A DNA stretch of 64,000 nucleotides from an uncultured Dehalococcoidia bacterium (GTDB lineage Bacteria > Chloroflexota > Dehalococcoidia > Lucifugimonadales > Lucifugimonadaceae), in NCBI GenBank assembly GCA_913052475.1, contig CAJXEJ010000004.1, forward strand, positions 1 through 64,000. The letters are read 5' to 3'. Shown here one piece after another: positions 1-64,000 of the stretch (position 1 is the first letter of the stretch; each line of letters begins with the position of its first letter). The notes under the pieces were generated by a model, which was not told the origin of the DNA, made no database searches, and saw only the letters and a list, made by a program, of their open reading frames with translations. Made by a program: the position numbers and the translations under genes.

Positions 1-129
1 AACGTCGTGGTAGACATCGCACACCGCTGTCATCTCGACAGTGTCGAAATATTTCCTGAGCTCGATGTAGCCGTGGGCATGACGACGCCCCATGCCACCG
101 CAGCCAACTAACGCAATCTTGAAGGTCAT
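1..129 (-). CDS. Gfo/Idh/MocA-family oxidoreductase, N-terminus only
   Basis: The reverse complement opens with ATG at 129 and reads a Rossmann dinucleotide-binding start (MTFKIALVGCGGMGRRHAHG), with the G-x-G-x-M-G-x-x-H pattern typical of NAD(P)-dependent Gfo/Idh/MocA oxidoreductases. It continues to a second strand ending in AVCDVYHD, the acidic residue expected at the end of beta-2. The gene runs off the left edge, so only 43 codons are visible and the substrate cannot be named. It lies just downstream of the ketopantoate reductase-like gene on the same strand (42 nt gap), consistent with a catabolic operon. Confidence 0.8.
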   Translation of the reverse strand, partial: MTFKIALVGCGGMGRRHAHGYIELRKYFDTVEMTAVCDVYHDV

Positions 130-171
130 TTCTTACTTTTCTCTAGTTACGGTGATCGCTACTCCGGAGAA

Positions 172-1200
172 CTAAGGCAACATCTCAACGAGTGGTTGGA
201 TGTGCTTTACATCACCTTTGAAGTCGATCCCGAGATCATGGACGATCTCGACGATCTTATCGTTGAAAGGTGTTGGCACACCGTGTTTTCGCCCCATATC
301 CGACACATAGCCGTTCAGGTAATCGATCTCGTTTCGCCGGCCTTTTCGCACGTCTTGACCGAACGATGGCACGCCGGCCGGTCCACCCCTTCGACCTGCC
401 TCCAGTAACGCCGCGTCGACCTCCTCAATACCCCGTCCCTCGGCAGCATCGATGATTGATTCGGCGGGAATTTGGAACACCGGGAACAAATTAATACCCT
501 GAGCCTGAGCGACTCGAGCCACTTCGGCACCCAACTGAATCCCGATCTTGCGGGAGTCATCTTCGGTACGTACCTCCGTGGTGCCGTACCCGCTCACACC
601 CGAAAGTGCATTTACCATGCAGTTGATCATCAATTTCGACCAGCGGTTGCCCCATAGATCATCGGTGAATTCGGCTGATGCGACTGAATTCAATGCCTCC
701 ACGAGTTCGCGAGCTCGAGGAGTGTCAGATCCGTCGTGCTCCCCGATTTTGAATCCCAACTCGTAGCTGTCTGTCCGAATACCGCGCCCCGGCTCCCATG
801 CAGAGGCACCGATTGTGATGATGCAGCCCAGTGAACGCTCGACACCAGCAACGGCCGCCATTCTTTCGTCGTTGATGCCGTTCTGGAAATCGACGAACAG
901 GCCGTGATAGGGATCGACGTAGCGGAGCATCATCGTGGTCGCCCACTCGGTGTCGTACGACTTCACAGCGATGAATGCAGCATCGAACGGCACGGTCTCC
1001 TGCTGAAGCTCGTGAATGTGAATAGCTTTCGGGTGGGTGAGAACTTCGGTGTCTTGGTGCTCGACAACCAGACCATCTGCCTTGATCTTCTCAATGTGCT
1101 CCCACCACTGGTCGATCAACGTAACGTCGTGCCCGCCCTCACTGAGCAATCCGCCAACAACGCTCCCAATACCGCCAGCGCCCATGATCCCAATACGCAT
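172..1200 (-). CDS. ketopantoate reductase (ApbA/PanE) family protein
   Basis: 342 aa. The N-terminus carries the nucleotide-binding motif GIMGAGGIGSVVGGLL, and the domain order is that of 2-dehydropantoate 2-reductase: Rossmann fold to about residue 175, then an all-helical C-terminal domain with the characteristic KLMINCMVNALSG segment near residue 190. The family reduces 2-oxo acids such as ketopantoate with NADPH. In marine Chloroflexota-like genomes it is often multiplied in catabolic loci away from pantothenate genes, and no pantothenate gene is nearby here. A general role as an NAD(P)-dependent 2-hydroxyacid/oxoacid enzyme is therefore as likely as PanE. Start is the ATG at 1200, directly at the Rossmann motif. 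It probably shares an operon with the Gfo/Idh/MocA gene that follows. Confidence 0.85.
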   Translation of the reverse strand: MRIGIMGAGGIGSVVGGLLSEGGHDVTLIDQWWEHIEKIKADGLVVEHQDTEVLTHPKAIHIHELQQETVPFDAAFIAVKSYDTEWATTMMLRYVDPYHGLFVDFQNGINDERMAAVAGVERSLGCIITIGASAWEPGRGIRTDSYELGFKIGEHDGSDTPRARELVEALNSVASAEFTDDLWGNRWSKLMINCMVNALSGVSGYGTTEVRTEDDSRKIGIQLGAEVARVAQAQGINLFPVFQIPAESIIDAAEGRGIEEVDAALLEAGRRGGPAGVPSFGQDVRKGRRNEIDYLNGYVSDMGRKHGVPTPFNDKIVEIVHDLGIDFKGDVKHIQPLVEMLP

Positions 1201-1361
1201 CGTGTTCAGCTCCTAAGATTTTTCGACGTTAATCAACAACGCCACCCGACATGATTTATCTGCTGGCGAATTTTATGCGCGCGAATTGCGATTTGCAGAC
1301 GTTGGCCAACGAAATCAATCCGATCACGACTCACGTCACTAATTTGTCTCGACACTCCAAC

Positions 1362-1482
1362 GTTATGCTCAACTCGATTCAGTATCACGTCGTTCGACAA
1401 ACACGGTAGTGAAGCAACCAATTGGCTGACTCGTTCGACTGATAGCTGTTGAAAGAGATACTGAATCGAGTTCAGCATGACA
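1362..1482. repeat. pair of inverted REP-like elements (BIME-like)
   Basis: Two copies of a 25-nt sequence related to GTCATnCTGAACTcGATTCA face each other. One lies at 1362-1386 on the plus strand and one at 1457-1481 on the minus strand, with about 70 nt between. Each is itself partly palindromic, and together they could fold into a long cruciform or hairpin. A related element lies at 48166-48190. The surrounding 1201-1491 stretch shows no convincing gene. Confidence 0.6.
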
Positions 1483-1491
1483 GCCCTCACC

Positions 1492-1695
1492 TCACCAACC
1501 AACCAACGTCGCAATCGCACTTCCGATTATCGTCATGAACTGTGCGCCAACCCGCATTATCGTCCAGCGTAGGTTGCTTTCGATGCGGCGCAGCTTGCGA
1601 TCGTGCTCGTCCTCGACAAGACCCTTGAGCCCCAAGTGCTGCTGAATAGCAGCGTAACGTGTGCCCGGAGTCTGGTCCTGATTGGTCAGTAGAGG
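1492..1695 (-). pseudogene. small membrane-anchored protein fragment without start codon
   Basis: Reading the minus strand down to a TGA at 1494-1492 gives about 67 codons that look coding. A charged helical stretch (DEHDRKLRRIESNLRW) is followed by one hydrophobic segment (AQFMTIIGSAIATLVGW) at the C-terminus. A TGA lies directly upstream of this frame and no ATG, GTG or TTG start is seen within it before the helix, so it is probably a remnant. The layout, a coiled helix then a C-terminal membrane anchor, recalls small phage-type membrane proteins, but I do not recognise the family. Confidence 0.35.
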
Positions 1696-1759
1696 TCAGA
1701 ATCCGATTCTGGAGAGAAGCATAAGCCCGCTGCTTTCGCAACGGGATTTTTGGTTTAAG

Positions 1760-1780
1760 ATAGGGTGACATCCCTATTTT
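1760..1780 (+). terminator. short hairpin with T-run
   Basis: ATAGGG (1760-1765) and CCCTAT (1772-1777) form a 6-bp stem with a 6-nt loop, followed by TTT on the plus strand. It could be a weak terminator, but no convincing plus-strand gene ends here, so it may be incidental. Confidence 0.25.
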
Positions 1781-1810
1781 AGGATGACGATCCGATGGCA
1801 CAAACTACCG

Positions 1811-1837
1811 GTCTCTTCTCTCTAGGGAGAAGGAAGC
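1811..1837. repeat. dispersed family A repeat (short copy)
   Basis: TCTTCTCTCTAGGGAGAAGG is a short degenerate copy of the repeat seen more fully at 44735, 51004 and 55117: a CTCC(C/T)T half-palindrome answered by AGGGAGA. It abuts the 3' end of the RraA-family gene, like other copies that sit at gene ends. Confidence 0.45.
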
Positions 1838-1840
1838 GCG

Positions 1841-2599
1841 CTACTCCCCGCGCTCGCTCTTCCACTTCCTAAACCGATCCTTTATCTCTTCCGAAATCGG
1901 GTAGTACGTCCCCGGCGGAACCCGCTCCTCATCGATGAGACCAATCACATACTCCTCGGCCTCCTCCTGTTCCTCGATCCAGTCGATCACCTCTTCCGCC
2001 CTATCCGATGGCACCACAATAACCCCATCATCGTCGGCAACAATCACATCGCCCGGCATCACCAACACGCCGCCAACATTGATCGCACCGCCATCTTCGA
2101 ACGATTCCAGGAACGGCAAGTTACCGGCAGGTGAACGGTTCTTCGCGAACACCGCCAGATCATAGTCGTCCAAGATCATTTGCAAATCACGAATCGCACC
2201 ATCGGTGATCAAGCCCTGCGCCTTGTTGTGCCATAACTGCCGCGTCTTCATATTGCCCATCGTGCAGGAATAGTCATCGAATGTATGCGCTTCAACCACC
2301 AACACGTCGTTCGGTCCGCACTTCGCCATCGCTCGATACTCAGGAGAATCGGCACCTCTTCGAGTTATCTTCAATAGATCAGGACGAGCCGGCACATACC
2401 GCAGCGTCTGCGCTCGACCCACCAGCATCTTACCCGGCGTAAACGCCTTGATTCCCCGCATCAGACACAGCTGGTAGTTCGCCGAAGCAAACCACTCCTG
2501 TCCCGCTGGGGGAGTCAACCGCCACGTACCACTATAAGCAGTCGCTGCAGTCACTTTCCTGAATCGATCGAGTATTTCGTCCGATACGTGAGTTGGCAT
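1841..2599 (-). CDS. RraA family protein (aldolase/regulator fold)
   Basis: 252 aa. The central region matches the RraA/4-hydroxy-4-methyl-2-oxoglutarate aldolase fold: GPNDVLVVEA, GLITDGAIRD (the D-G...R-D substrate/metal motif) and the family-typical GDVIVADDDGVIVVP near residue 190. It is longer than RraA itself (about 160 aa), as in the metal-dependent class II aldolases that cleave 4-carboxy-type 2-oxo acids and in the poorly characterised 'dimethylmenaquinone methyltransferase-like' group. With no RNase E partner evident, a catabolic aldolase role is more likely than RNase regulation. Start is the ATG at 2599; the N-terminus then has the usual helix SDEILDRFRK. Confidence 0.8.
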   Translation of the reverse strand: MPTHVSDEILDRFRKVTAATAYSGTWRLTPPAGQEWFASANYQLCLMRGIKAFTPGKMLVGRAQTLRYVPARPDLLKITRRGADSPEYRAMAKCGPNDVLVVEAHTFDDYSCTMGNMKTRQLWHNKAQGLITDGAIRDLQMILDDYDLAVFAKNRSPAGNLPFLESFEDGGAINVGGVLVMPGDVIVADDDGVIVVPSDRAEEVIDWIEEQEEAEEYVIGLIDEERVPPGTYYPISEEIKDRFRKWKSERGE

Positions 2600-2752
2600 T
2601 TGTGATCGTTGTCCCAGTTGCTGGTAGCTTGAATTACGGTTCGGAAGTATAAGTCACACAGCAATCACAAATCTGCACATCGTGAGAATCCACTGTGAGC
2701 CTGCTACGATTCGCCGGTCCAATTCCTGCAATTACCACTTCGAAAGTCGCTC

Positions 2753-3739
2753 ATGCCCCAGACAATCCCGATCAACGATCCTCGCTTTACGTGGAGAGGA
2801 ATGACCTCTGCCGAAGTCGCCAACGGATCGGTGAAGCCCTGGCGAATTCCCCACAAGGAAAAAGCCCTCTACGATATGAATCTCGTCGAAAGAGCTGTCA
2901 TGCCCACCGGGATCCGACTGGTATTTCGCACGAACTCCACGACGATCACAGGCAACTGCGATTCCGTTGACGAACGAAGCAATATCGATCTGGTCGTAAA
3001 CGGGAGGTTGGCTGGATCGGTCGAAACTGTAAATGAAACATCGTTCCAGTTCGAAAATCTCGGATCTGAAACGAAAGATATCGAGCTATGGATGCCGCAG
3101 TTCGGATCGATACGCATCGATAATCTCACGTTCGACGATAGCGCAGAAACTTCGGCAACCTCCGAATCAACCGCACCAAAATGGATCACCTACGGGAGCT
3201 CAATCACTCACTGCCGCACTGCCGACTCGCCAACCAAAACATGGCCAGCAATCGTCGCCCGCACCCGTGGATACGATCTCACCTGTCTTGGATTCGGGGG
3301 GCAGTGCCATCTCGATCCGATGATCGCCCGGCTTATCCGAGATCGTGAAGCCGATCTCATCTCCCTCTGCGTTGGAATCAACATCTACGGGGCTGGATCG
3401 CTCAATGAACGTACATTCGCCCCGGGAATTATGGGATTCATCCAGATCGTCCGAGAAAAGCACCCAACGACACCGATCGCTCTCATCTCGCCGATCTACT
3501 CCCCTGGTAGAGAAACCGCTCTCAATCCTGTCGGCTTCACATTGGAACAAGTGCGGAAAGAAGTAAAACGTGCCGGCGAAACGTTGCAGGCACACGGCGA
3601 CGATAACATCACATACATCAACGGACTCGACGTCTTCGATTCCGACAACGCCCACCTGCTACCTGACGACCTTCACCCCAACAACGAAGGCTACGGAATC
3701 ATGGCAAGCAACCTCTTGGGACTGCTCCCGAGGATTTAG
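2753..3739 (+). CDS. SGNH/GDSL hydrolase with N-terminal beta domain
   Basis: 328 aa. Residues about 10-130 form a beta-rich N-terminal domain. The C-terminal SGNH hydrolase domain has block I WITYGSSITHC (probable nucleophile Ser150), block II GFGGQCHLD, block III VGINIYG with the oxyanion Asn, and block V DDLHPNNEGYG with the catalytic Asp and His. Block I has Ser where most relatives have Asp (GDSIT becomes GSSIT). The family hydrolyses esters, including acetyl groups on polysaccharides. No signal peptide is visible, so it is probably cytoplasmic. ATG at 2753 is the first good start. It is convergent with the SnoaL-like gene. Confidence 0.8.
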   Translation: MPQTIPINDPRFTWRGMTSAEVANGSVKPWRIPHKEKALYDMNLVERAVMPTGIRLVFRTNSTTITGNCDSVDERSNIDLVVNGRLAGSVETVNETSFQFENLGSETKDIELWMPQFGSIRIDNLTFDDSAETSATSESTAPKWITYGSSITHCRTADSPTKTWPAIVARTRGYDLTCLGFGGQCHLDPMIARLIRDREADLISLCVGINIYGAGSLNERTFAPGIMGFIQIVREKHPTTPIALISPIYSPGRETALNPVGFTLEQVRKEVKRAGETLQAHGDDNITYINGLDVFDSDNAHLLPDDLHPNNEGYGIMASNLLGLLPRI

Positions 3740-3750
3740 CGTGACGCGAA

Positions 3751-4146
3751 TCAATCGTGGTGCGGATGATCGATGTTGTTGATGCTGCGCCAGACGCGCC
3801 GCTGCTTCATCTCGTCCCGTTTGTACAGGTTGATGTACTTCCCGCGCATCGTAACGACCTCGCTCCCATCTTCGGAGCCATTGCTTAGTTGAACGCACCC
3901 ATACGCAGACGATCGATTCCAAGATCTCGACTTCAGCAACGATCGATTTGATGCTGCTTTTACCGAGCGGAAGAACTCACGCTGGTGCGTAACGATAGTT
4001 TCTCTGCCGCTGACCACAGGACGATCCGGCAGCCTGAGAATGGCATCCTCGGCGAACAGATCATCAATTTCATCAACGTCGGACGCATTGATAGCAGCGG
4101 CGTACCGCTCTTCTGACTCGAAGATGAATGAACGATCATCTGGCAT
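3751..4146 (-). CDS. SnoaL-like/nuclear transport factor 2 fold protein
   Basis: 131 aa. It starts with a helix (SEERYAAAINASDVDEIDDLF), then AEDAILRLPDRPVVSGRETI, the typical SnoaL/NTF2-like pattern of two helices followed by strands of a cone-shaped pocket. The second half is beta-rich (SEVVTMRGKYINLYKRD) as in DUF4440-type proteins. Such proteins bind or isomerise small molecules, or have no known activity; the substrate cannot be told from sequence. Its stop lies 12 nt from the end of the convergent SGNH gene. Confidence 0.7.
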   Translation of the reverse strand: MPDDRSFIFESEERYAAAINASDVDEIDDLFAEDAILRLPDRPVVSGRETIVTHQREFFRSVKAASNRSLLKSRSWNRSSAYGCVQLSNGSEDGSEVVTMRGKYINLYKRDEMKQRRVWRSINNIDHPHHD

Positions 4147-4292
4147 ATGGAGTCTCTTTCACCAGACCAGTTTAGGAGTGAATAGCGAGTTCACAGCGGT
4201 GATATATGACATTGCTATCAGTAGCATGTAGGTCCTGAATCTGTGTAATCCAGCACGATCACTACTCTAAACCCCGCATTCCTGAGGTCGAA

Positions 4293-6092
4293 TTAATCCC
4301 CAGCAGAAGCCGATCCGTCCGAATGCGATTGGCCAGTACCCGACCTATCACCCAGCAATGTTCGCCTGAAAGTCTTGTCCATCTGTGAATGGATCCTCAT
4401 CGCCAGCGTTGCAGTCACTGCAACACTCGACGCCATTACGAGAGCCGGAACTGGCGACGTCAAATCAGCAACAGGCATCATCTGGACAAGCCGTGTCACA
4501 GTCCAAACACCTGCAATCAACATAACCACACTCACCAGTCCGATTCCGATCACATCGGGTGCATGAAATCGTGCAGTCAATTTGAATCGAGCAAACGCTC
4601 GTCGAACGAAAACCGCTCCAAGCTCGGAAAGAACTTGCCACAGCACGATTCCTGCCGGTACCGCTAGCGTTACGACCGCAGCCAGGACAACCACTCCGAC
4701 CAATTCAACTGAAATGCCAATCTCGCTAGCAAGGCTCGTACCGGCGTTCGATATCAACATACCGGCAACAATCACGAGCCCGATAATTCCAAAACTAACA
4801 GCGACCGATCTCACATCACGTTTGAATCTGTGCGGCGTTGGTTTTGCGGGAGGCATTGCCCGGAGAGACGTCGCGATAGTTGTGGAGAATGCCGATGCCT
4901 CGGTCTTCACCCAGTTCGGCAGCAACCATCCAACAACTGCACCGATTCTTCTGGGCGAACTGAATATAAGCGGATAGATAAACGACGACATCAATGTGCC
5001 GAGCGTAACGATCGGATAAAGCTGCGATCCGACCGCAGCATGCTCGCTACCTGAACGCGCGATTGCGAGTGAAAACTCACCCGGCTGCGGCATCGATGTG
5101 CCTACATTTAGAGCCGTTTCACCGTCGTGACCTGTCAGGAAAGTGCCGACTGTCGCCGCCAAGATCTTTCCGGCTACCAGCACACCGGTTACGATCAGAG
5201 CCGTACCGAAAAACTCAGGTACATCGCTCATATTCACCAACATGCCAATAGAAACGAAGAACAACGCAGCGAACACATCACGAACCGGGGCAATGAGGCG
5301 TGCGATCTGGTCTCGATGCCGGGTGTCGCCGAGCACTGTACCTATCAAGAACGCTCCGGCTCCGGCAGAAAGTCCCATTTCACGGGCAAGCAATCCAACC
5401 GCAAAGCACATACCCAGACTTCCGATGAGCAACGTTTCGCGGGATTTTAGATAGTCCAACAGCTCCATGAGCCGAGGTGCCAGTAGTGTGCCGAAAACCA
5501 GTGCTCCGACGGCGAATACAGCCATCTTCATCACAATTGGCCAGACCTGAACCGCGCCACTTGCTTCCTGGTTCGCATAACCGACGAACACAGCGAGCAG
5601 CACAACAGCTACAAAATCTTCAACAACCAACACGCCAACGACCAACTGCCCACGAAGCGACATGAGTTGTCCATTTTCGCGGAGCATCTGCACCAGAACT
5701 ACCGAGCTCGAAAACGCCAGAGCTGCACCAAGATAAATCGAGGTTGTGGCACTCCAACCGAGGGTGCGTCCAAGGAAATACCCAAGCAGAATCATCGTCG
5801 TGATTTCGACAGCGCCTATCAGCACGACTCGGAATCCTACTTTACGAATCCGCTCCCAACCGAACTCAACGCCGATCGCGAACAGCAGCACAACAAGTCC
5901 AACCTCAGCAACGAGCGAGACGGTCTCTGCGTCGGACACAAAACGACCTTGAAGCGCGAACGGCCCTACAAGCACGCCCGCAAGCAGATAACCGAGAATC
6001 GGTGGTTGCCGAATGAGTCGGAAAAGGATCAAGGCTGCGGCTGCAGCGACCATGATCAGCGCAAAATCTCTTACAAAATCTCCGGAGTGCAC
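4293..6092 (-). CDS. CPA2-family cation:proton antiporter (KefB/Kef-type)
   Basis: 599 aa integral membrane protein. The first 400 residues carry the CPA2 core: about 12 hydrophobic segments, including PPILGYLLAGVLVGP, VGLVVLLFAIGVEFGW, LVQMLRENGQL, a SAGAGAFLIGTVLG segment and FVSIGMLVNM. The family exchanges K+ or Na+ for H+ across the inner membrane. Unusually there is no C-terminal RCK/TrkA-N nucleotide-binding domain. Instead, residues about 425-580 add three or four further hydrophobic segments and a short charged tail. The start ATG at 6092 leads into a short polar stretch and the first TM helix. It is apparently monocistronic. Confidence 0.85.
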   Translation of the reverse strand: MHSGDFVRDFALIMVAAAAALILFRLIRQPPILGYLLAGVLVGPFALQGRFVSDAETVSLVAEVGLVVLLFAIGVEFGWERIRKVGFRVVLIGAVEITTMILLGYFLGRTLGWSATTSIYLGAALAFSSSVVLVQMLRENGQLMSLRGQLVVGVLVVEDFVAVVLLAVFVGYANQEASGAVQVWPIVMKMAVFAVGALVFGTLLAPRLMELLDYLKSRETLLIGSLGMCFAVGLLAREMGLSAGAGAFLIGTVLGDTRHRDQIARLIAPVRDVFAALFFVSIGMLVNMSDVPEFFGTALIVTGVLVAGKILAATVGTFLTGHDGETALNVGTSMPQPGEFSLAIARSGSEHAAVGSQLYPIVTLGTLMSSFIYPLIFSSPRRIGAVVGWLLPNWVKTEASAFSTTIATSLRAMPPAKPTPHRFKRDVRSVAVSFGIIGLVIVAGMLISNAGTSLASEIGISVELVGVVVLAAVVTLAVPAGIVLWQVLSELGAVFVRRAFARFKLTARFHAPDVIGIGLVSVVMLIAGVWTVTRLVQMMPVADLTSPVPALVMASSVAVTATLAMRIHSQMDKTFRRTLLGDRSGTGQSHSDGSASAGD

Positions 6093-6194
6093 ATTCTCAT
6101 ACTAGAAAAACCACGCCCTGAATTTCGACGATCCCAACAACCAGTTCAGAGCAGTTAACAACTACAACAGCAGCACCCCACTCCTCTGGCTCTA

Positions 6195-6890
6195 GCCCGT
6201 GCCGTACCCCACCTCGTTTGGCGTCATCACACCCGCATTCACTAGGCTCAACTCGCGTGCCACACACGAATCCTCATGGACAAGATTCGGGTATCGAATG
6301 CAGAAATATGGATCGTCTTCCACAATCCACGCGCTTGTGAAACGCATTGTAGAAAGTACCTTCGAGAGATGTTGGATTACCGAGAAGCGGGAGCTTCGCA
6401 TCGTCCGACGTCATAGATCCTTCTATCGACTCAAAGATACCCTCTCGAACGCCGGAAGCCTCAGCGATCACGAACAGGTGGTGTCCTTCATAGACCACTG
6501 AAACTTATCGGGTGTATCGATCAAAAGTCCCTAGACGTAGTGCTTGTCGCCGAGCTCCATGTAAGTCGTAGCAACGTTCCTCCTATGACACCGGCGTTCT
6601 CATGATGAGCACGTCGAATCTCACGCCATAGAATGTTCCAAACTTGGTGTCCCGTCAGCGCCGTCGTGCTCACAATCCTAATCTGGGTGGCACATCTGCC
6701 ACCACAACACCACGTGTGCAGCGATATAGGTCTTACCGAACCGTTGCATGAACGAACGGCGACCTGTACGTAATCTCTGATGCTTCGAGAATTTCGACCT
6801 GTTTCGCCCACGGACTCGGTCAAAGCACCCGACAGGAGAACTCCACTGGATCCCGTAGCCACACTGCACGAACCGAACCCCCGTACAACG
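6195..6890 (-). pseudogene. phage terminase large subunit, heavily frameshifted
   Basis: Reading the three minus-strand frames in turn recovers the order of a terminase large-subunit ATPase: PWAKQVEILEA, then RDYVQVAVRSCNGS, then (next frame) GKTYIAAHVVLWW. Together the last two rebuild a Walker A region SCNGSGKT. They are followed by VSTTALTGHQVWNILWREIR, LGDKHYV, HLFVIAEASGVREG (Walker B-like, D lost), LPLLGNPTSLEGTFYNAFHK and a final YPNLVHED. At least four frameshifts and an in-frame TAG break the gene, so it cannot make the protein. It packaged DNA in a tailed phage. No capsid, portal or integrase gene remains around it, so this is the stump of a decayed prophage. Confidence 0.7.
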
Positions 6891-6944
6891 GAGTATCGGT
6901 ATCTCTGCGCGCTTCAGTCGATATCCCGCATGAATCACTCTGCA

Positions 6945-7136
6945 CTAATCGTTCGGACAAAAAATGTGCCTGCACGTCCGACATCGATAGCACGTATTCG
7001 CCAGAGGATCGGTCTTCCCTAAACGGATCGGAGCATCGTTGGTACATCTTGGGCAAAGTGAAGAATTTTCGATCAAATCACCCGGCAACGAACTCCCCAC
7101 ACCACCCACCGCAATAACCCTAGTCTGCATTTCCAT
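6945..7136 (-). CDS. small zinc-ribbon protein, possible prophage remnant
   Basis: 63 codons from an ATG at 7136. The C-terminal half has a zinc ribbon of the form CPRC-x17-CYRCRTC ending in HIFC, which resembles the Cys pairs of small zinc-ribbon proteins of phages and transposases. It lies directly upstream of the terminase pseudogene on the same strand, so it probably belongs to the same decayed prophage. The N-terminal part is unremarkable and the true start is uncertain. The ORF might be only a surviving piece. Confidence 0.35.
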   Translation of the reverse strand: MEMQTRVIAVGGVGSSLPGDLIENSSLCPRCTNDAPIRLGKTDPLANTCYRCRTCRHIFCPND

Positions 7137-7212
7137 GAACGCTACCACCACTAGCGTATCGACCCTCAGTAAAGCAGCAAGTGTCACGAATATACCGGTC
7201 GAGTGGAGCCGC

Positions 7213-7272
7213 CAGCCCTCTTTTCCTTGATGGAAAGGAGAAATGCGACGCGTTACCAAGTCGTTCGACAAC
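7213..7272. repeat. dispersed family B repeat
   Basis: A hairpin (TTTTCCTTGATGGAAAGGAG) is followed by GCGACGCG, then ACCAAGTCgTtCGAC and ACGCCCG. The same order of blocks occurs twice at 55741-55902. The 7273-7881 stretch that follows shows no gene I can support. Confidence 0.55.
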
Positions 7273-7881
7273 GCCCGTAGCTAAAACGCAAAGGCGGCAG
7301 TGCGGGAACGAGTCGGGGGCTGGTCCAGCTGCGCTCCGGCACACACTACCGCCCTGCACAAAGCTTCTCACTACCTACATGTTGTGGACGTGAAGGCGGA
7401 CATATTACCGTGATAAACCTGTGAAATCCTCATTCGGCATAGCCATTTCAACACCTGCTTTACGCTACAAATAGCTCGTTAAAGAAGGTTGGACTCTGCC
7501 AACCAGCGATCGAATATGGGAGTCCGTCCAAGCGCATAGTCGAGTGATCCAGACCTCTGATTCATTTACCAAATTACGATATTAAATCTCGTGTTGAGGA
7601 TCCCATTCTTCGGGGATGACTCGTGCAATCCAGAGCGACCGCATCAAAACAAGCCCTTCCTCGGCACCAAACACACAGCGACCCTGAACAAATCCCAACA
7701 ACCTGCGTCCGCAAACTCGTACTCGCGTCCATCAACTGCGATGCGATCCAATGACTGCTCCCGACTCCTCATCCAACGAGTCTTACAAAAAAACCAGCAC
7801 AAGCTTGGACGAATTCCATCAACTACACGAGTATTATCTGTGCAACAGCTCCACACGCAATCGCAAAGGCTAACCCCGAAA

Positions 7882-8640
7882 ATGAAGGTTCTCGTCACTG
7901 GTTCGTCCGGACTCATCGGCTCCATGCTCATCAACGCACTATCCGACCCGTTCGAAATATCAGCGCTCGACGCCCGAGAGTCCGAACACGCGCCCGGCGT
8001 GCCAACCCTCATCACCGATGGATCGGACTACGACTCGATGTCGAAAGCGTTCGTAGGCGTCGACGCTGTAGTTCACCTCGCCGCTAACGCCCCTGTCGAA
8101 ACCCCCTGGACCGATGTGCTGAAGAACAACATCTCGGCCACCCACAACGTCTACGAAGCCGCTCGTCAGCATGGTGTGAAGCGAGTCGTATTCGCAAGCT
8201 CCAACCACGCCGTCGGTAATTTTGAAATGGACGAGCCATACAGTCGGATCCGAGTCGGTGACTACGAGGGACTTACCCCCGGAGGTTTTAAACGAATCGA
8301 CCACACTGTCCCAATCCGACCCGACTCCGACTACGGCGTGAGCAAAGCGTTTGGCGAGGCGACCGGTCGCTACTATCACGAACACTTCGGTCTCGAAGTC
8401 GCATGTCTAAGAATCGGAACGGTCAATCCACCCAATAGTCCTGCCGGATCCGTCCGAATGCTGGCTACATGGCTCAGCCACCGCGATTTAACCCAGCTCG
8501 TAACCCAGTGCCTCACACAGCCGCTCAGATTCGAAATCTTCTACGGGGTCTCCGACAATACTTGGCGCTTCTGGGACACCGACCACGCCAAAAAGACCAT
8601 CGGCTACGCCCCTCAGGACAACGCCGAAGACTATCGGTAG
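7882..8640 (+). CDS. NAD-dependent epimerase/dehydratase, uronate dehydrogenase-like SDR
   Basis: 252 aa when started at the ATG at 7882, which directly precedes the Rossmann motif KVLVTGSSGLIGSML. The open frame extends upstream to 7591, but that part has no family similarity. Further motifs are DAVVHLAANA, FASSNHAVGNF (the catalytic Ser/Thr region, typical of uronate dehydrogenase-like extended SDRs) and YGVSKAFGEATGRYY (Tyr-x3-Lys). The end GYAPQDNAEDY is also family-like. Known relatives oxidise hexuronates or epimerise nucleotide sugars; the substrate is inferred only. It is a lone plus-strand gene; another member of this family lies at 40940. Confidence 0.8.
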   Translation: MKVLVTGSSGLIGSMLINALSDPFEISALDARESEHAPGVPTLITDGSDYDSMSKAFVGVDAVVHLAANAPVETPWTDVLKNNISATHNVYEAARQHGVKRVVFASSNHAVGNFEMDEPYSRIRVGDYEGLTPGGFKRIDHTVPIRPDSDYGVSKAFGEATGRYYHEHFGLEVACLRIGTVNPPNSPAGSVRMLATWLSHRDLTQLVTQCLTQPLRFEIFYGVSDNTWRFWDTDHAKKTIGYAPQDNAEDYR

Positions 8641-8680
8641 GTGGGAGTAACGGACTAGAGAGCTCAGCCGGTACTAGCTA

Positions 8681-8708
8681 ATCCGAATTTCGATCACCAA
8701 ATTTGGAT
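8681..8708 (+). terminator. possible terminator hairpin after SDR gene
   Basis: ATCCGAATTT (8681-8690) pairs with AAATTTGGAT (8699-8708), with one G-U pair and an 8-nt loop, followed by TT. It sits 40 nt after the SDR stop, but the T-run is short, so function is uncertain. Confidence 0.3.
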
Positions 8709-9014
8709 TTGCCGATCAATCGGACGCGCTCGTCACGCTGCGGCTTTTGCTCTTGGGCCTGGAAGAACCATCGCCCTGATCACGACCGTAGGTCATCGGC
8801 CATCGGTGTTCACAGGGTGCTCATAGCGATCTCGATCGTCAATGACCGTACCGTCAAGGGTTACCCAACGGCGTTCGGATGGAGCACCCCGACCTTCACG
8901 CCTTGCATCACGATCATACCTACGAGGCTTTCTTGCGTACCCATCGCGATCATCGCGCCTTAGTCCACGATCATCTCTACGAGGGCCTCGTGCATATCCA
9001 CCACGGCCATCACG

Positions 9015-9755
9015 TCAGAGACCGCGATTGTCCCGGTACTCCCCTCGAGAGTTCCGTGAATCCCGACCACGATAACGACGCTCGCCACTCGAATCACTAT
9101 CACCCCGATCGTCATGTAGACCCGGACGGCCGCCGTCATCGGGAATCTCGCTCCGATAACGACCCGTCGGCGCAGCTCGGTTACCGAAGTTAGATCGAAC
9201 CGATTCGCCGCGATCTACTACTCGACTCTGTAAAGTAGTCGTGCGATGGTCACTGCGACGCTCATCATCCTCATCGTCGGATCGTCGACGTCGTTGAGCC
9301 ATTTCCTCAAGTCTATTTAGTCCCGCTTCAGTCGCTATCGTTCGTCCAAGACCTGTGTATCGGGCAAATCCCTGGCTCACCAGCTGCGCCATTTTTGCCC
9401 TCGCGGTAGCGGGGTCGATATTGCGGAACCATCGGGCGATCATCAAATAGCACAGTTCGAGTGGGGTAAGGCTCTCTTCGGTTCCCACCAGCACATACAA
9501 AACCCGGTCCGACGCACTTTGCATCTCACGGAATGCTGGAGCTGAAGGAATCATGCCCGCCAGATCCCAGGCGTTCAAAACCCATTCTTTTTCTTCGTCG
9601 TCCATTCGCTCCCAGGCGCGCAAACGCTTTGCCTCAAGGTCCGGCGATTGACCGGAACGGTGGGGAACAGAAGAAAGATCGATGTTGTGAACGAGTTCAG
9701 GCATCATCCAATGATGAACTCTTTGCCGAAGATCGTCTAGCACCTCCTCATTCAC
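9015..9755 (-). CDS. hypothetical protein with Arg/Gly/Asp-rich disordered tail, interrupted by in-frame TGA
   Basis: 246 aa to the TGA at 9017-9015. Residues 1-155 look folded and mostly helical (for example ELCYLMIARWFRNIDPATARAKM, a winged-helix-like region); I do not recognise the family. From about residue 158 the protein is low-complexity, rich in R, D, G and S, like RNA-binding RGG tails. The same frame stays open for a further 73 codons beyond the TGA, to a TGA at 8795-8793, and continues the same composition. The sequence RGL-stop-RDGRGGYARGPR is followed at once by RGLRRDDRDGYARKPR, so the stop replaces an Arg of a repeat unit. Either the gene has a recent nonsense mutation or the shorter product is real. 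It is divergent from the ROK gene. Confidence 0.6.
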   Translation of the reverse strand: MNEEVLDDLRQRVHHWMMPELVHNIDLSSVPHRSGQSPDLEAKRLRAWERMDDEEKEWVLNAWDLAGMIPSAPAFREMQSASDRVLYVLVGTEESLTPLELCYLMIARWFRNIDPATARAKMAQLVSQGFARYTGLGRTIATEAGLNRLEEMAQRRRRSDDEDDERRSDHRTTTLQSRVVDRGESVRSNFGNRAAPTGRYRSEIPDDGGRPGLHDDRGDSDSSGERRYRGRDSRNSRGEYRDNRGL

Positions 9756-9814
9756 CCATCAAACTCACGCCGCAGAAACCTTGCCACCCACACCCCGGTG
9801 CTACCATCTCGAAC

Positions 9815-10789
9815 GTGACAACTACAAATACCCAGTACGCCCTCGCCGCCGACATTGGTGGCACCAACATCCGAGCAGCACTCATCAACTCCGAAGGTCG
9901 GTTGATCGGTCGTGGATCGATCAGCACTGACCCCGAACGTGGGATCGACGACGCCAGTGATCGATTGGCAAAACTCCTCAACGCTGCCCGCTCCACAGCT
10001 CCTGCCGACGCTGAAATTGTCGGAGTCGGCGTGTCGACCGCAGGTCCTATCCGACCCGCCACCGGCACCTATAACCACCCACCAAATCTCCCCGGCTGGC
10101 ACGACAAAACGATGAAACCACGACTGGCTGAATCGATGAGTCTGCCCGTTTGGGTCGGACATGACGCAACGCTGGCAGCACTCGCTGAAACCAGATTCGG
10201 CGACCATGTCGGAGCCGAAAACCTTGTCTACGTCACGATTAGCACCGGCGTTGGTGGCGGAATAATCACCAACAGCGAAATGGTCACCGGAGCGTCCGGA
10301 GGCGCAGGCGAAGTCGGTCATCTCGCGATACGAACTGGTTCCTATCGGTGCAACGTCGGTTGCGACGGTTGCTTCGAAGGCAACGCGTGTGGACCCGCCA
10401 TCGCACGAGCGGCCCGGGATCGCTGGACCGGCGAGGGCCCGCTCGCAGATCTTGCCGACGGCGACCCCGACAACATCACGTCAAGAATGGTGTTCGACGC
10501 AGCCGATGAAGGCGATCCGATCGCTCAAGAAGTGGTCGACCTTACGGTCGAAAATGTCGGTATAGGACTCGGCTCACTCATGAACATATTCAACCCGGAA
10601 GCCCTCGTTATCGGTGGCGGTGTGGTTCAGGGGCTCCAGCGCCACTGGCAAAAACTTCAAGAAACCGTGATTGAACGTTCACTCCCAGGATACGGCGACA
10701 CCATCCCCCTAACGGCAACCCGCCTCGGCGATGATGTCAGCCTTCTCGGCGCAGCCCAACTAGCCTTCAGACAAGCCCGCCGACTCTGA
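9815..10789 (+). CDS. ROK-family sugar kinase (glucokinase-like)
   Basis: 324 aa from a GTG at 9815, just before the phosphate-1 motif ALAADIGGTNIRAAL. Later come the catalytic-base region VWVGHDATLAALAE, phosphate-2 VYVTISTGVGGGII, GEVGHLAI, and a cysteine cluster CNVGCDGCFEG that corresponds to the ROK zinc signature, here with altered spacing. Near residue 260 is IFNPEALVIGGGVVQ. The family phosphorylates glucose, fructose, mannose or N-acetyl sugars with ATP in the cytosol; specificity cannot be assigned. No HTH is present, so it is a kinase rather than a repressor. It is divergent from the RG-rich protein gene. Confidence 0.85.
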   Translation: MTTTNTQYALAADIGGTNIRAALINSEGRLIGRGSISTDPERGIDDASDRLAKLLNAARSTAPADAEIVGVGVSTAGPIRPATGTYNHPPNLPGWHDKTMKPRLAESMSLPVWVGHDATLAALAETRFGDHVGAENLVYVTISTGVGGGIITNSEMVTGASGGAGEVGHLAIRTGSYRCNVGCDGCFEGNACGPAIARAARDRWTGEGPLADLADGDPDNITSRMVFDAADEGDPIAQEVVDLTVENVGIGLGSLMNIFNPEALVIGGGVVQGLQRHWQKLQETVIERSLPGYGDTIPLTATRLGDDVSLLGAAQLAFRQARRL

Positions 10790-10859
10790 CCTAGGTATCG
10801 TGTAGATCGATTAGTACTCCACCCGAAGCAGAAAACCGGGTAACACGATGGAGATCGTT

Positions 10860-11775
10860 ATGGAAAAACTAGTGACTCGCAACCCGGTAGCTGAGATACA
10901 GCAACTTGCCTTCAAACGGAAATCGCTCCACGCCCCAAGTCGCTCGATGGTCTAAAACTTGGACTGGTGTGGAACAGGAAACGAGGTGGTGATGCCGTAC
11001 TCACCAGGGTCGGAGAGGAACTATCAAGCCGGGAAAAATGTAGACATCAAGCTGTACGCGGGCAGCATACCCACCCCTGCAGCGGTACTTGATCAGACAG
11101 GCAATCCTGCGTAAACATCGTACCTGGACGCGCTCTGCGACTGCCCTCATGAACGTGTGGCACAACTACCCGACTGAACTGGGTATGGACACGATCGGTT
11201 CACCGAACAAGTTCTCATGGTGCGGTGCAGAACCGTCTTAAACCGATCGATGGGAAGGGTTCCACGAAAGCCGCGATTCAAAGCTGGCGAGTCAACCGTC
11301 ACGGTCGTTGGAGCTCGCAACGTCCACGATGCCGCCGACTTAACGAACTACACAGCCGAAGGCGTGCTCAACATAGTTGCTGGCGGAATTAAGGGTGGTG
11401 CAGTACACGTTTCCTATCGCTGGTCCGATCCTGATCCGTACGACCCAGAAGGCGATGGGGGACTTGTAATTCTCTGTCCCGATCATGCCAATGCCTGCAA
11501 AGATGCCGGTTGGAACAAAGAGATGGTCCGGCTATCTATGGGGACACACCCGCACGACCGCCGCAACTCTGCAGCAGTCGTTCAAAGTGAATCCCGCGTT
11601 CCTGCTACCACCATGGAAATGGATTCTTGATCTAACACCTGAACAGGCTGAGAACACGGCACTCCCAGCGTTCAACAACCTCGAAAAAATCGAGATCGCG
11701 TCCTTCGGTGGTCCCGCAGGAAAAAGCACGGTGATGGTGGCCACGCCCTTCGCAAACCGTGAAGATCACCGATAA
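10860..11775 (+). pseudogene. UGSC-family-like protein, degraded
   Basis: Several plus-strand frames share one broken gene. From ATG 10860 the start MEKLVTRNP ends quickly in a stop. Another frame gives LDGLKLGLVWNRKRGGDAVL, and another (to 11113) KNVDIKLYAGSIPTPAAVLD. The N-terminal pattern LDG-(K)-x-x-G-x-x-x-N-x-K plus TPAP-x-x-x-LD is what I know from UGSC (Cys/Sec-containing) family proteins. The GSC-type active-site motif itself is not recoverable here. A longer open stretch follows at 11217-11630, and another frame at 11485-11775 contains FKVNPAFLLPPWKW and FGGPAGKSTVMVATPF, probably the rest of the same gene. Identification is moderate; that it is broken is clear. Confidence 0.45.
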
Positions 11776-11828
11776 GCGTAAGAATCACGATAATACCAGT
11801 CGCACCGGCGAAAACATGCTAGCGCCAA

Positions 11829-12980
11829 CTAAAAATTCTCTTCGTGATCCCACGGGTCTTCGGGCGGAAGATCGATATCGAACGGGTCGCCACGGTCGAG
11901 TCCCAGTTCTTCAGCTTCCTCGGTTACACCCGTGCCAAAGTCGTCGACCTCACTCGGATCAGGTAAGTTGGCCCAGCCTTCGATTTCTGCTGGCTCGTAT
12001 CCCTCGGTGTCGATTCCAGGCAGCGTATCGCCAGCGCCAAACATCGAACGAGCCATCTCCTGGGTCACAACCTCATCGAGGTCTTCCTCGTTCTTCATCG
12101 TCTGCAACGCCCGTTGAACAAGCTCCACAACACGTGGTTCCGGGCTAACCAGTTTTAATTCAAGCAGGTTTTGAGCAACTTCACCACCGATTCGCTCTAC
12201 TGCAGAAATTGCGGCCAGTTGCACGGTCAGATCCTCATCATCCAGCGATGATTCCAGCGCACGAAGGTGCTCTTCATCGCACAGTTCGCCCATCGCCATT
12301 GTGGCTTCGTAACGAACTGCGACGCTACCGTGCTCAAGATCGGTGAGCACGTGTTCTACCCAACGGGGATCGGACGTACGACCCATCGCAAATAAACTGC
12401 TTTGCTTAGCTTCGCAGTCACCTGAAGACCACGCTTCCTCAATAAACGGAGCAAGTCGGTCACCACTAAACACCGACACCGCTTCAAGCGCCTTCAGCTT
12501 CACGTCCTGGACTTCCCGTACATCCTCGAGAACTCCATAAAGCACACCAATCAGAGCTTCTCGATACCTCAACCCCAGCTTACCCGTCTGTGCCATCGCC
12601 GAAAGATACGCAAGTGGTATAGCAGCAGCGGCTCGAACCTCGACCATCGGGTCGGTCTTAAGCATTTCGCACAGGGGCTTGATTAAGGTTCGATCGTCGC
12701 TCTCTTCCAAACCTTTGAGAGCGCTAACTCGCACATTCGCACTCGGATGCAGCAATCCCTGTTTAAAGATCGTCTCAAACTCGACATCCGGCTGTTCGTT
12801 GCTGAGACCAACCATGCGATCGACGATGTCGCCAACCCGCTCCGAAGTCCATTCAAGCCAGAGTTGCCCGAACTCGTCTGCCTCGGGTCCGGTCAGGCCT
12901 GAGAGTTCGAGCAACGACGCGTAGTTGATTGTCGCGTCGTCATCCTCGGGTAGTTGGTTTAGAAATTCGTCGAAACCCAT
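11829..12980 (-). CDS. HEAT-repeat protein
   Basis: 383 aa. Residues about 80-300 contain five or more helical HEAT/armadillo-like repeats, for example HPSANVRVSALKGLEE, DPMVEVRAAAAIPLAYL, HGSVAVRYEATMAMGEL and DEDLTVQLAAISAVERIG. The C-terminal 90 residues are acidic and probably disordered (EVDDFGTGVTEEAEELG, PPEDPWDHEENF). Such proteins act as scaffolds or adaptors; no enzyme motif is visible. It lies 35 nt downstream of tldE on the same strand and may be cotranscribed with tldD-tldE, which suggests a protein-handling role. There is no signal peptide. Confidence 0.8.
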   Translation of the reverse strand: MGFDEFLNQLPEDDDATINYASLLELSGLTGPEADEFGQLWLEWTSERVGDIVDRMVGLSNEQPDVEFETIFKQGLLHPSANVRVSALKGLEESDDRTLIKPLCEMLKTDPMVEVRAAAAIPLAYLSAMAQTGKLGLRYREALIGVLYGVLEDVREVQDVKLKALEAVSVFSGDRLAPFIEEAWSSGDCEAKQSSLFAMGRTSDPRWVEHVLTDLEHGSVAVRYEATMAMGELCDEEHLRALESSLDDEDLTVQLAAISAVERIGGEVAQNLLELKLVSPEPRVVELVQRALQTMKNEEDLDEVVTQEMARSMFGAGDTLPGIDTEGYEPAEIEGWANLPDPSEVDDFGTGVTEEAEELGLDRGDPFDIDLPPEDPWDHEENF

Positions 12981-13015
12981 AAATAGATTCTAGCTCGCTC
13001 ACCGCAAACGATTCT

Positions 13016-14338
13016 CTAATCGTCCTTCGCAGCTACCTCAACACCTAAGCATTGAATCGCCGGCGAACGCATCGATCCGAACACCCAATCCGAAGAATCA
13101 CCAACATGCTCAACCTGCGAAAGCACGTTGTAAACGTTGCCTGAAATCATCGTGTCTTTCACACGTCCAACGATCTCGCCGTTCTCGATCTTGTAGCCAA
13201 GCGAAACGTTAGCCCGAAAATCTCCACCAAGCTCATTACCCTGCCCGGCGCCAAGAAGTTCCTCGATGACCAACCCTTTTTTCGCCCCGGCGATCATGTC
13301 TTCGAAGTGAGTCTCTCCAGAGGTAATATCGATCACCGAAGAACTCGGTGACGGTGTGCTTGCCAGCCCACGACCAGCCGCACCAGTCGATGTCTTTCCA
13401 AGCTGACCCGCCGTCTGCAAATCAAGTAGCGGACCACCAGCGATTCCGTTCTCAATCAACCCATACTTGCGACTCGCAACGCCCTCATCATCAAACGGAC
13501 GGCTACCGCTCGCTCCTGGAATCAGTGGATCATCGAAAATAGAAATCCGATCATCGACGATTTTCTCTCCCCATCGCTCACCGAGTGGTGACGATCCGTT
13601 GGCAACATTCTTCCCGTTGAACCCGGAAAGAAGGGGATGAAGCAGAGTAGCGCCCACACCACGAGGTGTAAAAATCACCGGCAGATCGCCCGTATTCGCC
13701 GTTGCCACAGCAGTCTCTTTCGACCACCGCAGCGACCGTCGAACTGTCTGCAATAACCGTTCAAGTTCGTCCCTACCAAACAGGTGACTCGAACCGTATC
13801 CAGCCCAAACGTTCAACATATCGGTGCCACGAATCAACTGAGCGCCAAGCGAGCAGTAGTAGCTCGTCTGGTCGTACTCGACATCGATTCCCGCCGAATT
13901 CATGATTCGTCCACGACCCGTCGCCCAGCCGATCCGAACGTCACACAGCAGGGCAGGCCATTCGTCCAGCAGTTGCTCGATCAGCATCTGCCCCGTAGAG
14001 ATCATCGATTGCTGTGAAACCTGCGGAATCGCCGGATCGACAATATCCACAGTCGGATACTCACTCGGTGCAGGAAACTCGAACGAAGCCTCCGATCCGA
14101 ACGGAGCCAGCGAAGCCGCACGGTCAACAAGCTCGTTTTCACGACCGGCGTCCGTAGTCGACGTAAATCCGATCCGGCCATCGTCAATCACCCGCAGTGC
14201 CACACCTGATGTGTCGTGACGCATGATCTCTTTCAACTTGTTCGACTCGAACGAAACCGGATGACTCTCCAATTCGACCCGATATACCTCGGCCTGATCG
14301 AACTTCGAAGCTGCTGCGTATAGAAGCGGTTCGGTCAA
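13016..14338 (-). CDS. tldE: TldE/PmbA-type metalloprotease subunit
   Basis: 440 aa. The full-length match to the TldD/PmbA family includes FESNKLKEI early on, GVALRVIDDGRIGFTSTTD, the conserved GFNGKNVANGSSPLGER segment and the C-terminal block GQGNELGGDFRANVSLGYKIENGEIV, typical of the TldE subunit. As expected for TldE, there is no HExxxH zinc motif; that is supplied by TldD. TldD/TldE form a heterodimeric zinc protease that degrades unfolded peptides and, in some bacteria, trims ribosomally made modified peptides. It lies 49 nt downstream of tldD and is followed by the HEAT protein. Confidence 0.9.
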   Translation of the reverse strand: MTEPLLYAAASKFDQAEVYRVELESHPVSFESNKLKEIMRHDTSGVALRVIDDGRIGFTSTTDAGRENELVDRAASLAPFGSEASFEFPAPSEYPTVDIVDPAIPQVSQQSMISTGQMLIEQLLDEWPALLCDVRIGWATGRGRIMNSAGIDVEYDQTSYYCSLGAQLIRGTDMLNVWAGYGSSHLFGRDELERLLQTVRRSLRWSKETAVATANTGDLPVIFTPRGVGATLLHPLLSGFNGKNVANGSSPLGERWGEKIVDDRISIFDDPLIPGASGSRPFDDEGVASRKYGLIENGIAGGPLLDLQTAGQLGKTSTGAAGRGLASTPSPSSSVIDITSGETHFEDMIAGAKKGLVIEELLGAGQGNELGGDFRANVSLGYKIENGEIVGRVKDTMISGNVYNVLSQVEHVGDSSDWVFGSMRSPAIQCLGVEVAAKDD

Positions 14339-14387
14339 ATTCGTTTCTCTTGGAATGTGTGGTTACAAATTGTCGAAAGCGGCATGC

Positions 14388-15752
14388 TCAAGCTCCCGAG
14401 ATCAGGCAGTTTTGAATTCGAATGTGGGGGCTGCCGTTCGAAACCGGCAAAGGCGATTGCCCTCCCTTGCCGCAACCGCCGCCCTGATTCATATCCAGAT
14501 CGTCGCCAATGCCGTCGAGATTCTGGAGGGTCTCAAAAAGGTTGCCAGTAAGCATCACGGGACGAACGGCTTCTTGAATCTCGCCATTCCGAATCATGTA
14601 CGCCTCTCCAGAGGAGAACGTAAACATCTCGTGCTGAGTCATTCCGCCGTACCAGTTGCGAACGTAAACACCATCTTCAACACCTTCGAGAAGATCTTCC
14701 AACGTCGCTTCACCCGGCTCGATAATCGTGTTCGTCATACGAACGATCGGTGGGAAGTTGTATCCAATCGCCCGGGCGTTACCTGTCGGTTTCTCACCGA
14801 GCTTGGCGGCTGTTTCGCGGGAGTGCAGGCGCCCTACCAACTCACCCTCTCGAACAAGAGCTGTTCGAGTTGCCGGTGTCCCCTCATCGTCGTACTTGAA
14901 ACTGCCCCGTAATCCCGGAATCGCTGCACCATCGGTGAAGTTCAGGTGCTCACCACCGAACTTTCGACCCAGGTACATAATTTCTTTCAGCTTGTCGTTT
15001 TCGTAGACGTTGTCACTCTCGGAAAGATGTCCGAACGCTTCGTGAACGAACACCCCGGCAAGAACTGGATCGAGAATTACTGTTCGCTCACCACCTACAA
15101 GCGATTCAGCGTCCAGCAGCGCAACGGCGCGCTTTGCGGCGTCAATTACCTGGTCGTCAAGATCACGAATTAGCCCGTAATCTCCCTGCGATCCAAGGCT
15201 AAACCCAGCTTGCTGCACATCTCCACCGTTTCGGGCCTGCGCTGAAATACGAGTGATCACGTGGACCTGCTGTTGCTCGATATATGAACCGTCCGAACTG
15301 CCGAAGAAGGTCTTGCGAGAAGTATCGCCGTAGATGATGTCGGCACTGTTGATGCCATCGACCGACCACACCAGATCGTTGTAGCGGTCCATCTGATGCT
15401 TCTTCTCGACGAGCAAGATTTCTGCCGGATCCTCAACGATGTGGGCTGGCACTACGTCGACGTTCGGTTCTACCTCTCCAAGCTCCGTCTTCGATCCACC
15501 TACAGCCTTGGACTGTGCAACCGCGTCCGCGACTTTCGAACTCAGTTCGTCGAGACTGTTAAAGCTCGCAAGCCCCCAACCGCCTTTGGTCGCAGCCCGA
15601 ACGTTCCCGCCAAGACCGCTTATCTGGGCGATCGTATCGAGTGATTTACCACGATAGGTCAATCGGGAATTATCCGTCTCTTCGATTCGGACTTCGCAGT
15701 AGTCGGCACCATGCCCGTTCAGAGCATTTTCAATAAGGTCTCGATATTTCAC
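14388..15752 (-). CDS. tldD: zinc metalloprotease TldD
   Basis: 454 aa, normal family length. The HExxxH zinc motif is present as FVHEAFGHLSESD (His237, Glu238, His242). The family's C-terminal glycine/cysteine block is GGGCGKGGQSPLPVSNG, and the conserved GGMTQHEMFTFSSGEAY lies around residue 380. With TldE (next gene) it forms a cytosolic protease in which short peptides thread through a central pore. It is the first gene of a probable three-gene operon, tldD-tldE-HEAT protein. The start ATG at 15752 matches the usual N-terminus MKYRDLIENALN. No RiPP precursor gene is evident beside it. Confidence 0.92.
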   Translation of the reverse strand: MKYRDLIENALNGHGADYCEVRIEETDNSRLTYRGKSLDTIAQISGLGGNVRAATKGGWGLASFNSLDELSSKVADAVAQSKAVGGSKTELGEVEPNVDVVPAHIVEDPAEILLVEKKHQMDRYNDLVWSVDGINSADIIYGDTSRKTFFGSSDGSYIEQQQVHVITRISAQARNGGDVQQAGFSLGSQGDYGLIRDLDDQVIDAAKRAVALLDAESLVGGERTVILDPVLAGVFVHEAFGHLSESDNVYENDKLKEIMYLGRKFGGEHLNFTDGAAIPGLRGSFKYDDEGTPATRTALVREGELVGRLHSRETAAKLGEKPTGNARAIGYNFPPIVRMTNTIIEPGEATLEDLLEGVEDGVYVRNWYGGMTQHEMFTFSSGEAYMIRNGEIQEAVRPVMLTGNLFETLQNLDGIGDDLDMNQGGGCGKGGQSPLPVSNGSPHIRIQNCLISGA

Positions 15753-15889
15753 GAATCAGTCGAGTCTCTTCTGGTTGTAGTTGGTTTCATATAGTGGGCG
15801 TCAATACTAGCAATCAAACCCGCAAATCCGTGCAGTTCGACGGTATTCGAAATGACATTCAGTGGCATTCACCGTGATAATCGTTATAT

Positions 15890-17302
15890 ATGTCACCCGA
15901 ATCTCTCAATAACAGCGATTATCAAGCCGCTATTTCGAAGCTTCTCTCACTCGCTGATTTCGAGAGAAAATCCCGCGCCAACGACCCTCCCGATTTTCAT
16001 CTGAAACGCATCGCCCGACTTCTTGGCTACCTCGGCAATCCCCACCTCGATCAAAACTATGTCCACGTCGCCGGGAGCAAAGGCAAAGGCAGCACGGCAG
16101 CAATGATCGCGTGGGGACTTGCTGCGTGCGGATACACAGTCGGACTTTTCACCTCGCCATCCATCCATCGAATCGCTGAGCGCTTTCGTATCAACGGAAC
16201 TCCGATCACCGAAAACGAATTCATCGCTCTCATTGACGATCTCTGGCCAGCAGTCGAAAAAGTGACCGCCGATGACGATATCGGAGTCGTGTCAGTATTC
16301 GAACTCGAAACAGCTATGGCGTTCAGCTACTTTGCAAACTGCAGCGCCGATATCAGTGTGATCGAAGTCGGCCTAGGTGGCAGGCTCGATTCGACAAATA
16401 TCATCACGCCACTCGTCTCCGTCATCACTCCTGTCAGCCTCGATCATGTGGCAGTCCTCGGCGACACCATCGAACTGATCGCAGCCGAGAAGGCCGGCAT
16501 TGTCAAACCGGGCGTTCCAGTCGTTGCTTCGCCACAAAAACCGGAAGCCATGAAGGTAATTCAAAAGAAATCCGATGAGCAGCAGAGCAAGCTAACCCGT
16601 TCGGATTCAGCAATAACACTTCGCCGAGAAATAGATCTCGGGCTCGATGGAAAAAATCTCGAACTCGAACTCAACAACCAGTCAGCCAACATCCATCTTC
16701 AGCTTCTCGGCGATCATCAGGTCGACAACGCTCAAACCGCGATCGCCGCCATCGGCCAACTCAACAAAACGGACTTCCCGACCGACCTTTCCCAAATAGC
16801 AAGCGGCATCAATCAAGTCGAATGGCCAGCGAGAAACCAACTGGTATCAGTTAAACCAATCCTCATTTTCGTCGACGGTGCGCACAACGATTCTTCTGCA
16901 ATTGCCCTTCGAAAATCAATCGAAAAACTCTTCCCCGACAGAGAAAACGTCATCGTAATCCTCGGCACAATCCGAGGTCACGACCCTTCTGTCGTAGCGA
17001 GAGAACTTGCTCCACTTCGACCAATATTCATCACGACTGAATCTCGCCATCCGAAATCCCTCACTAAATCCGAACTATCAGACGCGCTGGGTGATAGTAA
17101 AATTACCGTAACCGCAACAACCGCTAGTACACACGAGGCACTTGAGCAGGCAAAATTTCTAGCAAAAAAGAACGACTTGATTCTCGGAACCGGATCGCTG
17201 TTCGTAGCCGCTGAAATAGTAGAACTCGAACACGGAATTGAACCCGAGTTATACCCCGATACCAAACTACCTGTTAGCCCAACCAACAAGCCGCTTCAAT
17301 AG
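15890..17302 (+). CDS. folC: bifunctional folylpolyglutamate synthase/dihydrofolate synthase
   Basis: 470 aa. The N-terminal ATP-binding P-loop HVAGSKGKGSTAAMIAWGL (about residue 60) is the FolC signature. It is followed by GLFTSPSIHRIAERFRING, the Mur-ligase domain motif EVGLGGRLDSTNII, the SLDHVAVLGDTIELIAAEKAGI block and the C-terminal glutamate-ligase domain with FVDGAHNDSSA. The enzyme adds glutamate to dihydropteroate and to folates in the cytosol. ATG 15890 is preceded by an AT-rich leader with no strong RBS. fabF follows after 21 nt, so the two are probably cotranscribed. Confidence 0.92.
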   Translation: MSPESLNNSDYQAAISKLLSLADFERKSRANDPPDFHLKRIARLLGYLGNPHLDQNYVHVAGSKGKGSTAAMIAWGLAACGYTVGLFTSPSIHRIAERFRINGTPITENEFIALIDDLWPAVEKVTADDDIGVVSVFELETAMAFSYFANCSADISVIEVGLGGRLDSTNIITPLVSVITPVSLDHVAVLGDTIELIAAEKAGIVKPGVPVVASPQKPEAMKVIQKKSDEQQSKLTRSDSAITLRREIDLGLDGKNLELELNNQSANIHLQLLGDHQVDNAQTAIAAIGQLNKTDFPTDLSQIASGINQVEWPARNQLVSVKPILIFVDGAHNDSSAIALRKSIEKLFPDRENVIVILGTIRGHDPSVVARELAPLRPIFITTESRHPKSLTKSELSDALGDSKITVTATTASTHEALEQAKFLAKKNDLILGTGSLFVAAEIVELEHGIEPELYPDTKLPVSPTNKPLQ

Positions 17303-17323
17303 AAAACACCGAACACAACAATA

Positions 17324-18574
17324 ATGATCAGCAATAACCAAACTAGAGTTGTCGTGACGGGGATGGGTGCAATAACGTGCCTCGGAAATTCGGTTGACGA
17401 ATTCTGGACCGGAATTAAGACCGGCAAATCGGGGATTCGTGAAATCAGCCTGGTCAGTCCTGACGGATTTCCGTGCAGTATTTCCGGCGAAATTCAGGAT
17501 TTCGATGCGTCCGACTATATGGACCGCAAAGAAGCCCGTCGCATGGCTCGCTTCTCACAGTTCGCAGTTGTTGCAGCAGGTCAGGCGATCGAAGACTCCG
17601 GTCTTGAGTTGCACAACGAAGACCACGACCGGATCGGTGTCCTTATCGGTAGCGGCTCGGGCGGGTTGCCAGAAACCGATCAACAGGCGGAGATTCGCGT
17701 AAAACGCGGCGTCTCACGCATGAGCCCTTACTACATTCCCATGATGCTCGTGAACATGGCGTCAGCCAACATTTCGCACGCATTCAACTTCACCGGCTAC
17801 ACCAATACCTGCGTAACTGCTTGCGCCGCGAGTACACAGGCGATCGGCGAAGCGGCAGAGGTCATCCGTAGAGGAACTGCCGACGTTATCGTCACTGGCG
17901 GAACCGAAGCGGGAATCTGTGAAATCGGCATGGGCGGATTCAGCACTATGCGAGCACTGACAACTTGGGACGGCGATCCCACTCTCGCCAGCCGACCGTT
18001 CGACAAGGGTCGCGACGGATTCGCACCTGCCGAAGGTAGCGGAATACTTATCCTCGAGAGTCTGGAGCACGCTCAGGTACGCGGCGCAAAGATATATGCC
18101 GAAATCGGTGGCTGGGGCGTTTCTTCCGATGCCTACCACCTCGTCCAGCCGCACCCGGAAGGCTCAGGCGCTGCTAAAGCCATGAGCCGTGCGCTGGAAA
18201 ACGCGGGGGTTGGCGTCGACGATATTGACTACATCAACGCCCACGGCACTTCGACGCCAATCAACGATGCCTCTGAAACCAAGGCGATCAAAACCGTGTT
18301 CGGCGAACGGGCGTACAACATTCCGATCAGTTCGACAAAGTCGATGGTTGGTCACTCTCTGGGTGCTTCTGGAGCGCTCGAAGCTATCGCCTGCGTCAAC
18401 AGCATCAATGACAGCATCCTTCACCCGACGATCAACCAGGAAGAATCCGACCCCGACTGCGATCTCGACTACATCCCCAACGTAGCTCGAGAAACCGAAG
18501 TCAACATCGTGCTTTCAAACAGCTTCGGATTCGGAGGTCAAAACGCCTGCCTCGTAATCAAAAAGTTCACGTAG
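17324..18574 (+). CDS. fabF: beta-ketoacyl-ACP synthase II
   Basis: 416 aa. The KAS active-site triad is intact: Cys167 in VTACAASTQAIGEA, His307 in NAHGTSTPINDASE, and Lys339/His344 in STKSMVGHSLGASGALEA. The C-terminal NSFGFGGQNACLVIKK is also canonical. It extends fatty acyl-ACP by condensation with malonyl-ACP. It is downstream of folC rather than in a fab cluster; no acpP or fabG is adjacent. ATG at 17324 fits the usual short leader before VVVTGMGAITCLG. 18575-18668 holds no gene. Confidence 0.93.
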   Translation: MISNNQTRVVVTGMGAITCLGNSVDEFWTGIKTGKSGIREISLVSPDGFPCSISGEIQDFDASDYMDRKEARRMARFSQFAVVAAGQAIEDSGLELHNEDHDRIGVLIGSGSGGLPETDQQAEIRVKRGVSRMSPYYIPMMLVNMASANISHAFNFTGYTNTCVTACAASTQAIGEAAEVIRRGTADVIVTGGTEAGICEIGMGGFSTMRALTTWDGDPTLASRPFDKGRDGFAPAEGSGILILESLEHAQVRGAKIYAEIGGWGVSSDAYHLVQPHPEGSGAAKAMSRALENAGVGVDDIDYINAHGTSTPINDASETKAIKTVFGERAYNIPISSTKSMVGHSLGASGALEAIACVNSINDSILHPTINQEESDPDCDLDYIPNVARETEVNIVLSNSFGFGGQNACLVIKKFT

Positions 18575-18668
18575 ACGAAATCACGCGTCCCTAGCGTAGC
18601 CGAGGGGGGCTCGCCCAGCAGCCCAAATCGACCGAACACCTACCGATCGCGCGATAGCGTCCACACCT

Positions 18669-19838
18669 TCACGCCGGGAACACAATCACCTTCGACCCAT
18701 CGCGCGCGCACACTGTCACCCGGCTGCCGAGTTCGATCCCGTTGGCAGCCCGCCTACGAACACGTAGTAACGTACCCGAATCGAGCCGAATACTGTACTC
18801 GCTGAACTCACCTTCGAACTCCCGCGCCTCAACCATCGCCGTCCGCTGGTCATCCTCTCCAGCAAGCTCGATCTCCAGCTCCGACGCACGCATCAGCGCA
18901 AGCACCTGGCGACCGTCGAGGATTGAATTCTCGGTCGTAACCCTGACCGGGAACACACCGGCTTCTGTGACCACAACCTCACCCCGGTACACGCCAGGAA
19001 TAAGCTCGCACGGACCGATCAACCTAGCGACTGCAGCCGAAATCGGATTCTGATACACATCTTCTGGCGTACCGATCTGCTCAATACAGTTGTCGCCCAT
19101 CACGGCTATTCGATCTGAAGTAGCCAGTGCTTCTTCACGATCGTGAGTCACAAGCAGTGTAGTCGCTCCGGTCTCGTGAACAATCTTCTTGATGTCGCGA
19201 CGCAGTGCCGCTCGAAGTTGCCGGTCAAGGTTGCTGAACGGCTCATCCAGCAACAATGCCACTGGATCGGGAGCCAACGCCCGTGCAATCGCAACACGTT
19301 GCTGCTGACCACCAGAAAGCTCGTGAACGTAGCGAGATTCGTACCCGCTCATCCCAACCATCTTCAATACCGGAGCAATTCGAACTCGACGTTCATCGGC
19401 AGGCAGGTCTTTCAGTCCAAATTCAATGTTCTTCGCAACTGTCAGGTGAGGGAACAGCGCGTAGTCCTGAAACACAAGACCAATCCTGCGCTGGTCGGGG
19501 GGCACATGCACGAAAGACGTCCCAACTAACTTTCCACCGATGCGTATATACCCGTCCGAAACCTGTTCAAATCCAGCGATCACGCGAAGCGCAGTCGTCT
19601 TTCCAGCTCCACTCCGCCCCAAAATACTCACGAACTCGCCTGGTCGAACAAGCAGATTGAAATCACTGATCGCCGGAGTATCAGAACCAAGATATCTACA
19701 CTCCACACCCTGCAGGTGAATGACACCCGTCTCCTCAGAAAGAGGCGTAGGCGTGGAAGATGTACCTGACTCCACCTCGGTAGCCGAAGCGGTTGGAACG
19801 GAAAGACCAGCAGGTTTTCGTCGCCACGGCACCCTCAT
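18669..19838 (-). CDS. ferric-iron-type ABC transporter ATP-binding protein
   Basis: 389 aa. ABC ATPase with Walker A GRSGAGKTTALR (about residue 74), Q-loop GLVFQDYALFPH, signature LSGGQQQRVAIARAL, Walker B LLLDEPFSNLD and H-loop LLVTHDREEAL. The last about 110 residues form a TOBE-type regulatory domain (QVLALMRASELEIEL). The N-terminal 35 residues are a Ser/Thr-rich extension not needed for the fold. It is the third gene of a substrate-binding/permease/ATPase operon; its start overlaps the permease stop by 4 nt (19835-19838). It is FbpC/PotA-like; iron specificity is inferred from the binding protein. Confidence 0.9.
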   Translation of the reverse strand: MRVPWRRKPAGLSVPTASATEVESGTSSTPTPLSEETGVIHLQGVECRYLGSDTPAISDFNLLVRPGEFVSILGRSGAGKTTALRVIAGFEQVSDGYIRIGGKLVGTSFVHVPPDQRRIGLVFQDYALFPHLTVAKNIEFGLKDLPADERRVRIAPVLKMVGMSGYESRYVHELSGGQQQRVAIARALAPDPVALLLDEPFSNLDRQLRAALRRDIKKIVHETGATTLLVTHDREEALATSDRIAVMGDNCIEQIGTPEDVYQNPISAAVARLIGPCELIPGVYRGEVVVTEAGVFPVRVTTENSILDGRQVLALMRASELEIELAGEDDQRTAMVEAREFEGEFSEYSIRLDSGTLLRVRRRAANGIELGSRVTVCARDGSKVIVFPA

Positions 19839-21490
19839 CGGCCTGCCCCGTTCACATCAAGCGACCGGTCCGAAGTGCCCGAGTTGTCGCCGTGACCACG
19901 AAGAGTGAGATAGGCGGTCGGAACACCCGCGACCACAACAAGCAGCAACGCCGCAGCGGCCGTCTTTGCGAAGAACGCCTCTGATGCCGCCGACCAGATA
20001 GAAGACGAAAGCGTCCGATACCCGATAGGAGAAAGAATCAACGTCGCAGGAAGCTCTTTCATCGTCAGCAAGAACACCATCGCTCCACCAGCGAACGCGC
20101 CCGGCATCACGAGCGGAACAGTGACTGAGAAAATAACCTTCCACTGCGATCTACCCAAACTCTGAGCTGCTTCTTCCACTCTCGGACTCACCTGTAACAA
20201 CGAACTTCTCAGCGTCCCAACGCTCGCCGGCAAAAACAGAACACCGTACGCAAATATCAGCAACCATGTCGATTGATACAACGGACGTACGACATTGATT
20301 CCAAAAAACACTAAAGAAAGTGCTACCACGACACCCGGTAATCCAAAGCCGATATAGACCGAACGTTCGAAGAATCGACTTAATCGGCTCCGGAACCGAA
20401 CGGCAAGAATTGCGACCGGAAGAGCAGCCAACACGGTTGCCAGCGCAGCCAGAAGCGAGACATAAAGTGAGTTGCGAGCCGGAACCAGCAACGGCAACAA
20501 TTCCTGGTCGTTCAGGAGCCCACGCACCAACCAGTGAATAAGCACACCAACTGGAATCACTAGGCCAATCAACACCGGCACTGAAACCGCCGCTGCGCCA
20601 CCCCAGCGCCACCGACCCAGATCGAATCGATGCGATATTCGAACCGTCCCCACAGTACTTCGGTGGTAGGCACCACGCCCTCGCGTAAACCCTTCGCCCA
20701 GCAGCAACAAAACTGCAATAACCACGAGCACCAATGACAACACCGCCGCCAACGTACGATCGATCGACGACTGGTATTGAATCATGATCGTCGATGTGAA
20801 CGTCTGGTAACGCAACAACGCAACTCCGCCGAAATCACTCAACGTGTAAAGCGCGACCAGAAGCGATCCACTTGCAATCGCTGGTCGCAACATCGGCAAG
20901 GTCACCGCCCGAAACGCATGAACCGGTCCGTAACCCATCGCTCGAGCCGCTTCCTCCAATGCCGGATCCATCCTGCGCAAGGCACCCCGAACCGTCAGAA
21001 GCACGTACGGGTAGGTCATCAGAACCAGAACAAGAGTCGCACCACCCAGTCCGTAAATATCGGGAAGCCGATCGACCCCCAATCCCGAAAGCCAGCCCTG
21101 CAATACGCCTTTTGGTGAATACATCTCGATCACGGTCGCCGCCATCACAAAACTCGGCATCACGAGTGGCAACACCGAGGCGACCGATAGAACACGCCGT
21201 AAAGGAATATTTGATTTCACCGTCAACCACGCCACTGGAACGGCAACCGATACAGAAATAATCGTCACCAGACCTATCAGAAGGAACGTCCGACCAAACA
21301 CCGCAGCCGTATTCGCTCGCCAGACGATATCGATCCACTCCGATCCGGCGTCGATCGATCGAACCAGCAAATATACAACTGGAATAAGCGCCGCAAATGT
21401 GACTGCAGCAGCCGACGCCACTAAGAACGCTGGTGGTCGTTTTCCGTCAGAGGATTTCCACCCTGCTGAAATAGCGCCAGAAATAGTCAC
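19835..21490 (-). CDS. ferric-iron-type ABC transporter permease, two fused permease domains
   Basis: 551 aa with 12 predicted hydrophobic segments in two homologous halves. Each half has an ABC permease EAA loop: EAARAMGYGPVHAFRAVTLPML in the first and EEAAQSLGRSQWKVIFSVTVPLV in the second. This duplicated architecture is that of FbpB/FutB-type Fe(III) importers. It moves substrate from the binding protein across the inner membrane using the ATPase encoded next. It starts at the ATG at 21490, 113 nt downstream of the binding-protein stop. Confidence 0.9.
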   Translation of the reverse strand: MTISGAISAGWKSSDGKRPPAFLVASAAAVTFAALIPVVYLLVRSIDAGSEWIDIVWRANTAAVFGRTFLLIGLVTIISVSVAVPVAWLTVKSNIPLRRVLSVASVLPLVMPSFVMAATVIEMYSPKGVLQGWLSGLGVDRLPDIYGLGGATLVLVLMTYPYVLLTVRGALRRMDPALEEAARAMGYGPVHAFRAVTLPMLRPAIASGSLLVALYTLSDFGGVALLRYQTFTSTIMIQYQSSIDRTLAAVLSLVLVVIAVLLLLGEGFTRGRGAYHRSTVGTVRISHRFDLGRWRWGGAAAVSVPVLIGLVIPVGVLIHWLVRGLLNDQELLPLLVPARNSLYVSLLAALATVLAALPVAILAVRFRSRLSRFFERSVYIGFGLPGVVVALSLVFFGINVVRPLYQSTWLLIFAYGVLFLPASVGTLRSSLLQVSPRVEEAAQSLGRSQWKVIFSVTVPLVMPGAFAGGAMVFLLTMKELPATLILSPIGYRTLSSSIWSAASEAFFAKTAAAALLLVVVAGVPTAYLTLRGHGDNSGTSDRSLDVNGAGR

Positions 21491-21603
21491 GCAGACACCA
21501 CCAGGATTTCATAAGGTGATACCTGCAATGAAAACTCCAACATGTGTGTGCAACATGATTGGATCAAAATTGCTCGCAGATCGAATCTGCGTCAGCCCTT
21601 CCT

Positions 21604-22635
21604 TTACGGAAGAGCGCCTACCTCCCGGAGTAGATCCTGTGTTCCTTCAAGATCGGTCAGGTCGCCCAGATCGATCGAAGGTTTGGTGATATCTGCAAGA
21701 GCAGGCAACATATTATTCGGCTTAGCATTCTCGGTGAGCGGGAATTCGTACGTCTGAGAAGCAAAATACTGCTGACCCGATGCACTAAGCAGGAACTTGA
21801 TGAACTGCTCAGCAAGGTCCTTATTGTCGGAATCTTCGAGCATCCCAACACCTGCCACCAACACTACTGAGCCCGGATCGGCCGCCCGTGTGTAATAGTT
21901 CCTAGCCGCAAACGACTCGCCTTCTTCAGCGATGAACCGATGCAGGTAGTAGTGATTCACAAAACCAACTTCAATCTCGCCGGTACCTGCGGCTGCAACC
22001 GTCGGGGTGTTCTTCGCGTAGATTTTCGGTTCGTTTGCGACAATTCCCTCGAGCCATTCCTTGGTTCGAACCTGACCCCACTCCTGCCGCATTGCAGTAA
22101 TCATGGCGTGAAGTGATCCGTTGGTTGGGGGCCAACCGATTCGCCCCTTCCATTCAGGCTTAGCGAAATCCTCGATCGAATCGGGCAGATCAGCTTCGGT
22201 CAGCATATCGGTGTTGTAAACGATTACACGCGCCCGCCCCGACGTACCAACCCACTTACTTTCAGGATCCCGTGCCCAAACAGGAACTGAGTCCAAAATA
22301 TCGGTCGACAGTTCTGCAAGTAACGAATCAACCGCACCAAGACCACCCGGGTCCTGCGCAAAGAAAACGTCGGCAGGGGTGCGGCCGCCCTCTTCGAGTA
22401 ACGTCGCTGCCAACGGCCCGGTCGAACCGTAATTCACCTGGATTTTTGCCCCGGTTACCTCCTCGAAATCAGCGATCAACGGGGCGATCAACGATTCGCT
22501 GCGACCCGAATAGATAACAAGTACTTTCGAATCTGATGAGTCATAACTTGCACATGCAACGGCTACGACAGCCACGATAGTAAATAGCGCGACACTAACT
22601 ATTACACGCCACATAGTGGCAATACCTTTATTCAT
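21604..22635 (-). CDS. Fe(III) ABC transporter substrate-binding lipoprotein
   Basis: 343 aa from the ATG at 22635. That start has AGAGGT 8 nt upstream and opens an N-terminus MNKGIATMWRVIVSVALFTIV ending in a lipobox-like VACAS (Cys about residue 29). The frame is open up to a TTG at 22746, but that part lies in the promoter region. The mature part begins VLVIYSGRSESLIAPLIADFE, as in FbpA/FutA proteins. It has PADVFFAQDPGGLGAV and the tyrosine pair in GFVNHYYLHRF where FutA-type proteins bind iron. It captures Fe(III) at the outer face of the membrane. It is the first gene of the operon. Confidence 0.9.
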   Translation of the reverse strand: MNKGIATMWRVIVSVALFTIVAVVAVACASYDSSDSKVLVIYSGRSESLIAPLIADFEEVTGAKIQVNYGSTGPLAATLLEEGGRTPADVFFAQDPGGLGAVDSLLAELSTDILDSVPVWARDPESKWVGTSGRARVIVYNTDMLTEADLPDSIEDFAKPEWKGRIGWPPTNGSLHAMITAMRQEWGQVRTKEWLEGIVANEPKIYAKNTPTVAAAGTGEIEVGFVNHYYLHRFIAEEGESFAARNYYTRAADPGSVVLVAGVGMLEDSDNKDLAEQFIKFLLSASGQQYFASQTYEFPLTENAKPNNMLPALADITKPSIDLGDLTDLEGTQDLLREVGALP

Positions 22636-22735
22636 TCCACGACCTCTTGGCACAGTCGAATAGGAGCCGACAACCGGGTTTTCACAATTTCGCCGGTGCG
22701 TCTTATTCCGTTCGTATATCGAAATCCTTACCTTA

Positions 22736-22763
22736 ATAATACACAATTATCCTTGATTGACAA
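22736..22763 (-). promoter_or_regulatory. predicted sigma-70 promoter of the iron ABC operon
   Basis: On the minus strand, TTGTCA (22763-22758) and TATTAT (22741-22736) are separated by exactly 16 nt, close to the consensus. Transcription would begin near 22729, giving a leader of about 90 nt before the ATG at 22635. The -35 box lies inside the perfect palindrome at 22751-22769. Confidence 0.6.
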
Positions 22764-22769
22764 TCAAGG
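22751..22769. promoter_or_regulatory. 19-bp perfect palindrome, likely operator of the iron operon
   Basis: CCTTGATTGACAATCAAGG is an exact palindrome around A22760. Its inner part is a 7-1-7 repeat (TTGATTG-A-CAATCAA), the layout used by Fur-family regulators, though the sequence is not the classical Fur box. Outer bases ATT/AAT extend the symmetry after 2-nt gaps. It covers the predicted -35 box, so a bound regulator would block the promoter. Binding by a Fur- or DtxR-type protein is inference. Confidence 0.6.
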
Positions 22770-23047
22770 GCAATGAAAGACTTATTGGGTGCGTTTTTAT
22801 TCTGAATCACCTCTAGCACGTTTTTCAAATCATTTTACCTCCTTCATACTAATCATTTTATTCGTATATACGATGCACAAGTTGAATACAGCTGCCGATG
22901 AGGCCAGAAGATGAAGCGATATCGAATGAAACTATTCACAAAATACGTCGTATATCGAGCACGCACTCGTAATGCCGCGCCGCCTACAATCTGATCTACA
23001 GATTCTTTTGCTTCGGTCTAGTCGCAATCGATCCCAAAAAAACTCGC

Positions 23048-23437
23048 GTGCACAGTCGCATGTACAAACCCGAAATCACCTCACCCAACAAATCCCGGAT
23101 CGCCGTCGCTGGTATCGCGCTGCTCATGGTTCTTTTTTTGACCGCGTGTGATGATTTTTATTCCGACTCGCTGCCAACTCCCGATGTCGCCCAGCCAACA
23201 TCCGCCAACGTTCAATTTGGCGATCCTGAAGAAGTCCTCGTCGGTGGATGGGTAGCTTCTGGACCAAATATTGAACCGGATAGGGCTTATCTATCGCCAG
23301 AGGGAACATCGCTCATTATTGAAGTGATCGTGCCCGAAGAATTCGCTGAAGAGGCTAGGGACACACGGTCCCAATTCTGGGCGCAGGATGACACCACCAG
23401 CTCCGATGCTGAATACGAGTTCATCGTGGCGGAATAA
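23048..23437 (+). CDS. small lipoprotein, unknown function
   Basis: 129 aa. A basic N-terminus and hydrophobic stretch (IAVAGIALLMVLFL) end in the lipobox LTAC, with Cys near residue 34, so it is probably a membrane-anchored exported lipoprotein. After a short Pro/Thr/Ser linker (SLPTPDVAQPTSANV) comes a small beta-rich domain of about 70 residues ending in EYEFIVAE. I do not recognise the family. The start could be the GTG at 23048 or the ATG at 23060 (residue 5). The next lipoprotein gene begins 55 nt downstream on the same strand. Confidence 0.6.
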   Translation: MHSRMYKPEITSPNKSRIAVAGIALLMVLFLTACDDFYSDSLPTPDVAQPTSANVQFGDPEEVLVGGWVASGPNIEPDRAYLSPEGTSLIIEVIVPEEFAEEARDTRSQFWAQDDTTSSDAEYEFIVAE

Positions 23438-23492
23438 ACCACGTTCACTCACCCCGTATCAACTGACCCAACCCAAAAACGAAAGTAACTAA

Positions 23493-24395
23493 GTGAAAAT
23501 CTCGATCCGCACCGCAGTCATATTTCTGTCGGCAGTAACACTCGTCGCCATCGTAGCGTCATGCTCATCGGGCAAGTTGGATGAACCGACTTCTACGACT
23601 CAGCCCACCACGTCTTCAGCGACCGCAAAACCGGTGGTAACCGCTCGACCAACCGTTACTCAAATTCCGTCACCAACCAGCACACCTAGGACGACCGTCA
23701 CGCCTAACCCCACGGCAACCCCTACTCCGACACCGACGGCAACACCAACTCCCGCCCCACCTGGTTCACACGTCACTGAAATGGGAAGATTGGTCGCGGA
23801 ACGCGGAGTTGATTTCTCGACGTTATTTGTAGCCTCGGTCGGTGAAGCTCAGTGGCCAACCGCAGCACTCGGTTGTCCGGAACCCGGCACATATCACGAC
23901 ACTTCAGATGCTCCGTACAAAGGCCTGATTTACGTACTCGGCAACGGGGCATTGACGTGGGAGTATCACGTCAATGCCGACGATACAGTCGTAGCTCGCT
24001 GCGATGAACTCACACCTTCCAATGCATCTCTCGTTAATATCACAGATCAGTCAAATCTCCACGAAGCAACAAACCTCACTCTAATGCGGCGAAACTTCGA
24101 CAATGGAAATTTCGAGGTCAGAAGAGAGATGACCCCGCATGACATGGCAAGAGTAATCGACATTTTCGATCAACCTTCAGCCATATCTTATGCCGCCCCC
24201 TGCACAACGGTTTTCAGACTCGATTTCCAAACAGGCCGCGGTACCAGCAAGATCGAGTTCATCTGTGAAGAAAACCCTAAGGCATTCGATATCTACTGGA
24301 ACGACCTACACGGAAATGCGCCTATTCTCGGCCACATCATTGGCCCGTACCTGACCGGTGATCCGATCCCGGCCTTACCAACCGCCACTCAGTAA
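23493..24395 (+). CDS. lipoprotein with Thr-Pro repeat linker and C-terminal domain
   Basis: 300 aa from a GTG at 23493. The signal peptide ISIRTAVIFLSAVTLVAIVAS precedes lipobox Cys24 (VASCSS). Residues 30-92 are a low-complexity Thr/Pro linker with repeated PTPT units, the kind of wall or surface spacer common in Chloroflexota lipoproteins. The C-terminal 200 residues form a globular part with four or five Cys (ALGCPEPG, VARCDEL, AAPCTTV, FICEEN) that may form disulfides outside the membrane. It has no recognised catalytic motif. It is possibly cotranscribed with the preceding lipoprotein and with the AIR-synthase-like gene, which begins 17 nt after its stop. Confidence 0.7.
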   Translation: MKISIRTAVIFLSAVTLVAIVASCSSGKLDEPTSTTQPTTSSATAKPVVTARPTVTQIPSPTSTPRTTVTPNPTATPTPTPTATPTPAPPGSHVTEMGRLVAERGVDFSTLFVASVGEAQWPTAALGCPEPGTYHDTSDAPYKGLIYVLGNGALTWEYHVNADDTVVARCDELTPSNASLVNITDQSNLHEATNLTLMRRNFDNGNFEVRREMTPHDMARVIDIFDQPSAISYAAPCTTVFRLDFQTGRGTSKIEFICEENPKAFDIYWNDLHGNAPILGHIIGPYLTGDPIPALPTATQ

Positions 24396-24412
24396 CCACT
24401 CAGATCGACAAA

Positions 24413-25444
24413 ATGATGGATGAACTCGCGAATAGACGCCTGAAAGCGGGCAAGCTCCCACCAGATCTTCTCGCCAGTTTTCTGGACGATCTGAATCCTG
24501 CAGATAAACGGGTACTCCTCGGACCCGGCGTCGGCGAAGATGCCGCTCTCGTATCATTCGGCAGCTCAACTCTCATCGCAAAGTCCGATCCGATCACATT
24601 CGCAACCGACCGAATCGGTTGGTACGCAATTCAGGTCAACGCCAACGACATCGCAGCTTCTGGTGGGGTGCCGAAATGGTTTCTCGGAACACTCTTCCTA
24701 CCCGAAAATGAACCAGCCTCAACCGCGCGTGACATCTTCAAACAACTCCACAATGCCGCCGCTGAACTCGGAATCACATTGATTGGCGGGCACACCGAAA
24801 TTACCGTTGGCCTACCCCGACCGATCATTGCAGGAACGATGCTCGGTGAAGCTGCTCCATCTGAAACGGTGAACACTTCTTCTGCAAAACCCGGTAACGA
24901 CGTGATTCTCACTGCGGGAATAGCGATCGAGGGCACCGCAATCATCGCCCGAGAAAGCAAAGTCACGCTTCTCAAGTCCGGTCTATCCGAAACCGAATTA
25001 TCTAGAGCGGCTGAATTTCTCGATTCACCCGGAATATCGGTCGTCAAAGCGGCAACAATCGCTACTTCGACTGGTCACGTCACAGCAATGCACGATCCCA
25101 CCGAAGGTGGTCTTGCAGGAGCACTCGATGAACTCGCCCGGGCGTCGAACACAGGCGTCTTGATCGATTCCGAACTGGTACACGTCTACCCCGAAACCCG
25201 GACAATTTGCGATGCACTCAAACTCGATCCATGGGGATTGATCGCTTCGGGTGCATTACTCATCACTACTGATCCCGAAGGTTCATCGAAAATCATCGAT
25301 GCACTTGACCGTTCTGGATTTCCGTCTGCAGTAATAGGCAAAATAACCGATGCTAATGCCGGGCTCACCAGAATCGTCAATGGCTCTGTTGAACCGCTTC
25401 CCACGTTCGAACGCGATGAAATCGCAAGACTTTATTCTTCGTAA
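24413..25444 (+). CDS. AIR synthase-related protein (HypE/ThiL/SelD superfamily)
   Basis: 343 aa. The PurM-like fold is visible: LLGPGVGEDAALVSF (the G-x-G-D/E-D-A nucleotide/metal motif near residue 40), VNANDIAASGGVPKWFLGTLFLP (N-D-I-A-x-x-G), TLIGGHTEIT and, in the C-terminal half, HDPTEGGLAGALDELA. These match the AIR synthase-related group that includes hydrogenase factor HypE. However, the C-terminal PRIC tail of HypE is absent (it ends ARLYSS), and no hydrogenase genes are nearby, so HypE function is unlikely. It is probably an ATP-dependent enzyme of unknown substrate. ATG 24413 is chosen; a second ATG follows immediately. Confidence 0.75.
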   Translation: MMDELANRRLKAGKLPPDLLASFLDDLNPADKRVLLGPGVGEDAALVSFGSSTLIAKSDPITFATDRIGWYAIQVNANDIAASGGVPKWFLGTLFLPENEPASTARDIFKQLHNAAAELGITLIGGHTEITVGLPRPIIAGTMLGEAAPSETVNTSSAKPGNDVILTAGIAIEGTAIIARESKVTLLKSGLSETELSRAAEFLDSPGISVVKAATIATSTGHVTAMHDPTEGGLAGALDELARASNTGVLIDSELVHVYPETRTICDALKLDPWGLIASGALLITTDPEGSSKIIDALDRSGFPSAVIGKITDANAGLTRIVNGSVEPLPTFERDEIARLYSS

Positions 25445-25588
25445 ATCACCGGCACAGAAGGACAAGTCGCATATGTTCCGCTATCGCCCTAAGTTTCTTC
25501 AAACATTTAGAATGAAACCACAGGCGCGCTCGAGCGTGACCCAAGTCGTGCGCCAGCAAGTAAGCAATCAGCGATTCGCCCTCGATTT

Positions 25589-27796
25589 ATGACCACCATC
25601 CAACAGATCGGATCCGCCAAGGATCTAATGCACTCGGTACACAAGTACCTGCCAGCCGATCGCGCCTCGACGGTTGAAGATTCTCTCACTTACGCAATCA
25701 ACGCTCACGACGGCCAGCAACGAGATTCCGGCAAGCCATTCATAACTCACCCGATCGCCACGGCAATACGACTCGCCGATATGCGACTCGACATGACCAC
25801 TATCCAGGCAGCACTTCTGCATGACGTGATGGAAGACTGTGGAATTAGCTTCCAGGAACTCGAAAAAGAGTTCGGTCTTGAAGTTGCGAAACTCGTCGAT
25901 GGGGTCACGAAGCTGAAACGCCTCGACATGATCTCCGAAAACAGCGCAATGCTGAAGCAGATCGCCACCCCTGAGGCAACTCGGGCTGCATCACTCCGCA
26001 AGATGCTCGTCGCTATGGCGGAAGACGTCAGAGTGGTTCTAATCAAACTCTCAGACCGCCTGCACAACATGCAAACCCTCAGTCACCTTCCGGTGCCTAA
26101 ACAACAGCGAATCTCAAGAGAAACACTCGATATCTATTCGCCGCTGGCACATCGCCTCGGCATGTACGACATCAAATGGCAGCTAGAAGACCAGGCGTTT
26201 CGCTACCTCATGCCGCGTCAATACAAGTCGATCTCTCGACTGGTCAGTCGAAAACGCGCAGAACGCGAGATATATACCGAAGCCGCCGTCAAGGCGATCA
26301 AAGGCCCACTCGACGAAGCAGGAATTGAGTGTAAAGTCGATGGTCGGGTAAAACACCTCTACAGCACGTACAACAAGCTGCAACGCTACGAGCGAACGGG
26401 TCGCAAGTTCGACGAAATCTACGATCTCATCGCAATTCGAGTCGTCACCGACGCGCTCGGAGACTGCTACGCAGCACTTGGCGTAGTGCATTCGAAGTGG
26501 CGACCCGTTCCCGGTCAGTTTGATGACTACATCGCCAGCCCAAAAGAAAATATGTACCAGTCGCTTCACACTTCGGTGTGGGGCCCGGGTAACTATCCGA
26601 TCGAAGTTCAAATTCGTACCCAGGAAATGCACGAAACCGCCGAAGAAGGTGTCGCATCTCACTGGATGTACAAAGAGGGTGAAGACGGAGCGCCGAAGGT
26701 CGACAACTTCGAAACGAAGATGTCGTGGCTTCGCCAGCTACTCGACTGGCAGCGTGAGCTATCAGGTGATGATGAATACCTGGCAACCGTTCGCACCGAC
26801 ATCTTGCAGGACCAGGTCTTCGTCTACACACCTCAAGGTGATGTGAAAGACCTGCCAGCCGGTGCAACACCCATCGATTTTGCCTACCGCATCCACACCG
26901 ATCTCGGACACAACACTGTTGGAGCGGTCGTTAATGGCAAACTAACCGCCCTGAACACACCTCTCAACAACGGCGATGTTGTCGAGATTCGAAAAGCCCG
27001 CATCCCACGCGGCCCAAGCCTCGATTGGCTCAATCCCGATCTCGCATATCTTGTGACAGGTAGTGCTCAAACAAAGGTGAAACAGTGGTTCCGCAAGCAG
27101 GAGCGTCAGAGCAACGTTCGGCGTGGTAAAGATCTGCTCAAAAAGGAACTTCGCAGGCTTGGTCTCAAATTCAACGAAAAAGAAATCGTTGCCAGCCTCG
27201 ACTACGACAGCTTTGACGAACTCACTGAAGCCCTCGGTACCGGTCAAATATCAGTTGCCCGGGTCGCCGATACGCTGAGTCCTGCACCAGCCGAAGTATT
27301 CACACCCGAACTCAAATCAGGCAAACCGCCGACCGATCAAACCAAAGGTCTTGTGGTCATGGGTGAACCAGGACTGCTCACCCGAATCGCACGGTGCTGC
27401 AGCCCCGTATATGGAGACGAAATCACCGGATACCTCACTCGGGGTCGTGGAGTTACAGTTCACAGGCAGAGCTGCACGATCCTCCGAGATACCGAAGATT
27501 CTGATCGTCACATCCCCGTTGCATGGGGTCACTACGAAACGACCTACGCATCCCGGTTGCAGATAAAAGCCTTCGACCGTGTCGGCTTGATTCGCGATAT
27601 CACCAATGTCGTCTCATCAGAAAACGTAAATATTCACTCGCTCACATCAGATGAAGACGAGAAAACCAATGCGTGTACTGTCTCACTTACGGTGTACACT
27701 GCAGGGGTAGAGCAGTTAAGTCGGCTCTTCTCCCGCGTGGAAACGATCCCAGGTGTAGACAGTGTCTTCCGGGTCAGCGAAGCGCAGAGTTCATAA
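25589..27796 (+). CDS. rel: bifunctional (p)ppGpp synthetase/hydrolase, RelA/SpoT family
   Basis: 735 aa. The domain order is standard. The HD hydrolase has HDGQQRDSGKPFITHP and an intact LLHDVMED motif (His78-Asp79) plus LSDRLHNM. The synthetase domain about 215-345 has YDLIAIRVV and KENMYQSLHTSVWGP. A TGS domain about 405-465 includes VFVYTPQGDVKDLPAGATPIDFAYRIH. A C-terminal ACT domain about 655-730 includes RLQIKAFDRVGLIRDITNVVSS. With both catalytic centres present it should make and degrade the stringent-response alarmone. Residues about 595-615 carry the CCxPVYGDEI conserved-cysteine motif. Its start is 144 nt after the AIR-synthase-like gene. Confidence 0.95.
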   Translation: MTTIQQIGSAKDLMHSVHKYLPADRASTVEDSLTYAINAHDGQQRDSGKPFITHPIATAIRLADMRLDMTTIQAALLHDVMEDCGISFQELEKEFGLEVAKLVDGVTKLKRLDMISENSAMLKQIATPEATRAASLRKMLVAMAEDVRVVLIKLSDRLHNMQTLSHLPVPKQQRISRETLDIYSPLAHRLGMYDIKWQLEDQAFRYLMPRQYKSISRLVSRKRAEREIYTEAAVKAIKGPLDEAGIECKVDGRVKHLYSTYNKLQRYERTGRKFDEIYDLIAIRVVTDALGDCYAALGVVHSKWRPVPGQFDDYIASPKENMYQSLHTSVWGPGNYPIEVQIRTQEMHETAEEGVASHWMYKEGEDGAPKVDNFETKMSWLRQLLDWQRELSGDDEYLATVRTDILQDQVFVYTPQGDVKDLPAGATPIDFAYRIHTDLGHNTVGAVVNGKLTALNTPLNNGDVVEIRKARIPRGPSLDWLNPDLAYLVTGSAQTKVKQWFRKQERQSNVRRGKDLLKKELRRLGLKFNEKEIVASLDYDSFDELTEALGTGQISVARVADTLSPAPAEVFTPELKSGKPPTDQTKGLVVMGEPGLLTRIARCCSPVYGDEITGYLTRGRGVTVHRQSCTILRDTEDSDRHIPVAWGHYETTYASRLQIKAFDRVGLIRDITNVVSSENVNIHSLTSDEDEKTNACTVSLTVYTAGVEQLSRLFSRVETIPGVDSVFRVSEAQSS

Positions 27797-27864
27797 CGAA
27801 ATAAACTCAACAAATCGCAAATAATCGTATCCACAGCATTTAGAACAGTTACCAAGGAACATAA

Positions 27865-28122
27865 ATGCCCGCCGCTAAAACTTTGCGCGCACAGAACCGC
27901 AAAGCCGACCGAAACCGATCAACCCGATCCTTCACACGAAACCGAGTTCGAGCTGTCACCGAAGCCATCGAAGATGGTTCAAAATCTGATGAGTCGGACA
28001 CTTCGTTGAAAGACGCAGTGTCGGCACTCGACAGGGCAGTGTCTAAAGGTGTTATGCACCGAAACACTGCCGCTCGAAAAAAGTCCCGACTCACCAAGCA
28101 GTACAACAAGCTTTCTAGCTAA
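27865..28122 (+). CDS. rpsT: 30S ribosomal protein S20
   Basis: 85 aa, basic and helical, as in S20: MPAAKTLRAQNRKADRNRS at the N-terminus and VMHRNTAARKKSRLTKQYNKL at the C-terminus, which is the conserved signature that contacts 16S rRNA. AAGGA lies just upstream of the ATG at 27865 as a clear ribosome binding site. The gene lies between rel and the His-rich protein gene, 14 nt upstream of the latter's TTG. Confidence 0.93.
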   Translation: MPAAKTLRAQNRKADRNRSTRSFTRNRVRAVTEAIEDGSKSDESDTSLKDAVSALDRAVSKGVMHRNTAARKKSRLTKQYNKLSS

Positions 28123-28136
28123 CCTGAGATAACCCT

Positions 28137-28760
28137 TTGACCCAGGGGCCAGACAACGGTCACGACCATGCGGCCGATACCCATCGGCCCGGTCCACCGT
28201 CCGAATCCGAAGACACCCAGTTCAATTGGCGAATTCATCACCCCTTCGAGGGCGTGGAGGATCGTGTCGCGGTCGAAGTTGGCCCATGGAAGGGTCTGCT
28301 CCCACGCTGGCGATTCGTTCTACCCGCCGATTTCGATAGCCCGCAGCGTTGGGGCGTAGGTCCTGCCGGAACTGGCGAGATCAATGAAGACGTAAGACTT
28401 CCTGCAAAAGACGGCCCTATACAGATGGTGAATGGTCCGCTCGTTGTATGGTTCGGCGGGCATGAGTCACTTACGACCAAACAGTCCGCATATCTCGTAT
28501 TGGAAGGTCAACCACCGCACTATATTGCGTTCGGTCAGGCCGATAACGTCGGCGGCCCTCCAGATAACCTCGAAGGCATCTCGTTCGGTGACGATCACCC
28601 GACTCACCCCGACGCCTATATCGATCAATCTCATGGACACGCCCAGGTGGCTCCACCGCCACATCCGCCGGGTTTTGATCCACACACTGGGCACGATCAT
28701 TCGCCCGGTCATTGGGAGCACGACCTCAGCGCTCACGACCACTCAGACCACCAGCACTAG
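28137..28760 (+). CDS. histidine-rich hypothetical protein
   Basis: 207 aa from a TTG at 28137, 14 nt after rpsT. The N-terminus has GHDHAADTHRPG and the last 60 residues are strongly His-rich (DQSHGHAQVAPPPHPPG, TGHDHSPGHWEHDLS, HDHSDHQH), a composition typical of metal (Zn, Ni, Cu) storage or chaperone tails. Residues 30-140 look folded and beta-rich (WKGLLPRWRFVLPADFD). There is no signal peptide, so it is probably cytosolic. I do not recognise the family. A better start could lie slightly downstream, but no ATG is in frame before the folded part. Confidence 0.6.
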   Translation: MTQGPDNGHDHAADTHRPGPPSESEDTQFNWRIHHPFEGVEDRVAVEVGPWKGLLPRWRFVLPADFDSPQRWGVGPAGTGEINEDVRLPAKDGPIQMVNGPLVVWFGGHESLTTKQSAYLVLEGQPPHYIAFGQADNVGGPPDNLEGISFGDDHPTHPDAYIDQSHGHAQVAPPPHPPGFDPHTGHDHSPGHWEHDLSAHDHSDHQH

Positions 28761-28762
28761 AT

Positions 28763-29160
28763 CGTTCCTGCTCGGGCTAGTCCTTCTTTTTGCACTCATC
28801 ACCACCGCTTGTGGATCAGAATCAGTCGACACGAACTCAGTTCCTGACACTCCTGCAGTTCCGGTAACCACTGCGACCCCTCACATCGACTACGCAACGG
28901 TGATCATCACCGCAACATGGACAATCACGGTGAATATTGCCCCGACAACCTCTCGCGAACCTACGATTACCTCGACCCCAGTACAGCCTCAACCGATCGC
29001 GCAACCTGTACAGACTTCCGGTTTTTGCACCAACACCTCTAACGACCACTCCAAGTGCGGGCATTCCAACCGTTCCATAAGCGCCTACTACCATTCCTAC
29101 TCTCGAACCCAGTACAGCAGTTCTACCTACTGCAACAACGCCTGCGCACCGACGATGAAC
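28763..29160 (+). pseudogene. Thr/Pro-rich lipoprotein gene remnant
   Basis: The frame contains a signal-like hydrophobic stretch FLLGLVLLFALITTAC ending in a lipobox, then Ser/Thr/Pro-rich sequence (SVPDTPAVPVTTATPH) as in the other lipoproteins here. No ATG, GTG or TTG start is in position. After about 29020 the Thr/Pro-rich pattern continues only in another frame (FAPTPLTTTPSAGIPTVP, then stop, then APTTIPTLEPSTAV), so the gene has at least one frameshift and a stop. It is best read as a decayed copy of a secreted lipoprotein gene. Confidence 0.5.
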
Positions 29161-29166
29161 TCAACA

Positions 29167-29192
29167 TCATCCTGAGCTCCGTCGAAGGGTCA
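29167..29192. repeat. REP-like element, CATCCTGAGC...GTCGAAGGGTC type
   Basis: CATCCTGAGCTCCGTCGAAG plus GGTC is an element of the same family as the insert in the MFS gene at 48946-48983. It lies at the end of the broken lipoprotein gene. From here to the lexA promoter (29193-29329) I see nothing else. Confidence 0.5.
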
Positions 29193-29329
29193 CAAGGTGC
29201 AACAACCCTGAATTACAACCACAATAAACCTACCTGACGCCAGTCATCAATTCCCCAACCCTGTCAACAATCAAAAGAAAATAATGCCCACGTTTCGAAC
29301 TTATGATCGCAATTCGCTGACATTTACGA

Positions 29330-29357
29330 TTGACACAGAAGAGTGTCAACTGATAAT
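29330..29357 (+). promoter_or_regulatory. lexA promoter with overlapping inverted repeat
   Basis: TTGACA (29330-29335) and GATAAT (29352-29357) are 16 nt apart, an almost ideal sigma-70 promoter. A perfect inverted repeat TTGACAC-N6-GTGTCAA (29330-29349) covers the -35 box and spacer. LexA normally represses its own gene, so this is the best candidate for the LexA box of this organism. It is 75 nt upstream of the lexA ATG. Confidence 0.65.
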
Positions 29358-29431
29358 TTCCAGAACATTAGTGCGAATTAAAACGCGCTAAAGAGTCACC
29401 GACCAGACCAAATAGTTCAGGAACCGAACAG

Positions 29432-30088
29432 ATGAAAGAGCCTTCCGAAAAGCAGCAGCAGATACTGTCGTTCATCGAGGCGTTCATCGACGAACACGAC
29501 TACCCTCCAACAGTTCGCGACATCCAATTCGGCTGCAATCTCAGTTCGACCTCGGTCGTTTCGTACAACCTCGATCGCCTGAAAGAGAACGGTTACCTGA
29601 ACCGTCACTCGGAAGTATCCCGAGGTCTCAGCCTTTCGAACCAGCGTGAAATAACTTCCGAGCCGATTTCAATCGACACCGTAGCGGTCCCGCTACTCGG
29701 AACCATCGCCGCCGGCTCGCCATTTCCAATGCCCGAGAACGACACGTGGTACGATCTGTCGGGATCTGAACTCATCGATCTCCCGCAGGCGATCACCGGC
29801 ACCGGCGATGGCGTCTACGCCCTTAAAGTACGAGGCGAATCGATGATCGACGCGCTGATCTCCGATGGCGACCTCGTCATCATGGAACAAGCTTCGTCAG
29901 TTCGAAATGGCCAAATGGCCGCAGTTCGCATCAAATCCGACAACTCCACAACGCTCAAGCATTTTTACTCAGAAGGTCCTCGTACCCGACTCGAACCCGC
30001 CAACAGTCATATGGAAGCGATGACATTCGCATCCACCGACATCGAAGTCCTCAGCCGAGTCGTAGCCGTTTGGCGCTACATGGGATAG
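29432..30088 (+). CDS. lexA: LexA repressor
   Basis: 218 aa. The N-terminal winged helix is EKQQQILSFIEAFIDEHDYPPTVRDIQ with recognition helix SSTSVVSYNLDRL. The autocleavage site Ala94-Gly95 lies in LLGTIAAGSPFP. Catalytic Ser137 is in GESMIDALISDGD and Lys176 in TLKHFYSEGP. All residues needed for RecA-stimulated self-cleavage are present. It represses the SOS regulon and, by the promoter evidence upstream, probably itself. No recA or other SOS gene is adjacent. Confidence 0.95.
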   Translation: MKEPSEKQQQILSFIEAFIDEHDYPPTVRDIQFGCNLSSTSVVSYNLDRLKENGYLNRHSEVSRGLSLSNQREITSEPISIDTVAVPLLGTIAAGSPFPMPENDTWYDLSGSELIDLPQAITGTGDGVYALKVRGESMIDALISDGDLVIMEQASSVRNGQMAAVRIKSDNSTTLKHFYSEGPRTRLEPANSHMEAMTFASTDIEVLSRVVAVWRYMG

Positions 30089-30155
30089 CTCCCAGCCCAT
30101 CTTAAGTTAACCTCACGACAAGACGATATCGTTCGATAGTTCGCGTATCATCCGA

Positions 30156-31095
30156 ATGAAGAAATCCAAGTCATCCTTCGGTTGCGCTATTCCAAAAGCA
30201 ATACTTCACATTCATGCAGAATCCGGTGCCCAACTGGATCGATTGGTAAATCGGGAATCAACGCTCGATTGGGCGCGTTGGATCGACGCAACAATGTCTA
30301 CGATTCCCCCTGAACACGAGCGTCTCAAGGCAATGCCCTCGGTGCCATTAGATACCGCTCTCGATGTCGAACCCATCTATCTAGAAGCAAGATTCTTTGA
30401 TTTGATGCTAGGCACAGCAACAGCAGGATCCACATACAGCGAATTCCGATTCGGTGCAGGGAGTAGGGAGTCTTGAAAATCCAGCATTCGTAATAGCATT
30501 CAACAGCTCACAGCGGAGAATCACTGCTCTTCATCCGCAGTTTCTATCAGAACCAATCGTGTCTGTCGTAGTCAGCCCTGACCGAGCGATCGCCAATTCA
30601 ACCTTCGAGATGTGTTTGGAGTCCAGACCTGATGGAATAGCAGGCATCGACATCGTCCCAACGCCTTGCAAATAATAAGAAGATTGCGTTTTTTGGAAAT
30701 TGGACAGAGCGATTTGCCGATACGGGTTTCGGTGTCACCGTTCACGCGGTGAGTTCTCAAGAGCCAATATGTTGTCAGCGATCTCAGCAGCCGAAGCAAC
30801 TAGAATCGGGCACGGTATTCATGCCCACAATGAGCCGGTCATCATGGACGACGCACTTGAAAACGAGATCACTTTCGAAATTTGCGTAAGTTCCAATGTC
30901 GTACTCGGATCAATCAACGCTTATGCGGAACACCCGTTCGCCCGACTTCTACACGCAGGCCACAAAATCACTCTGAACACTGATGACCCTGTCCGACTCC
31001 ACACAAATATCGGGAGCGAGTATCAATTAGCGAACTATTTGGGCCTAAACGAATCCGAATTACTCTCAGTCACTAGGCCGTCACTTCGTTCTTAG
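30156..31095 (+). pseudogene. adenosine deaminase-like amidohydrolase, frameshifted
   Basis: Three plus-strand frames carry consecutive pieces. 30156-30476 begins with the adenosine deaminase N-terminal metal-site motif (IPKAILHIHAESG, with H-x-H) and stops. 30454-30675 holds the middle (EPIVSVVVSPDRA, GIAGIDIVPTP). 30700-31095 holds the rest (EFSRANMLSAISAAEATRIGHG, FEICVSSNVVLGS, KITLNTDDP with the metal-binding Asp). The VHAGE metal motif is frameshifted. The parts are well conserved in sequence, so decay is recent. The original would have deaminated adenosine or a related purine. A stop at 31093-31095 also removes the C-terminus. Confidence 0.75.
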
Positions 31096-31230
31096 TTCAC
31101 ACCAGAAGACCGAAAAGAGAATTTGCTAAATCTCCTGGAAGACCCTCTACTTTAGGTTGAGCGCACCAAACCTTAACGTTCCCAAAAACCTCACACTTTC
31201 ACCCATCGAAGGAAAACTCTCAGCGTATAC

Positions 31231-31257
31231 TTGAACTTGAACTACGGTTCAATTCAA
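31231..31257. promoter_or_regulatory. inverted repeat upstream of tatA
   Basis: TTGAACTTGAAC (31231-31242) and GTTCAATTCAA (31247-31257) form an inverted repeat with a single bulge and a TACG loop. It is followed 3 nt later by a second hairpin (31261-31280). It could be an operator or an RNA structure in the tatA leader. Confidence 0.4.
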
Positions 31258-31260
31258 CAA

Positions 31261-31280
31261 GTCCCGATCGTACTCGGGAC
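31261..31280 (+). other. 7-bp perfect hairpin before tatA
   Basis: GTCCCGA and TCGGGAC pair around the 6-nt loop TCGTAC, ending 17 nt before the tatA GTG. There is no T-run, so a terminator is unlikely; it may shape translation initiation. Confidence 0.4.
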
Positions 31281-31297
31281 AACTCGGAGCTTTATCT

Positions 31298-31492
31298 GTG
31301 CAGAACTTTGGCATCTGGCAAATCGCCATCATACTCGTAATCGTCTTGCTGCTCTTCGGAGTCGGCAAACTGCCGCAGGTTGGCAAAGGCGTGGGCCAGG
31401 CGATCAATGAGTTCAAATCCGCCGTCGACACCAAGGACAAGAAGTCCGATTCTGACACTGGCGACGACACCGACGACGCTAAATCCAGCTAG
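31298..31492 (+). CDS. tatA: Sec-independent translocase subunit TatA
   Basis: 64 aa from a GTG at 31298. The N-terminal helix MQNFGIWQIAIILVIVLLLFG is followed by the conserved hinge FGVGKLPQVGKGVGQAINEFK (FGxxxLPxxG) and an acidic tail SDTGDDTDDAKSS. TatA oligomers form the size-variable pore for folded twin-arginine substrates. It is encoded alone on the plus strand, convergent with tatC, instead of in one tatABC operon. The start is preceded by two hairpins at 31231-31280. Confidence 0.9.
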   Translation: MQNFGIWQIAIILVIVLLLFGVGKLPQVGKGVGQAINEFKSAVDTKDKKSDSDTGDDTDDAKSS

Positions 31493-31554
31493 TCGGCTCT
31501 AGGCGACACGTCACCTCATCACGCACGATTCTGACGAGTGTTCAAGCCAGCGCT

Positions 31555-32283
31555 CTATTCGTCGCGTCCTCGCTCGGCAAGCTTCACCAGCAGCATCCCG
31601 ATCTCGAACAGCAGCATCACCGGAATAGCGACGATCACCTGTGAAATCGGATCTGTCGGCGTAACCGCCGCGCCGAAAACAAACGCAAGCAGAATCATCC
31701 AGCGGCGCTTGGTTCTGAGCCATTTCGACGTCAAAATCCCAATCTTCGCCAGTAGAAACATCACGATAGGCAACTCAAAGATCGTTCCCAACCAGAAGAT
31801 AATCCCAACCGTCATCGACACCACAGAAGCCGTCGTTATCGTCGGAACCGCCAGGCTGCCCTGGAACTGCAGCATGAACTCAAACAATCGAGGAATCAGA
31901 ATCAAATAAGCAAACGCAGTTCCGAGAGCAAACGAAATCAACGCCCCAGGAATCAGGAAATAAATGTACTTCCGTTCGTTCGATTTCAATCCAGGTTGGA
32001 AGAACCTCGACATCTCAAACAGAAAATAAGGCGAGGCAGCAGTCAATCCGACCATTACCGCCAGCTTCGCAGCCGCAACCCACGCCTCGGTCAGAGTCAG
32101 CTGAACAATGTCTCCACCGGCTGCCTCGATCAATTCACGAGAGTCAGCAGTGAATTGGTTGAATATCCACCGAAAATTCACTACTGCCGCCGCGATGAAA
32201 ATAACCGCAACGATCCCAACTCTGAACAGTCGACGTTTCAGCTCGTTGAGATGGGACAGGACCGACATGGCATCGTCGTTCAC
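31555..32283 (-). CDS. tatC: Sec-independent translocase subunit TatC
   Basis: 242 aa, six TM helices. The N-terminal MSVLSHLNELKRRLFRVG is the TatC signature (H-L-x-E-L-x-x-R) that receives the twin-arginine signal. Later segments include SPYFLFEMSRFFQPGL and FWLGTIFELPIVMFLLAKIG with the conserved Glu of the fourth/fifth helix region. It overlaps the upstream tatA/B-type gene by 4 nt and ends the rlmD-like/maf/tatB/tatC operon. Confidence 0.93.
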   Translation of the reverse strand: MNDDAMSVLSHLNELKRRLFRVGIVAVIFIAAAVVNFRWIFNQFTADSRELIEAAGGDIVQLTLTEAWVAAAKLAVMVGLTAASPYFLFEMSRFFQPGLKSNERKYIYFLIPGALISFALGTAFAYLILIPRLFEFMLQFQGSLAVPTITTASVVSMTVGIIFWLGTIFELPIVMFLLAKIGILTSKWLRTKRRWMILLAFVFGAAVTPTDPISQVIVAIPVMLLFEIGMLLVKLAERGRDE

Positions 32284-32768
32284 GACTTCACCTCGCCGGC
32301 ATCATTATCTGCATCACCCGAAGTCATCTCTGAACCCGCCTGCTCAGTCGGATCCGATTTTTCCGGAGCCCCAGAATCGTCACCACCAATGTTCAAATCG
32401 GGAATAGCATCACGAACTTCAGAATCGACCTTGATCGATGGAGGGGTTAAATTCCAGTTTCGCGGAATCGATTTATCAACAACAACGTTGGCACGTCGAA
32501 CGTCCTCCGCCCCTTGGTCCAACTCGATATCGTCTTTCAACGACTCGACACTTGCCTTGAGACCATCGGTGTCGATCTGTTTTTTGAGGTCTTCAAGATC
32601 GATAGCCTCAGTAATCAGCGACTGAAGAACGTCCCGCTGTCGTTTGAGATCGGTATAGGTCTTTCGACCGCCCCGAATACCATCGAGCAGTCGCTTGGGG
32701 CCCAGTACAAATAGCGCGATCGCACCGATCAGGAGCACCTCGAATCCACCAAGCCCGAAGAAGGTCAT
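32280..32768 (-). CDS. TatA/TatB-type translocase subunit
   Basis: 162 aa. The N-terminal MTFFGLGGFEVLLIGAIALFV helix is followed by LGPKRLLDGIRGGRK, close to TatB (G-P-K/E-x-L hinge). An amphipathic helix follows, then a long charged tail of about 110 residues, longer than in TatA. It is probably the TatB partner that forms the receptor complex with TatC, whose gene overlaps it by 4 nt. Its own start overlaps the maf stop by 4 nt. Confidence 0.85.
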   Translation of the reverse strand: MTFFGLGGFEVLLIGAIALFVLGPKRLLDGIRGGRKTYTDLKRQRDVLQSLITEAIDLEDLKKQIDTDGLKASVESLKDDIELDQGAEDVRRANVVVDKSIPRNWNLTPPSIKVDSEVRDAIPDLNIGGDDSGAPEKSDPTEQAGSEMTSGDADNDAGEVKS

Positions 32769-33430
32769 TCCGACGACCTCGATTCGACGCGCTTATCTGA
32801 TCCGGCAGCAAACGCGTCATGCCCAGCGCATTCACTCACGCCAATTCCCAAAAATCCGGATTGTTCCAGCAATTCATTCGTTGCACACATAGGCAGCCCG
32901 ACAACGTTCAAATAACACTCATCGTAACTCGCGACCGGCGCGAACGAACGATCCTGAATTCCATAGCCACCGGCCTTGTCGAACGGCGACCCTGAAGAAA
33001 CGTAGTCCACTACGGCTTTATCATCAAGATTACGGAACACCACCGAAGTGCTGACATGTTTTGTGTGAGTATCTCCGGCAGGATTTACGATGGCGACACC
33101 CGTAACAACCTCATGCTGGCGTCCACTAAGCCGTCCAAGCATCTCCGTAGCCTGCTCTAGAGATTCCGGTTTACCGAGGATATCTCCATCGAGAACAACG
33201 ATCGTATCGGCTCCTAAAACGAACTCACCGGGCCGGAATCCGGCGATCGCTTCTGCCTTGGCAAGTGCTAATTGCTGAACTGCATCCCGCAACTCACCTC
33301 CGCTCTCGAGAATCTCGCCCTCGTCAATCTCAGCTGGAACAACATCGATTTCGATGCTCGCTTTCGTAAGAATCTGCGCCCGACGCGGTGAACCACTGGC
33401 GAGAATCAGCTTGCTACGCTGTGAATCCAT
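32765..33430 (-). CDS. maf: Maf family nucleotide pyrophosphatase
   Basis: 221 aa from ATG 33430, which directly precedes SKLILASGSPRRAQILTKA, the Maf signature (SxSPRR). Others are FVLGADTIVVLDGDILGKP with the catalytic Asp, and GYGIQDRSFAPVASYDECYLNVVGLP. Maf proteins hydrolyse dTTP/UTP and modified nucleotides. The frame is open up to 33481 but that part lies in the 3' end of the rlmD-like gene. It is followed by a 4-nt overlap to tatB. Confidence 0.92.
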   Translation of the reverse strand: MDSQRSKLILASGSPRRAQILTKASIEIDVVPAEIDEGEILESGGELRDAVQQLALAKAEAIAGFRPGEFVLGADTIVVLDGDILGKPESLEQATEMLGRLSGRQHEVVTGVAIVNPAGDTHTKHVSTSVVFRNLDDKAVVDYVSSGSPFDKAGGYGIQDRSFAPVASYDECYLNVVGLPMCATNELLEQSGFLGIGVSECAGHDAFAAGSDKRVESRSSE

Positions 33431-33437
33431 CACCGCT

Positions 33438-34703
33438 CTAGTCCTGCGATTCCTGAAGAACAAGCAAACTGATCGTCTCAACGTGGCGAGTCTGCGGGAA
33501 CATGTCGACCGGTCGGAGAGTCTTCAGCCTGTACATCCCGCCCTCACAAAGTAGATCAAGATCTCTCGCCATCGCCGCTGGTTCGCACGAAACCATCAAC
33601 ACCTTCTCAGGTTTCAGTTTCTTCACCGATTCCAACACGTCTGGGTGGCACCCGACTCTCGGCGGGTCGAGCAAAAGCACATCAACTCGATCCGCATCAG
33701 ACCACTCGGCAAGCACATGCTCCGTCTTGCCTTCGATGAATTCGACGTTTGTCACGTCGCTCAAGTTCAAATTGGCGTCCTCGATCGCAGAAGCTGACTC
33801 CTCAATCCCAACCATTCTTTTTACATACGGCGACACGAGAACTGCGAACACCCCGACACCGCAATAGGCATCGACCATCACTTCACTTCCATCAAGTTGT
33901 AACAGATCACGAACTTCGTCCACTGCTCGTGAAAGCTGCCCGGTATTAACCTGAAAGAACGATGATGCCGTGACTCTGAAGCGTGATCCTCGAACCTCTT
34001 CCTCGTAGTGCTGCTCTCCGGTCACCAGGTTCAATCCTGAAATGGACATCCGAGGTTGAACGAGCATCGAATCAGTGTTCGATCCAACCCGAATCGACAT
34101 CTGGGTTTGACCATCCATCTTGTCCTGAACGAGACCGATCGTGTCGTTCACTTTCTGATCCATCAGCAAACACTCTTCGACACGAACGAACCGCCGGGTG
34201 ACAGCGTTTTTGTAGCCAACCTGCCCGGCATCCTCGTACTTACCTATCGTGAATCGACCGTGATTTCGGTAGCCGAGTCGTTTCTCACTCTCGACGGTCA
34301 GATCGACTTCAACACCTGACAAATTCTCGTACTTATCGACTTCGCGTTGAACTCGTTCACGCTTCAACTGCAACTGGTGGCCGTACGAAACATGCTGCCA
34401 CTGACAACCGCTACAGACTAAAAAGTACTTACACTCCGGCTCGATTCGTTCCGCTGCCGGCTCCAGTACCTGCGACACGATAGTGGCGATTCGCTCAGGA
34501 AATTTCTTCTGAACCTCAGCGATAACCACTTCACCAGGAAGACCACCCGATACGACCACTGGTGCGCCCTCAATCTCGGTGACGGTGTCACCAGCATCGT
34601 TGATCTCGCCAAGAGTTATCTCGAAATTATCCCCTGGATTCAGATCGATGTGCTCGGTCAGATCTGGACCAATATATCGCTGTCTTCGTTTGCGCTTTGC
34701 CAT
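33438..34703 (-). CDS. 23S rRNA uracil-C5-methyltransferase, RlmD/RumA family
   Basis: 421 aa. An N-terminal TRAM-like domain (about 20-85) is followed by the 4Fe-4S cluster cysteines Cys91, Cys97 and Cys100 in CKYFLVCSGC. The SAM-binding fold is VDAYCGVGVFAVLVSPYVKRMVGIE, then LLLDPPRVGC, and the catalytic Cys near residue 375 in MVSCEPAAMARDLDLL. These define RlmD/RlmCD-type m5U methylases of rRNA. It is the first gene of the operon with maf, 7 nt upstream of the maf start. Confidence 0.88.
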   Translation of the reverse strand: MAKRKRRQRYIGPDLTEHIDLNPGDNFEITLGEINDAGDTVTEIEGAPVVVSGGLPGEVVIAEVQKKFPERIATIVSQVLEPAAERIEPECKYFLVCSGCQWQHVSYGHQLQLKRERVQREVDKYENLSGVEVDLTVESEKRLGYRNHGRFTIGKYEDAGQVGYKNAVTRRFVRVEECLLMDQKVNDTIGLVQDKMDGQTQMSIRVGSNTDSMLVQPRMSISGLNLVTGEQHYEEEVRGSRFRVTASSFFQVNTGQLSRAVDEVRDLLQLDGSEVMVDAYCGVGVFAVLVSPYVKRMVGIEESASAIEDANLNLSDVTNVEFIEGKTEHVLAEWSDADRVDVLLLDPPRVGCHPDVLESVKKLKPEKVLMVSCEPAAMARDLDLLCEGGMYRLKTLRPVDMFPQTRHVETISLLVLQESQD

Positions 34704-34864
34704 TCAGAAAATCGTGCCTTATCGGATATACATCTGCATTTTCAACTGAAAATATCTTCGATGAAAAATCGCCTTCTCTGTTATTCTGAACTAGTTCAGG
34801 CTCAGATGCGCCTAAAGTAGAGCGCATCCACACAATTCATCCAATTCGAAATGAACTTCAAACT

Positions 34865-35791
34865 TTGGTTTCAAAGTCAGAAAATACTGGATCTCCAACT
34901 GTGGAGCGACGCCTTCCCGACTGGTTCAAGGTCAAAGCGCCCGGCGGCAAGAGCTTCCTCGAAATCCGGAAGAAGATCAAAGGGGCAAGCCTCAACACCG
35001 TTTGCGAAGAGGCTGCGTGCCCGAACATCGGCGAATGCTGGGATCGTGGAACCGCCACGTTCATGATCCTCGGCGACACATGCACCCGCGCCTGCTCGTA
35101 CTGTAACGTCAAAACCGGTTGGCCCGGAACCGTCGATCCCGCAGAACCAGTCCGAGTGGCGTCCACTGTCAAGCAGATGGAACTCAACTATGCCGTAATC
35201 ACATCCGTCGATCGTGACGACCTGCCCGACTATGGTTCCAGCATTTTTTCTGAAACCATCAGCCAGATTCGACGCACAACACCCGATTGCAAGATCGAAG
35301 TGCTAATCCCCGATTTCGAAGGTGAATTCGAATCGCTTGAGCGCGTAGTAACAGCCGGCCTCCACGTACTCAACCACAACATCGAAACCGCCCGCCGAGT
35401 CTTCAAAAAAGTACGCCCAAGAGGCAACTACGACCTCTCCATCGAACTGCTGAAACGAGTAAAAGAGATCAATCCGTTCATGCCCTCAAAATCGGGCATG
35501 ATGGTCGGCATTGGCGAAACTAGAGCCGAAGTTCTCGAAACGATGCAGGACCTCCGGGACGTTGGAACCGATCTCCTCACTATAGGACAGTATTTGCGAC
35601 CCTCGAAACGGCATCATCCGATCATTCGCTTCTACCGCCCCGAAGAATTCAAAGAATTCGAGCAGGCAGGACTCGAAATGGGCTTCAAACACGTGGCATC
35701 GGGTCCGCTCGTACGCAGTTCGTACCACGCCGACGACCAGCACAACGCCGCAATCGACAAAATCCTCTATTCCGCCAACACCCAAAGCTAA
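34865..35791 (+). CDS. lipA: lipoyl synthase
   Basis: 308 aa from a TTG at 34865. It has the auxiliary cluster cysteines Cys47, Cys52 and Cys58 (CEEAACPNIGEC), the radical-SAM CxxxCxxC at Cys73/77/80 (CTRACSYC) and the C-terminal RSSYHA motif whose Ser ligates the auxiliary cluster. It inserts two sulfurs into protein-bound octanoyl chains to make lipoyl groups. No lipB or lipM is adjacent. rsmI follows at a 9-nt gap and is probably cotranscribed. An ATG at 34851 is out of frame. Confidence 0.95.
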   Translation: MVSKSENTGSPTVERRLPDWFKVKAPGGKSFLEIRKKIKGASLNTVCEEAACPNIGECWDRGTATFMILGDTCTRACSYCNVKTGWPGTVDPAEPVRVASTVKQMELNYAVITSVDRDDLPDYGSSIFSETISQIRRTTPDCKIEVLIPDFEGEFESLERVVTAGLHVLNHNIETARRVFKKVRPRGNYDLSIELLKRVKEINPFMPSKSGMMVGIGETRAEVLETMQDLRDVGTDLLTIGQYLRPSKRHHPIIRFYRPEEFKEFEQAGLEMGFKHVASGPLVRSSYHADDQHNAAIDKILYSANTQS

Positions 35792-35799
35792 GCCGGCCA

Positions 35800-36618
35800 G
35801 TGTCGATTCTCTACGTTGTCGCAACACCGATCGGCAATCTCGCCGATACTACGTCGCGTGCTGTAGAAATTCTCACAGCAGTACCGATAGTCGCCGCCGA
35901 AGACACACGAGTCACCCGCAAACTACTCAACCACCTTGGTATCTCGCCTCGACTTAAGAGCCTCCACAAACACACAACTCCCGAACGACTCGACGCTCTC
36001 GTCACCAACCTCGAATCGGGCGACATGGCAGTGGTTTCTGACGCAGGTACACCCGGAATAAGCGACCCCGGCTCAGCGCTGGTCAGTGCCGCACTCGAGG
36101 CAGGACACGATGTAATACCGCTCCCCGGTGCTTCCGCACTAACCTCGGCATTGTCGATCACAGGCTGGGTGTTCGACCGGTTCCTTTTCCTCGGATTCCT
36201 ACCCAGAAAGAAAAACGAGCAACTCGCTGCTTTGGAAAGTGCTGCGACCGAACCCGGACCAATCGTTGCATTCGAATCACCGCACCGAATCAAAGCTACA
36301 CTCGACAATATCGACGCAGTCATGCCTGACCGCCAACTCGTCGTATGTCGCGAACTCACCAAACTCTACGAAGAGACGTTCCGAGGCTCCGCAAGAGAAG
36401 CATTCGATAATTTCAGCGAACCCCGTGGAGAGTTTGTTCTCGTTATACAAGGATCTGGCAACGTCGCAATTACCGAAATATCTGATGGTGAAATAACGCA
36501 GGCGCTCGACAATCTTGCGACAGAGGGACTAACAGGTCGAACCTTAGTCGAACGTGTCGTCGATCTCACAGGTGCACCGAAAAACCGTGTCTACCGACTC
36601 TCGCTCACCCAAAACTAA
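35800..36618 (+). CDS. rsmI: 16S rRNA (cytidine-2'-O)-methyltransferase
   Basis: 272 aa from a GTG at 35800. The tetrapyrrole-methylase fold starts LYVVATPIGNLADTTSRAVEIL and has AAEDTRVTRKLLNHLGI, VSDAGTPGISDPG and LPGASALTSALSITGW. These match RsmI, which methylates C1402 of 16S rRNA. There is a 9-nt gap to lipA upstream. 36619-36785 has a TATAAT hexamer at 36702-36707 that may be the -10 of metG, but no good -35 box. Confidence 0.92.
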   Translation: MSILYVVATPIGNLADTTSRAVEILTAVPIVAAEDTRVTRKLLNHLGISPRLKSLHKHTTPERLDALVTNLESGDMAVVSDAGTPGISDPGSALVSAALEAGHDVIPLPGASALTSALSITGWVFDRFLFLGFLPRKKNEQLAALESAATEPGPIVAFESPHRIKATLDNIDAVMPDRQLVVCRELTKLYEETFRGSAREAFDNFSEPRGEFVLVIQGSGNVAITEISDGEITQALDNLATEGLTGRTLVERVVDLTGAPKNRVYRLSLTQN

Positions 36619-36785
36619 GCTCAGTAATCCTGAAGCTACTCACCATTAATCCTCCCCCACTAATCATCATCATTGCGCGCTGATTCCAACTCAACCGCCG
36701 CTATAATGAAACTCTGATCGAATTCTTCGTCGGCAACTACAAAACCGCCGTCCCAACCTCACTAGCACTGAACCGGAAATCTCAC

Positions 36786-38453
36786 TTGCCCCGCAAAATA
36801 CTTGTCGCCGTCGCTTGGCCGTATGTAAACGGCGAACCCCATCTCGGCCACATCGCAGGCATGGTGGTCCCCGCCGATATTTTCGCCCGGTACCACCGTA
36901 TCGTCGGGAACGAAGTAGCGATGGTCTCCGGCTCCGACATGCACGGCACTCCAACAGCCCTGAAAGCCGCGGAAGAAGGCGTCTCGCCAGAAGTGGTCGC
37001 AACCCGCTACCACGAGATCTGGAGCAAGGCACTCGCCGACATGTCCTTCGCCTACGATCTGTACACGCACACGCACACTGATCGACACATCGAAGTCAGT
37101 CAGGAGTTGTTTCTGGGCCTACAGGAAAACGGACATCTGACCGAAGCGACCCAGTCGATGCCCTTCTCGGAAACCGAACAACGATTCCTATCCGATCGTT
37201 TTGTAGAAGGCACATGCCCACACTGCGGACACGACTCAGCGCGTGGCGACCAGTGCGACAACTGCGGACGAACTCTCGATCCTATTGATTTGATCGATAT
37301 TCGAAGCAAGCAAGACGGCTCGACACCCGTTTTCAAAGACACCACTCACCTGATGCTCAAACTAGGCGATTTCCAGGAACAACTTGAAGAATGGGTATCC
37401 GGAAAAGACGAGTGGCGAGCCAACGTCCGCAACCAGACGCTTGGAATGCTCCACGAAGGTCTTCATGACCGAGCAATGACACGCGACATCGACTGGGGTG
37501 TACCCGTTCCGGTCGAAGGCTACGAATCAAAGCGAATATACGTCTGGTTCGAAGCCGTCATCGGCTATCTATCAGCAACCCGAGCGTGGGCTGAGCAACA
37601 AGGCAAGCCCGATACATGGAAGAAATGGTGGGTCGAACCCGACGGCGAGTCCTACTACTTCCAGGGCAAAGACAACGTGGCGTTCCACACCATCATCTTG
37701 CCTTCGATCCTGCTTGGCAACGGAGGACTCAACCTCCCGACCGAGGTGGTCGCAAACGAGTACCTTACGTTTGGCGGAGCCGACTTCTCAAAGAGCACAG
37801 GCCACGCCGTCTGGGTTCCCGATTTTCTGACACGTTATGAAGCCGATCCACTCCGCTACTATCTCGCTTCGATCATGCCCGAAACGTCCGATTCAGAGTT
37901 CACCTGGGAAGGATTCCACGCCGCCAACAACAACGAACTTGTCGCCACCTTCGGCAACTTCGTACACCGCGTCCTCACCATCACGACTCGCAACTTCGAA
38001 AACGCAGTGCCGACTCCCGGCGAGCTTGGTGAGGACGATCAAGAGGCACTCGATGCCTGCGATACAGCACTCAAAGAAGTTTCCAACGCCATTGACGCCC
38101 GACGATTCCGCGACGGACTTCGCACCGCAATGCGCCTCGCACGTCACGGCAACCAGTACATCGACTCCAAAGAGCCGTGGAAAGTGGTCAAAACCGATAA
38201 AGAAGCAGCAGGAACCGCACTCTGGGTTGGCCTGAACATCATCGCCACGCTCCGCACGGTGTTCTACCCATTCATGCCGACTACCGCCGACAAGATTCAC
38301 GGTATGCTGTTTACTGAAAGCAATACTCTTACCGATGGCTGGGATCGAAGAGTTATTGTGGCAGGTGCCCCAATCGAAAAACCGACGCCGCTGTTCCGCA
38401 AACTTGACGATTCGATAATCGAAGAAGAAAACGCCCGACTCACCGGCGAATAA
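36786..38453 (+). CDS. metG: methionyl-tRNA synthetase
   Basis: 555 aa from a TTG at 36786. The class I signature HLGH (PHLGHIAGMV, His19-His22) and the KMSKS-equivalent loop KSTGHAV (in GGADFSKSTGHAVWVP) are present. A zinc knuckle CPHC-x9-CDNC lies near residues 143-160. The anticodon-binding helical domain follows, but there is no C-terminal tRNA-binding (EMAP) domain, so it is a short form. The tail ends ARLTGE. The polyprenyl synthase begins 37 nt downstream. Confidence 0.95.
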   Translation: MPRKILVAVAWPYVNGEPHLGHIAGMVVPADIFARYHRIVGNEVAMVSGSDMHGTPTALKAAEEGVSPEVVATRYHEIWSKALADMSFAYDLYTHTHTDRHIEVSQELFLGLQENGHLTEATQSMPFSETEQRFLSDRFVEGTCPHCGHDSARGDQCDNCGRTLDPIDLIDIRSKQDGSTPVFKDTTHLMLKLGDFQEQLEEWVSGKDEWRANVRNQTLGMLHEGLHDRAMTRDIDWGVPVPVEGYESKRIYVWFEAVIGYLSATRAWAEQQGKPDTWKKWWVEPDGESYYFQGKDNVAFHTIILPSILLGNGGLNLPTEVVANEYLTFGGADFSKSTGHAVWVPDFLTRYEADPLRYYLASIMPETSDSEFTWEGFHAANNNELVATFGNFVHRVLTITTRNFENAVPTPGELGEDDQEALDACDTALKEVSNAIDARRFRDGLRTAMRLARHGNQYIDSKEPWKVVKTDKEAAGTALWVGLNIIATLRTVFYPFMPTTADKIHGMLFTESNTLTDGWDRRVIVAGAPIEKPTPLFRKLDDSIIEEENARLTGE

Positions 38454-38490
38454 CCACAGCAAGTTCAACAACCAGCCAGCAAGTACATTC

Positions 38491-39495
38491 ATGGTTGAAG
38501 CCATCACACAGGAAAACATTTACCAGCCGGTCGCCGACGATCTGCAGGCAGTACTTGCTGAAATCGCGACTATCGCCGACAGGGCACCCGAAAACGCACC
38601 CGAACAAGCTTACGATCTCGATGCTCAATTGGGACACGTTCTCGCTACATCCGGCAAACGTGTTCGGCCAGCACTCACGCTAATTGCTTCCCGCCTATTC
38701 GGTCAGGGCGAAGGCGAAATGCCAGTTAAGATGGCTACCGCTGTCGAACTGCTCCACATCGCAACACTCGTTCACGACGACACGGTCGATCACGCAGACA
38801 CACGTCGTGGCCACCAGACCGCGAGCAAGCTCTGGGGCAGAAACGTTGCAGTCCTGATTGGCGATTTCGTATTCGCAACCTCGGCGATGTATGTCTGCGA
38901 CACCAACAACGTTCGGCTCGTGCGACGCTTCGCCGAGACGATAACTGAGCTAGCCCGTGGCGAACTCAATGAGATTTATACCGCTTGGCAGCCCAACGTA
39001 GCGATCGAGGAATACAACCAGCGTATCTACGACAAGACCGCCTCTCTGTTCTGCACAGCCGCCGAGGGCGGTGCCGTACTTGGTGGTGGCAACAACGATC
39101 AAACCGAAAACGTACGCAACTATGGCTACAACATCGGCATGGCATATCAGGTCTACGACGACCTTCTCGACTACAGGTCGACCAGCGAACAACTAGGTAA
39201 ACCGGCGGGACACGATCTTGGCGAAGGAATTCTCCCCCTCCCTGCGATACTCGCAGCCGATAATGGCGCTTCGGAAGACATTCTGGCGCTGATGAAGGCT
39301 CCAGAAGAGGCACGTGCTGATCTGCTTCCGATCGCAGTCGATGCCATCAAGGAGTCGGGCGCCCTTGAACTGAGCCACAAGGTTGCAAACGACTACATCA
39401 ACTCGGCCGTCAGGTCTCTCGATGGAATTCCGCCAAGCGACTCACTCGATTCGCTCCTGTCCCTCGCCGAATACGTCCAGGCGCGCAACCACTAG
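38491..39495 (+). CDS. trans-polyprenyl diphosphate synthase
   Basis: 334 aa. Both aspartate-rich motifs are intact: LVHDDTVDHADTRRG (first, DDxxD) and VYDDLLDYRST (second, DDxxD). SGKRVRPALTLIASRLFG and the GDFVFATSA segment are typical of the long-chain (C35-C50) heptaprenyl/octaprenyl-type synthases that make quinone side chains. It is soluble and condenses IPP units on an allylic starter. It starts at the ATG at 38491 and is followed 6 nt later by nth. Confidence 0.88.
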   Translation: MVEAITQENIYQPVADDLQAVLAEIATIADRAPENAPEQAYDLDAQLGHVLATSGKRVRPALTLIASRLFGQGEGEMPVKMATAVELLHIATLVHDDTVDHADTRRGHQTASKLWGRNVAVLIGDFVFATSAMYVCDTNNVRLVRRFAETITELARGELNEIYTAWQPNVAIEEYNQRIYDKTASLFCTAAEGGAVLGGGNNDQTENVRNYGYNIGMAYQVYDDLLDYRSTSEQLGKPAGHDLGEGILPLPAILAADNGASEDILALMKAPEEARADLLPIAVDAIKESGALELSHKVANDYINSAVRSLDGIPPSDSLDSLLSLAEYVQARNH

Positions 39496-39501
39496 GCGAA
39501 C

Positions 39502-40203
39502 ATGGCAGCACGGTCACCCAAACGACCCGCCTCTGCACGGAGGCATATTCCAACCATCGCACCCGCCCTTGTCCAGGAACGGCTGAACACGATCTATGGA
39601 CCAATCGAATGGCATCCACACAGGATCGCACTCGACCAGCTAATTAACACCGTGCTCAGCCAGCACACGTCCGATCTCAACGCTGATCGAGCTTATGATT
39701 CACTCCGCAAAGCATTGCCAACCTGGGGCGAAGTGATCGAAGCCGAAACCGCAACGGTTGTCGAAGCGATTCGGCATGGCGGTCTTGCGAACCAGAAGGC
39801 ACCACGAATTCAACAGATCCTAGTCGAAATCCTGAAACGGCTCGGCCATTTCGAACTCGAATTTCTCGCAGGACTTCCACTTGAAGAAGCACGGGAATGG
39901 CTCACCTCGCTTCCAGGTGTCGGACCCAAAACAGCAGCTGTCGTGATGTCATTTTCCTTGCACATGCCAGCATTCCCGGTCGACACTCATATCCACCGCG
40001 TTTCGAAACGACTCGGATTCATCACCGAGAAAACAACTGCCGATCAAGCTCACCCCATCATGGAAGCCTTGATCCCCGAGGACGAACGCTACGAAATGCA
40101 CGTCCTTCTCATCACCCACGGACGCCAGATCTGCAAAGCCCGAATCCCGCAATGCGTCAACTGCCCGCTCGCGAAAAAATGCGCCGCCAGCACAATGAAG
40201 TAA
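39502..40203 (+). CDS. nth: endonuclease III
   Basis: 233 aa. The helix-hairpin-helix SLPGVGPKTAAVVMSF, the catalytic Asp in FPVDTHIHRVSKRLG and the C-terminal 4Fe-4S cluster (CKARIPQCVNCPLAKKC) identify Nth, which removes oxidised pyrimidines. In Nth the catalytic Lys lies in the HhH (LPGVGPKTA) and is present. It is tightly linked to the polyprenyl synthase gene upstream. A repeat copy follows at 40220. Confidence 0.92.
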   Translation: MAARSPKRPASARRHIPTIAPALVQERLNTIYGPIEWHPHRIALDQLINTVLSQHTSDLNADRAYDSLRKALPTWGEVIEAETATVVEAIRHGGLANQKAPRIQQILVEILKRLGHFELEFLAGLPLEEAREWLTSLPGVGPKTAAVVMSFSLHMPAFPVDTHIHRVSKRLGFITEKTTADQAHPIMEALIPEDERYEMHVLLITHGRQICKARIPQCVNCPLAKKCAASTMK

Positions 40204-40219
40204 TGGACGAGGCACAATG

Positions 40220-40287
40220 ACTCCCTCTCCCTCAGGACTTCGCACCGCGTCCTCCCTCCCTTGAGAGTAAGGAATCTAGAGGGTGGA
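40220..40287. repeat. dispersed family A-like repeat, split copy
   Basis: ACTCCCTCTCCCTC is answered after about 20 nt by CCTCCCTCCCTTGAGAGTAAGG and AGAGGGTGG. This is a broken version of the CTCCCT...AGGGAG...AGGGTGAGGG repeat at 44735 and 51004. It directly follows nth. 40288-40452 contains no gene. Confidence 0.4.
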
Positions 40288-40452
40288 TTTGATCGAATAT
40301 CCTACGCAACGCGCGCGGCTGCCCTCCGCCCAAATCTATCCAACAACCAAAATTGGTAGCCACCACAAATCGCCGATTCGCCTACTTCGCGGTATGCTGA
40401 ATATTAGTGCTGAAAACGACCGGTGCTGAGAAGCAACTCGGCCATCAAACTC

Positions 40453-40528
40453 GGCCCCATCGTCCAGCGGCCTAGGACATCACCCTTTCAAGGTGAAGAC
40501 CGGAGTTCGAGTCTCCGTGGGGCTACCA
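40453..40528 (+). tRNA. tRNA-Glu (UUC)
   Basis: A 76-nt sequence folds as a standard tRNA. The acceptor stem GGCCCCA pairs with TGGGGCT (G-U at the first pair). The anticodon stem TCACC/GGTGA holds loop CTTTCAA, giving anticodon UUC for Glu. The T-arm has GTTCGAGTC, and CCA is encoded at the 3' end. hemA and hemL, which use Glu-tRNA for tetrapyrrole synthesis, are elsewhere in the window. Confidence 0.93.
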
Positions 40529-40538
40529 ATTCGCATTC

Positions 40539-40570
40539 AAAAACACCCCGCCTCACAGCGGGGTGTTTTT
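40539..40570 (+). terminator. strong intrinsic terminator after tRNA-Glu
   Basis: A 13-bp perfect stem (AAAAACACCCCGC with GCGGGGTGTTTTT) around the loop CTCACA ends in a T-run. It starts 11 nt after the tRNA and can act in both directions because of its A/T flanks. Confidence 0.9.
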
Positions 40571-40716
40571 ATTGGTGCTGTTCACTCCTCGACAACTCGT
40601 CATCTCAGTCGTACGATGCCGGCGAGTGGTCACCTCGCCACATTCAGGTCAGATGGCATTCCTAAGAATTCCACAGCCGGATGGTCAATCAAACAACCTC
40701 ACCGATTAGTCCTCTC

Positions 40717-40821
40717 TTATTCGGGAGCCTGCGTGAACGCATGAACCTCTAACTCACCACCAAGACCTTCCCGCAACAACGTCCTAATGTGACCCTCAGC
40801 GCCCGTAATTCCAACTTTCAA
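40717..40821 (-). pseudogene. SDR/epimerase N-terminal remnant
   Basis: A 34-codon minus-strand frame from a TTG reads LKVGITGAEGHIRTLLREGL, the Rossmann start of an NAD-dependent epimerase (G-x-x-G-x-I), and stops at TAA after VHAFTQAPE. The second Gly of G-H-I-G-R is missing and the rest of the gene is absent or scrambled. The remaining bases of 40571-40939 show nothing else. Confidence 0.45.
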
Positions 40822-40939
40822 CGAAACCTTCTATATCCTCTGACAAACCCCTGCTCGATCCGTGCGAAAAAATTCCGGGTAACGCATCAACTGCGCCCCG
40901 GTGATCCGTCACACATCCAAACTCAGGAAAAAGAGAACA

Positions 40940-41761
40940 TTGCCAAAACTACGAGTCCTCGTCACCGGAGCAAGCGGCCAAATCGGTTACTTGACGTTCA
41001 AGCGTCTACTCGATCAACCTGAAAAATACGACGCCTTCGGCATCGACCGGAAACAGGCTCCATCCGAACGAGTCCCAGACGACTGGTCTCTCGATCTACC
41101 TAACAACCGGTTCTCGGTAGCTAACCTCTCAGATTTCGAGGCAGTACAAACCGCAACCGAAGGCATGGATGTCGTAGTCCATCTTGGTGCTGACCCCGAA
41201 GGCCGCGAATGGGAGAGCGTCCTCCAGAACAACATCATCGGAACCTACAACGTGTTCGAGACAAGCCGCCTGAGCGGGGTAAAGCGAATTGTCGCCGCCA
41301 GCAGCATTATGGTCTCCGCTGGTCACCGACAGCAGGAACCATACAAGGCGATGATGGAACGCCGTCTGGACGATATTCCGAGCGATTTCGAACTGATTTC
41401 ACCTGCAATCCCTGCCGAACCAAGAGGAATTTACGGAGCAAGCAAAGTCTGGACCGAATCACTTGCTCGCGTGTACTCCAACGCCCATGGACTAAGTTGT
41501 ATAAACATCCGAATCGGCCAGGTCGAACGTGATCGTCCACGCCCACCTCAAGGTGCCGACATCTACGTCAGCCAGCGCGACATCATCCAGATGATCGAAA
41601 AAAGCATCAATGCCCCCGAATTCGTAAGGTTCGACACCTTCTACGGCATGTCCAACAACGATCACCGGTGGGTCGATATCGACCATGGGCGAGATGTCAT
41701 AGGGTTCGTTCCCGAAGACCGAGCCGAAAACAATCACGACTACGAAACACCCACGCTATGA
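40940..41761 (+). CDS. NAD-dependent epimerase/dehydratase (extended SDR)
   Basis: 273 aa from a TTG at 40940, with AGGAAAAAGAG just upstream; a GTG at 40901 is the alternative. The Rossmann motif is LRVLVTGASGQIGYLTF, then MDVVVHLGADPEGREWE, AASSIMVSAGH and the catalytic YGASKVWTESLARVY. It ends ENNHDYETPTL. It resembles the uronate dehydrogenase-like SDR at 7882. Its stop overlaps the ATG of the next gene (ATGA), so the two are translationally coupled. Confidence 0.82.
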   Translation: MPKLRVLVTGASGQIGYLTFKRLLDQPEKYDAFGIDRKQAPSERVPDDWSLDLPNNRFSVANLSDFEAVQTATEGMDVVVHLGADPEGREWESVLQNNIIGTYNVFETSRLSGVKRIVAASSIMVSAGHRQQEPYKAMMERRLDDIPSDFELISPAIPAEPRGIYGASKVWTESLARVYSNAHGLSCINIRIGQVERDRPRPPQGADIYVSQRDIIQMIEKSINAPEFVRFDTFYGMSNNDHRWVDIDHGRDVIGFVPEDRAENNHDYETPTL

Positions 41762-42000
41762 ACGCCTTCACCGACAACATAATCGTCCTAACTCTCTCTG
41801 CAATCGGAATACTCGGCTGGATCGGAGTTTTGATCACTGCTGCGATCGAAATACTGGCCGAGGAGCCCAACTCCATAATCACCGCCGGGAAGCTCTCGCT
41901 TTACGTGGCATTCACAGCCTCGATCCTGCCCGGGATCTACGTCTTCTATTTCGACCGAAAAAGTTGTCATACCGCCGTACAATGCTCGCAACTAAACTGA
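41758..42000 (+). CDS. small two-TM membrane protein
   Basis: 80 aa from the ATG at 41758, which shares ATGA with the SDR stop. Two hydrophobic segments (IIVLTLSAIGILGWIGVLITA and LSLYVAFTASILPGIYVFYF) are separated by a short acidic loop (EILAEEPNS). The C-terminus is short and polar. I do not recognise the family. Coupling to the SDR suggests a partner in the same pathway, perhaps a membrane anchor. Confidence 0.6.
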   Translation: MNAFTDNIIVLTLSAIGILGWIGVLITAAIEILAEEPNSIITAGKLSLYVAFTASILPGIYVFYFDRKSCHTAVQCSQLN

Positions 42001-42009
42001 CCCACACAC

Positions 42010-42288
42010 ATGCCTAACGATTCCGAAAAATACATCGAACAGATAGCCTACGGCTACGACGCCATCGCCGACGCCTATTTCGACAACTATCGAATCGACA
42101 TTCCCAGTCAGGTCACGAAATTCGTAGATGGATTCAATTCGCAACTGTCACCAGGTAGTACGGTGCTCGAACCGGGCTGCGGTAATGGGTTTCCGTTCAC
42201 CGCACAACTGACAAAACGTCATCGGGTAACCGGTATCGACGTCTCAACGGCTCAGATCGAAAAAGCCCGAGCAGAAGTACGTCTTTGA
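42010..42288 (+). pseudogene. SAM-dependent methyltransferase, truncated
   Basis: 92 codons. The N-terminal helix GYDAIADAYFDNYR and the SAM-binding motif I VLEPGCGNGFPFTAQL, with motif II VTGIDVSTAQIEKAR, are clear. The frame then ends at TGA 42286-42288, where a normal class I methyltransferase would continue for another 100 or more residues. No continuation is visible in the other frames before 42375, so this is a truncated gene. Confidence 0.65.
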
Positions 42289-42374
42289 CTCGTCGATAGA
42301 GTGACGCGTATTCATCGACATCTCGGCCGTGATGAATCGCAAAACCGGAAGCGACGGCGTTAAAATTCGACATT

Positions 42375-42617
42375 TCAGTCGGTTCGTTCCAAACCTAGAT
42401 TCAACACACGACCTTCGTCGATCAGGAACAGCTCCAGCGAATCGAAAAGCATTTCGTAGACAAGATCAGAATCTGGTAGCCAACTCGAAGTTTGATCCGC
42501 AAAATCGGGTACCGAAGAGTGCTCAAACGCCTCTCTCACACCAGCAGCATCGAGGTTCATCGACTCCGCTCTGGAGATCAGTTCTTCGACTGTTGGACGA
42601 GTCTCCCCCTTACTCAT
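42375..42617 (-). CDS. small acidic protein of unknown function
   Basis: 80 aa, mostly helical and acidic: TVEELISRAESMNLDAAGVREAFE, then DSDLVYEMLFDSLELFL. It starts with ATG 42617, 12 nt after the stop of the alcohol dehydrogenase gene on the same strand, so it is probably cotranscribed. No TM segment, metal motif or known family is recognised. Confidence 0.5.
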   Translation of the reverse strand: MSKGETRPTVEELISRAESMNLDAAGVREAFEHSSVPDFADQTSSWLPDSDLVYEMLFDSLELFLIDEGRVLNLGLERTD

Positions 42618-42628
42618 AGCCGTTAGTC

Positions 42629-43681
42629 TCAGATATTCACGTGCACCTTTATCGAGCCCGATGTCTTGTCCCAGGCAGCAGCGAAGCCTTTCTGAATATT
42701 CTCCAGTCCGACTTGATGCGTCACGATCTCACGATAAGGAACCTCACCCGAAGCCAGCAGATCGATGGCGACTTCGTAGTCGTGGCGACCATCAATCACG
42801 CCGTAGCAAATCACCGACTGTATTCGAATCTCACGAATCAACGGCTCGAACAAATCGACCTCCAGCGGAATCTTCATCCCACCTAGATACAACATCGTGC
42901 CTTGATTGCGAGTCGCCTTAATCGCCTGCTTAAAAGACAAGCTCTGGTGACCGCCCACCGACTCAATTACGAAATCCGCGCCGATACCGTTAGTCGCATC
43001 GAGGCATGCCGCCTCGAATTCGCCCTCATCCGAACCAACCACAATATCCGCACCCATCTTCTTCGCTGCCTCGGCCTGATGAGGATACCGCGCCGAAGCG
43101 ATAACCGCCCGAGCACCGAACGCCTTCGCAACAACGATGGAAGAAAGACCGATCGTCGCCGATCCAACCACTCCAACAACATCGTCTGGCTGCATTCGAC
43201 CGTAACGAAGCCCGTGAACGCTCACAGCCATCGGCTCGACCAGCCCACCATCGATCCAGTCCATCGAATCGGTAAGCTTGAACAGGCCAGCCGTCTTGCG
43301 CGTCATGTAATGCGAGAACCCGCCACCAGTGTCGGGCGCGAGATTCATGCAATGCTTCCACTGCCCGTAACGGCAGAAATGGCACGAAAGGCAGGCACGA
43401 CCCGCACCGATCATTTCGACCGCAACACGATCGCCCACTTGAAGATTCGTTTCGCCTTTCGGTAGTTCGAGAATCTCGCCAGCTACCTCGTGACCAGAAG
43501 CCATCGTTTGCGCTTCAGTTCGGCTGGTCGTCATGTGCAGATCGGATCCACAAATACCCGTCTGGCGAACACGGATCATCGCCGCTCCGTCGTACATTTC
43601 GGGCATCGGAACGTCATGAACTATGTACTGCCCTGTTCCATCATCCAGTGCGGCTCGCATCGTTTCTGCCATGAAATTCAC
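42629..43681 (-). CDS. zinc-dependent alcohol dehydrogenase (MDR family)
   Basis: 350 aa. Catalytic-zinc residues are visible in GICGSDLHM and SGHEVAGEI. The four-Cys structural zinc loop is CLSCHFCRYGQWKHC. The nucleotide-binding fold is VVGVVGSATIGLSSIVVAKAFGARAVIAS. This is the threonine/sorbitol dehydrogenase-like group of zinc MDR enzymes, oxidising polyols or amino alcohols with NAD(P)+; the substrate is not predictable. The upstream intergenic region (43682-43784) separates it from the divergent DapA-like gene. Confidence 0.88.
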   Translation of the reverse strand: MNFMAETMRAALDDGTGQYIVHDVPMPEMYDGAAMIRVRQTGICGSDLHMTTSRTEAQTMASGHEVAGEILELPKGETNLQVGDRVAVEMIGAGRACLSCHFCRYGQWKHCMNLAPDTGGGFSHYMTRKTAGLFKLTDSMDWIDGGLVEPMAVSVHGLRYGRMQPDDVVGVVGSATIGLSSIVVAKAFGARAVIASARYPHQAEAAKKMGADIVVGSDEGEFEAACLDATNGIGADFVIESVGGHQSLSFKQAIKATRNQGTMLYLGGMKIPLEVDLFEPLIREIRIQSVICYGVIDGRHDYEVAIDLLASGEVPYREIVTHQVGLENIQKGFAAAWDKTSGSIKVHVNI

Positions 43682-43784
43682 TTCTTATTCGCTGGTGTTC
43701 TCGACTGAAGGCGAATCTTATCGCACAATCTCAGGTGTAATCTTGGTTTTCAAAAATCACTCACTAAACCGCAGCTAATAAGAA

Positions 43785-44720
43785 ATGTCCAGAAACTCAC
43801 AATTCCGCGGCGTATACGCCATTCCCATCACCCCGTTCAACAAAGATCTCTCAGTCGACTGGGAATCGCTTCGCAAGTGTATTGCATTCAGCGTCGACGC
43901 TGGCGCACACGGAATCGTCCTTCCAGTCAATGCTTCAGAAGGTCCGTACCTCACCGACGCCGAACGCAAGGAAGTGCTCAAAACCGGAATTGAAGTCGTA
44001 GACGGGGCAGTTCCGGTCATTGCCGGTGTCAGTGGGTCATCAACCGCCGTGTCGATAGAACTCACCAAGAACGCCGCCGAACTCGGTGCCGACTCTGTAA
44101 TGGCAATGCCACCCAACGGTGCTGCCGGTCAGATCGTGTGGGATCACTACGTATCGATCGCCGAAACGGGCAGTTTACCGGTCTGGATTCAGAACAACAA
44201 GCCACCGGCTGGTCCCGTCGTTCCAACCACCATGATGATCAAGATGCTCAACGAAGTTGAACATGTCGATTACGTCAAAGAGGAAAGCTATTTGCCGGGT
44301 CAGATCATGACCGAGCTTCTCGAAAAATCCGGTGATGCAGTAAAAGGACTCATGGGCGGTATGGGCGGACGCTATCTAGTCGATGAATACCGCCGTGGAT
44401 CGTGCGGAACGATGCCAGCAGGTCACATTACCGACGCCCACGTGAAGCTGTGGGACGCACTCGATGCTGGCGGTATCGATTCAGACGGCTTACAGATCGT
44501 CACTGAAGAGGCGCGTAGCATCTGGGAAGAGATGATTCCGTCGCTCAACTTCGAATTCATGTTCGGAGCCAACGCCTATAAGGCAGCCTACTGGCGACGC
44601 GGGATCATCAAGACCCCACTCACTCGAAACCCCGCCAACAAAACACTCGACAAACTCGACTACGCCGAACTCGACACCATCCTCAACCGAATGAGCAACC
44701 TCCTCGACGCCAAGATCTAA
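43785..44720 (+). CDS. dihydrodipicolinate synthase/N-acetylneuraminate lyase family aldolase
   Basis: 311 aa TIM barrel. The Schiff-base lysine is Lys165 in EHVDYVKEESY, and GVSGSSTAVSIELTKNAAELGAD and the N-terminal GVYAIPITPFN are family-typical. The usual Tyr of the catalytic triad (YNxP) is absent: the matching strand reads WIQNNKPPAG. The enzyme is therefore unlikely to be DapA itself and is more likely a catabolic aldolase or dehydratase of 2-oxo acids. It is divergent from the alcohol dehydrogenase gene. A family A repeat follows directly. Confidence 0.82.
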   Translation: MSRNSQFRGVYAIPITPFNKDLSVDWESLRKCIAFSVDAGAHGIVLPVNASEGPYLTDAERKEVLKTGIEVVDGAVPVIAGVSGSSTAVSIELTKNAAELGADSVMAMPPNGAAGQIVWDHYVSIAETGSLPVWIQNNKPPAGPVVPTTMMIKMLNEVEHVDYVKEESYLPGQIMTELLEKSGDAVKGLMGGMGGRYLVDEYRRGSCGTMPAGHITDAHVKLWDALDAGGIDSDGLQIVTEEARSIWEEMIPSLNFEFMFGANAYKAAYWRRGIIKTPLTRNPANKTLDKLDYAELDTILNRMSNLLDAKI

Positions 44721-44734
44721 CACCTCCCAACAAT

Positions 44735-44774
44735 GACTCCCTCTCCCCGGGGAGAGAGCTAGGGTGAGGGAGAA
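44735..44774. repeat. dispersed family A repeat
   Basis: This is the fullest copy of the family: GACTCCCTCTCCCCGGGGAG, then AGAGCTAGGGTGAGGGAGA. The first half is a palindrome (CTCTCCCC/GGGGAGAG) and the tail is AGGGTGAGGG. It begins 15 nt after the aldolase stop. Confidence 0.65.
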
Positions 44775-44845
44775 ATCCCCGACCGGTAACATCAGCCATG
44801 CCAAGAAGCTCTCAGCGATAACCACTAACCAAGAGGCGAGCAATA

Positions 44846-45411
44846 ACCGACCGAGTAGGCGAATACGCACTGTCTAACGATAAATTCGGTACCCATTTAC
44901 GGGTTATAGCGCACCTTTCCGAACTTCAGGCAAGCCAGGTTCGCAAGTTTCACAAGCTACTTGGCGACGACGATCTTGCCACCAAACCTCACTGCTCGAT
45001 CGACAATTTCTGTGAGCTTGATGATGTAGACGCAGTCAAATCTGCGCTTCGAGAGATCGCCTCACAACATCGGTTTTTCGAAACGAGCATTAGTTCCGAC
45101 GAGCTAAGGATCAGGTCTTCTGGCTGCGTCTAGACGATTAAACCCACCGAATAACATCTCGCGATGCAAGCTACGGTCGTTCAGGCAATGCTCCCAATCA
45201 CAAACCGAATTCGGCCAGCCGGTAACTACTGGCCACACACAACGATGGTTCTCGATGCGAAACCTGAAGACTTCCGTTTATGGAGCCGAACATGGTAAAA
45301 ATCGACATGACAAGCATGGCAAAATTCGAAGCGATTTCACTCATTGGGCGCATCGGTCTTGCCAGAGGTGGCGGCTACGAAGTCATCGAAGACTACCCAC
45401 TACTCGGCTAG
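44846..45411 (+). pseudogene. 2H phosphoesterase (2'-5' RNA ligase-like), frameshifted
   Basis: Plus-strand frames give pieces in the right order. The first is AHLSELQASQVRKFH, then TKPHCSIDNFCEL with the first H-x-S/T motif, ending at TAG 45133. From about 45160 another frame has NYWPHTTMVLDAKPEDFRL with the second H-x-T motif, ending at TAA near 45295. A third frame to 45411 has the terminal ISLIGRIGLARGG and YEVIEDYPLLG. Two H-x-T/S motifs define the 2H family of cyclic phosphodiesterases. The gene is broken at least twice. Confidence 0.5.
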
Positions 45412-45605
45412 CTGATCGTTCGCCACTTCCGCCACACCAGCACCACCACCGCAATTGGAAATAGCACGATAACAGCGCCCAGAACGATCACCATCACACC
45501 CGATGAAACACCAAGCACGTGATCGATCTTCGCACTCAGCCACTCCCATAGATCGGGATCGATCGGTTCTGAATGGTGCAACAACGTTCCAACTGGATTC
45601 GCCAT
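45408..45605 (-). CDS. small single-TM membrane protein following MFS gene
   Basis: 65 aa from the ATG at 45605, one nucleotide after the MFS stop codon. A polar, Trp-containing N-terminal part (EPIDPDLWEWLSAKIDHVLG) precedes one strong TM helix (VMVIVLGAVIVLFPIAVVVLV) and a basic end WRKWRTIS. It is clearly translationally linked to the MFS transporter. I do not recognise the family; an accessory membrane subunit is a guess from context. Confidence 0.55.
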   Translation of the reverse strand: MANPVGTLLHHSEPIDPDLWEWLSAKIDHVLGVSSGVMVIVLGAVIVLFPIAVVVLVWRKWRTIS

Positions 45606-45606
45606 A

Positions 45607-46947
45607 TCACTCCTCATCCGTTATCGACTCATGCAAAGCAACCGCAGCACCCTCCGGCACGGGTGAATAGCGAACTGAATCCTGCTTCTCACGAATCGAC
45701 AACGAAACGATCCCCGCTCCCAACAGCGCCAATGCGCCTATCGCAAACGTAATGTCGTACGATCCCCACACCGTGAACGCCCACCCAAACAACATCACTG
45801 CCGCCGCGCCACCGAGCTGGTGCGCCATATTCGCAAAACCAAACAACGTACCGAGGTTCCGAACACCATACACATCAGCAGTCAACGAAGCAGTCAACGG
45901 AACCGTTGCAAGCCATGACATCCCACCGACAACCGCAAAGGCCCAAATCGCCGTTGATCCCGGCAAAACAATCAGTAAAACAAACCCCAATCCCCGAACC
46001 AGATAGACAGCTCCAAGCAAATTCTTCCGCTGCCACCGATCCGAAAGAAGCCCAACAACAAGCACGCCACCGGCGTTGATACCGCTCAACACACCAAATG
46101 CCAGCGCGGCAGTTCCGGTCGTAATATCCTCGCTAATCGCCCATCGCACGAAATGTACTGCAATCGAAGCCGTCGTAATTCCGCAAACGAAATAAGCGAT
46201 CGACAACTGCCAGATCGGCTTCGAGTTAAGCGAATCCCGCCATTCCTCAGCGAATTTGGGACCAACCGGTCTGACGACCACTTCAGTTTCTGTCGAAGCC
46301 GAAGATTCTCCATCATCGATCTTCAAACCCATATCTTCAGGGGTGCTTCGAACAACAATTAGCAGCAGCGGAACACCTAGCGCAAGTGCTAACCCTCCAA
46401 CCAACCAGTGCGCAGTCTGCCAACTGAATTCGACCAACAAGTAACTCAGGAAAGGTACGACAATCAGCCCACCAACCGACCCGCCAGCAATCAGAACGGC
46501 CATCGCCATTCCGCGCTTCTTCTCGAACCAGCGAGCAACGATCACTCCAGTCGTAGCTGGAGAAATTCCACCTGCTGCAAACGAAATTACAAAACCGGAA
46601 AGAGCGATCAATCCATAAATATTCGTTACATACGCAACGCCGATAGTCGCCAGCGCCATCACCGTCAGTGAGATGACAACGACGCGACGCCCACCATAGA
46701 TATCAGTGAGCCGGCCAACAATCGGCTGCGACACACCATTTACAAGCCACCCAACTGAAGCAGCGATCGAAACCGTCGCGGTGGAAATGCCCCAGTCCTG
46801 CTCCCACGTCTTGACGAACACACCAAAACCCTGACGAGAACCGATCGCTAAAAACGTGGCAAAGAACAACGCGGCAATGATGTACCAGCCGTAGTAGATA
46901 CCCGATTTTTTCGAAGAACCGTCCAGCTCAGACCGGTTGTTACTCAT
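45607..46947 (-). CDS. MFS transporter (OFA/monocarboxylate-type)
   Basis: 446 aa, 12 TM helices. SRQGFGVFVKTWEQDWGISTATVSIAAS and GRLTDIYGGRRVVVISL (the motif-A loop between TM2 and TM3) are as in oxalate/formate and monocarboxylate MFS porters. A central cytosolic loop follows TM6 (GLKIDDGESSASTETEVVV). Substrates of this group are small organic acids. Its start overlaps the small TM gene upstream by 8 nt (ATGAGTAA), and a second small TM gene follows after 1 nt. The amidohydrolase gene lies just upstream in the same operon. Confidence 0.85.
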   Translation of the reverse strand: MSNNRSELDGSSKKSGIYYGWYIIAALFFATFLAIGSRQGFGVFVKTWEQDWGISTATVSIAASVGWLVNGVSQPIVGRLTDIYGGRRVVVISLTVMALATIGVAYVTNIYGLIALSGFVISFAAGGISPATTGVIVARWFEKKRGMAMAVLIAGGSVGGLIVVPFLSYLLVEFSWQTAHWLVGGLALALGVPLLLIVVRSTPEDMGLKIDDGESSASTETEVVVRPVGPKFAEEWRDSLNSKPIWQLSIAYFVCGITTASIAVHFVRWAISEDITTGTAALAFGVLSGINAGGVLVVGLLSDRWQRKNLLGAVYLVRGLGFVLLIVLPGSTAIWAFAVVGGMSWLATVPLTASLTADVYGVRNLGTLFGFANMAHQLGGAAAVMLFGWAFTVWGSYDITFAIGALALLGAGIVSLSIREKQDSVRYSPVPEGAAVALHESITDEE

Positions 46948-47080
46948 CTAGCTCTCGAATCTTGGTCGACCATTCTTTGCATTCAGCAAGTCGGCCTTGC
47001 TCATACCCGGAGCGGCGGCCCATGTAATAAATCAACGAAGCAACTATCAGCGCAAGCGGAAGTACAACAAGAAAATGCAT
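46940..47080 (-). CDS. 46-residue single-TM protein, overlapping the MFS start
   Basis: ATG 47080 opens a 46-codon frame. One TM helix, FLVVLPLALIVASLIYYM, begins at residue 3, and a basic then acidic soluble tail follows: GRRSGYEQGRLAECKEW, then STKIRELDE. It stops at TAA 46942-46940, overlapping the MFS ATG by 8 nt. It starts 24 nt after the amidohydrolase stop. Tight overlap on both sides and a clear TM-plus-tail layout argue for a real gene despite the small size. Confidence 0.6.
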   Translation of the reverse strand: MHFLVVLPLALIVASLIYYMGRRSGYEQGRLAECKEWSTKIRELDE

Positions 47081-47104
47081 AAGAAAATCTGGCTAGACGG
47101 CCAG

Positions 47105-47989
47105 TTAATTGACTCCCATAATCTCGACTGCGTCGCGATTGATAATCCCTTCGATCGCATCCGAAGGAATCTCAGGCAAGTGGTGGTCCTTCGCAAACTT
47201 GGTTAAGCTACGCAAGTGGTCGATATTGTCCTGCGGACGCGTCACTGGCCAGTCGGATGCAAACAAAATCTTGTCGGTCACACCCCACTCGTAGAACAAC
47301 CTCATTCCCTGCCAGAACGAATACGGTCGATAATATTGCGCTGACACATCGGCCCACACGTTGGGGTGCTTGCGAACCACCGCCAAGCAGTCGTTCTGCC
47401 ACGGATGACCCAAGTGCGCTAGAACCATCGTCAAATTCGGAAACGCCATCGCAACCTTGTCAGAAGTCAACGGATGAGCATACGTGAGAGGCGCCTCAGT
47501 CATCGGCGATGTCCCCTGATGAAACACAATTGGGATTCCATCAGCTTCGAGGCGGGCGAATAGCTCGAACGCTTCTTTTCCCGTGGGATCGAAGTCTTGG
47601 TAGTTCGGCCCCAGCTTGATTCCTTTTACCCCCAGATCACCAACGCACCGGTCGTACTCGTCGTTCCACTTTGGGTCGAGCGGGTGTAATGACATGAACG
47701 GGATGATTTTGTCGGGCGCGTACTTTGCAGCCTCCGCAGCGACATCGTTGTGATTCAGTACGTCCGCCCAACCCTCGGTCCGGAGCACACGTTCGTCAGG
47801 ACGCCAAGGTCGAGGTGCGATACCAAAAATGAACGCCTTGTCGACCGGTCCCATGTCGCGAAGATAATCATCGATCGAATTAGTCAGCTGTACCGTCTCG
47901 CCCGAACGCATGGTCGTTTCGACCTGCATTTCGTCCGGCGGAACCATTTCTTTGTGACTCGGAAGGTGAGTATGTACATCAACGATCAT
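47105..47989 (-). CDS. amidohydrolase family 2 protein (TIM-barrel metal hydrolase)
   Basis: 294 aa from ATG 47989, which has GGAGATAG upstream and directly begins with the metal motif MIVDVHTHLP (H-x-H). Other blocks are GVKGIKLGPNYQDFDP, MVLAHLGHPW (metal His) and KILFASDWPVTRP with the final metal Asp. These are the conserved sites of amidohydrolase-2 enzymes (ACMSD/lactonase-like decarboxylases and hydrolases). The frame is open further upstream to 48103 without family similarity. It is the first gene of a four-gene operon with two small TM proteins and the MFS. Confidence 0.85.
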   Translation of the reverse strand: MIVDVHTHLPSHKEMVPPDEMQVETTMRSGETVQLTNSIDDYLRDMGPVDKAFIFGIAPRPWRPDERVLRTEGWADVLNHNDVAAEAAKYAPDKIIPFMSLHPLDPKWNDEYDRCVGDLGVKGIKLGPNYQDFDPTGKEAFELFARLEADGIPIVFHQGTSPMTEAPLTYAHPLTSDKVAMAFPNLTMVLAHLGHPWQNDCLAVVRKHPNVWADVSAQYYRPYSFWQGMRLFYEWGVTDKILFASDWPVTRPQDNIDHLRSLTKFAKDHHLPEIPSDAIEGIINRDAVEIMGVN

Positions 47990-48165
47990 TGATTCTATCT
48001 CCAGCATGCTACGACAACGCCACTCGACTGCAGGTAGACGATGGACGCAAATATTACGCCTGAAACCAGCAGTTATGTCCGTCTGCCTGTTCGATACGCA
48101 CACATTGCCGAGCCATCATCCTACCCCCGTCGAAGGACCGCAATCTCCATCCATTACCCACCACC

Positions 48166-48190
48166 GTCATCCTGAACTTGATTCAGGATC
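48166..48190. repeat. REP-like palindrome
   Basis: ATCCTGAA (48169-48176) and TTCAGGAT (48182-48189) pair around CTTGA. It lies in the gap between the divergent amidohydrolase and the MFS gene and belongs to the same family as 1362-1482. The rest of 47990-48312 shows no gene. Confidence 0.65.
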
Positions 48191-48312
48191 TCGCACAGCA
48201 ACAATCGCACACCTCAGGATCAAGCCCGTTCCATCCGACCACCCCCCACACCCGCACCGGGCATGTATACCCTGCTCCCGTGACCTCACCATCTCAAAAC
48301 AATCAGGAAGAA

Positions 48313-49575
48313 ATGCGCCACTGGCGCAACCGCGTCCTCTTCAGCTACGCCGCCTTCTACCTGTTCGTCTACATGGGCAGATTCAACCACTGGCCAGCCG
48401 GACCGGTGATGCGCGAACAACTCGACTTCACTCACATTGAAATCGGGATAATCAACGCCTGCCTGCTCTGGGGATTCGCCATCGGCGACATGATCCACGG
48501 CAGAATCGCCGAAATCTACGGCTATCGATTCTGGCTTGTAGTAGGCACTCTCACTTCGGTCGCACTAAACTGGATCACCAGCTTTGGAACGAGCCTTTGG
48601 AGCATCGCCATTCCGTGGGGACTCAACGGTTTCGCGAACGCAACGGTGTGGTCGCCTGCCATCGGAATGCTCGCCCAGTGGTGGCATCGATCGCAACGCG
48701 GACGTGTGATGGGACTCGTCGGCGTCTCTGCCGGATCAGCGATGCTTGTCATGTGGCTTGTCACCGGTTGGACCGTCACTGAATTCGGCTGGAGAGCCGC
48801 CTTCAGATACCCACCGCTCCTCATGGTCCCGGCCGCAATCTCGCTCTTCTTCCTCGTCCGAGACCGTCCATCCGACATCGGCCTCGAAGACCTCGATCAG
48901 ACAGGACACATTCGCCCTGCTAAATCACAGACAATACCTCCCGCTGATCATCATGAGCCTGTCGAAGGGTTTCGACAAAACCCAGATGGCGCACTTATCG
49001 CCTACCGTGTCCTCTTCTCAAACTGGCGATTCGTCGCCACCTCGCACGTAAAAGGACTCGAAAACGTCGTCCGATATGGGCTTACGACCTGGGCGCCGCT
49101 CTACTACTTCGAAGAAGCCGGGTTATCGATCGGAACCACGGCTCTTGTAACCGTTGCGTTACCCATCGGATACCTCGCGGCACCGCTCGTATCAGGCTGG
49201 ATCTCCGATGTGCTCCTCGATGGACGTCGCAGTCCGATGATCGCCGCATCCGCCCTCATCTCAGCCGCTGCCCTCATCGGACTCGCCATCGTCCCTGCCG
49301 AGAACGTCTACGCCGGAGTCGCGTTGCTCTTCATCGGTGCCTTCGCCATGAGCCTCTCGATGTCATCAACGCTCGTAGTCGACATGGCAGGACCAAAATA
49401 CGCGGCCACCGCCTCAGGTGTCCTAGACGGACATGGCTACGTCTATGCCGGTGGCCAGGCCCTCATCTTCGCCCTCCTCCTAGACACTTCAGGTGCACCT
49501 TGGCACCTCGTGTTCCTCGGCATGGCCGCCGCCCGCATTCTCTCCGCCCTAATCGCGTGGCGAGTAAGGCTTTAG
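48313..49575 (+). CDS. MFS transporter (OPA/glycerol-3-phosphate transporter-like)
   Basis: 420 aa from ATG 48313, with AGGA upstream (a GTG at 48280 in the same frame lacks an RBS). It has 12 TM helices. The first half has YLFVYMGRFNHWPAGPVMREQ and GDMIHGRIAEIYGYRFWLVVG (the MFS motif-A loop), and QRGRVMGLVGVSAG follows TM4. This recalls the phosphate-antiporter (UhpT/GlpT) subgroup; the substrate is unknown. The loop between TM6 and TM7 contains HHEPVEGFRQNP, encoded by a palindromic REP-like repeat (48946-48983). Confidence 0.8.
   Translation: MRHWRNRVLFSYAAFYLFVYMGRFNHWPAGPVMREQLDFTHIEIGIINACLLWGFAIGDMIHGRIAEIYGYRFWLVVGTLTSVALNWITSFGTSLWSIAIPWGLNGFANATVWSPAIGMLAQWWHRSQRGRVMGLVGVSAGSAMLVMWLVTGWTVTEFGWRAAFRYPPLLMVPAAISLFFLVRDRPSDIGLEDLDQTGHIRPAKSQTIPPADHHEPVEGFRQNPDGALIAYRVLFSNWRFVATSHVKGLENVVRYGLTTWAPLYYFEEAGLSIGTTALVTVALPIGYLAAPLVSGWISDVLLDGRRSPMIAASALISAAALIGLAIVPAENVYAGVALLFIGAFAMSLSMSSTLVVDMAGPKYAATASGVLDGHGYVYAGGQALIFALLLDTSGAPWHLVFLGMAAARILSALIAWRVRL
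48946..48983. repeat. REP-like element inside the MFS coding sequence
   Basis: TCATCATGAGCCTGTCGAAG continues into GGTTTCGACAAAACCC. GTCGAA and TTCGAC pair around GGG. The same element type lies intergenically at 29167. Here it is in frame and adds about 12 residues to the cytosolic TM6-TM7 loop. Confidence 0.6.
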
Positions 49576-49578
49576 GCA

Positions 49579-50208
49579 CTAATCCCGCAGCACCCGGAAT
49601 CCGATCTCACTCCCCAGACTCTTCTTCATCGAGAGCTTGATCATTAGTAGACAAAGTGGTTCGAGCAGACGAGCAGCCTCCAGACCACCAGCGTCGATCA
49701 CATCGAAGCCGAGTTCGCCGACCAAGCTTGAGACAAGCGATTTTGTCTCCGCCTCGTCGCCGCAGATCGGAATTGAAACCTTTCGATCGTCGAGTTTCGT
49801 GCCATCGAGAAGCCTAGCATCAACGACGTTCAGCGCCTTCACAACGTGAGCACCGGCAGCCCATCGAGCCACCTGCTCGCCACCTGAATCGTCGTGCCCA
49901 ATCTCAAGACTCAGTCCGTTCGCCAACGGATTCGTGGCATCGATCAAAACCCGACCCGACAAATCACCAAGTGTAGCGATCGAAACCTTGGCAGCACTCC
50001 ACGGAATCGCCAGAACAATCACATCGGCTCCAACTACCGATTCCGCCAACCCAGCGGCCGAAACGTCGCTACCGATCTCAGCGATCAACGAAACAATCCG
50101 CTCCGATTCCGGCGATCGCGAACCGATCACAACTGAATGCCCCAAACCTGACCACGACTTAGCCAACCCCGTCCCAACGCTCCCACTCCCGACAACAGCA
50201 ATTCGCAT
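49579..50208 (-). CDS. F420/NADP-type oxidoreductase (NPDG-like)
   Basis: 209 aa. The Rossmann motif is RIAVVGSGSVGTGLAKSWSGLGH with NADP-type VVIGSRSPES after beta-2, then VIVLAIPWSA and HVVKALNVVDARLLDG, the F420-dependent NADP reductase (Fno/NpdG) or DR2 pattern. Relatives transfer hydride between NADPH and coenzyme F420, or act on other substrates. F420 dependence is inferred. It is at the end of a same-strand group with the SDR (3-nt gap) and the aldo-keto reductase. Confidence 0.75.
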   Translation of the reverse strand: MRIAVVGSGSVGTGLAKSWSGLGHSVVIGSRSPESERIVSLIAEIGSDVSAAGLAESVVGADVIVLAIPWSAAKVSIATLGDLSGRVLIDATNPLANGLSLEIGHDDSGGEQVARWAAGAHVVKALNVVDARLLDGTKLDDRKVSIPICGDEAETKSLVSSLVGELGFDVIDAGGLEAARLLEPLCLLMIKLSMKKSLGSEIGFRVLRD

Positions 50209-50211
50209 CGG

Positions 50212-50976
50212 TCAGTTCTCAATCTCGAGATGCGATAGCGGAACCCAACCCAGCAATGTCTTCGCCTTCGTCAGATTATGCTCTTTCTCGTTCTCATCTC
50301 CAGCAATAAACACCGGATCGAACCGGCCATGTCCAACCTGCACGTTGTCTAGTGCCGCCAGATACGCCCGAGCAAGATCAGCCTCATCCGTCACAAACAA
50401 CGGATTCGAACCATCGGGGCGATCCGTAATAGGTTGATTTCGTTCTTCTAAATACGCCTCACGGCCACGCGGACCGGTAATACGCAAAGCCGTAATGTTC
50501 ATGTCGAACCACGAAGCAAAGTACGAACAAATCCTCTCGCCAAATCCTTTGCTCAACCCGTAGGCACTGGGCGTGTCCAACGGAAGTTCGTCCTCGTTCT
50601 TGTAGTAGTTCCGAGCACGGTGGTGCACGCTCATCGAACTCGTGTAGACGCCCTTCGAAACCCCTGCTCCCTGCGCAAGCCACAAGAACGTGTGAAGTCC
50701 AAGACAGTTGACTTCATAGTTTTCTCGAATGACCTTTAGGTCTTGGTCCGTAACCGAACCACCCTGCGGACTCAGCATTACCAGCCAGATAAAAGCGTCT
50801 ATACCATCGACGGCCTTCTTAATCGCGTCAGCATCGGTAACAGAACCCTTCACGAACTCAACGGTCTCGTGCTGCGACTCAGCCAGGTCGAGAACACGAA
50901 TATCGTGCTCTTTCTGAAGATACGGCGTGATAAACGAGCCCACCATCCCCGACCCACCCGCGAGTAGTAATTTCAA
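50212..50976 (-). CDS. NAD-dependent epimerase/dehydratase (extended SDR)
   Basis: 254 aa. LLLAGGSGMVGSFITPYLQ binds NAD, VDGIDAFIWLVMLSP follows, then the active-site YTSSMSVHHR and YGLSKGFGERICSYF (Tyr-x3-Lys) with ITALRITGPRG. It is the third member of this sugar-type SDR group in the window. It lies between the aldo-keto reductase (upstream, separated by a family A repeat) and the NPDG-like gene. Confidence 0.8.
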   Translation of the reverse strand: MKLLLAGGSGMVGSFITPYLQKEHDIRVLDLAESQHETVEFVKGSVTDADAIKKAVDGIDAFIWLVMLSPQGGSVTDQDLKVIRENYEVNCLGLHTFLWLAQGAGVSKGVYTSSMSVHHRARNYYKNEDELPLDTPSAYGLSKGFGERICSYFASWFDMNITALRITGPRGREAYLEERNQPITDRPDGSNPLFVTDEADLARAYLAALDNVQVGHGRFDPVFIAGDENEKEHNLTKAKTLLGWVPLSHLEIEN

Positions 50977-51003
50977 ATTTTCGTCCTGTTCTGTAGGTAC
51001 ATT

Positions 51004-51042
51004 CTTTCTCCTTAAGGGAGAAGGTTAGGTTGAGGGGGAATG
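51004..51042. repeat. dispersed family A repeat
   Basis: CTTTCTCCTTAAGGGAGAAG followed by GTTAGGTTGAGGGGGAA. The palindrome TTCTCCTTAAGGGAGAA precedes the TAGG(G/T)TGAGGG tail, as in the other copies. It lies between the aldo-keto reductase and SDR genes on the minus strand. Confidence 0.65.
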
Positions 51043-51064
51043 AAGACGCAACTTCCGAATCAAA

Positions 51065-52081
51065 CTACTCCAAGTCGTCCGCCACATCGCTCGGATTACC
51101 GTCCAGTACTGCACGCAGTCCGTACGACACCTCGTCCAACTTCGCGATCGCCTCAGCAGGCAGCGTTAGCTCCAGCGCACCCGACACATCAACTATCTGT
51201 TCCACCGTATCGGCACCTGAGATGGCGACCGTGACTTCACGATGCGACATGACCCATGCCATCGCCACCTGCGGCATCGATGCTCCCAGATCTGCCGCAA
51301 TCTCACCGACAGCTGCTATCACCTTCGCCGCTCGTCCCTGCATGTACTTCTCGATGTCCCCCTTACGGCGAGACCCCCAAAGCGTGCTCTCATCGGGCAC
51401 TTCATCAGGTCGATACGTCCCGCTCAATAATCCAACTCCGAGTGGGCTGTAAGCCATCACCCCAACGCCAGTCTCTCGAACCATCGGGAACAACTCATCT
51501 TCCTGCGTTCGATTCATCAGTGAATACGGATTCTGAACAGCAATCAAAGGCTGAGCGTTGATTCGCTTCTGCAACTGGAGTGCTTGCACTACCTGCCACG
51601 CCTGGAAATTACTCACGCCAACGTACCGAATTTTGCCATCCTGAATCAGCGTTTCCATCGTTCGAAACTGCTCTTCGAACAGGCTCATATCGTCAACACC
51701 GTGGAAGATGTAGACATCGACGTGATCGGTTTCGAGCCGTTTTAACGATCGCTCGATCTCCCGCATGATATGAAAACGCGAAGCACCCTGATCGTTCGGA
51801 CCGCTCCCAATCGGGCTGAACACTTTCGACGTAATCACTACGTCGTCTCGCCGACCCTTTAGCGCCTTACCAAGTACCTGCTCGGAACTGCCAATATTCC
51901 GACGGTCGTCCATGAACCCATAGACGTTCGCACAATCGATCAGGTTGATGCCTGAATCGAGGGCGACGCGGATGACCTTCTCAGCCTCGCCCCGGTCGAA
52001 CTGCCCTCGGAAGCCCAGTCCAAGAGCCATCGGAGAAACTTTCACCCCGGCTGTGCCGAAGTTCACGTATTCAATACCCAA
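51065..52081 (-). CDS. aldo/keto reductase
   Basis: 338 aa TIM barrel. The catalytic tetrad is Asp in INLIDCANVYG, the Tyr that follows, Lys in VVITSKVFSP and His in VDVYIFHGVDD. The cofactor end loop is VGVSNFQAWQV, and PYSLMNRTQEDELFPMVRETGVGVMAYSPLGVGLLSG is the AKR13-type active-site strand. It reduces aldehydes and ketones with NADPH; the substrate is unknown. The start codon at 52081 directly faces the ABC operon that runs the other way. Confidence 0.87.
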   Translation of the reverse strand: MGIEYVNFGTAGVKVSPMALGLGFRGQFDRGEAEKVIRVALDSGINLIDCANVYGFMDDRRNIGSSEQVLGKALKGRRDDVVITSKVFSPIGSGPNDQGASRFHIMREIERSLKRLETDHVDVYIFHGVDDMSLFEEQFRTMETLIQDGKIRYVGVSNFQAWQVVQALQLQKRINAQPLIAVQNPYSLMNRTQEDELFPMVRETGVGVMAYSPLGVGLLSGTYRPDEVPDESTLWGSRRKGDIEKYMQGRAAKVIAAVGEIAADLGASMPQVAMAWVMSHREVTVAISGADTVEQIVDVSGALELTLPAEAIAKLDEVSYGLRAVLDGNPSDVADDLE

Positions 52082-52237
52082 TTGAAATCCTCATTACCAA
52101 CAATTCACATAAACTTCTCTGCGGCGCAATTTGATTTCGCTACCGAGCGCAGATTCTACCTCGATTCCGGTCGAGTTCTACGCATCTCGACGCCAAATCA
52201 CCAAAATCGTGTTACGACTCGAGGAACGTCTACCCAA

Positions 52238-53005
52238 ATGACAGCCGCAACCAACCCTGTGATCGTTGCCAAAGACCTCCGCAAGAAATATGAAGAGATA
52301 ACCGCCGTCAACGGCATCTCGTTCGAAGTTCGTCGTGGCGAAGTTTTCGGTATGCTCGGCCCAAACGGTGCCGGAAAAACAACAACCATCGAGATTCTCG
52401 AAGGTATGCGTGACGCCGATTCCGGCGACGCCATCATCAATGGCATCAACGTCAAGGACGATCCCACTGCGGTCAAAACGATCATCGGTGTTCAACTTCA
52501 GCAAAACGCCTTCTTCGACAATCTCAAACTCGCGGAAATCGTCAATCTCTACGCCAAGCTGTATCTGTCAGTGGTTGACCCGGTCGAAGTTCTATCAAGG
52601 GTCGGCCTCGACAACCGCAAGAACGCTAAATATGCCGAACTATCCGGCGGTCAGAAGCAGCGACTTTCGATCGCAGTCGCGCTGGTAAACGATCCCGTAG
52701 TTTTATTCCTCGACGAGCCGACAACCGGCCTAGATCCGCAGGCGAGACGACAGCTCTGGGAACTCGTGAGAACGATCCAGAAGAGTGGAGCCACGATCGT
52801 CCTGACCACCCACTACATGGAAGAAGCCGAAGAACTCTGCGACCGGATCGCTGTGGTCGAAAACGGCGAAATCATCGCTCTTGATACCCCCGACGCACTT
52901 ATCGATCAATTGCTTGCTACCGGCTTCAAACCGGAGAGACGTATACGTGAAGCGACGCTCGACGACGTGTTTTTGAATCTTACCGGCCGCGATCTTCGAG
53001 ACTAA
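52238..53005 (+). CDS. ABC-2-type exporter ATP-binding protein
   Basis: 255 aa from ATG 52238; the frame is open from 52082 but family similarity begins at VIVAKDLRKKYEE. Walker A is GPNGAGKTTTIE, Q-loop VQLQQNAFF, signature LSGGQKQRLSIAVAL, Walker B VLFLDEPTTGLD and H-loop LTTHYMEEAEEL. The domain is short (no regulatory C-terminal extension), as in DrrA-like drug/lipid exporters. Its stop is 5 nt before the permease gene, with which it forms a two-component exporter. Confidence 0.88.
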   Translation: MTAATNPVIVAKDLRKKYEEITAVNGISFEVRRGEVFGMLGPNGAGKTTTIEILEGMRDADSGDAIINGINVKDDPTAVKTIIGVQLQQNAFFDNLKLAEIVNLYAKLYLSVVDPVEVLSRVGLDNRKNAKYAELSGGQKQRLSIAVALVNDPVVLFLDEPTTGLDPQARRQLWELVRTIQKSGATIVLTTHYMEEAEELCDRIAVVENGEIIALDTPDALIDQLLATGFKPERRIREATLDDVFLNLTGRDLRD

Positions 53006-53010
53006 TCCAG

Positions 53011-54123
53011 ATGAAAATTTACCTCACACTCACCGTCGCATCACTAAAGATGTACTTCCGCAACAAGCAAGCCTTGTTCTGGGCTCTCTTCTTCCCGTTG
53101 TTGATCATGTTGATTTTCGGAATCATGGATTTCGATAAGTACAACTCGCCAAACGTCGGAATTTATGACGCCGCAAACAACGATGCGTCCAAGGCACTTA
53201 TCCAGGCGCTAAGAGGCAGCGACGAACAGAGACTGCTCAGCATCGATGTCTACCCACTCGACGAAGCACTTCACCAGCTGGAATTTGAATCTACCCAAGC
53301 CGTTATTGAGATTCCCGCAAACTACGGAGTTCCCGGTGAATTCGCCGAAATCAAAGTCATCTACGACGAACGATTCCAACAAGAACGCGCCGTGATTTCG
53401 ACCATTCTTGGGCGAGTGACCGATGCCGTGTTCAAGGAAGCCGCTCAAGTCCCAGGCGAATACCGAGTCGAAAACTCCCTCGGAATTTCTGAATCTTTCA
53501 TCGAAGGGCAGGGAAAAGGATTTAAGGCATGGTTAATCCCGGGTATCGCCGCGATGGCGATCATGCAGACCGGACTCTTCACGGTCGTATTTACTCTGGT
53601 CCGATTCAGATCCCAGGGCGTACTTCGACGACTGAAGGCTTCACCAATCGGTGCCTCGCACTTCCTCGCAGGGCAGCTCACGACAAAAGCGATTGTGGTA
53701 GTACTACAGACCTACGTTCTGGTGATTGTCGGTGCAATAGTGCTTGGCGTGTCGGTCGGCGACGGACGAGTCGGTACATGGATCGACTTAACTTTGCTGG
53801 CACTGCTAGGTGGCGCATTGTTTATCGCAATGGGACTCGCCGTATCGGGCTGGGCGAAGAACGAAGAAACCGCCGCTCCAGTCGCAAACATCATTTCAAT
53901 GCCGATGATGTTTCTCTCAGGAGTCTTCTTCCCGCTCTCCGTCATGCCTGACTGGTTGACAGCATGGTCGCAGTACCTGCCGCTTACCTTTTTGGCTGAT
54001 GGTATGAGAGCGATCACGGTCGAAGGCGCACCAATTACCACGCTCGATACCGAGCTAATCGGTCTCGGGGTATGGATCGTACTCAGCTTCATCATCGCCA
54101 CCAAAATGTTCCGCTGGGAATAG
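53011..54123 (+). CDS. ABC-2-type exporter permease
   Basis: 370 aa. One TM helix at residues 20-38 (KQALFWALFFPLLIMLIFG) is followed by a soluble extracytoplasmic domain of about 130 residues. Five or six more TM helices follow, with the ABC-2 permease motif PMMFLSGVFFPLSVMPDWLTAWSQYLPLTFLADGMR. This YhaP/DrrB-like design exports hydrophobic compounds. The MerR gene lies 254 nt downstream and may control the pair. Confidence 0.88.
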   Translation: MKIYLTLTVASLKMYFRNKQALFWALFFPLLIMLIFGIMDFDKYNSPNVGIYDAANNDASKALIQALRGSDEQRLLSIDVYPLDEALHQLEFESTQAVIEIPANYGVPGEFAEIKVIYDERFQQERAVISTILGRVTDAVFKEAAQVPGEYRVENSLGISESFIEGQGKGFKAWLIPGIAAMAIMQTGLFTVVFTLVRFRSQGVLRRLKASPIGASHFLAGQLTTKAIVVVLQTYVLVIVGAIVLGVSVGDGRVGTWIDLTLLALLGGALFIAMGLAVSGWAKNEETAAPVANIISMPMMFLSGVFFPLSVMPDWLTAWSQYLPLTFLADGMRAITVEGAPITTLDTELIGLGVWIVLSFIIATKMFRWE

Positions 54124-54273
54124 AGTGCCATTGGCGCAGTTTCTCCGACAGGACTATCTTGCGCATACTTGCATAATCAAACCAGTGAGCAATCACACGA
54201 CCTAAACACATATCGCAAACCCGTTACGCTATGCTTTCGGTCGATTCGGTGCAGCCGTTTCGAAAACAAAGAA

Positions 54274-54318
54274 AACGAGCCCCCAATCGGGTGCACGGTT
54301 CCAGAACAAAGGCTCGTT
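54274..54318. other. stem-loop in gap before the MerR gene
   Basis: AACGAGCC (54274-54281) and GGCTCGTT (54311-54318) pair exactly around a 29-nt loop. It lies between the exporter permease and the MerR gene. It might be part of a leader or an antisense-strand terminator with a T-rich tail. The rest of 54124-54377 shows no gene. Confidence 0.3.
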
Positions 54319-54377
54319 CCCTTGAAACTGTTACGCCAATTCACTTGCATCGGCTTTTGTAATCGCAACCAGTTCTT

Positions 54378-55106
54378 ATGACCAGTCCAGGCAACTCAGA
54401 AATAACAGAACACGACACCACCGCACCGGGTGAAACTTTGGCGGTCGGTGAGCTTTCGAGACGCACCGGCGTCACTACAGCCACGATCAACTACTACGTT
54501 CGAATAGGTGTTCTACCACCTCCTCGAAAAACAAGTCGCACGCGGGCGCTCTATCCCGCTCACTTCGAAGGCTTGATCGAGAAAATCAAAGAACTTCAGG
54601 CTGCCGGACTCAATCTCAAAGGAATAAAGCAGATTGTAAACGGCGATCCCTCATCGCCACTCGCATCCGCAATGCCGTCGGCAAAAGGCGCAGGTGCTGC
54701 AGCCTCTGCGCCAGCAAGTCCGATACCCATCTCAGAATTCTTAACCCAGAGCGGCCTTGACCTCGATCTCTACGACAACCTGATCACATCGGAACTGATA
54801 AGGCGTCCACGCACAGGACCTGACGGTGCTCCCGCACACGATCGCCGTGATCTGACAGCCGCTCGGGCATTCGCCCGACTAACAGCCGCGGGCATAGAGT
54901 ACCCACTTCTCGAGCGGCACACCGAATACAGTCCTCTATCGAAAGCCGAAGCACTGTTCCTGGTAGAACATCTGAGTTCAGCAACCCGCCGCACGCCAGC
55001 AACTCAGCCAACAAGCCTCGTCGCTGCCTTCGATGCCATCAGGCGCTATCAACGCAGTCTCCAACTAGACGAAGCCTACCCTGACTGGCGATACACCTCG
55101 ACCTAG
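54378..55106 (+). CDS. MerR-family transcriptional regulator
   Basis: 242 aa. The N-terminal winged-helix region is LAVGELSRRTGVTTATINYYVRIGVLPPPRKTSRTRALYPAHFEGLIEKIKELQAAG, as in MerR DNA-binding domains. An Ala/Pro-rich linker (PSAKGAGAAASAPASPIP) leads to a helical C-terminal part that should bind an effector. No cysteine cluster for metals is seen, so an organic ligand is more likely. It follows an ABC-2 exporter, the usual partner of MerR multidrug sensors. A family A repeat follows its stop. Confidence 0.82.
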   Translation: MTSPGNSEITEHDTTAPGETLAVGELSRRTGVTTATINYYVRIGVLPPPRKTSRTRALYPAHFEGLIEKIKELQAAGLNLKGIKQIVNGDPSSPLASAMPSAKGAGAAASAPASPIPISEFLTQSGLDLDLYDNLITSELIRRPRTGPDGAPAHDRRDLTAARAFARLTAAGIEYPLLERHTEYSPLSKAEALFLVEHLSSATRRTPATQPTSLVAAFDAIRRYQRSLQLDEAYPDWRYTST

Positions 55107-55116
55107 TCAAACATGT

Positions 55117-55154
55117 CCCCTTTCCCTCGAAGGGCGAGGGTTAGGGTGTGGATA
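55117..55154. repeat. dispersed family A repeat
   Basis: CCCCTTTCCCTCGAAGGGCG leads into AGGGTTAGGGTGTGGATAG. The copy has the TTAGGGTG(T/A)GG tail of the family and begins 11 nt after the MerR stop. Confidence 0.6.
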
Positions 55155-55203
55155 GAAATCGACCGTTGGGCCAGTTTCTCAGCAACGGTGCCAGTCACGC
55201 CAC

Positions 55204-55665
55204 TCAGTGGCGTTGGTCCTTCACATAATCAATCACCGAACTCAGACCGCCCGGGGGTGCACCTAGACGAACCGCCTCCGCCACGTCGGCTTCCGACTTT
55301 TCATCCTCGCTAATAGCAGCGTGAGCAACCGCGCGATTGCCGTACATATCGGCAACACCGGGCTTGAGCTCGATAGCCTTCGTGAAATTGTTAATCGCCT
55401 GCTCGAAATCACCCATCGACAGATAAGCAACGCCCAAATTGAACTGTACTTCGTGGTTCTCGGGATCAAGCCACGCAGCTTCCTCGAAATCGCTGGCAGC
55501 TTTATCGGGCATACCCAGCTGAGCGCTCGTCAAACCAAGTTGAAAAAACTCTGCAGCACTCTTCGGCGGAAAATCGATTTCCGCTTTGTTTGTTTCGCTC
55601 GGCAAGTCGTCCGGCGTCGTCAAATTCAAATTCTTTCTATGGAATATGGGGATAGTTAGACCCAA
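55204..55665 (-). CDS. TPR-repeat protein
   Basis: 153 aa. Residues about 35-140 form three tetratricopeptide repeats: AAEFFQLGLTSAQLGMPDKAASDFEEAAWLDPENHEV, FNLGVAYLSMGDFEQAINNFTKAIELKPGVAD and MYGNRAVAHAAISEDEKSEADVAEAVRLG. TPRs mediate protein-protein binding. No signal peptide or enzyme domain is visible. It is a small adaptor of unknown partner, transcribed away from the formyl-THF hydrolase-like gene, with two family B repeats in the gap. Confidence 0.78.
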   Translation of the reverse strand: MGLTIPIFHRKNLNLTTPDDLPSETNKAEIDFPPKSAAEFFQLGLTSAQLGMPDKAASDFEEAAWLDPENHEVQFNLGVAYLSMGDFEQAINNFTKAIELKPGVADMYGNRAVAHAAISEDEKSEADVAEAVRLGAPPGGLSSVIDYVKDQRH

Positions 55666-55740
55666 ATCTCTCGACAGTCAACAATGCTAACCGACACAAT
55701 CTCCGATATCGTGTTAGAAATACCGCCAAGCTAGGTTCCG

Positions 55741-55902
55741 TCCTGTTCCCTACCCGAGAAGGTGCTAAAGGGAGGGTAAACTGCGACGCGCAACCAGATC
55801 ATCCGCTTACGCCCTCAGCCAAAAGTACTGGTACTCCCTTCCTTGATGGAAGGGAGTTATAGGGACGTAAATACGAAGCGCGACCAAGTCATCCGATGAC
55901 GC
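55741..55902. repeat. two tandem copies of dispersed family B repeat
   Basis: Copy 1 (55741-55812) has GAGAAGG...AGGGAGGG, GCGACGCG, CAACCAGATCATCCG and ACGCCC. Copy 2 (55832-55902) has CTTCCTTGATGGAAGGGAG, GCGCGACCAAGTCATCCG and ATGACGCCCG. The same blocks occur at 7213-7272. The ATG at 55896 lies inside copy 2. Confidence 0.65.
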
Positions 55903-55928
55903 CCGGTGCTAAACAAGAAAGACGTAAG

Positions 55929-56855
55929 TTGAAAATCGCCCTGATCGGCCAATCCGTATTCGGAAAATCAGTACTCGAAGCCCTCGTCGAAAAAGGTGAG
56001 GACGAAATTGTCGGAGTCTTTGCCCCTCCAATCAGGGAAGGACACTCATCTGACCCAATTTCCGATACTGCAAACGAACTCAATGTGCCCGTATATGAGT
56101 TCAGTCGCCTCCGCGATCAAGAAGCAATCGATCAATTCAACTCGCTTGAACCCGAACTGTGCGTAATGGCGTTCGTCACTGACATAGTCCCGATGGAAAT
56201 GATCAACTTCCCTTCGCTCGGTACGATTCAATATCACCCGTCCCTCCTACCACTCCACCGTGGGCCCAGCTCGATCAACTGGCCAATCATCAACGGAGAA
56301 ACCGAAACCGGTCTTACGATTTTCTGGCCGGATGAAGGACTCGATACTGGCCCCGTTCTGATGCAAAAGCACGTCACCATAGCCCCTGAAGCCACGCTGG
56401 GTAGTGTCTACTTCAATAAGCTCTACCCCCTCGGCGTCGAAGCCATGGTCGAATCAGTCGATCTCGTTCGCGCCGGAACTGCTCCGAAAATCGTTCAAGA
56501 CGAATCAAATGCCACCTACGAAAGCTGGTGCAAAGCGAGCGATGTTGCTGTCGACTGGTTAGCAGGTGTCGATACTGTATTCAACATGATTCGCGGTGCC
56601 GATCCCCAACCCGGCGCAAATACTACGCACAACGGAATAAACCTCTCGCTCTACGATGCTGCACGATCTTCGTACATTTCCGATGGGCATTCACCGGGAG
56701 CAGTCGTGGAAATTAGCGGCGAAAAGATCATCGTCTCAGCCGCCGATGGATCAATCGCTATCGGACGTGTCCGTGCCACTGGAGGCAAGAAGATCGGCGC
56801 TGCAGAATGGGCAGAGTCTGTCGATCTAAAGGTCGGCGATCTCTTCGGAATTTAG
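55929..56855 (+). CDS. 10-formyltetrahydrofolate hydrolase-like protein (formyltransferase fold)
   Basis: 308 aa from a TTG at 55929, directly before KIALIGQSVFGKSVLEAL; an ATG at 55896 in the same frame lies inside a repeat. Motifs are FPSLGTIQYHPSLLPLHRGPSSINW (H-P-S-L-L-P) and FWPDEGLDTGPVLMQ (the L-D-T-G catalytic Asp). The full pattern, including the GQSVFG start, IPMEMI-type segment and NWP-I-NGE, resembles the hydrolase domain of mammalian ALDH1L1 more than methionyl-tRNA formyltransferase. No aldehyde dehydrogenase domain is attached. Its stop overlaps the convergent hydrolase gene by 4 nt. Confidence 0.75.
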   Translation: MKIALIGQSVFGKSVLEALVEKGEDEIVGVFAPPIREGHSSDPISDTANELNVPVYEFSRLRDQEAIDQFNSLEPELCVMAFVTDIVPMEMINFPSLGTIQYHPSLLPLHRGPSSINWPIINGETETGLTIFWPDEGLDTGPVLMQKHVTIAPEATLGSVYFNKLYPLGVEAMVESVDLVRAGTAPKIVQDESNATYESWCKASDVAVDWLAGVDTVFNMIRGADPQPGANTTHNGINLSLYDAARSSYISDGHSPGAVVEISGEKIIVSAADGSIAIGRVRATGGKKIGAAEWAESVDLKVGDLFGI

Positions 56856-57784
56856 CGGTCCGTCAGAAAACCGTCGAATAGCTCGTTCACTTCGTCGGCT
56901 CGATCGAGGAGCGGAACGTGCATCGCATTCTCAATCACAAACATCCGTGCGTTCGGCACCAACTCAGCCAGCCGATATCCATGCTCCACAGGAAACAACG
57001 GGTCGTTCTCACCCCAGATGGCAAGAGTCGGTGCGGTGATTGATCTGAGCTCGTCGTCAGTAAAAATACTCTTCTGGCCACCAAAGCCGGTGATCGCCGA
57101 AAGACTCGTTCGCATCGCCTTTGAGTGCCCCTCGGTCAGCGTCACGTCGTAAGCGTATTGCCTGTACGCCACAGCGTCCTCGAACCGTGAATTCACAACT
57201 TCCATCGTCTTGAAATAGTTGTCCTGTCCCCACCGATTCGGACGCGTCACCAATCGTCCAAACAGCGGAACATTCGCCAGCTTAAACAGCAGAGGGAACT
57301 CCTTGCCAAGTCCTGCCGAATCGACAACTACCACCCGATCGACTCGTTCCGGGTACTCGATTGCCAGTGCCAGTGCCCCCTGCGCACCCATCGAGAGGCC
57401 GACAACATCGGCTCGCTCCAACTTCAACGCATCCATGAATCCGGTCAGGTACATGAGAAGCGAATCCACAAGCGGTGACCCAAAACCAACCTGAGAGGAA
57501 AGACCGAATACAGGATGGTCAGGAGCGATCACACGATGCGATTTTGAAAGAATCTCGATCTGGCGAAACCAGATAGCCGATCCTGCTCCGCCGCCGTGCA
57601 GCATGAGAACTGGCGACCCATCGCCGTACTCCAAATAGTGAATTCGCTGGCCGCTCACTTCTACAAATTGACTCTGATACTCAAGGCCAGCCCGCACTAG
57701 CAGTTCCGTCATGCTTCCGATGATCTGCTGTTCTGGCGCGGAAAATTCATGTTGGCCCGATGTATCCGTGTTCGACGTGATCAA
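56852..57784 (-). CDS. alpha/beta-fold hydrolase
   Basis: 310 aa. The oxyanion motif is MLHGGGAGSAIWF, the nucleophile elbow VVGLSMGAQGAL (Ser), the Asp in IWGENDPLFPVEHG and the His in NAMHVPLLDRADEVNELF. The catalytic triad is complete. This is the epoxide-hydrolase/meta-cleavage-product hydrolase-like group; the substrate is unknown. There is no signal peptide. It converges on the formyl-THF hydrolase-like gene with a 4-nt overlap of stop regions. Confidence 0.85.
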   Translation of the reverse strand: MITSNTDTSGQHEFSAPEQQIIGSMTELLVRAGLEYQSQFVEVSGQRIHYLEYGDGSPVLMLHGGGAGSAIWFRQIEILSKSHRVIAPDHPVFGLSSQVGFGSPLVDSLLMYLTGFMDALKLERADVVGLSMGAQGALALAIEYPERVDRVVVVDSAGLGKEFPLLFKLANVPLFGRLVTRPNRWGQDNYFKTMEVVNSRFEDAVAYRQYAYDVTLTEGHSKAMRTSLSAITGFGGQKSIFTDDELRSITAPTLAIWGENDPLFPVEHGYRLAELVPNARMFVIENAMHVPLLDRADEVNELFDGFLTDR

Positions 57785-57871
57785 TTTCCACTACTGGCTG
57801 TATAAACGAACGATTTTTCTGAACGAATCCGAGTATAAACAAGCAATTCACTCTACAATCGTCGCAGCGCC

Positions 57872-60334
57872 ATGAGTACGACCAACCATCACACCGACAT
57901 ATCGCCAGCCGAAGAACCGGTCTCAGAACCCGAATTCCACGGATTATCTGAAATTCAGCTTCAGGCATGGGAACTCCTCGAATTCACGAACGTTAGAGAG
58001 CTTCTCGCCAACCGAACACGCTTCTTCATGTCCCGCGAAATGGTTATCGCAGCACGCCCGGTAACCGATATCAAAGACGTCGAGCGACTGCAGGACGAAA
58101 CGGCTCAGGCGGCACTCATGCTTGGAACTGTCGGCGACATAGGGTTGGTAGGAACGAGAGATCCGCGTGACCTCCTCCGTCGCGCCGCAATCGACGGAAT
58201 GCTCACAGGAACCGAGATCGTATCGGTGCTGCACCTTCTCGAATCCATCTGGACAGCACGAAACACCGTCGTGGCGATGAAAGGCTGCGCCCCGCTTCTC
58301 GAGGTAATTGTCTCCGAAATACCCGACCTGCGTGATCTTGGTAAAGAGATTTTCAAATCGATCTCTGAACAGGGTGAAGTCCTCAACAACGCAACCCCGA
58401 AACTTGCACGTCTCAGGGCCAATGTAAGCAAAACGTTCCAGCGGGTCATGCGAGCAATGGAACGAATTTCCAACAGCAAAACCGTGAAGCAATCGCTTCA
58501 ATCAGGTGCCATCGCAACCCGCGGAGAACGACTCGTCCTCGAAGTTCGAGCCGACGCCAGAGACTCAGTCCCGGGGATCGTCCACGACGTATCAAGTAGC
58601 GGAGCAACCCTGTTCGTCGAGCCACTCAAAGCCGTTGAGCTTTGCAACGACTGGCGAGAAACCGCGGCCGAAGCGCAACGAGAAGAAGAACGAATTCTCC
58701 GACGTCTATCACGCTTGATTGGTGACCGGGAAGAAGAAGCGATCATCGCCGTTGAAGCAGCAGCCGCGCTCGATTTCATTACCGCCCGCGCCCGACTCGC
58801 CGGAACGATGAAAGCTCGGCGTATCGAAACGATGCCCCCTGGTTCCGACAACGTCACCAACCTCGTTGGCGCACGCCACCCCCTTCTCGGCAGCGACGCG
58901 GTTCCCATCACAATCAATATCGGTCCCGGATTCCGTGGCCTCGTGATTACCGGTCCGAACACCGGTGGTAAAACCGTTGCGATCAAGACAATCGGCCTGT
59001 TCGCCCTGATGCACCAGTCGGGATTGCAGTTGCCCGTGGTCGACGGCGAAATGGCGATCTTTGATGCTGTCTACGCTGATATCGGCGACTCACAATCGAT
59101 AGAACGATCAGTTTCGACCTTCTCTTCGCACATGGGACGCGTGATCGAAATTCTCCTCGAAGCGACCCCAAATTCCCTAATACTGCTCGACGAACTCGGT
59201 ACTGGGACCGACCCCGAAGAAGGATCCGCCCTCGCACGCGCAGTTCTGGCACACGCCACCGAAAACGACATGCCAATCGCGGTCACTTCTCACTATCGTG
59301 CCGTTGCCGAATACGCCGCCGAATCGGAAGAACTCGCCAACGCCTCTGTAGAACTAAATCCCGACACGATGATGCCCACATATCAGGTGCTAATGGGCAT
59401 ACCCGGTCGCAGCTACGCGTTGCACGTGGCGCGCCATCTGGGTATGCCAAGTCAGGTTCTCGACGACGCCGAATCGATGATGGATCCAAAGCGAGCCGAA
59501 GCGGAAACCATCCTCCAGCAACTACAACGAGAACGCGAAGAGGTGAGCCGGATACAAGCCGAAGCTGAGGAAGCGAAAATCGAAGCTGAAACCGCACGTA
59601 AAGACCTTCAGAGCAAGCTATCGAACGTAACTCGTGCACAAGAAGACATGCTCGAGAAATCGCGCATGGAACTCCGACTTGAAACCGAGGAGATCCGCCG
59701 TTCGCTCCGCAAGATCGTCAGCAATGCGAAGAACGACAACGACCTCGCAACTGCTCAACGTGCCATCGGTCGAGTTCGAACCCAGTTCTCCGATCCCACA
59801 TGGTTGCCGGTCGCTCCACCCCCGGATGCCGTTCAGCCAGAACAGCCGGAAGAAGAAGAATCACTCCAACCGGGCGATCAGGTCGAAATCAAGGGACTCG
59901 CCGTCGAAGCAGAAGTAATCGATGTCAGTCCCGGCGGAACCGTCGAGTTGATGATGGGCAACTCTCGCATCGAGCTAAACGAACGCCAACTCCGTGTCAT
60001 CAAACCCGCGCCTGAAAATAAACCGGCGGTCTCACCGAACGATCTACCCAACGTAACCGTCAACACAGTCACAGCAGGCGAAACCGCCAACACATCGGGC
60101 GAACTCGACATTCGAGGATCCAGAGTTCATGAATCAGATGAAATTGTTCGCCAGTTCATCGACGATAGCTCAATTCAGGGACTCTCCAACGTCCTAATCA
60201 TTCATGGCGACGGCACCGGAGCACTTCGGGAATCCATTCGAGTCCAACTAGCGAAACATCCCCTCGTTGCCTCCTACAGTGCAGCCCCTCGCAATCGAGG
60301 CGGCAACGGTGCAACCCTCGTCGATCTCAACTAA
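57872..60334 (+). CDS. mutS2: MutS2 (Smr-domain endonuclease MutS2)
   Basis: 820 aa. The N-terminal lever/clamp region is followed by the ATPase with Walker A ITGPNTGGKTVAIKT (about residue 360), Walker B-type LILLDELGTGTDPEEGSALARA and VTSHYRAVAEYA. A coiled-coil lies about residues 545-620. A C-terminal Smr nuclease domain has LDIRGSRVHESDE and IIHGDGTGALRESI. It acts in recombination suppression or in ribosome-collision rescue, as known for MutS2. The start is ATG 57872. It is convergent with the LuxR pseudogene. Confidence 0.93.
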   Translation: MSTTNHHTDISPAEEPVSEPEFHGLSEIQLQAWELLEFTNVRELLANRTRFFMSREMVIAARPVTDIKDVERLQDETAQAALMLGTVGDIGLVGTRDPRDLLRRAAIDGMLTGTEIVSVLHLLESIWTARNTVVAMKGCAPLLEVIVSEIPDLRDLGKEIFKSISEQGEVLNNATPKLARLRANVSKTFQRVMRAMERISNSKTVKQSLQSGAIATRGERLVLEVRADARDSVPGIVHDVSSSGATLFVEPLKAVELCNDWRETAAEAQREEERILRRLSRLIGDREEEAIIAVEAAAALDFITARARLAGTMKARRIETMPPGSDNVTNLVGARHPLLGSDAVPITINIGPGFRGLVITGPNTGGKTVAIKTIGLFALMHQSGLQLPVVDGEMAIFDAVYADIGDSQSIERSVSTFSSHMGRVIEILLEATPNSLILLDELGTGTDPEEGSALARAVLAHATENDMPIAVTSHYRAVAEYAAESEELANASVELNPDTMMPTYQVLMGIPGRSYALHVARHLGMPSQVLDDAESMMDPKRAEAETILQQLQREREEVSRIQAEAEEAKIEAETARKDLQSKLSNVTRAQEDMLEKSRMELRLETEEIRRSLRKIVSNAKNDNDLATAQRAIGRVRTQFSDPTWLPVAPPPDAVQPEQPEEEESLQPGDQVEIKGLAVEAEVIDVSPGGTVELMMGNSRIELNERQLRVIKPAPENKPAVSPNDLPNVTVNTVTAGETANTSGELDIRGSRVHESDEIVRQFIDDSSIQGLSNVLIIHGDGTGALRESIRVQLAKHPLVASYSAAPRNRGGNGATLVDLN

Positions 60335-60354
60335 CTCAGATCGTTCTCGGTCAC

Positions 60355-60720
60355 CTAAACAGCCACCTGCACCCTGTTTGCAATGTCCGTCTTCGAAAAA
60401 ATATTCGCCCTATGCCGAATAACCGTGTTCGGTGTAATGAACAAAGCCTCGCAATCTCTCGATTCGACTTACCGGTTGCCAGCTCTCGAAGAACTTCAAC
60501 TTCACGATCGGTTAAGCCATCGGGGTGGCTGAAACTGGGGCATCACGGTTGCAATTTCTGGGCGTGGTGTTACGCGACATCATCTTGATAGTGTCAACCG
60601 CTGCCTGCTCCTCAGACGTAAGTTGAACGGCGTTCATGCCGTCAACCAGCAGACCATGTTCACCCGAAAACTCGGCTTATTCAGCCAGAACCACAACGAG
60701 GTCAACCGGATCCGAAACAA
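60355..60720 (-). pseudogene. LuxR-type HTH regulator, C-terminal part, broken
   Basis: The minus strand carries HPDGLTDREVEVLRELATGK then SNREIA, the start of a LuxR/GerE helix-turn-helix. A frameshift then moves the rest to another frame: ALFITPNTVIRHRANIFSK then TDIANRVQVAV, stop at 60355-60357. Upstream, TSEEQAAVDTIKMMS is in frame with a stop further up. The DNA-binding end of a response regulator or LuxR-type protein is preserved but cannot be translated whole. Confidence 0.6.
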
Positions 60721-60724
60721 AACA

Positions 60725-60770
60725 GTCCCCCCTCCTAGAGTGGGAGGCATTCGGGAGGCGTAAGGGCGGT
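60725..60770. repeat. hairpin related to family A/B repeats
   Basis: CCTCCTAGAGTGGGAGG folds into a hairpin; AGGCGTAAGGGCGGTG follows. It recalls the family B tail (ACGCCC on the other strand) but is a poor match. 60771-60903 shows no gene. Confidence 0.35.
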
Positions 60771-60903
60771 GTACCTATCGGGCACGAAAGATGACCCGCA
60801 TCCTCAGTTCAAATCGTTCTTGAGCGAGTTCGGTAAAATCAGCGGCATCACACCGTTGGCAAACTTTGGGAAGCGTTTTCAGCTTCGGCCAACCGGAGTT
60901 AAT

Positions 60904-60940
60904 AGAAAAAGCCGCCTGAGTAAATGCACTCATACGGCTT
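60904..60940 (-). terminator. intrinsic terminator of hemL
   Basis: On the minus strand AAGCCG...TGAGT pairs with ACTCA...CGGCTT around GCATTT, followed by TTTCT. It lies 62 nt after the hemL stop (61002), the right place and direction for its terminator. Confidence 0.85.
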
Positions 60941-61001
60941 ATCGTGATTGCGAAACAAGCTCTAGGGCACCAGCGAAACCGCCTATGTGACCAGACCGAA
61001 C

Positions 61002-62282
61002 CTACGATGGCAACGACTTCGCAACCGCTTCCAGTGTCTGCGCAATATCTGCGTCGCTGTGAGCTGTCGAAACAAACCATGCCTCGAACTGTGAAGGCGG
61101 TAGGTACACGCCGTTGTCGACCATACCGTGAAAGAAGGCACCGAACGCTTCACGATCGGTCGCAGAAGCACTATCCATATCGGTCACCGTTTTATTGGTG
61201 AAGAACACGGTCAACAACCCGCACGCACGGTTAATCACCGCAGGAACACCGGCTTTTCCAAATACATAGAGAACTCCATCGGCAAGCATGTCGGTTTTAG
61301 CCTGAATTCCTTCGTAAATTCCTGGCTTAGAAAGCTCGTCCAACGTGGCGATCCCAGCTGCCATTGCCACAGGATTACCCGAAAGCGTACCAGCCTGATA
61401 CATCGGCCCTAGCGGTGCCACTTCGCTCATAATCTCCGCGCTGCCACCGTACGCACCAACCGGGAAGCCACCACCAACGATCTTGCCCAAGCACGTAATG
61501 TCTGGCGTAACGCCATAAACGCTCTGTGCACCGCCATAGGCAACACGAAATCCTGAAATAACCTCATCGAAAATCAACAGCGTGCCGTGTTCGGCTGTGT
61601 GATCACGCAATCCTTCGAGAAATTCCGGCTCGGGCGGTACAACACCCATATTGCCGCCGATCGGCTCGACAATCACCGCAGCTACTTCGCCTCTGTTCGC
61701 CTCAAGAAGCAGCCGAGCCGATTCAACATCGTTGAAATCAGCCACGAGCGTCGCAGCCGCATAGTCGGGATGAACACCTGCAGAGGAGGCAATTCCCTGA
61801 TTCGCCAAACCCGATCCGGCCTCGACTAACAAAGCGTCTTCGTGACCGTGATAGCCACCGTTGAACTTCAATATCTTGTTGCGACCTGTCTTCGCTCGCG
61901 CTAACCGCAAAGCCGACATCGTCGCTTCGGTTCCGGAACTTACAAATCGGACAACTTCAATTGAAGGAACAGCATCGACCACCCGTCGCGCCATCTCAAC
62001 TTCCAGCTCAGTAGGCGCACCAAACGAAGTCCCCGAGCGTGCAGCCTCAACCGCAGCATCAATTACCGCCGGATGCGCGTGGCCCAGGATCATCGGACCC
62101 CAAGAACACACATAGTCGATCAACTCGTTGTCGTCAGCATCCCATACTCGAGAGCCGGAAGCTTTCTTGAAAAAGATTGGTTCACCACCAACAGAACCCC
62201 ATGCACGCGCAGGGCTGTTTACCCCCCCGGGGATGAGAGATTTGGCGTTAGAGAACAGCTGTGCCGACTTTGCACGAGACAA
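61002..62282 (-). CDS. hemL: glutamate-1-semialdehyde 2,1-aminomutase
   Basis: 426 aa class III aminotransferase fold. SLIPGGVNSPARAWGSVGGEPIFF is the GSA-AM N-terminus, followed by CSWGPMILGHAHP, NGGYHGHEDALL and the PLP-lysine in ITCLGKIVGGGFPVGAYGG. It converts glutamate-1-semialdehyde to 5-aminolevulinate. With hemA (124 nt upstream on the same strand) and tRNA-Glu it forms the C5 pathway to tetrapyrroles. It starts at ATG 62282. Confidence 0.95.
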   Translation of the reverse strand: MSRAKSAQLFSNAKSLIPGGVNSPARAWGSVGGEPIFFKKASGSRVWDADDNELIDYVCSWGPMILGHAHPAVIDAAVEAARSGTSFGAPTELEVEMARRVVDAVPSIEVVRFVSSGTEATMSALRLARAKTGRNKILKFNGGYHGHEDALLVEAGSGLANQGIASSAGVHPDYAAATLVADFNDVESARLLLEANRGEVAAVIVEPIGGNMGVVPPEPEFLEGLRDHTAEHGTLLIFDEVISGFRVAYGGAQSVYGVTPDITCLGKIVGGGFPVGAYGGSAEIMSEVAPLGPMYQAGTLSGNPVAMAAGIATLDELSKPGIYEGIQAKTDMLADGVLYVFGKAGVPAVINRACGLLTVFFTNKTVTDMDSASATDREAFGAFFHGMVDNGVYLPPSQFEAWFVSTAHSDADIAQTLEAVAKSLPS

Positions 62283-62406
62283 TTGGGGTCTCCGAATAAC
62301 TAACGAACGTGCTTAAAAACTAAGACACAGGTATTTTGGCGCGAAAAGGGGCACTGTAAACAGTACCTCTCGTCAGATTTCACCCAATCTGGGTATTTGC
62401 CGGAAA

Positions 62407-63681
62407 TTACTCGAGCTCGTGTTCTGTCTCGCTCTGCTCAACGAGTGCAAACACTTTTTGAACTACTTCGGCTCCACTATCTTCTTCGCTGCGCAGGAAA
62501 CTGATCGGATCGGCGAGGATTCTGCGAACAAGCGAGCGAGTCATCTTCTCGACCGAGACGGCCTGCTTCTCGGTCAGTCCGTCGAGCTGCCCAAGCGTCT
62601 GCTCGACTTCCTCACGCCTCATCTGCTCCATGCGCGCCCCGAGTGTCTTGATAACCGGCTCGCTATTGATACCCATCAAGCGCTCCTTGAAACGTCGAAT
62701 ACCGTCATCAATCAGGTCCTGTGCCTCTGCTGCAGCCTTTTCACGAAACTCCCAGCTTTTAACCGATTTCGCCTGTAGCTCGGGAAGGCTAATGAGATTT
62801 ACGCCAGCAACGTCAGCCGACGCAGGATCAACGTCACGTGGCATACCCAAATCGAGAATACTCAACTTCCGATCCGGGCGAGTATCGATAACTTCCTTGA
62901 CGACATCGACCATAATCACCGAATCGGTAGAAGCCGTACATGTAATCAGCACGTCTGCCTCGGCGATGGCTTCCGTAATATCTTCGAACGCTACCTGCGG
63001 CGCACCAAGCTCATCGGCAAGAATATTGCCACGGTTCATCGATCGGCTCGCAACAACAATATCGTCTGCCCCGTAGCGTCTCAGTGCTCGAGCGGTCAGC
63101 TTGCCCATCTCACCAGCACCAAGCAGCACTACGCGTAATCCCTTGAAATCGCCCAATGTCGTCTGAAGTTCCTGGACACCGAGCGACGAAACCGAAGTTC
63201 GATTTCGACCCAAGTCCGTCTCTTTACGAATCTTGCGGCTCGTTCGAAGAGCAGCGTGGAACAACCGTGAAAGCATCGGGTCGACAGTGCCAGCCTCGCC
63301 AGCCGCCTGCAAAGCTCGAGTTACCTGTCCGAGTATCTGAGATTCTCCGAGTGCTATCGATTGAAGGCCGGCTGTGACACCGAAAAGTTGTTTGGCTACC
63401 TCGTCTCCAGTAAGGGTGTAGATGTACTCGCTAATACCGGTGATACCAGCATGTTCTGCGACAGCGTCGATATATTCCCTGAGCTGACGCACTCCAACTT
63501 CAGCGTTTTCGGCGACTGAGTAGATCTCGGTGCGGTTGCAGGTCGAGAGGATGACTCCCCCACCGGCGTACGTCGCAAGCCGTCCAAGGTGTCCCTTAAG
63601 CGAATGAGTTGGGACAGCCACACGCTCCAGTACTTCAATTGGAGCGTGATCAATATTTAGCCCTGCGAGTATGAAATTCAA
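62407..63681 (-). CDS. hemA: glutamyl-tRNA reductase
   Basis: 424 aa. Catalytic Cys48 is in VILSTCNRTEIYS, with the GLQSIALGESQILGQVTRAL block, the NADPH-binding motif VVLLGAGEMGKLTARALRRYGADDIVVASRSMNRG and the dimerisation helix IRRFKERLMGINSEPVIKTLG. It reduces Glu-tRNA(Glu) to glutamate-1-semialdehyde, passed to HemL. No hemC or hemD is visible nearby in the window. It starts at ATG 63681. The 222-nt gap to the right separates it from the divergent sulfurtransferase gene. Confidence 0.95.
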   Translation of the reverse strand: MNFILAGLNIDHAPIEVLERVAVPTHSLKGHLGRLATYAGGGVILSTCNRTEIYSVAENAEVGVRQLREYIDAVAEHAGITGISEYIYTLTGDEVAKQLFGVTAGLQSIALGESQILGQVTRALQAAGEAGTVDPMLSRLFHAALRTSRKIRKETDLGRNRTSVSSLGVQELQTTLGDFKGLRVVLLGAGEMGKLTARALRRYGADDIVVASRSMNRGNILADELGAPQVAFEDITEAIAEADVLITCTASTDSVIMVDVVKEVIDTRPDRKLSILDLGMPRDVDPASADVAGVNLISLPELQAKSVKSWEFREKAAAEAQDLIDDGIRRFKERLMGINSEPVIKTLGARMEQMRREEVEQTLGQLDGLTEKQAVSVEKMTRSLVRRILADPISFLRSEEDSGAEVVQKVFALVEQSETEHELE

Positions 63682-63903
63682 ATAAATAAATCTGCCGTTG
63701 AAAGCTCCGACTTTAGATTCTTCGGCATAACCCCAGCCCCTGACTGAAACGGTAGCCAGTTCTAATTACTGTTCGACTGTAAAACTCATCACGATTAATC
63801 GCGCCTTTTACTTAGTAACGTAAAGAGTTCATGATGCTTGGTGATAGCATCTGCAAACCGAAGTTTAAGGTATCAATCAATTAAGAGATTTTCAGCGTGA
63901 CGC

Positions 63904-64000
63904 ATGAGTATTCCATCAATTATCCCGCCAAGTGAACGTGGCTATTCGATTTCAGATGTTTTTGTAACGACCGATTGGCTTTCCGATCACATTTCAGATC
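63904..64000 (+). CDS. rhodanese/sulfurtransferase-like protein, N-terminus only
   Basis: ATG 63904 opens a frame reading SIPSIIPPSERGYSISDVFV, then TTDWLSDHISD, to the window edge. The V-x-T-x-W-L-x-x-H/N-L segment is the N-terminal helix of thiosulfate/3-mercaptopyruvate sulfurtransferases. Only 32 codons are visible, so the identification rests on that segment alone. Confidence 0.5.
   Translation, partial: MSIPSIIPPSERGYSISDVFVTTDWLSDHISD

Follow-up and report, generated by a model that had tools for sequence, protein, structure and literature searches.

A conserved single-transmembrane protein as a putative accessory subunit of an MFS transporter in Dehalococcoidia

A four-gene operon with two small membrane proteins

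The window, the whole analyzed stretch of 64,000 nucleotides from an uncultured Dehalococcoidia bacterium, carries on its minus strand, from 47989 to 45408, a four-gene operon that encodes, in this order, an amidohydrolase, a small protein with a single transmembrane helix (TM) denoted S1, a transporter of the major facilitator superfamily (MFS) and a second small single-TM protein, S2 (Table 1). Four tightly linked minus-strand genes had been reported in the preliminary description of this DNA, and the coordinates are exact: a gap of 24 nt separates the amidohydrolase gene from S1, the S1 stop and the MFS start overlap by 8 nt, and MFS and S2 are spaced by 1 nt. The overlap suggests that translation of S1 and of the transporter is coupled. 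The amidohydrolase starts at a conserved ATG at 47989; the GTG at 48103, which appears in the list of open reading frames, is a non-conserved start. Around the block, genomes of the genus encode a DHDPS-family protein, a zinc alcohol dehydrogenase, an aldo/keto reductase, an epimerase and an F420-type oxidoreductase. A candidate frame-broken copy of a neighboring gene family (c9) near 45.2 kb obtained no tblastn support and was discarded.

Table 1. Features of the operon and the evidence for each
Feature	Coordinates	Strand	Evidence
Amidohydrolase	47105..47989	-	Amidohydro_2 group, lactonase/decarboxylase-type TIM barrel
S1, 46 aa, single-TM	46940..47080	-	alignment of 15; pN/pS 0.38
12-TM MFS transporter, SfMCT/OxlT/MCT-like, 446 aa	45607..46947	-	PF07690, E 2.3e-53
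S2, 65 aa, single-TM, proposed MFS accessory subunit	45408..45605	-	pN/pS 0.37; linkage; co-occurrence; AF2
S1 stop/MFS start, 8-nt overlap ATGAGTAA	46940..46947	-	sequence
S2 motif HHSEPIDPDLWEW, residues 10-22, predicted extracytoplasmic	45540..45578	-	column conservation and charge
S2 transmembrane helix, residues 35-64, Pro50 central	45414..45503	-	AF2 and conserved Pro

The amidohydrolase belongs to PF04909 (Amidohydro_2; E 1.2e-35, 124.1 bits with a cut-off of 26.4) and displays the N-terminal metal motif VDVHTH. Its best relative of solved structure is 3irs, the uncharacterised BB4693 (E 1.5e-11), followed by 5-carboxyvanillate decarboxylase.

The transporter matches PF07690 with 181.8 bits (cut-off 33.4), has the 12-TM MFS fold and falls in the MCT/oxalate-formate group. 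Its closest sequences of solved structure are SfMCT (6g9x, E 2e-15), then MCT2 and MCT1, whereas by fold it is closest to OxlT (8hpk; Z 43.7 over 384 residues, 2.7 A) and human SLC37A4 (Z 43.3), with SfMCT at Z 39; a Foldseek comparison with SfMCT gave an E-value of 4.5e-14. Both SfMCT and OxlT share just ~20% identity with the transporter of the window. The best-scoring NCBIfam family is NF049980, the SfMCT L-lactate transporter equivalog, with a score of 121.4 bits that falls below the equivalog cut-off of 320.

Relatives of this transporter carry organic anions, and the genes that flank the block seem to resemble those of sugar-acid catabolism; together, these two lines point to an organic acid as the transported compound, perhaps a sugar acid or its lactone. 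This putative substrate is reasonable because, in addition to the flanking genes, a cultured relative shows better growth with fuconate, rhamnonate, their lactones and ascorbate (PMC10444878), and the amidohydrolase belongs to a lactonase/decarboxylase group.

Both small ORFs encode genuine proteins

S1 and S2 are genuine proteins under protein-level selection. Within the genus, the mean pN/pS is 0.37 for S2 (18 sequences) and 0.38 for S1 (14 sequences), compared with 0.23 for the MFS gene and 0.10 for the amidohydrolase, all these values being rough because synonymous sites are close to saturation; for both small genes, pN is below pS in every pair and variation is highest at third codon positions. 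The preliminary description had named a lack of conservation, or of a protein-coding substitution pattern, as the observation that would speak against its proposal, and what we observe is the opposite, a conserved S2 and the coding pattern in both genes. The S2 motif, moreover, is retained at less than 30% identity. Using a mechanical rule (40-90 aa, one strongly hydrophobic stretch, start at -10 to +70 nt from the stop of the preceding gene), we detected a small hydrophobic ORF after 58 of 72 orthologous MFS genes, compared with 14 of 342 control genes of at least 200 aa from the same loci, and all these 14 ORFs are S1 or S2 themselves.

S2 is inherited together with one MFS clade

A profile derived from the S2 alignment (A1) was used to search 60 related genomes at E<1e-10. 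We identified S2 in 41 of these, exactly the 41 that encode an ortholog of the MFS transporter (best E <= 2.6e-89). The 19 genomes that lack the ortholog, with a paralog (E >= 4.3e-44) as their best MFS match or no match at all, are without S2; this set includes one member of the genus, three members of the family and 15 genomes of other families. For unrelated genomes, the chance of such agreement would be ~5e-16 (1/C(60,19)), a figure that the relatedness of the genomes makes indicative only. Alignment A1 was partly built from the same loci; the absences, one genome (G047) and the class-level loci described below are independent of it. There is one convincing S2 per genome, though most of the genomes have several to more than 10 MFS matches.

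The MFS alignment, scanned against a collection of 84,980 species genomes, yielded 138 relatives. We retained the best 80, and all of these carry the labels Chloroflexota, Dehalococcoidia or SAR202, except for one MAG named Spirochaetaceae. A search of MFS-encoding genomes for the small ORFs as conserved neighbors had been proposed as a check, and for S2 it succeeded: S2 accompanies the orthologous MFS gene in 78 of these best 80 loci, within 70 nt of the MFS stop in 66 of them and at a distance of 131-2307 nt in 12. The 80-locus scan and the 60-genome search share several assemblies, so that the two counts overlap. S2 is also retained in two lineages where an inserted gene of the polysaccharide deacetylase family separates it from the MFS gene.

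Searches that started from S2 gave the same picture. When 294 genomes sampled from the class were searched, further S2 sequences came solely from this order and one additional family. Of the 15 such loci recovered through S2 alone, 13 have the ortholog of the MFS gene immediately upstream; of the remaining two, one holds the distal half of a gene interrupted by a contig end and the other contains runs of N. A search of 301 genomes across the phylum revealed no convincing S2 outside the order already known, and the remaining hits were marginal and located mostly in larger frames; other phyla were covered by the MFS scan only.

Four MFS copies lack an adjacent S2 (L066, L067, L131 and L163 in our numbering of loci). 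In the FastTree phylogeny of the MFS proteins, these copies are nested in S2-bearing clades, and therefore S2 is ancestral and the absences represent secondary losses. The respective genomes all keep S2 beside another MFS copy, which in the case of L163 is truncated. Thus, S2 is gained, kept and lost together with one MFS clade: its genetic association with this clade is obligate, whereas that of S1 is only lineage-restricted.

Predicted structure and topology of S2

S2 consists of the motif HHxExxDPxLxEW, a short helix, the TM helix and an Arg-rich end. Among 78 sequences, the first His of the motif is kept in 78, the second His in 68, the acidic residue (E/D) in 75, Asp in 76, Pro in 72, Leu in 78 and Trp in 69; the mid-membrane Pro is kept in 74 of the 78. 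The mean net charge is -3.4 on the N-side and +2.6 on the C-side, the C-side being more positive in 77 of 78 sequences. Given this acidic N-side and basic C-side, the N-terminus is predicted to be located outside and the C-terminus inside. The genome of the window belongs to SAR202 group I, a group of Dehalococcoidia described as having a monoderm envelope (PMC10444878), and accordingly the outer side of the cell membrane faces the cell surface.

AF2 modeled S2 alone (52 rows) with a mean pLDDT of 90, as a helix at residues 17-31, which is merely mildly amphipathic, and the TM helix at residues 35-64, a block with pLDDT of 87-98. When the MFS protein and S2 were modeled as one readthrough chain from a paired 31-row alignment, the porter was well modeled (pTM 0.81), the TM helix of S2 received a pLDDT of ~88-95 and the N-terminal segment of S2 was left unplaced (~31-50); because S2 alone is modeled equally well, the chain adds no evidence of docking. 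Neither S1 nor S2 matches any Pfam or NCBIfam family above the cut-off, and in a search of solved structures with the S2 profile, all matches, such as those to small helices of photosystems, were weak. Judging by these comparisons, S2 is a new single-TM family.

S1 is a local addition next to the amidohydrolase

S1 contains one TM helix and a conserved tail, GRRxGYxxGRxDERKEWSTKIRELDE, which is the most conserved part of the protein (alignment of 15). The C-side of the helix is positive (+1 to +4), and therefore the tail should be cytosolic. S1 is present in 14 of the 18 loci of the genus and in a few relatives within the family (L057/L198, L203), and is absent from the rest of the clade; judging from this distribution, it is a lineage-specific, local addition. 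In the best 80 of the 138 MFS relatives, there are 12 loci with S1, and the amidohydrolase gene lies beside S1 in 11 of these. The twelfth (L179) ends at the contig edge, and the same contig, read as L031, contains the C-terminal end of an amidohydrolase upstream of S1. Wherever this can be checked, then, S1 is adjacent to the amidohydrolase, which suggests one of two roles, that of a tether for the enzyme or that of a local modulator.

The amidohydrolase itself adjoins the MFS gene in ~24 of the best 80 of 138 loci; elsewhere, the MFS-S2 pair is found with other genes. The earlier suggestion that the transporter feeds an amidohydrolase is thus compatible with the gene order in this lineage but does not extend to the others. 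A role of S2 as a partner of the amidohydrolase was considered and rejected because S2 persists at loci that lack the enzyme.

A proposed two-component transporter and alternative explanations

We consider it likely, on the strength of these comparisons, that S2 is a dedicated accessory subunit of a lactate/oxalate-type MFS transporter and that S1 is a younger second helper. For S2, this reading derives from the co-occurrence (41/41 versus 0/19) and linkage (78 of the best 80 of 138 relatives) with the transporter, from the persistence of S2 when another gene is inserted before it or the amidohydrolase is missing, and from the relationship of the porter to MCT1, which depends on the single-TM ancillary proteins basigin and embigin (PMC6819133). 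The proposal of small accessory subunits in the preliminary description is thereby strongly reinforced for S2 and weakly for S1, which is found in 12 of the same best 80 loci.

Under this model, the MFS protein would be a 12-TM organic-anion porter of the SfMCT/OxlT/MCT type, with S2 as its small subunit. S2 would be inserted with the acidic, His-containing N-terminal segment outside and the Arg-rich end inside, its TM helix packing against the porter within the membrane and the HHxExxDP segment with the short helix positioned near the outer mouth of the porter. The outer part might stabilize the porter or influence how it gates, how it responds to pH or which substrate it prefers. S1, the younger helper confined to the Lucifugimonas lineage, would probably use its charged cytosolic tail to dock the porter to the co-encoded amidohydrolase or to regulate the porter. 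A bolder and rather unlikely version is that the near-invariant His/Glu/Asp segment of S2 at the mouth of the porter gathers protons or a metal ion, or selects the substrate, which would make the pair an obligate two-component MFS system, with S1 as a third component that links the enzyme in Lucifugimonas. If so, S2 would supply an essential external element, representing a working principle undescribed for bacterial MFS porters.

Several other explanations have to be weighed against the subunit model. The most tenable of them, which we regard as possible but tentative, holds that S1 is a membrane tether by which the amidohydrolase is kept close to the porter and the imported substrate is passed on, with S2 unconnected to the enzyme. 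This fits the occurrence of S1 solely beside the amidohydrolase gene, the position of its best-conserved part in the predicted cytosolic tail and the independence of S2 from the enzyme, but such a tether would be dispensable, given that the amidohydrolase occurs without S1 in many loci (L046, L047, L038, L152, L155, L158, L166 and others). The tether reading concerns S1 alone and is compatible with S2 being a subunit of the porter.

Alternatively, S2, and S1 as well, could regulate the abundance of the porter by controlling its access to a membrane protease such as FtsH, either handing it over or protecting it. Strict co-occurrence and 1-nt spacing would be expected of a turnover regulator too, and this is a known mode of action of small single-TM proteins, with MgtR/MgtU-MgtB and MgtS-MgtA as examples (PMC10710835). 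However, the invariant His/Asp/Pro/Trp motif of S2 is predicted to lie outside, away from the cytosolic protease domain, and co-translation with the porter would suit a subunit better than a condition-dependent regulator, so that we consider abundance control unlikely. Even less probable is a scenario in which the actual partner of S2 is a third component, such as an extracytoplasmic binding protein, and S2 is simply co-inherited with the transporter: the motif, predicted to face outward, could bind another protein, but the MFS-S2 pair has no further neighbor that recurs constantly from family to family. Finally, there is a negligible probability that the small ORFs lack a protein function and merely reflect chance or features of the RNA (translation coupling, mRNA end), a notion that is refuted for S2 and very unlikely for S1 in view of its pN/pS: short ORFs with tight spacing can arise randomly, and there is a weak hairpin in the amidohydrolase-S1 gap, but the hairpin is not conserved, the coding pattern holds in every pair and at third positions, the S2 motif survives extensive divergence, S2 is found up to 2.3 kb from the MFS gene, and 328 of the 342 control genes lack such an ORF. 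The same lack of conservation led us to reject this hairpin as an attenuator.

Relationship to known small partners of transporters

MFS porters are usually regarded as single-polypeptide machines. To our knowledge, bacterial MFS transporters with a conserved, dedicated single-TM partner have been little studied. The remark in the preliminary description that such an arrangement is not familiar from described systems nevertheless goes too far, given NF047966 and the ancillary subunits of MCT1: MFS porters with small subunits are already known, and it is the S1 and S2 families themselves that, by sequence comparison, are new. What seems new here is the S2 family, its strict partnership with the MFS transporter and the distinctive motif at its predicted external location.

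NF047966 (MFS_OXA_tail_dom, the NCBIfam 'MFS transporter small subunit') is, by its name and description, a tiny part of oxalate-type MFS transporters. Its model spans 31 positions, whereas S2 proteins are 60-80 aa long and possess the predicted extracytoplasmic HHxExxDP segment. The family was not listed for any of 52 S2 and 15 S1 members at E<=1 (cut-off 24 bits), so S1 and S2 do not belong to it; the model does respond, as probe peptides composed to resemble the family score 54-55 bits. A search of 40 related genomes with NF047966 gave no match, the control genomes were likewise without a match, and the absence is no proof.

MCT1 and MCT2 are related to the transporter of the window by both sequence and fold. 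S2 resembles basigin and embigin in being a single-TM partner with a conserved outside part and a short charged cytosolic end, a likeness that relies on the predicted topology of S2. However, basigin and embigin are large immunoglobulin-domain glycoproteins (PMC6819133), whereas S2 has no immunoglobulin domain and no detected similarity to basigin or embigin and shares one operon with its porter. A further MFS protein with a partner is MFSD1, which depends on GLMP (PMC6819133). With 65 aa, only helices in the AF2 model and no meaningful sequence relative in the PDB, S2 lacks the combination of immunoglobulin domains and one TM that defines these proteins. AcrZ, MgtS, SgrT and MgtU are small proteins that bind transporters and tune or stabilize them, and such partners as are tabulated in PMC10710835 act on RND, PiT, PTS and P-type systems, none of those tabulated on an MFS porter; S2 has no sequence relation to AcrZ, MgtS, SgrT or MgtU.

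In the literature searched, no paper uses the phrase 'MFS transporter small subunit', and none mentions amidohydrolase together with SAR202 and the major facilitator superfamily. In the deep ocean, SAR202 bacteria are an abundant group. They encode many MFS porters with unknown substrates, as illustrated by SAR202 JH545 with its 42 proteins in COG0477 (PMC10444878), and the conserved S2 singles out one orthologous porter among these many. The S2-MFS pair would pose the bacterial counterpart of the MCT-basigin question, that is, what a single-TM helper does for an MCT-like carrier. All four genes are present in the cultured Candidatus Lucifugimonas marina of the same genus (locus L172), which makes the system experimentally accessible.

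MFS-S2 loci in related genomes

A gene of the polysaccharide deacetylase family (PF01522) separates the MFS gene from that of S2, the 65-aa single-TM protein, in the loci L058 and L060, and also in L148 and L154. In genome G604, the locus L212 combines an amidohydrolase gene and an intact S2 gene with an MFS gene cut to approximately the first 80 residues, and L163, on another contig, carries a full-length MFS gene without S2; this arrangement reflects either decay following gene duplication or misassembly. The SAR202-type MFS-S2 locus is also present in a record labelled Spirochaetaceae bacterium bin103 (L171), which is probably a metagenome bin under the wrong label.

Features adjoining the operon and elsewhere in the window

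Additional features of the window
Feature	Position	Strand	Remarks
92-aa ORF	42010-42288	+	matches Methyltransf_25 positions 1-41 of 97
End of ORF (..LIGRIGLARGGGYEVIEDYPLLG)	45280-45411	+	converges on S2
Hairpin, 5-bp, G+C-rich, T-rich tail	47089-47104	-	directly 3' of amidohydrolase stop
Second MFS gene (neighbor family c5)	48178-49575	+	divergent from adjoining amidohydrolase

The convergent ORF overlaps the S2 stop by a few bases and may be a genuine gene because a similar peptide, LIGRIGPSRGGEYEILENYPLLG, is found at the equivalent position beside S2 in L008. The hairpin has a terminator-like pattern; its conservation was sought in relatives and not found. Three tandem amidohydrolase copies, with 68-71% identity to that of the window, lie upstream of the MFS-S2 pair in L050 / L180 (G036). 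The second MFS is distantly related, and comparison of loci shows that its position next to the amidohydrolase is kept in most of the genus. The similarity of the 92-aa ORF is confined to the initial portion of methyltransferase domains, and its sequence is possibly that of a truncated or frameshifted methyltransferase gene.
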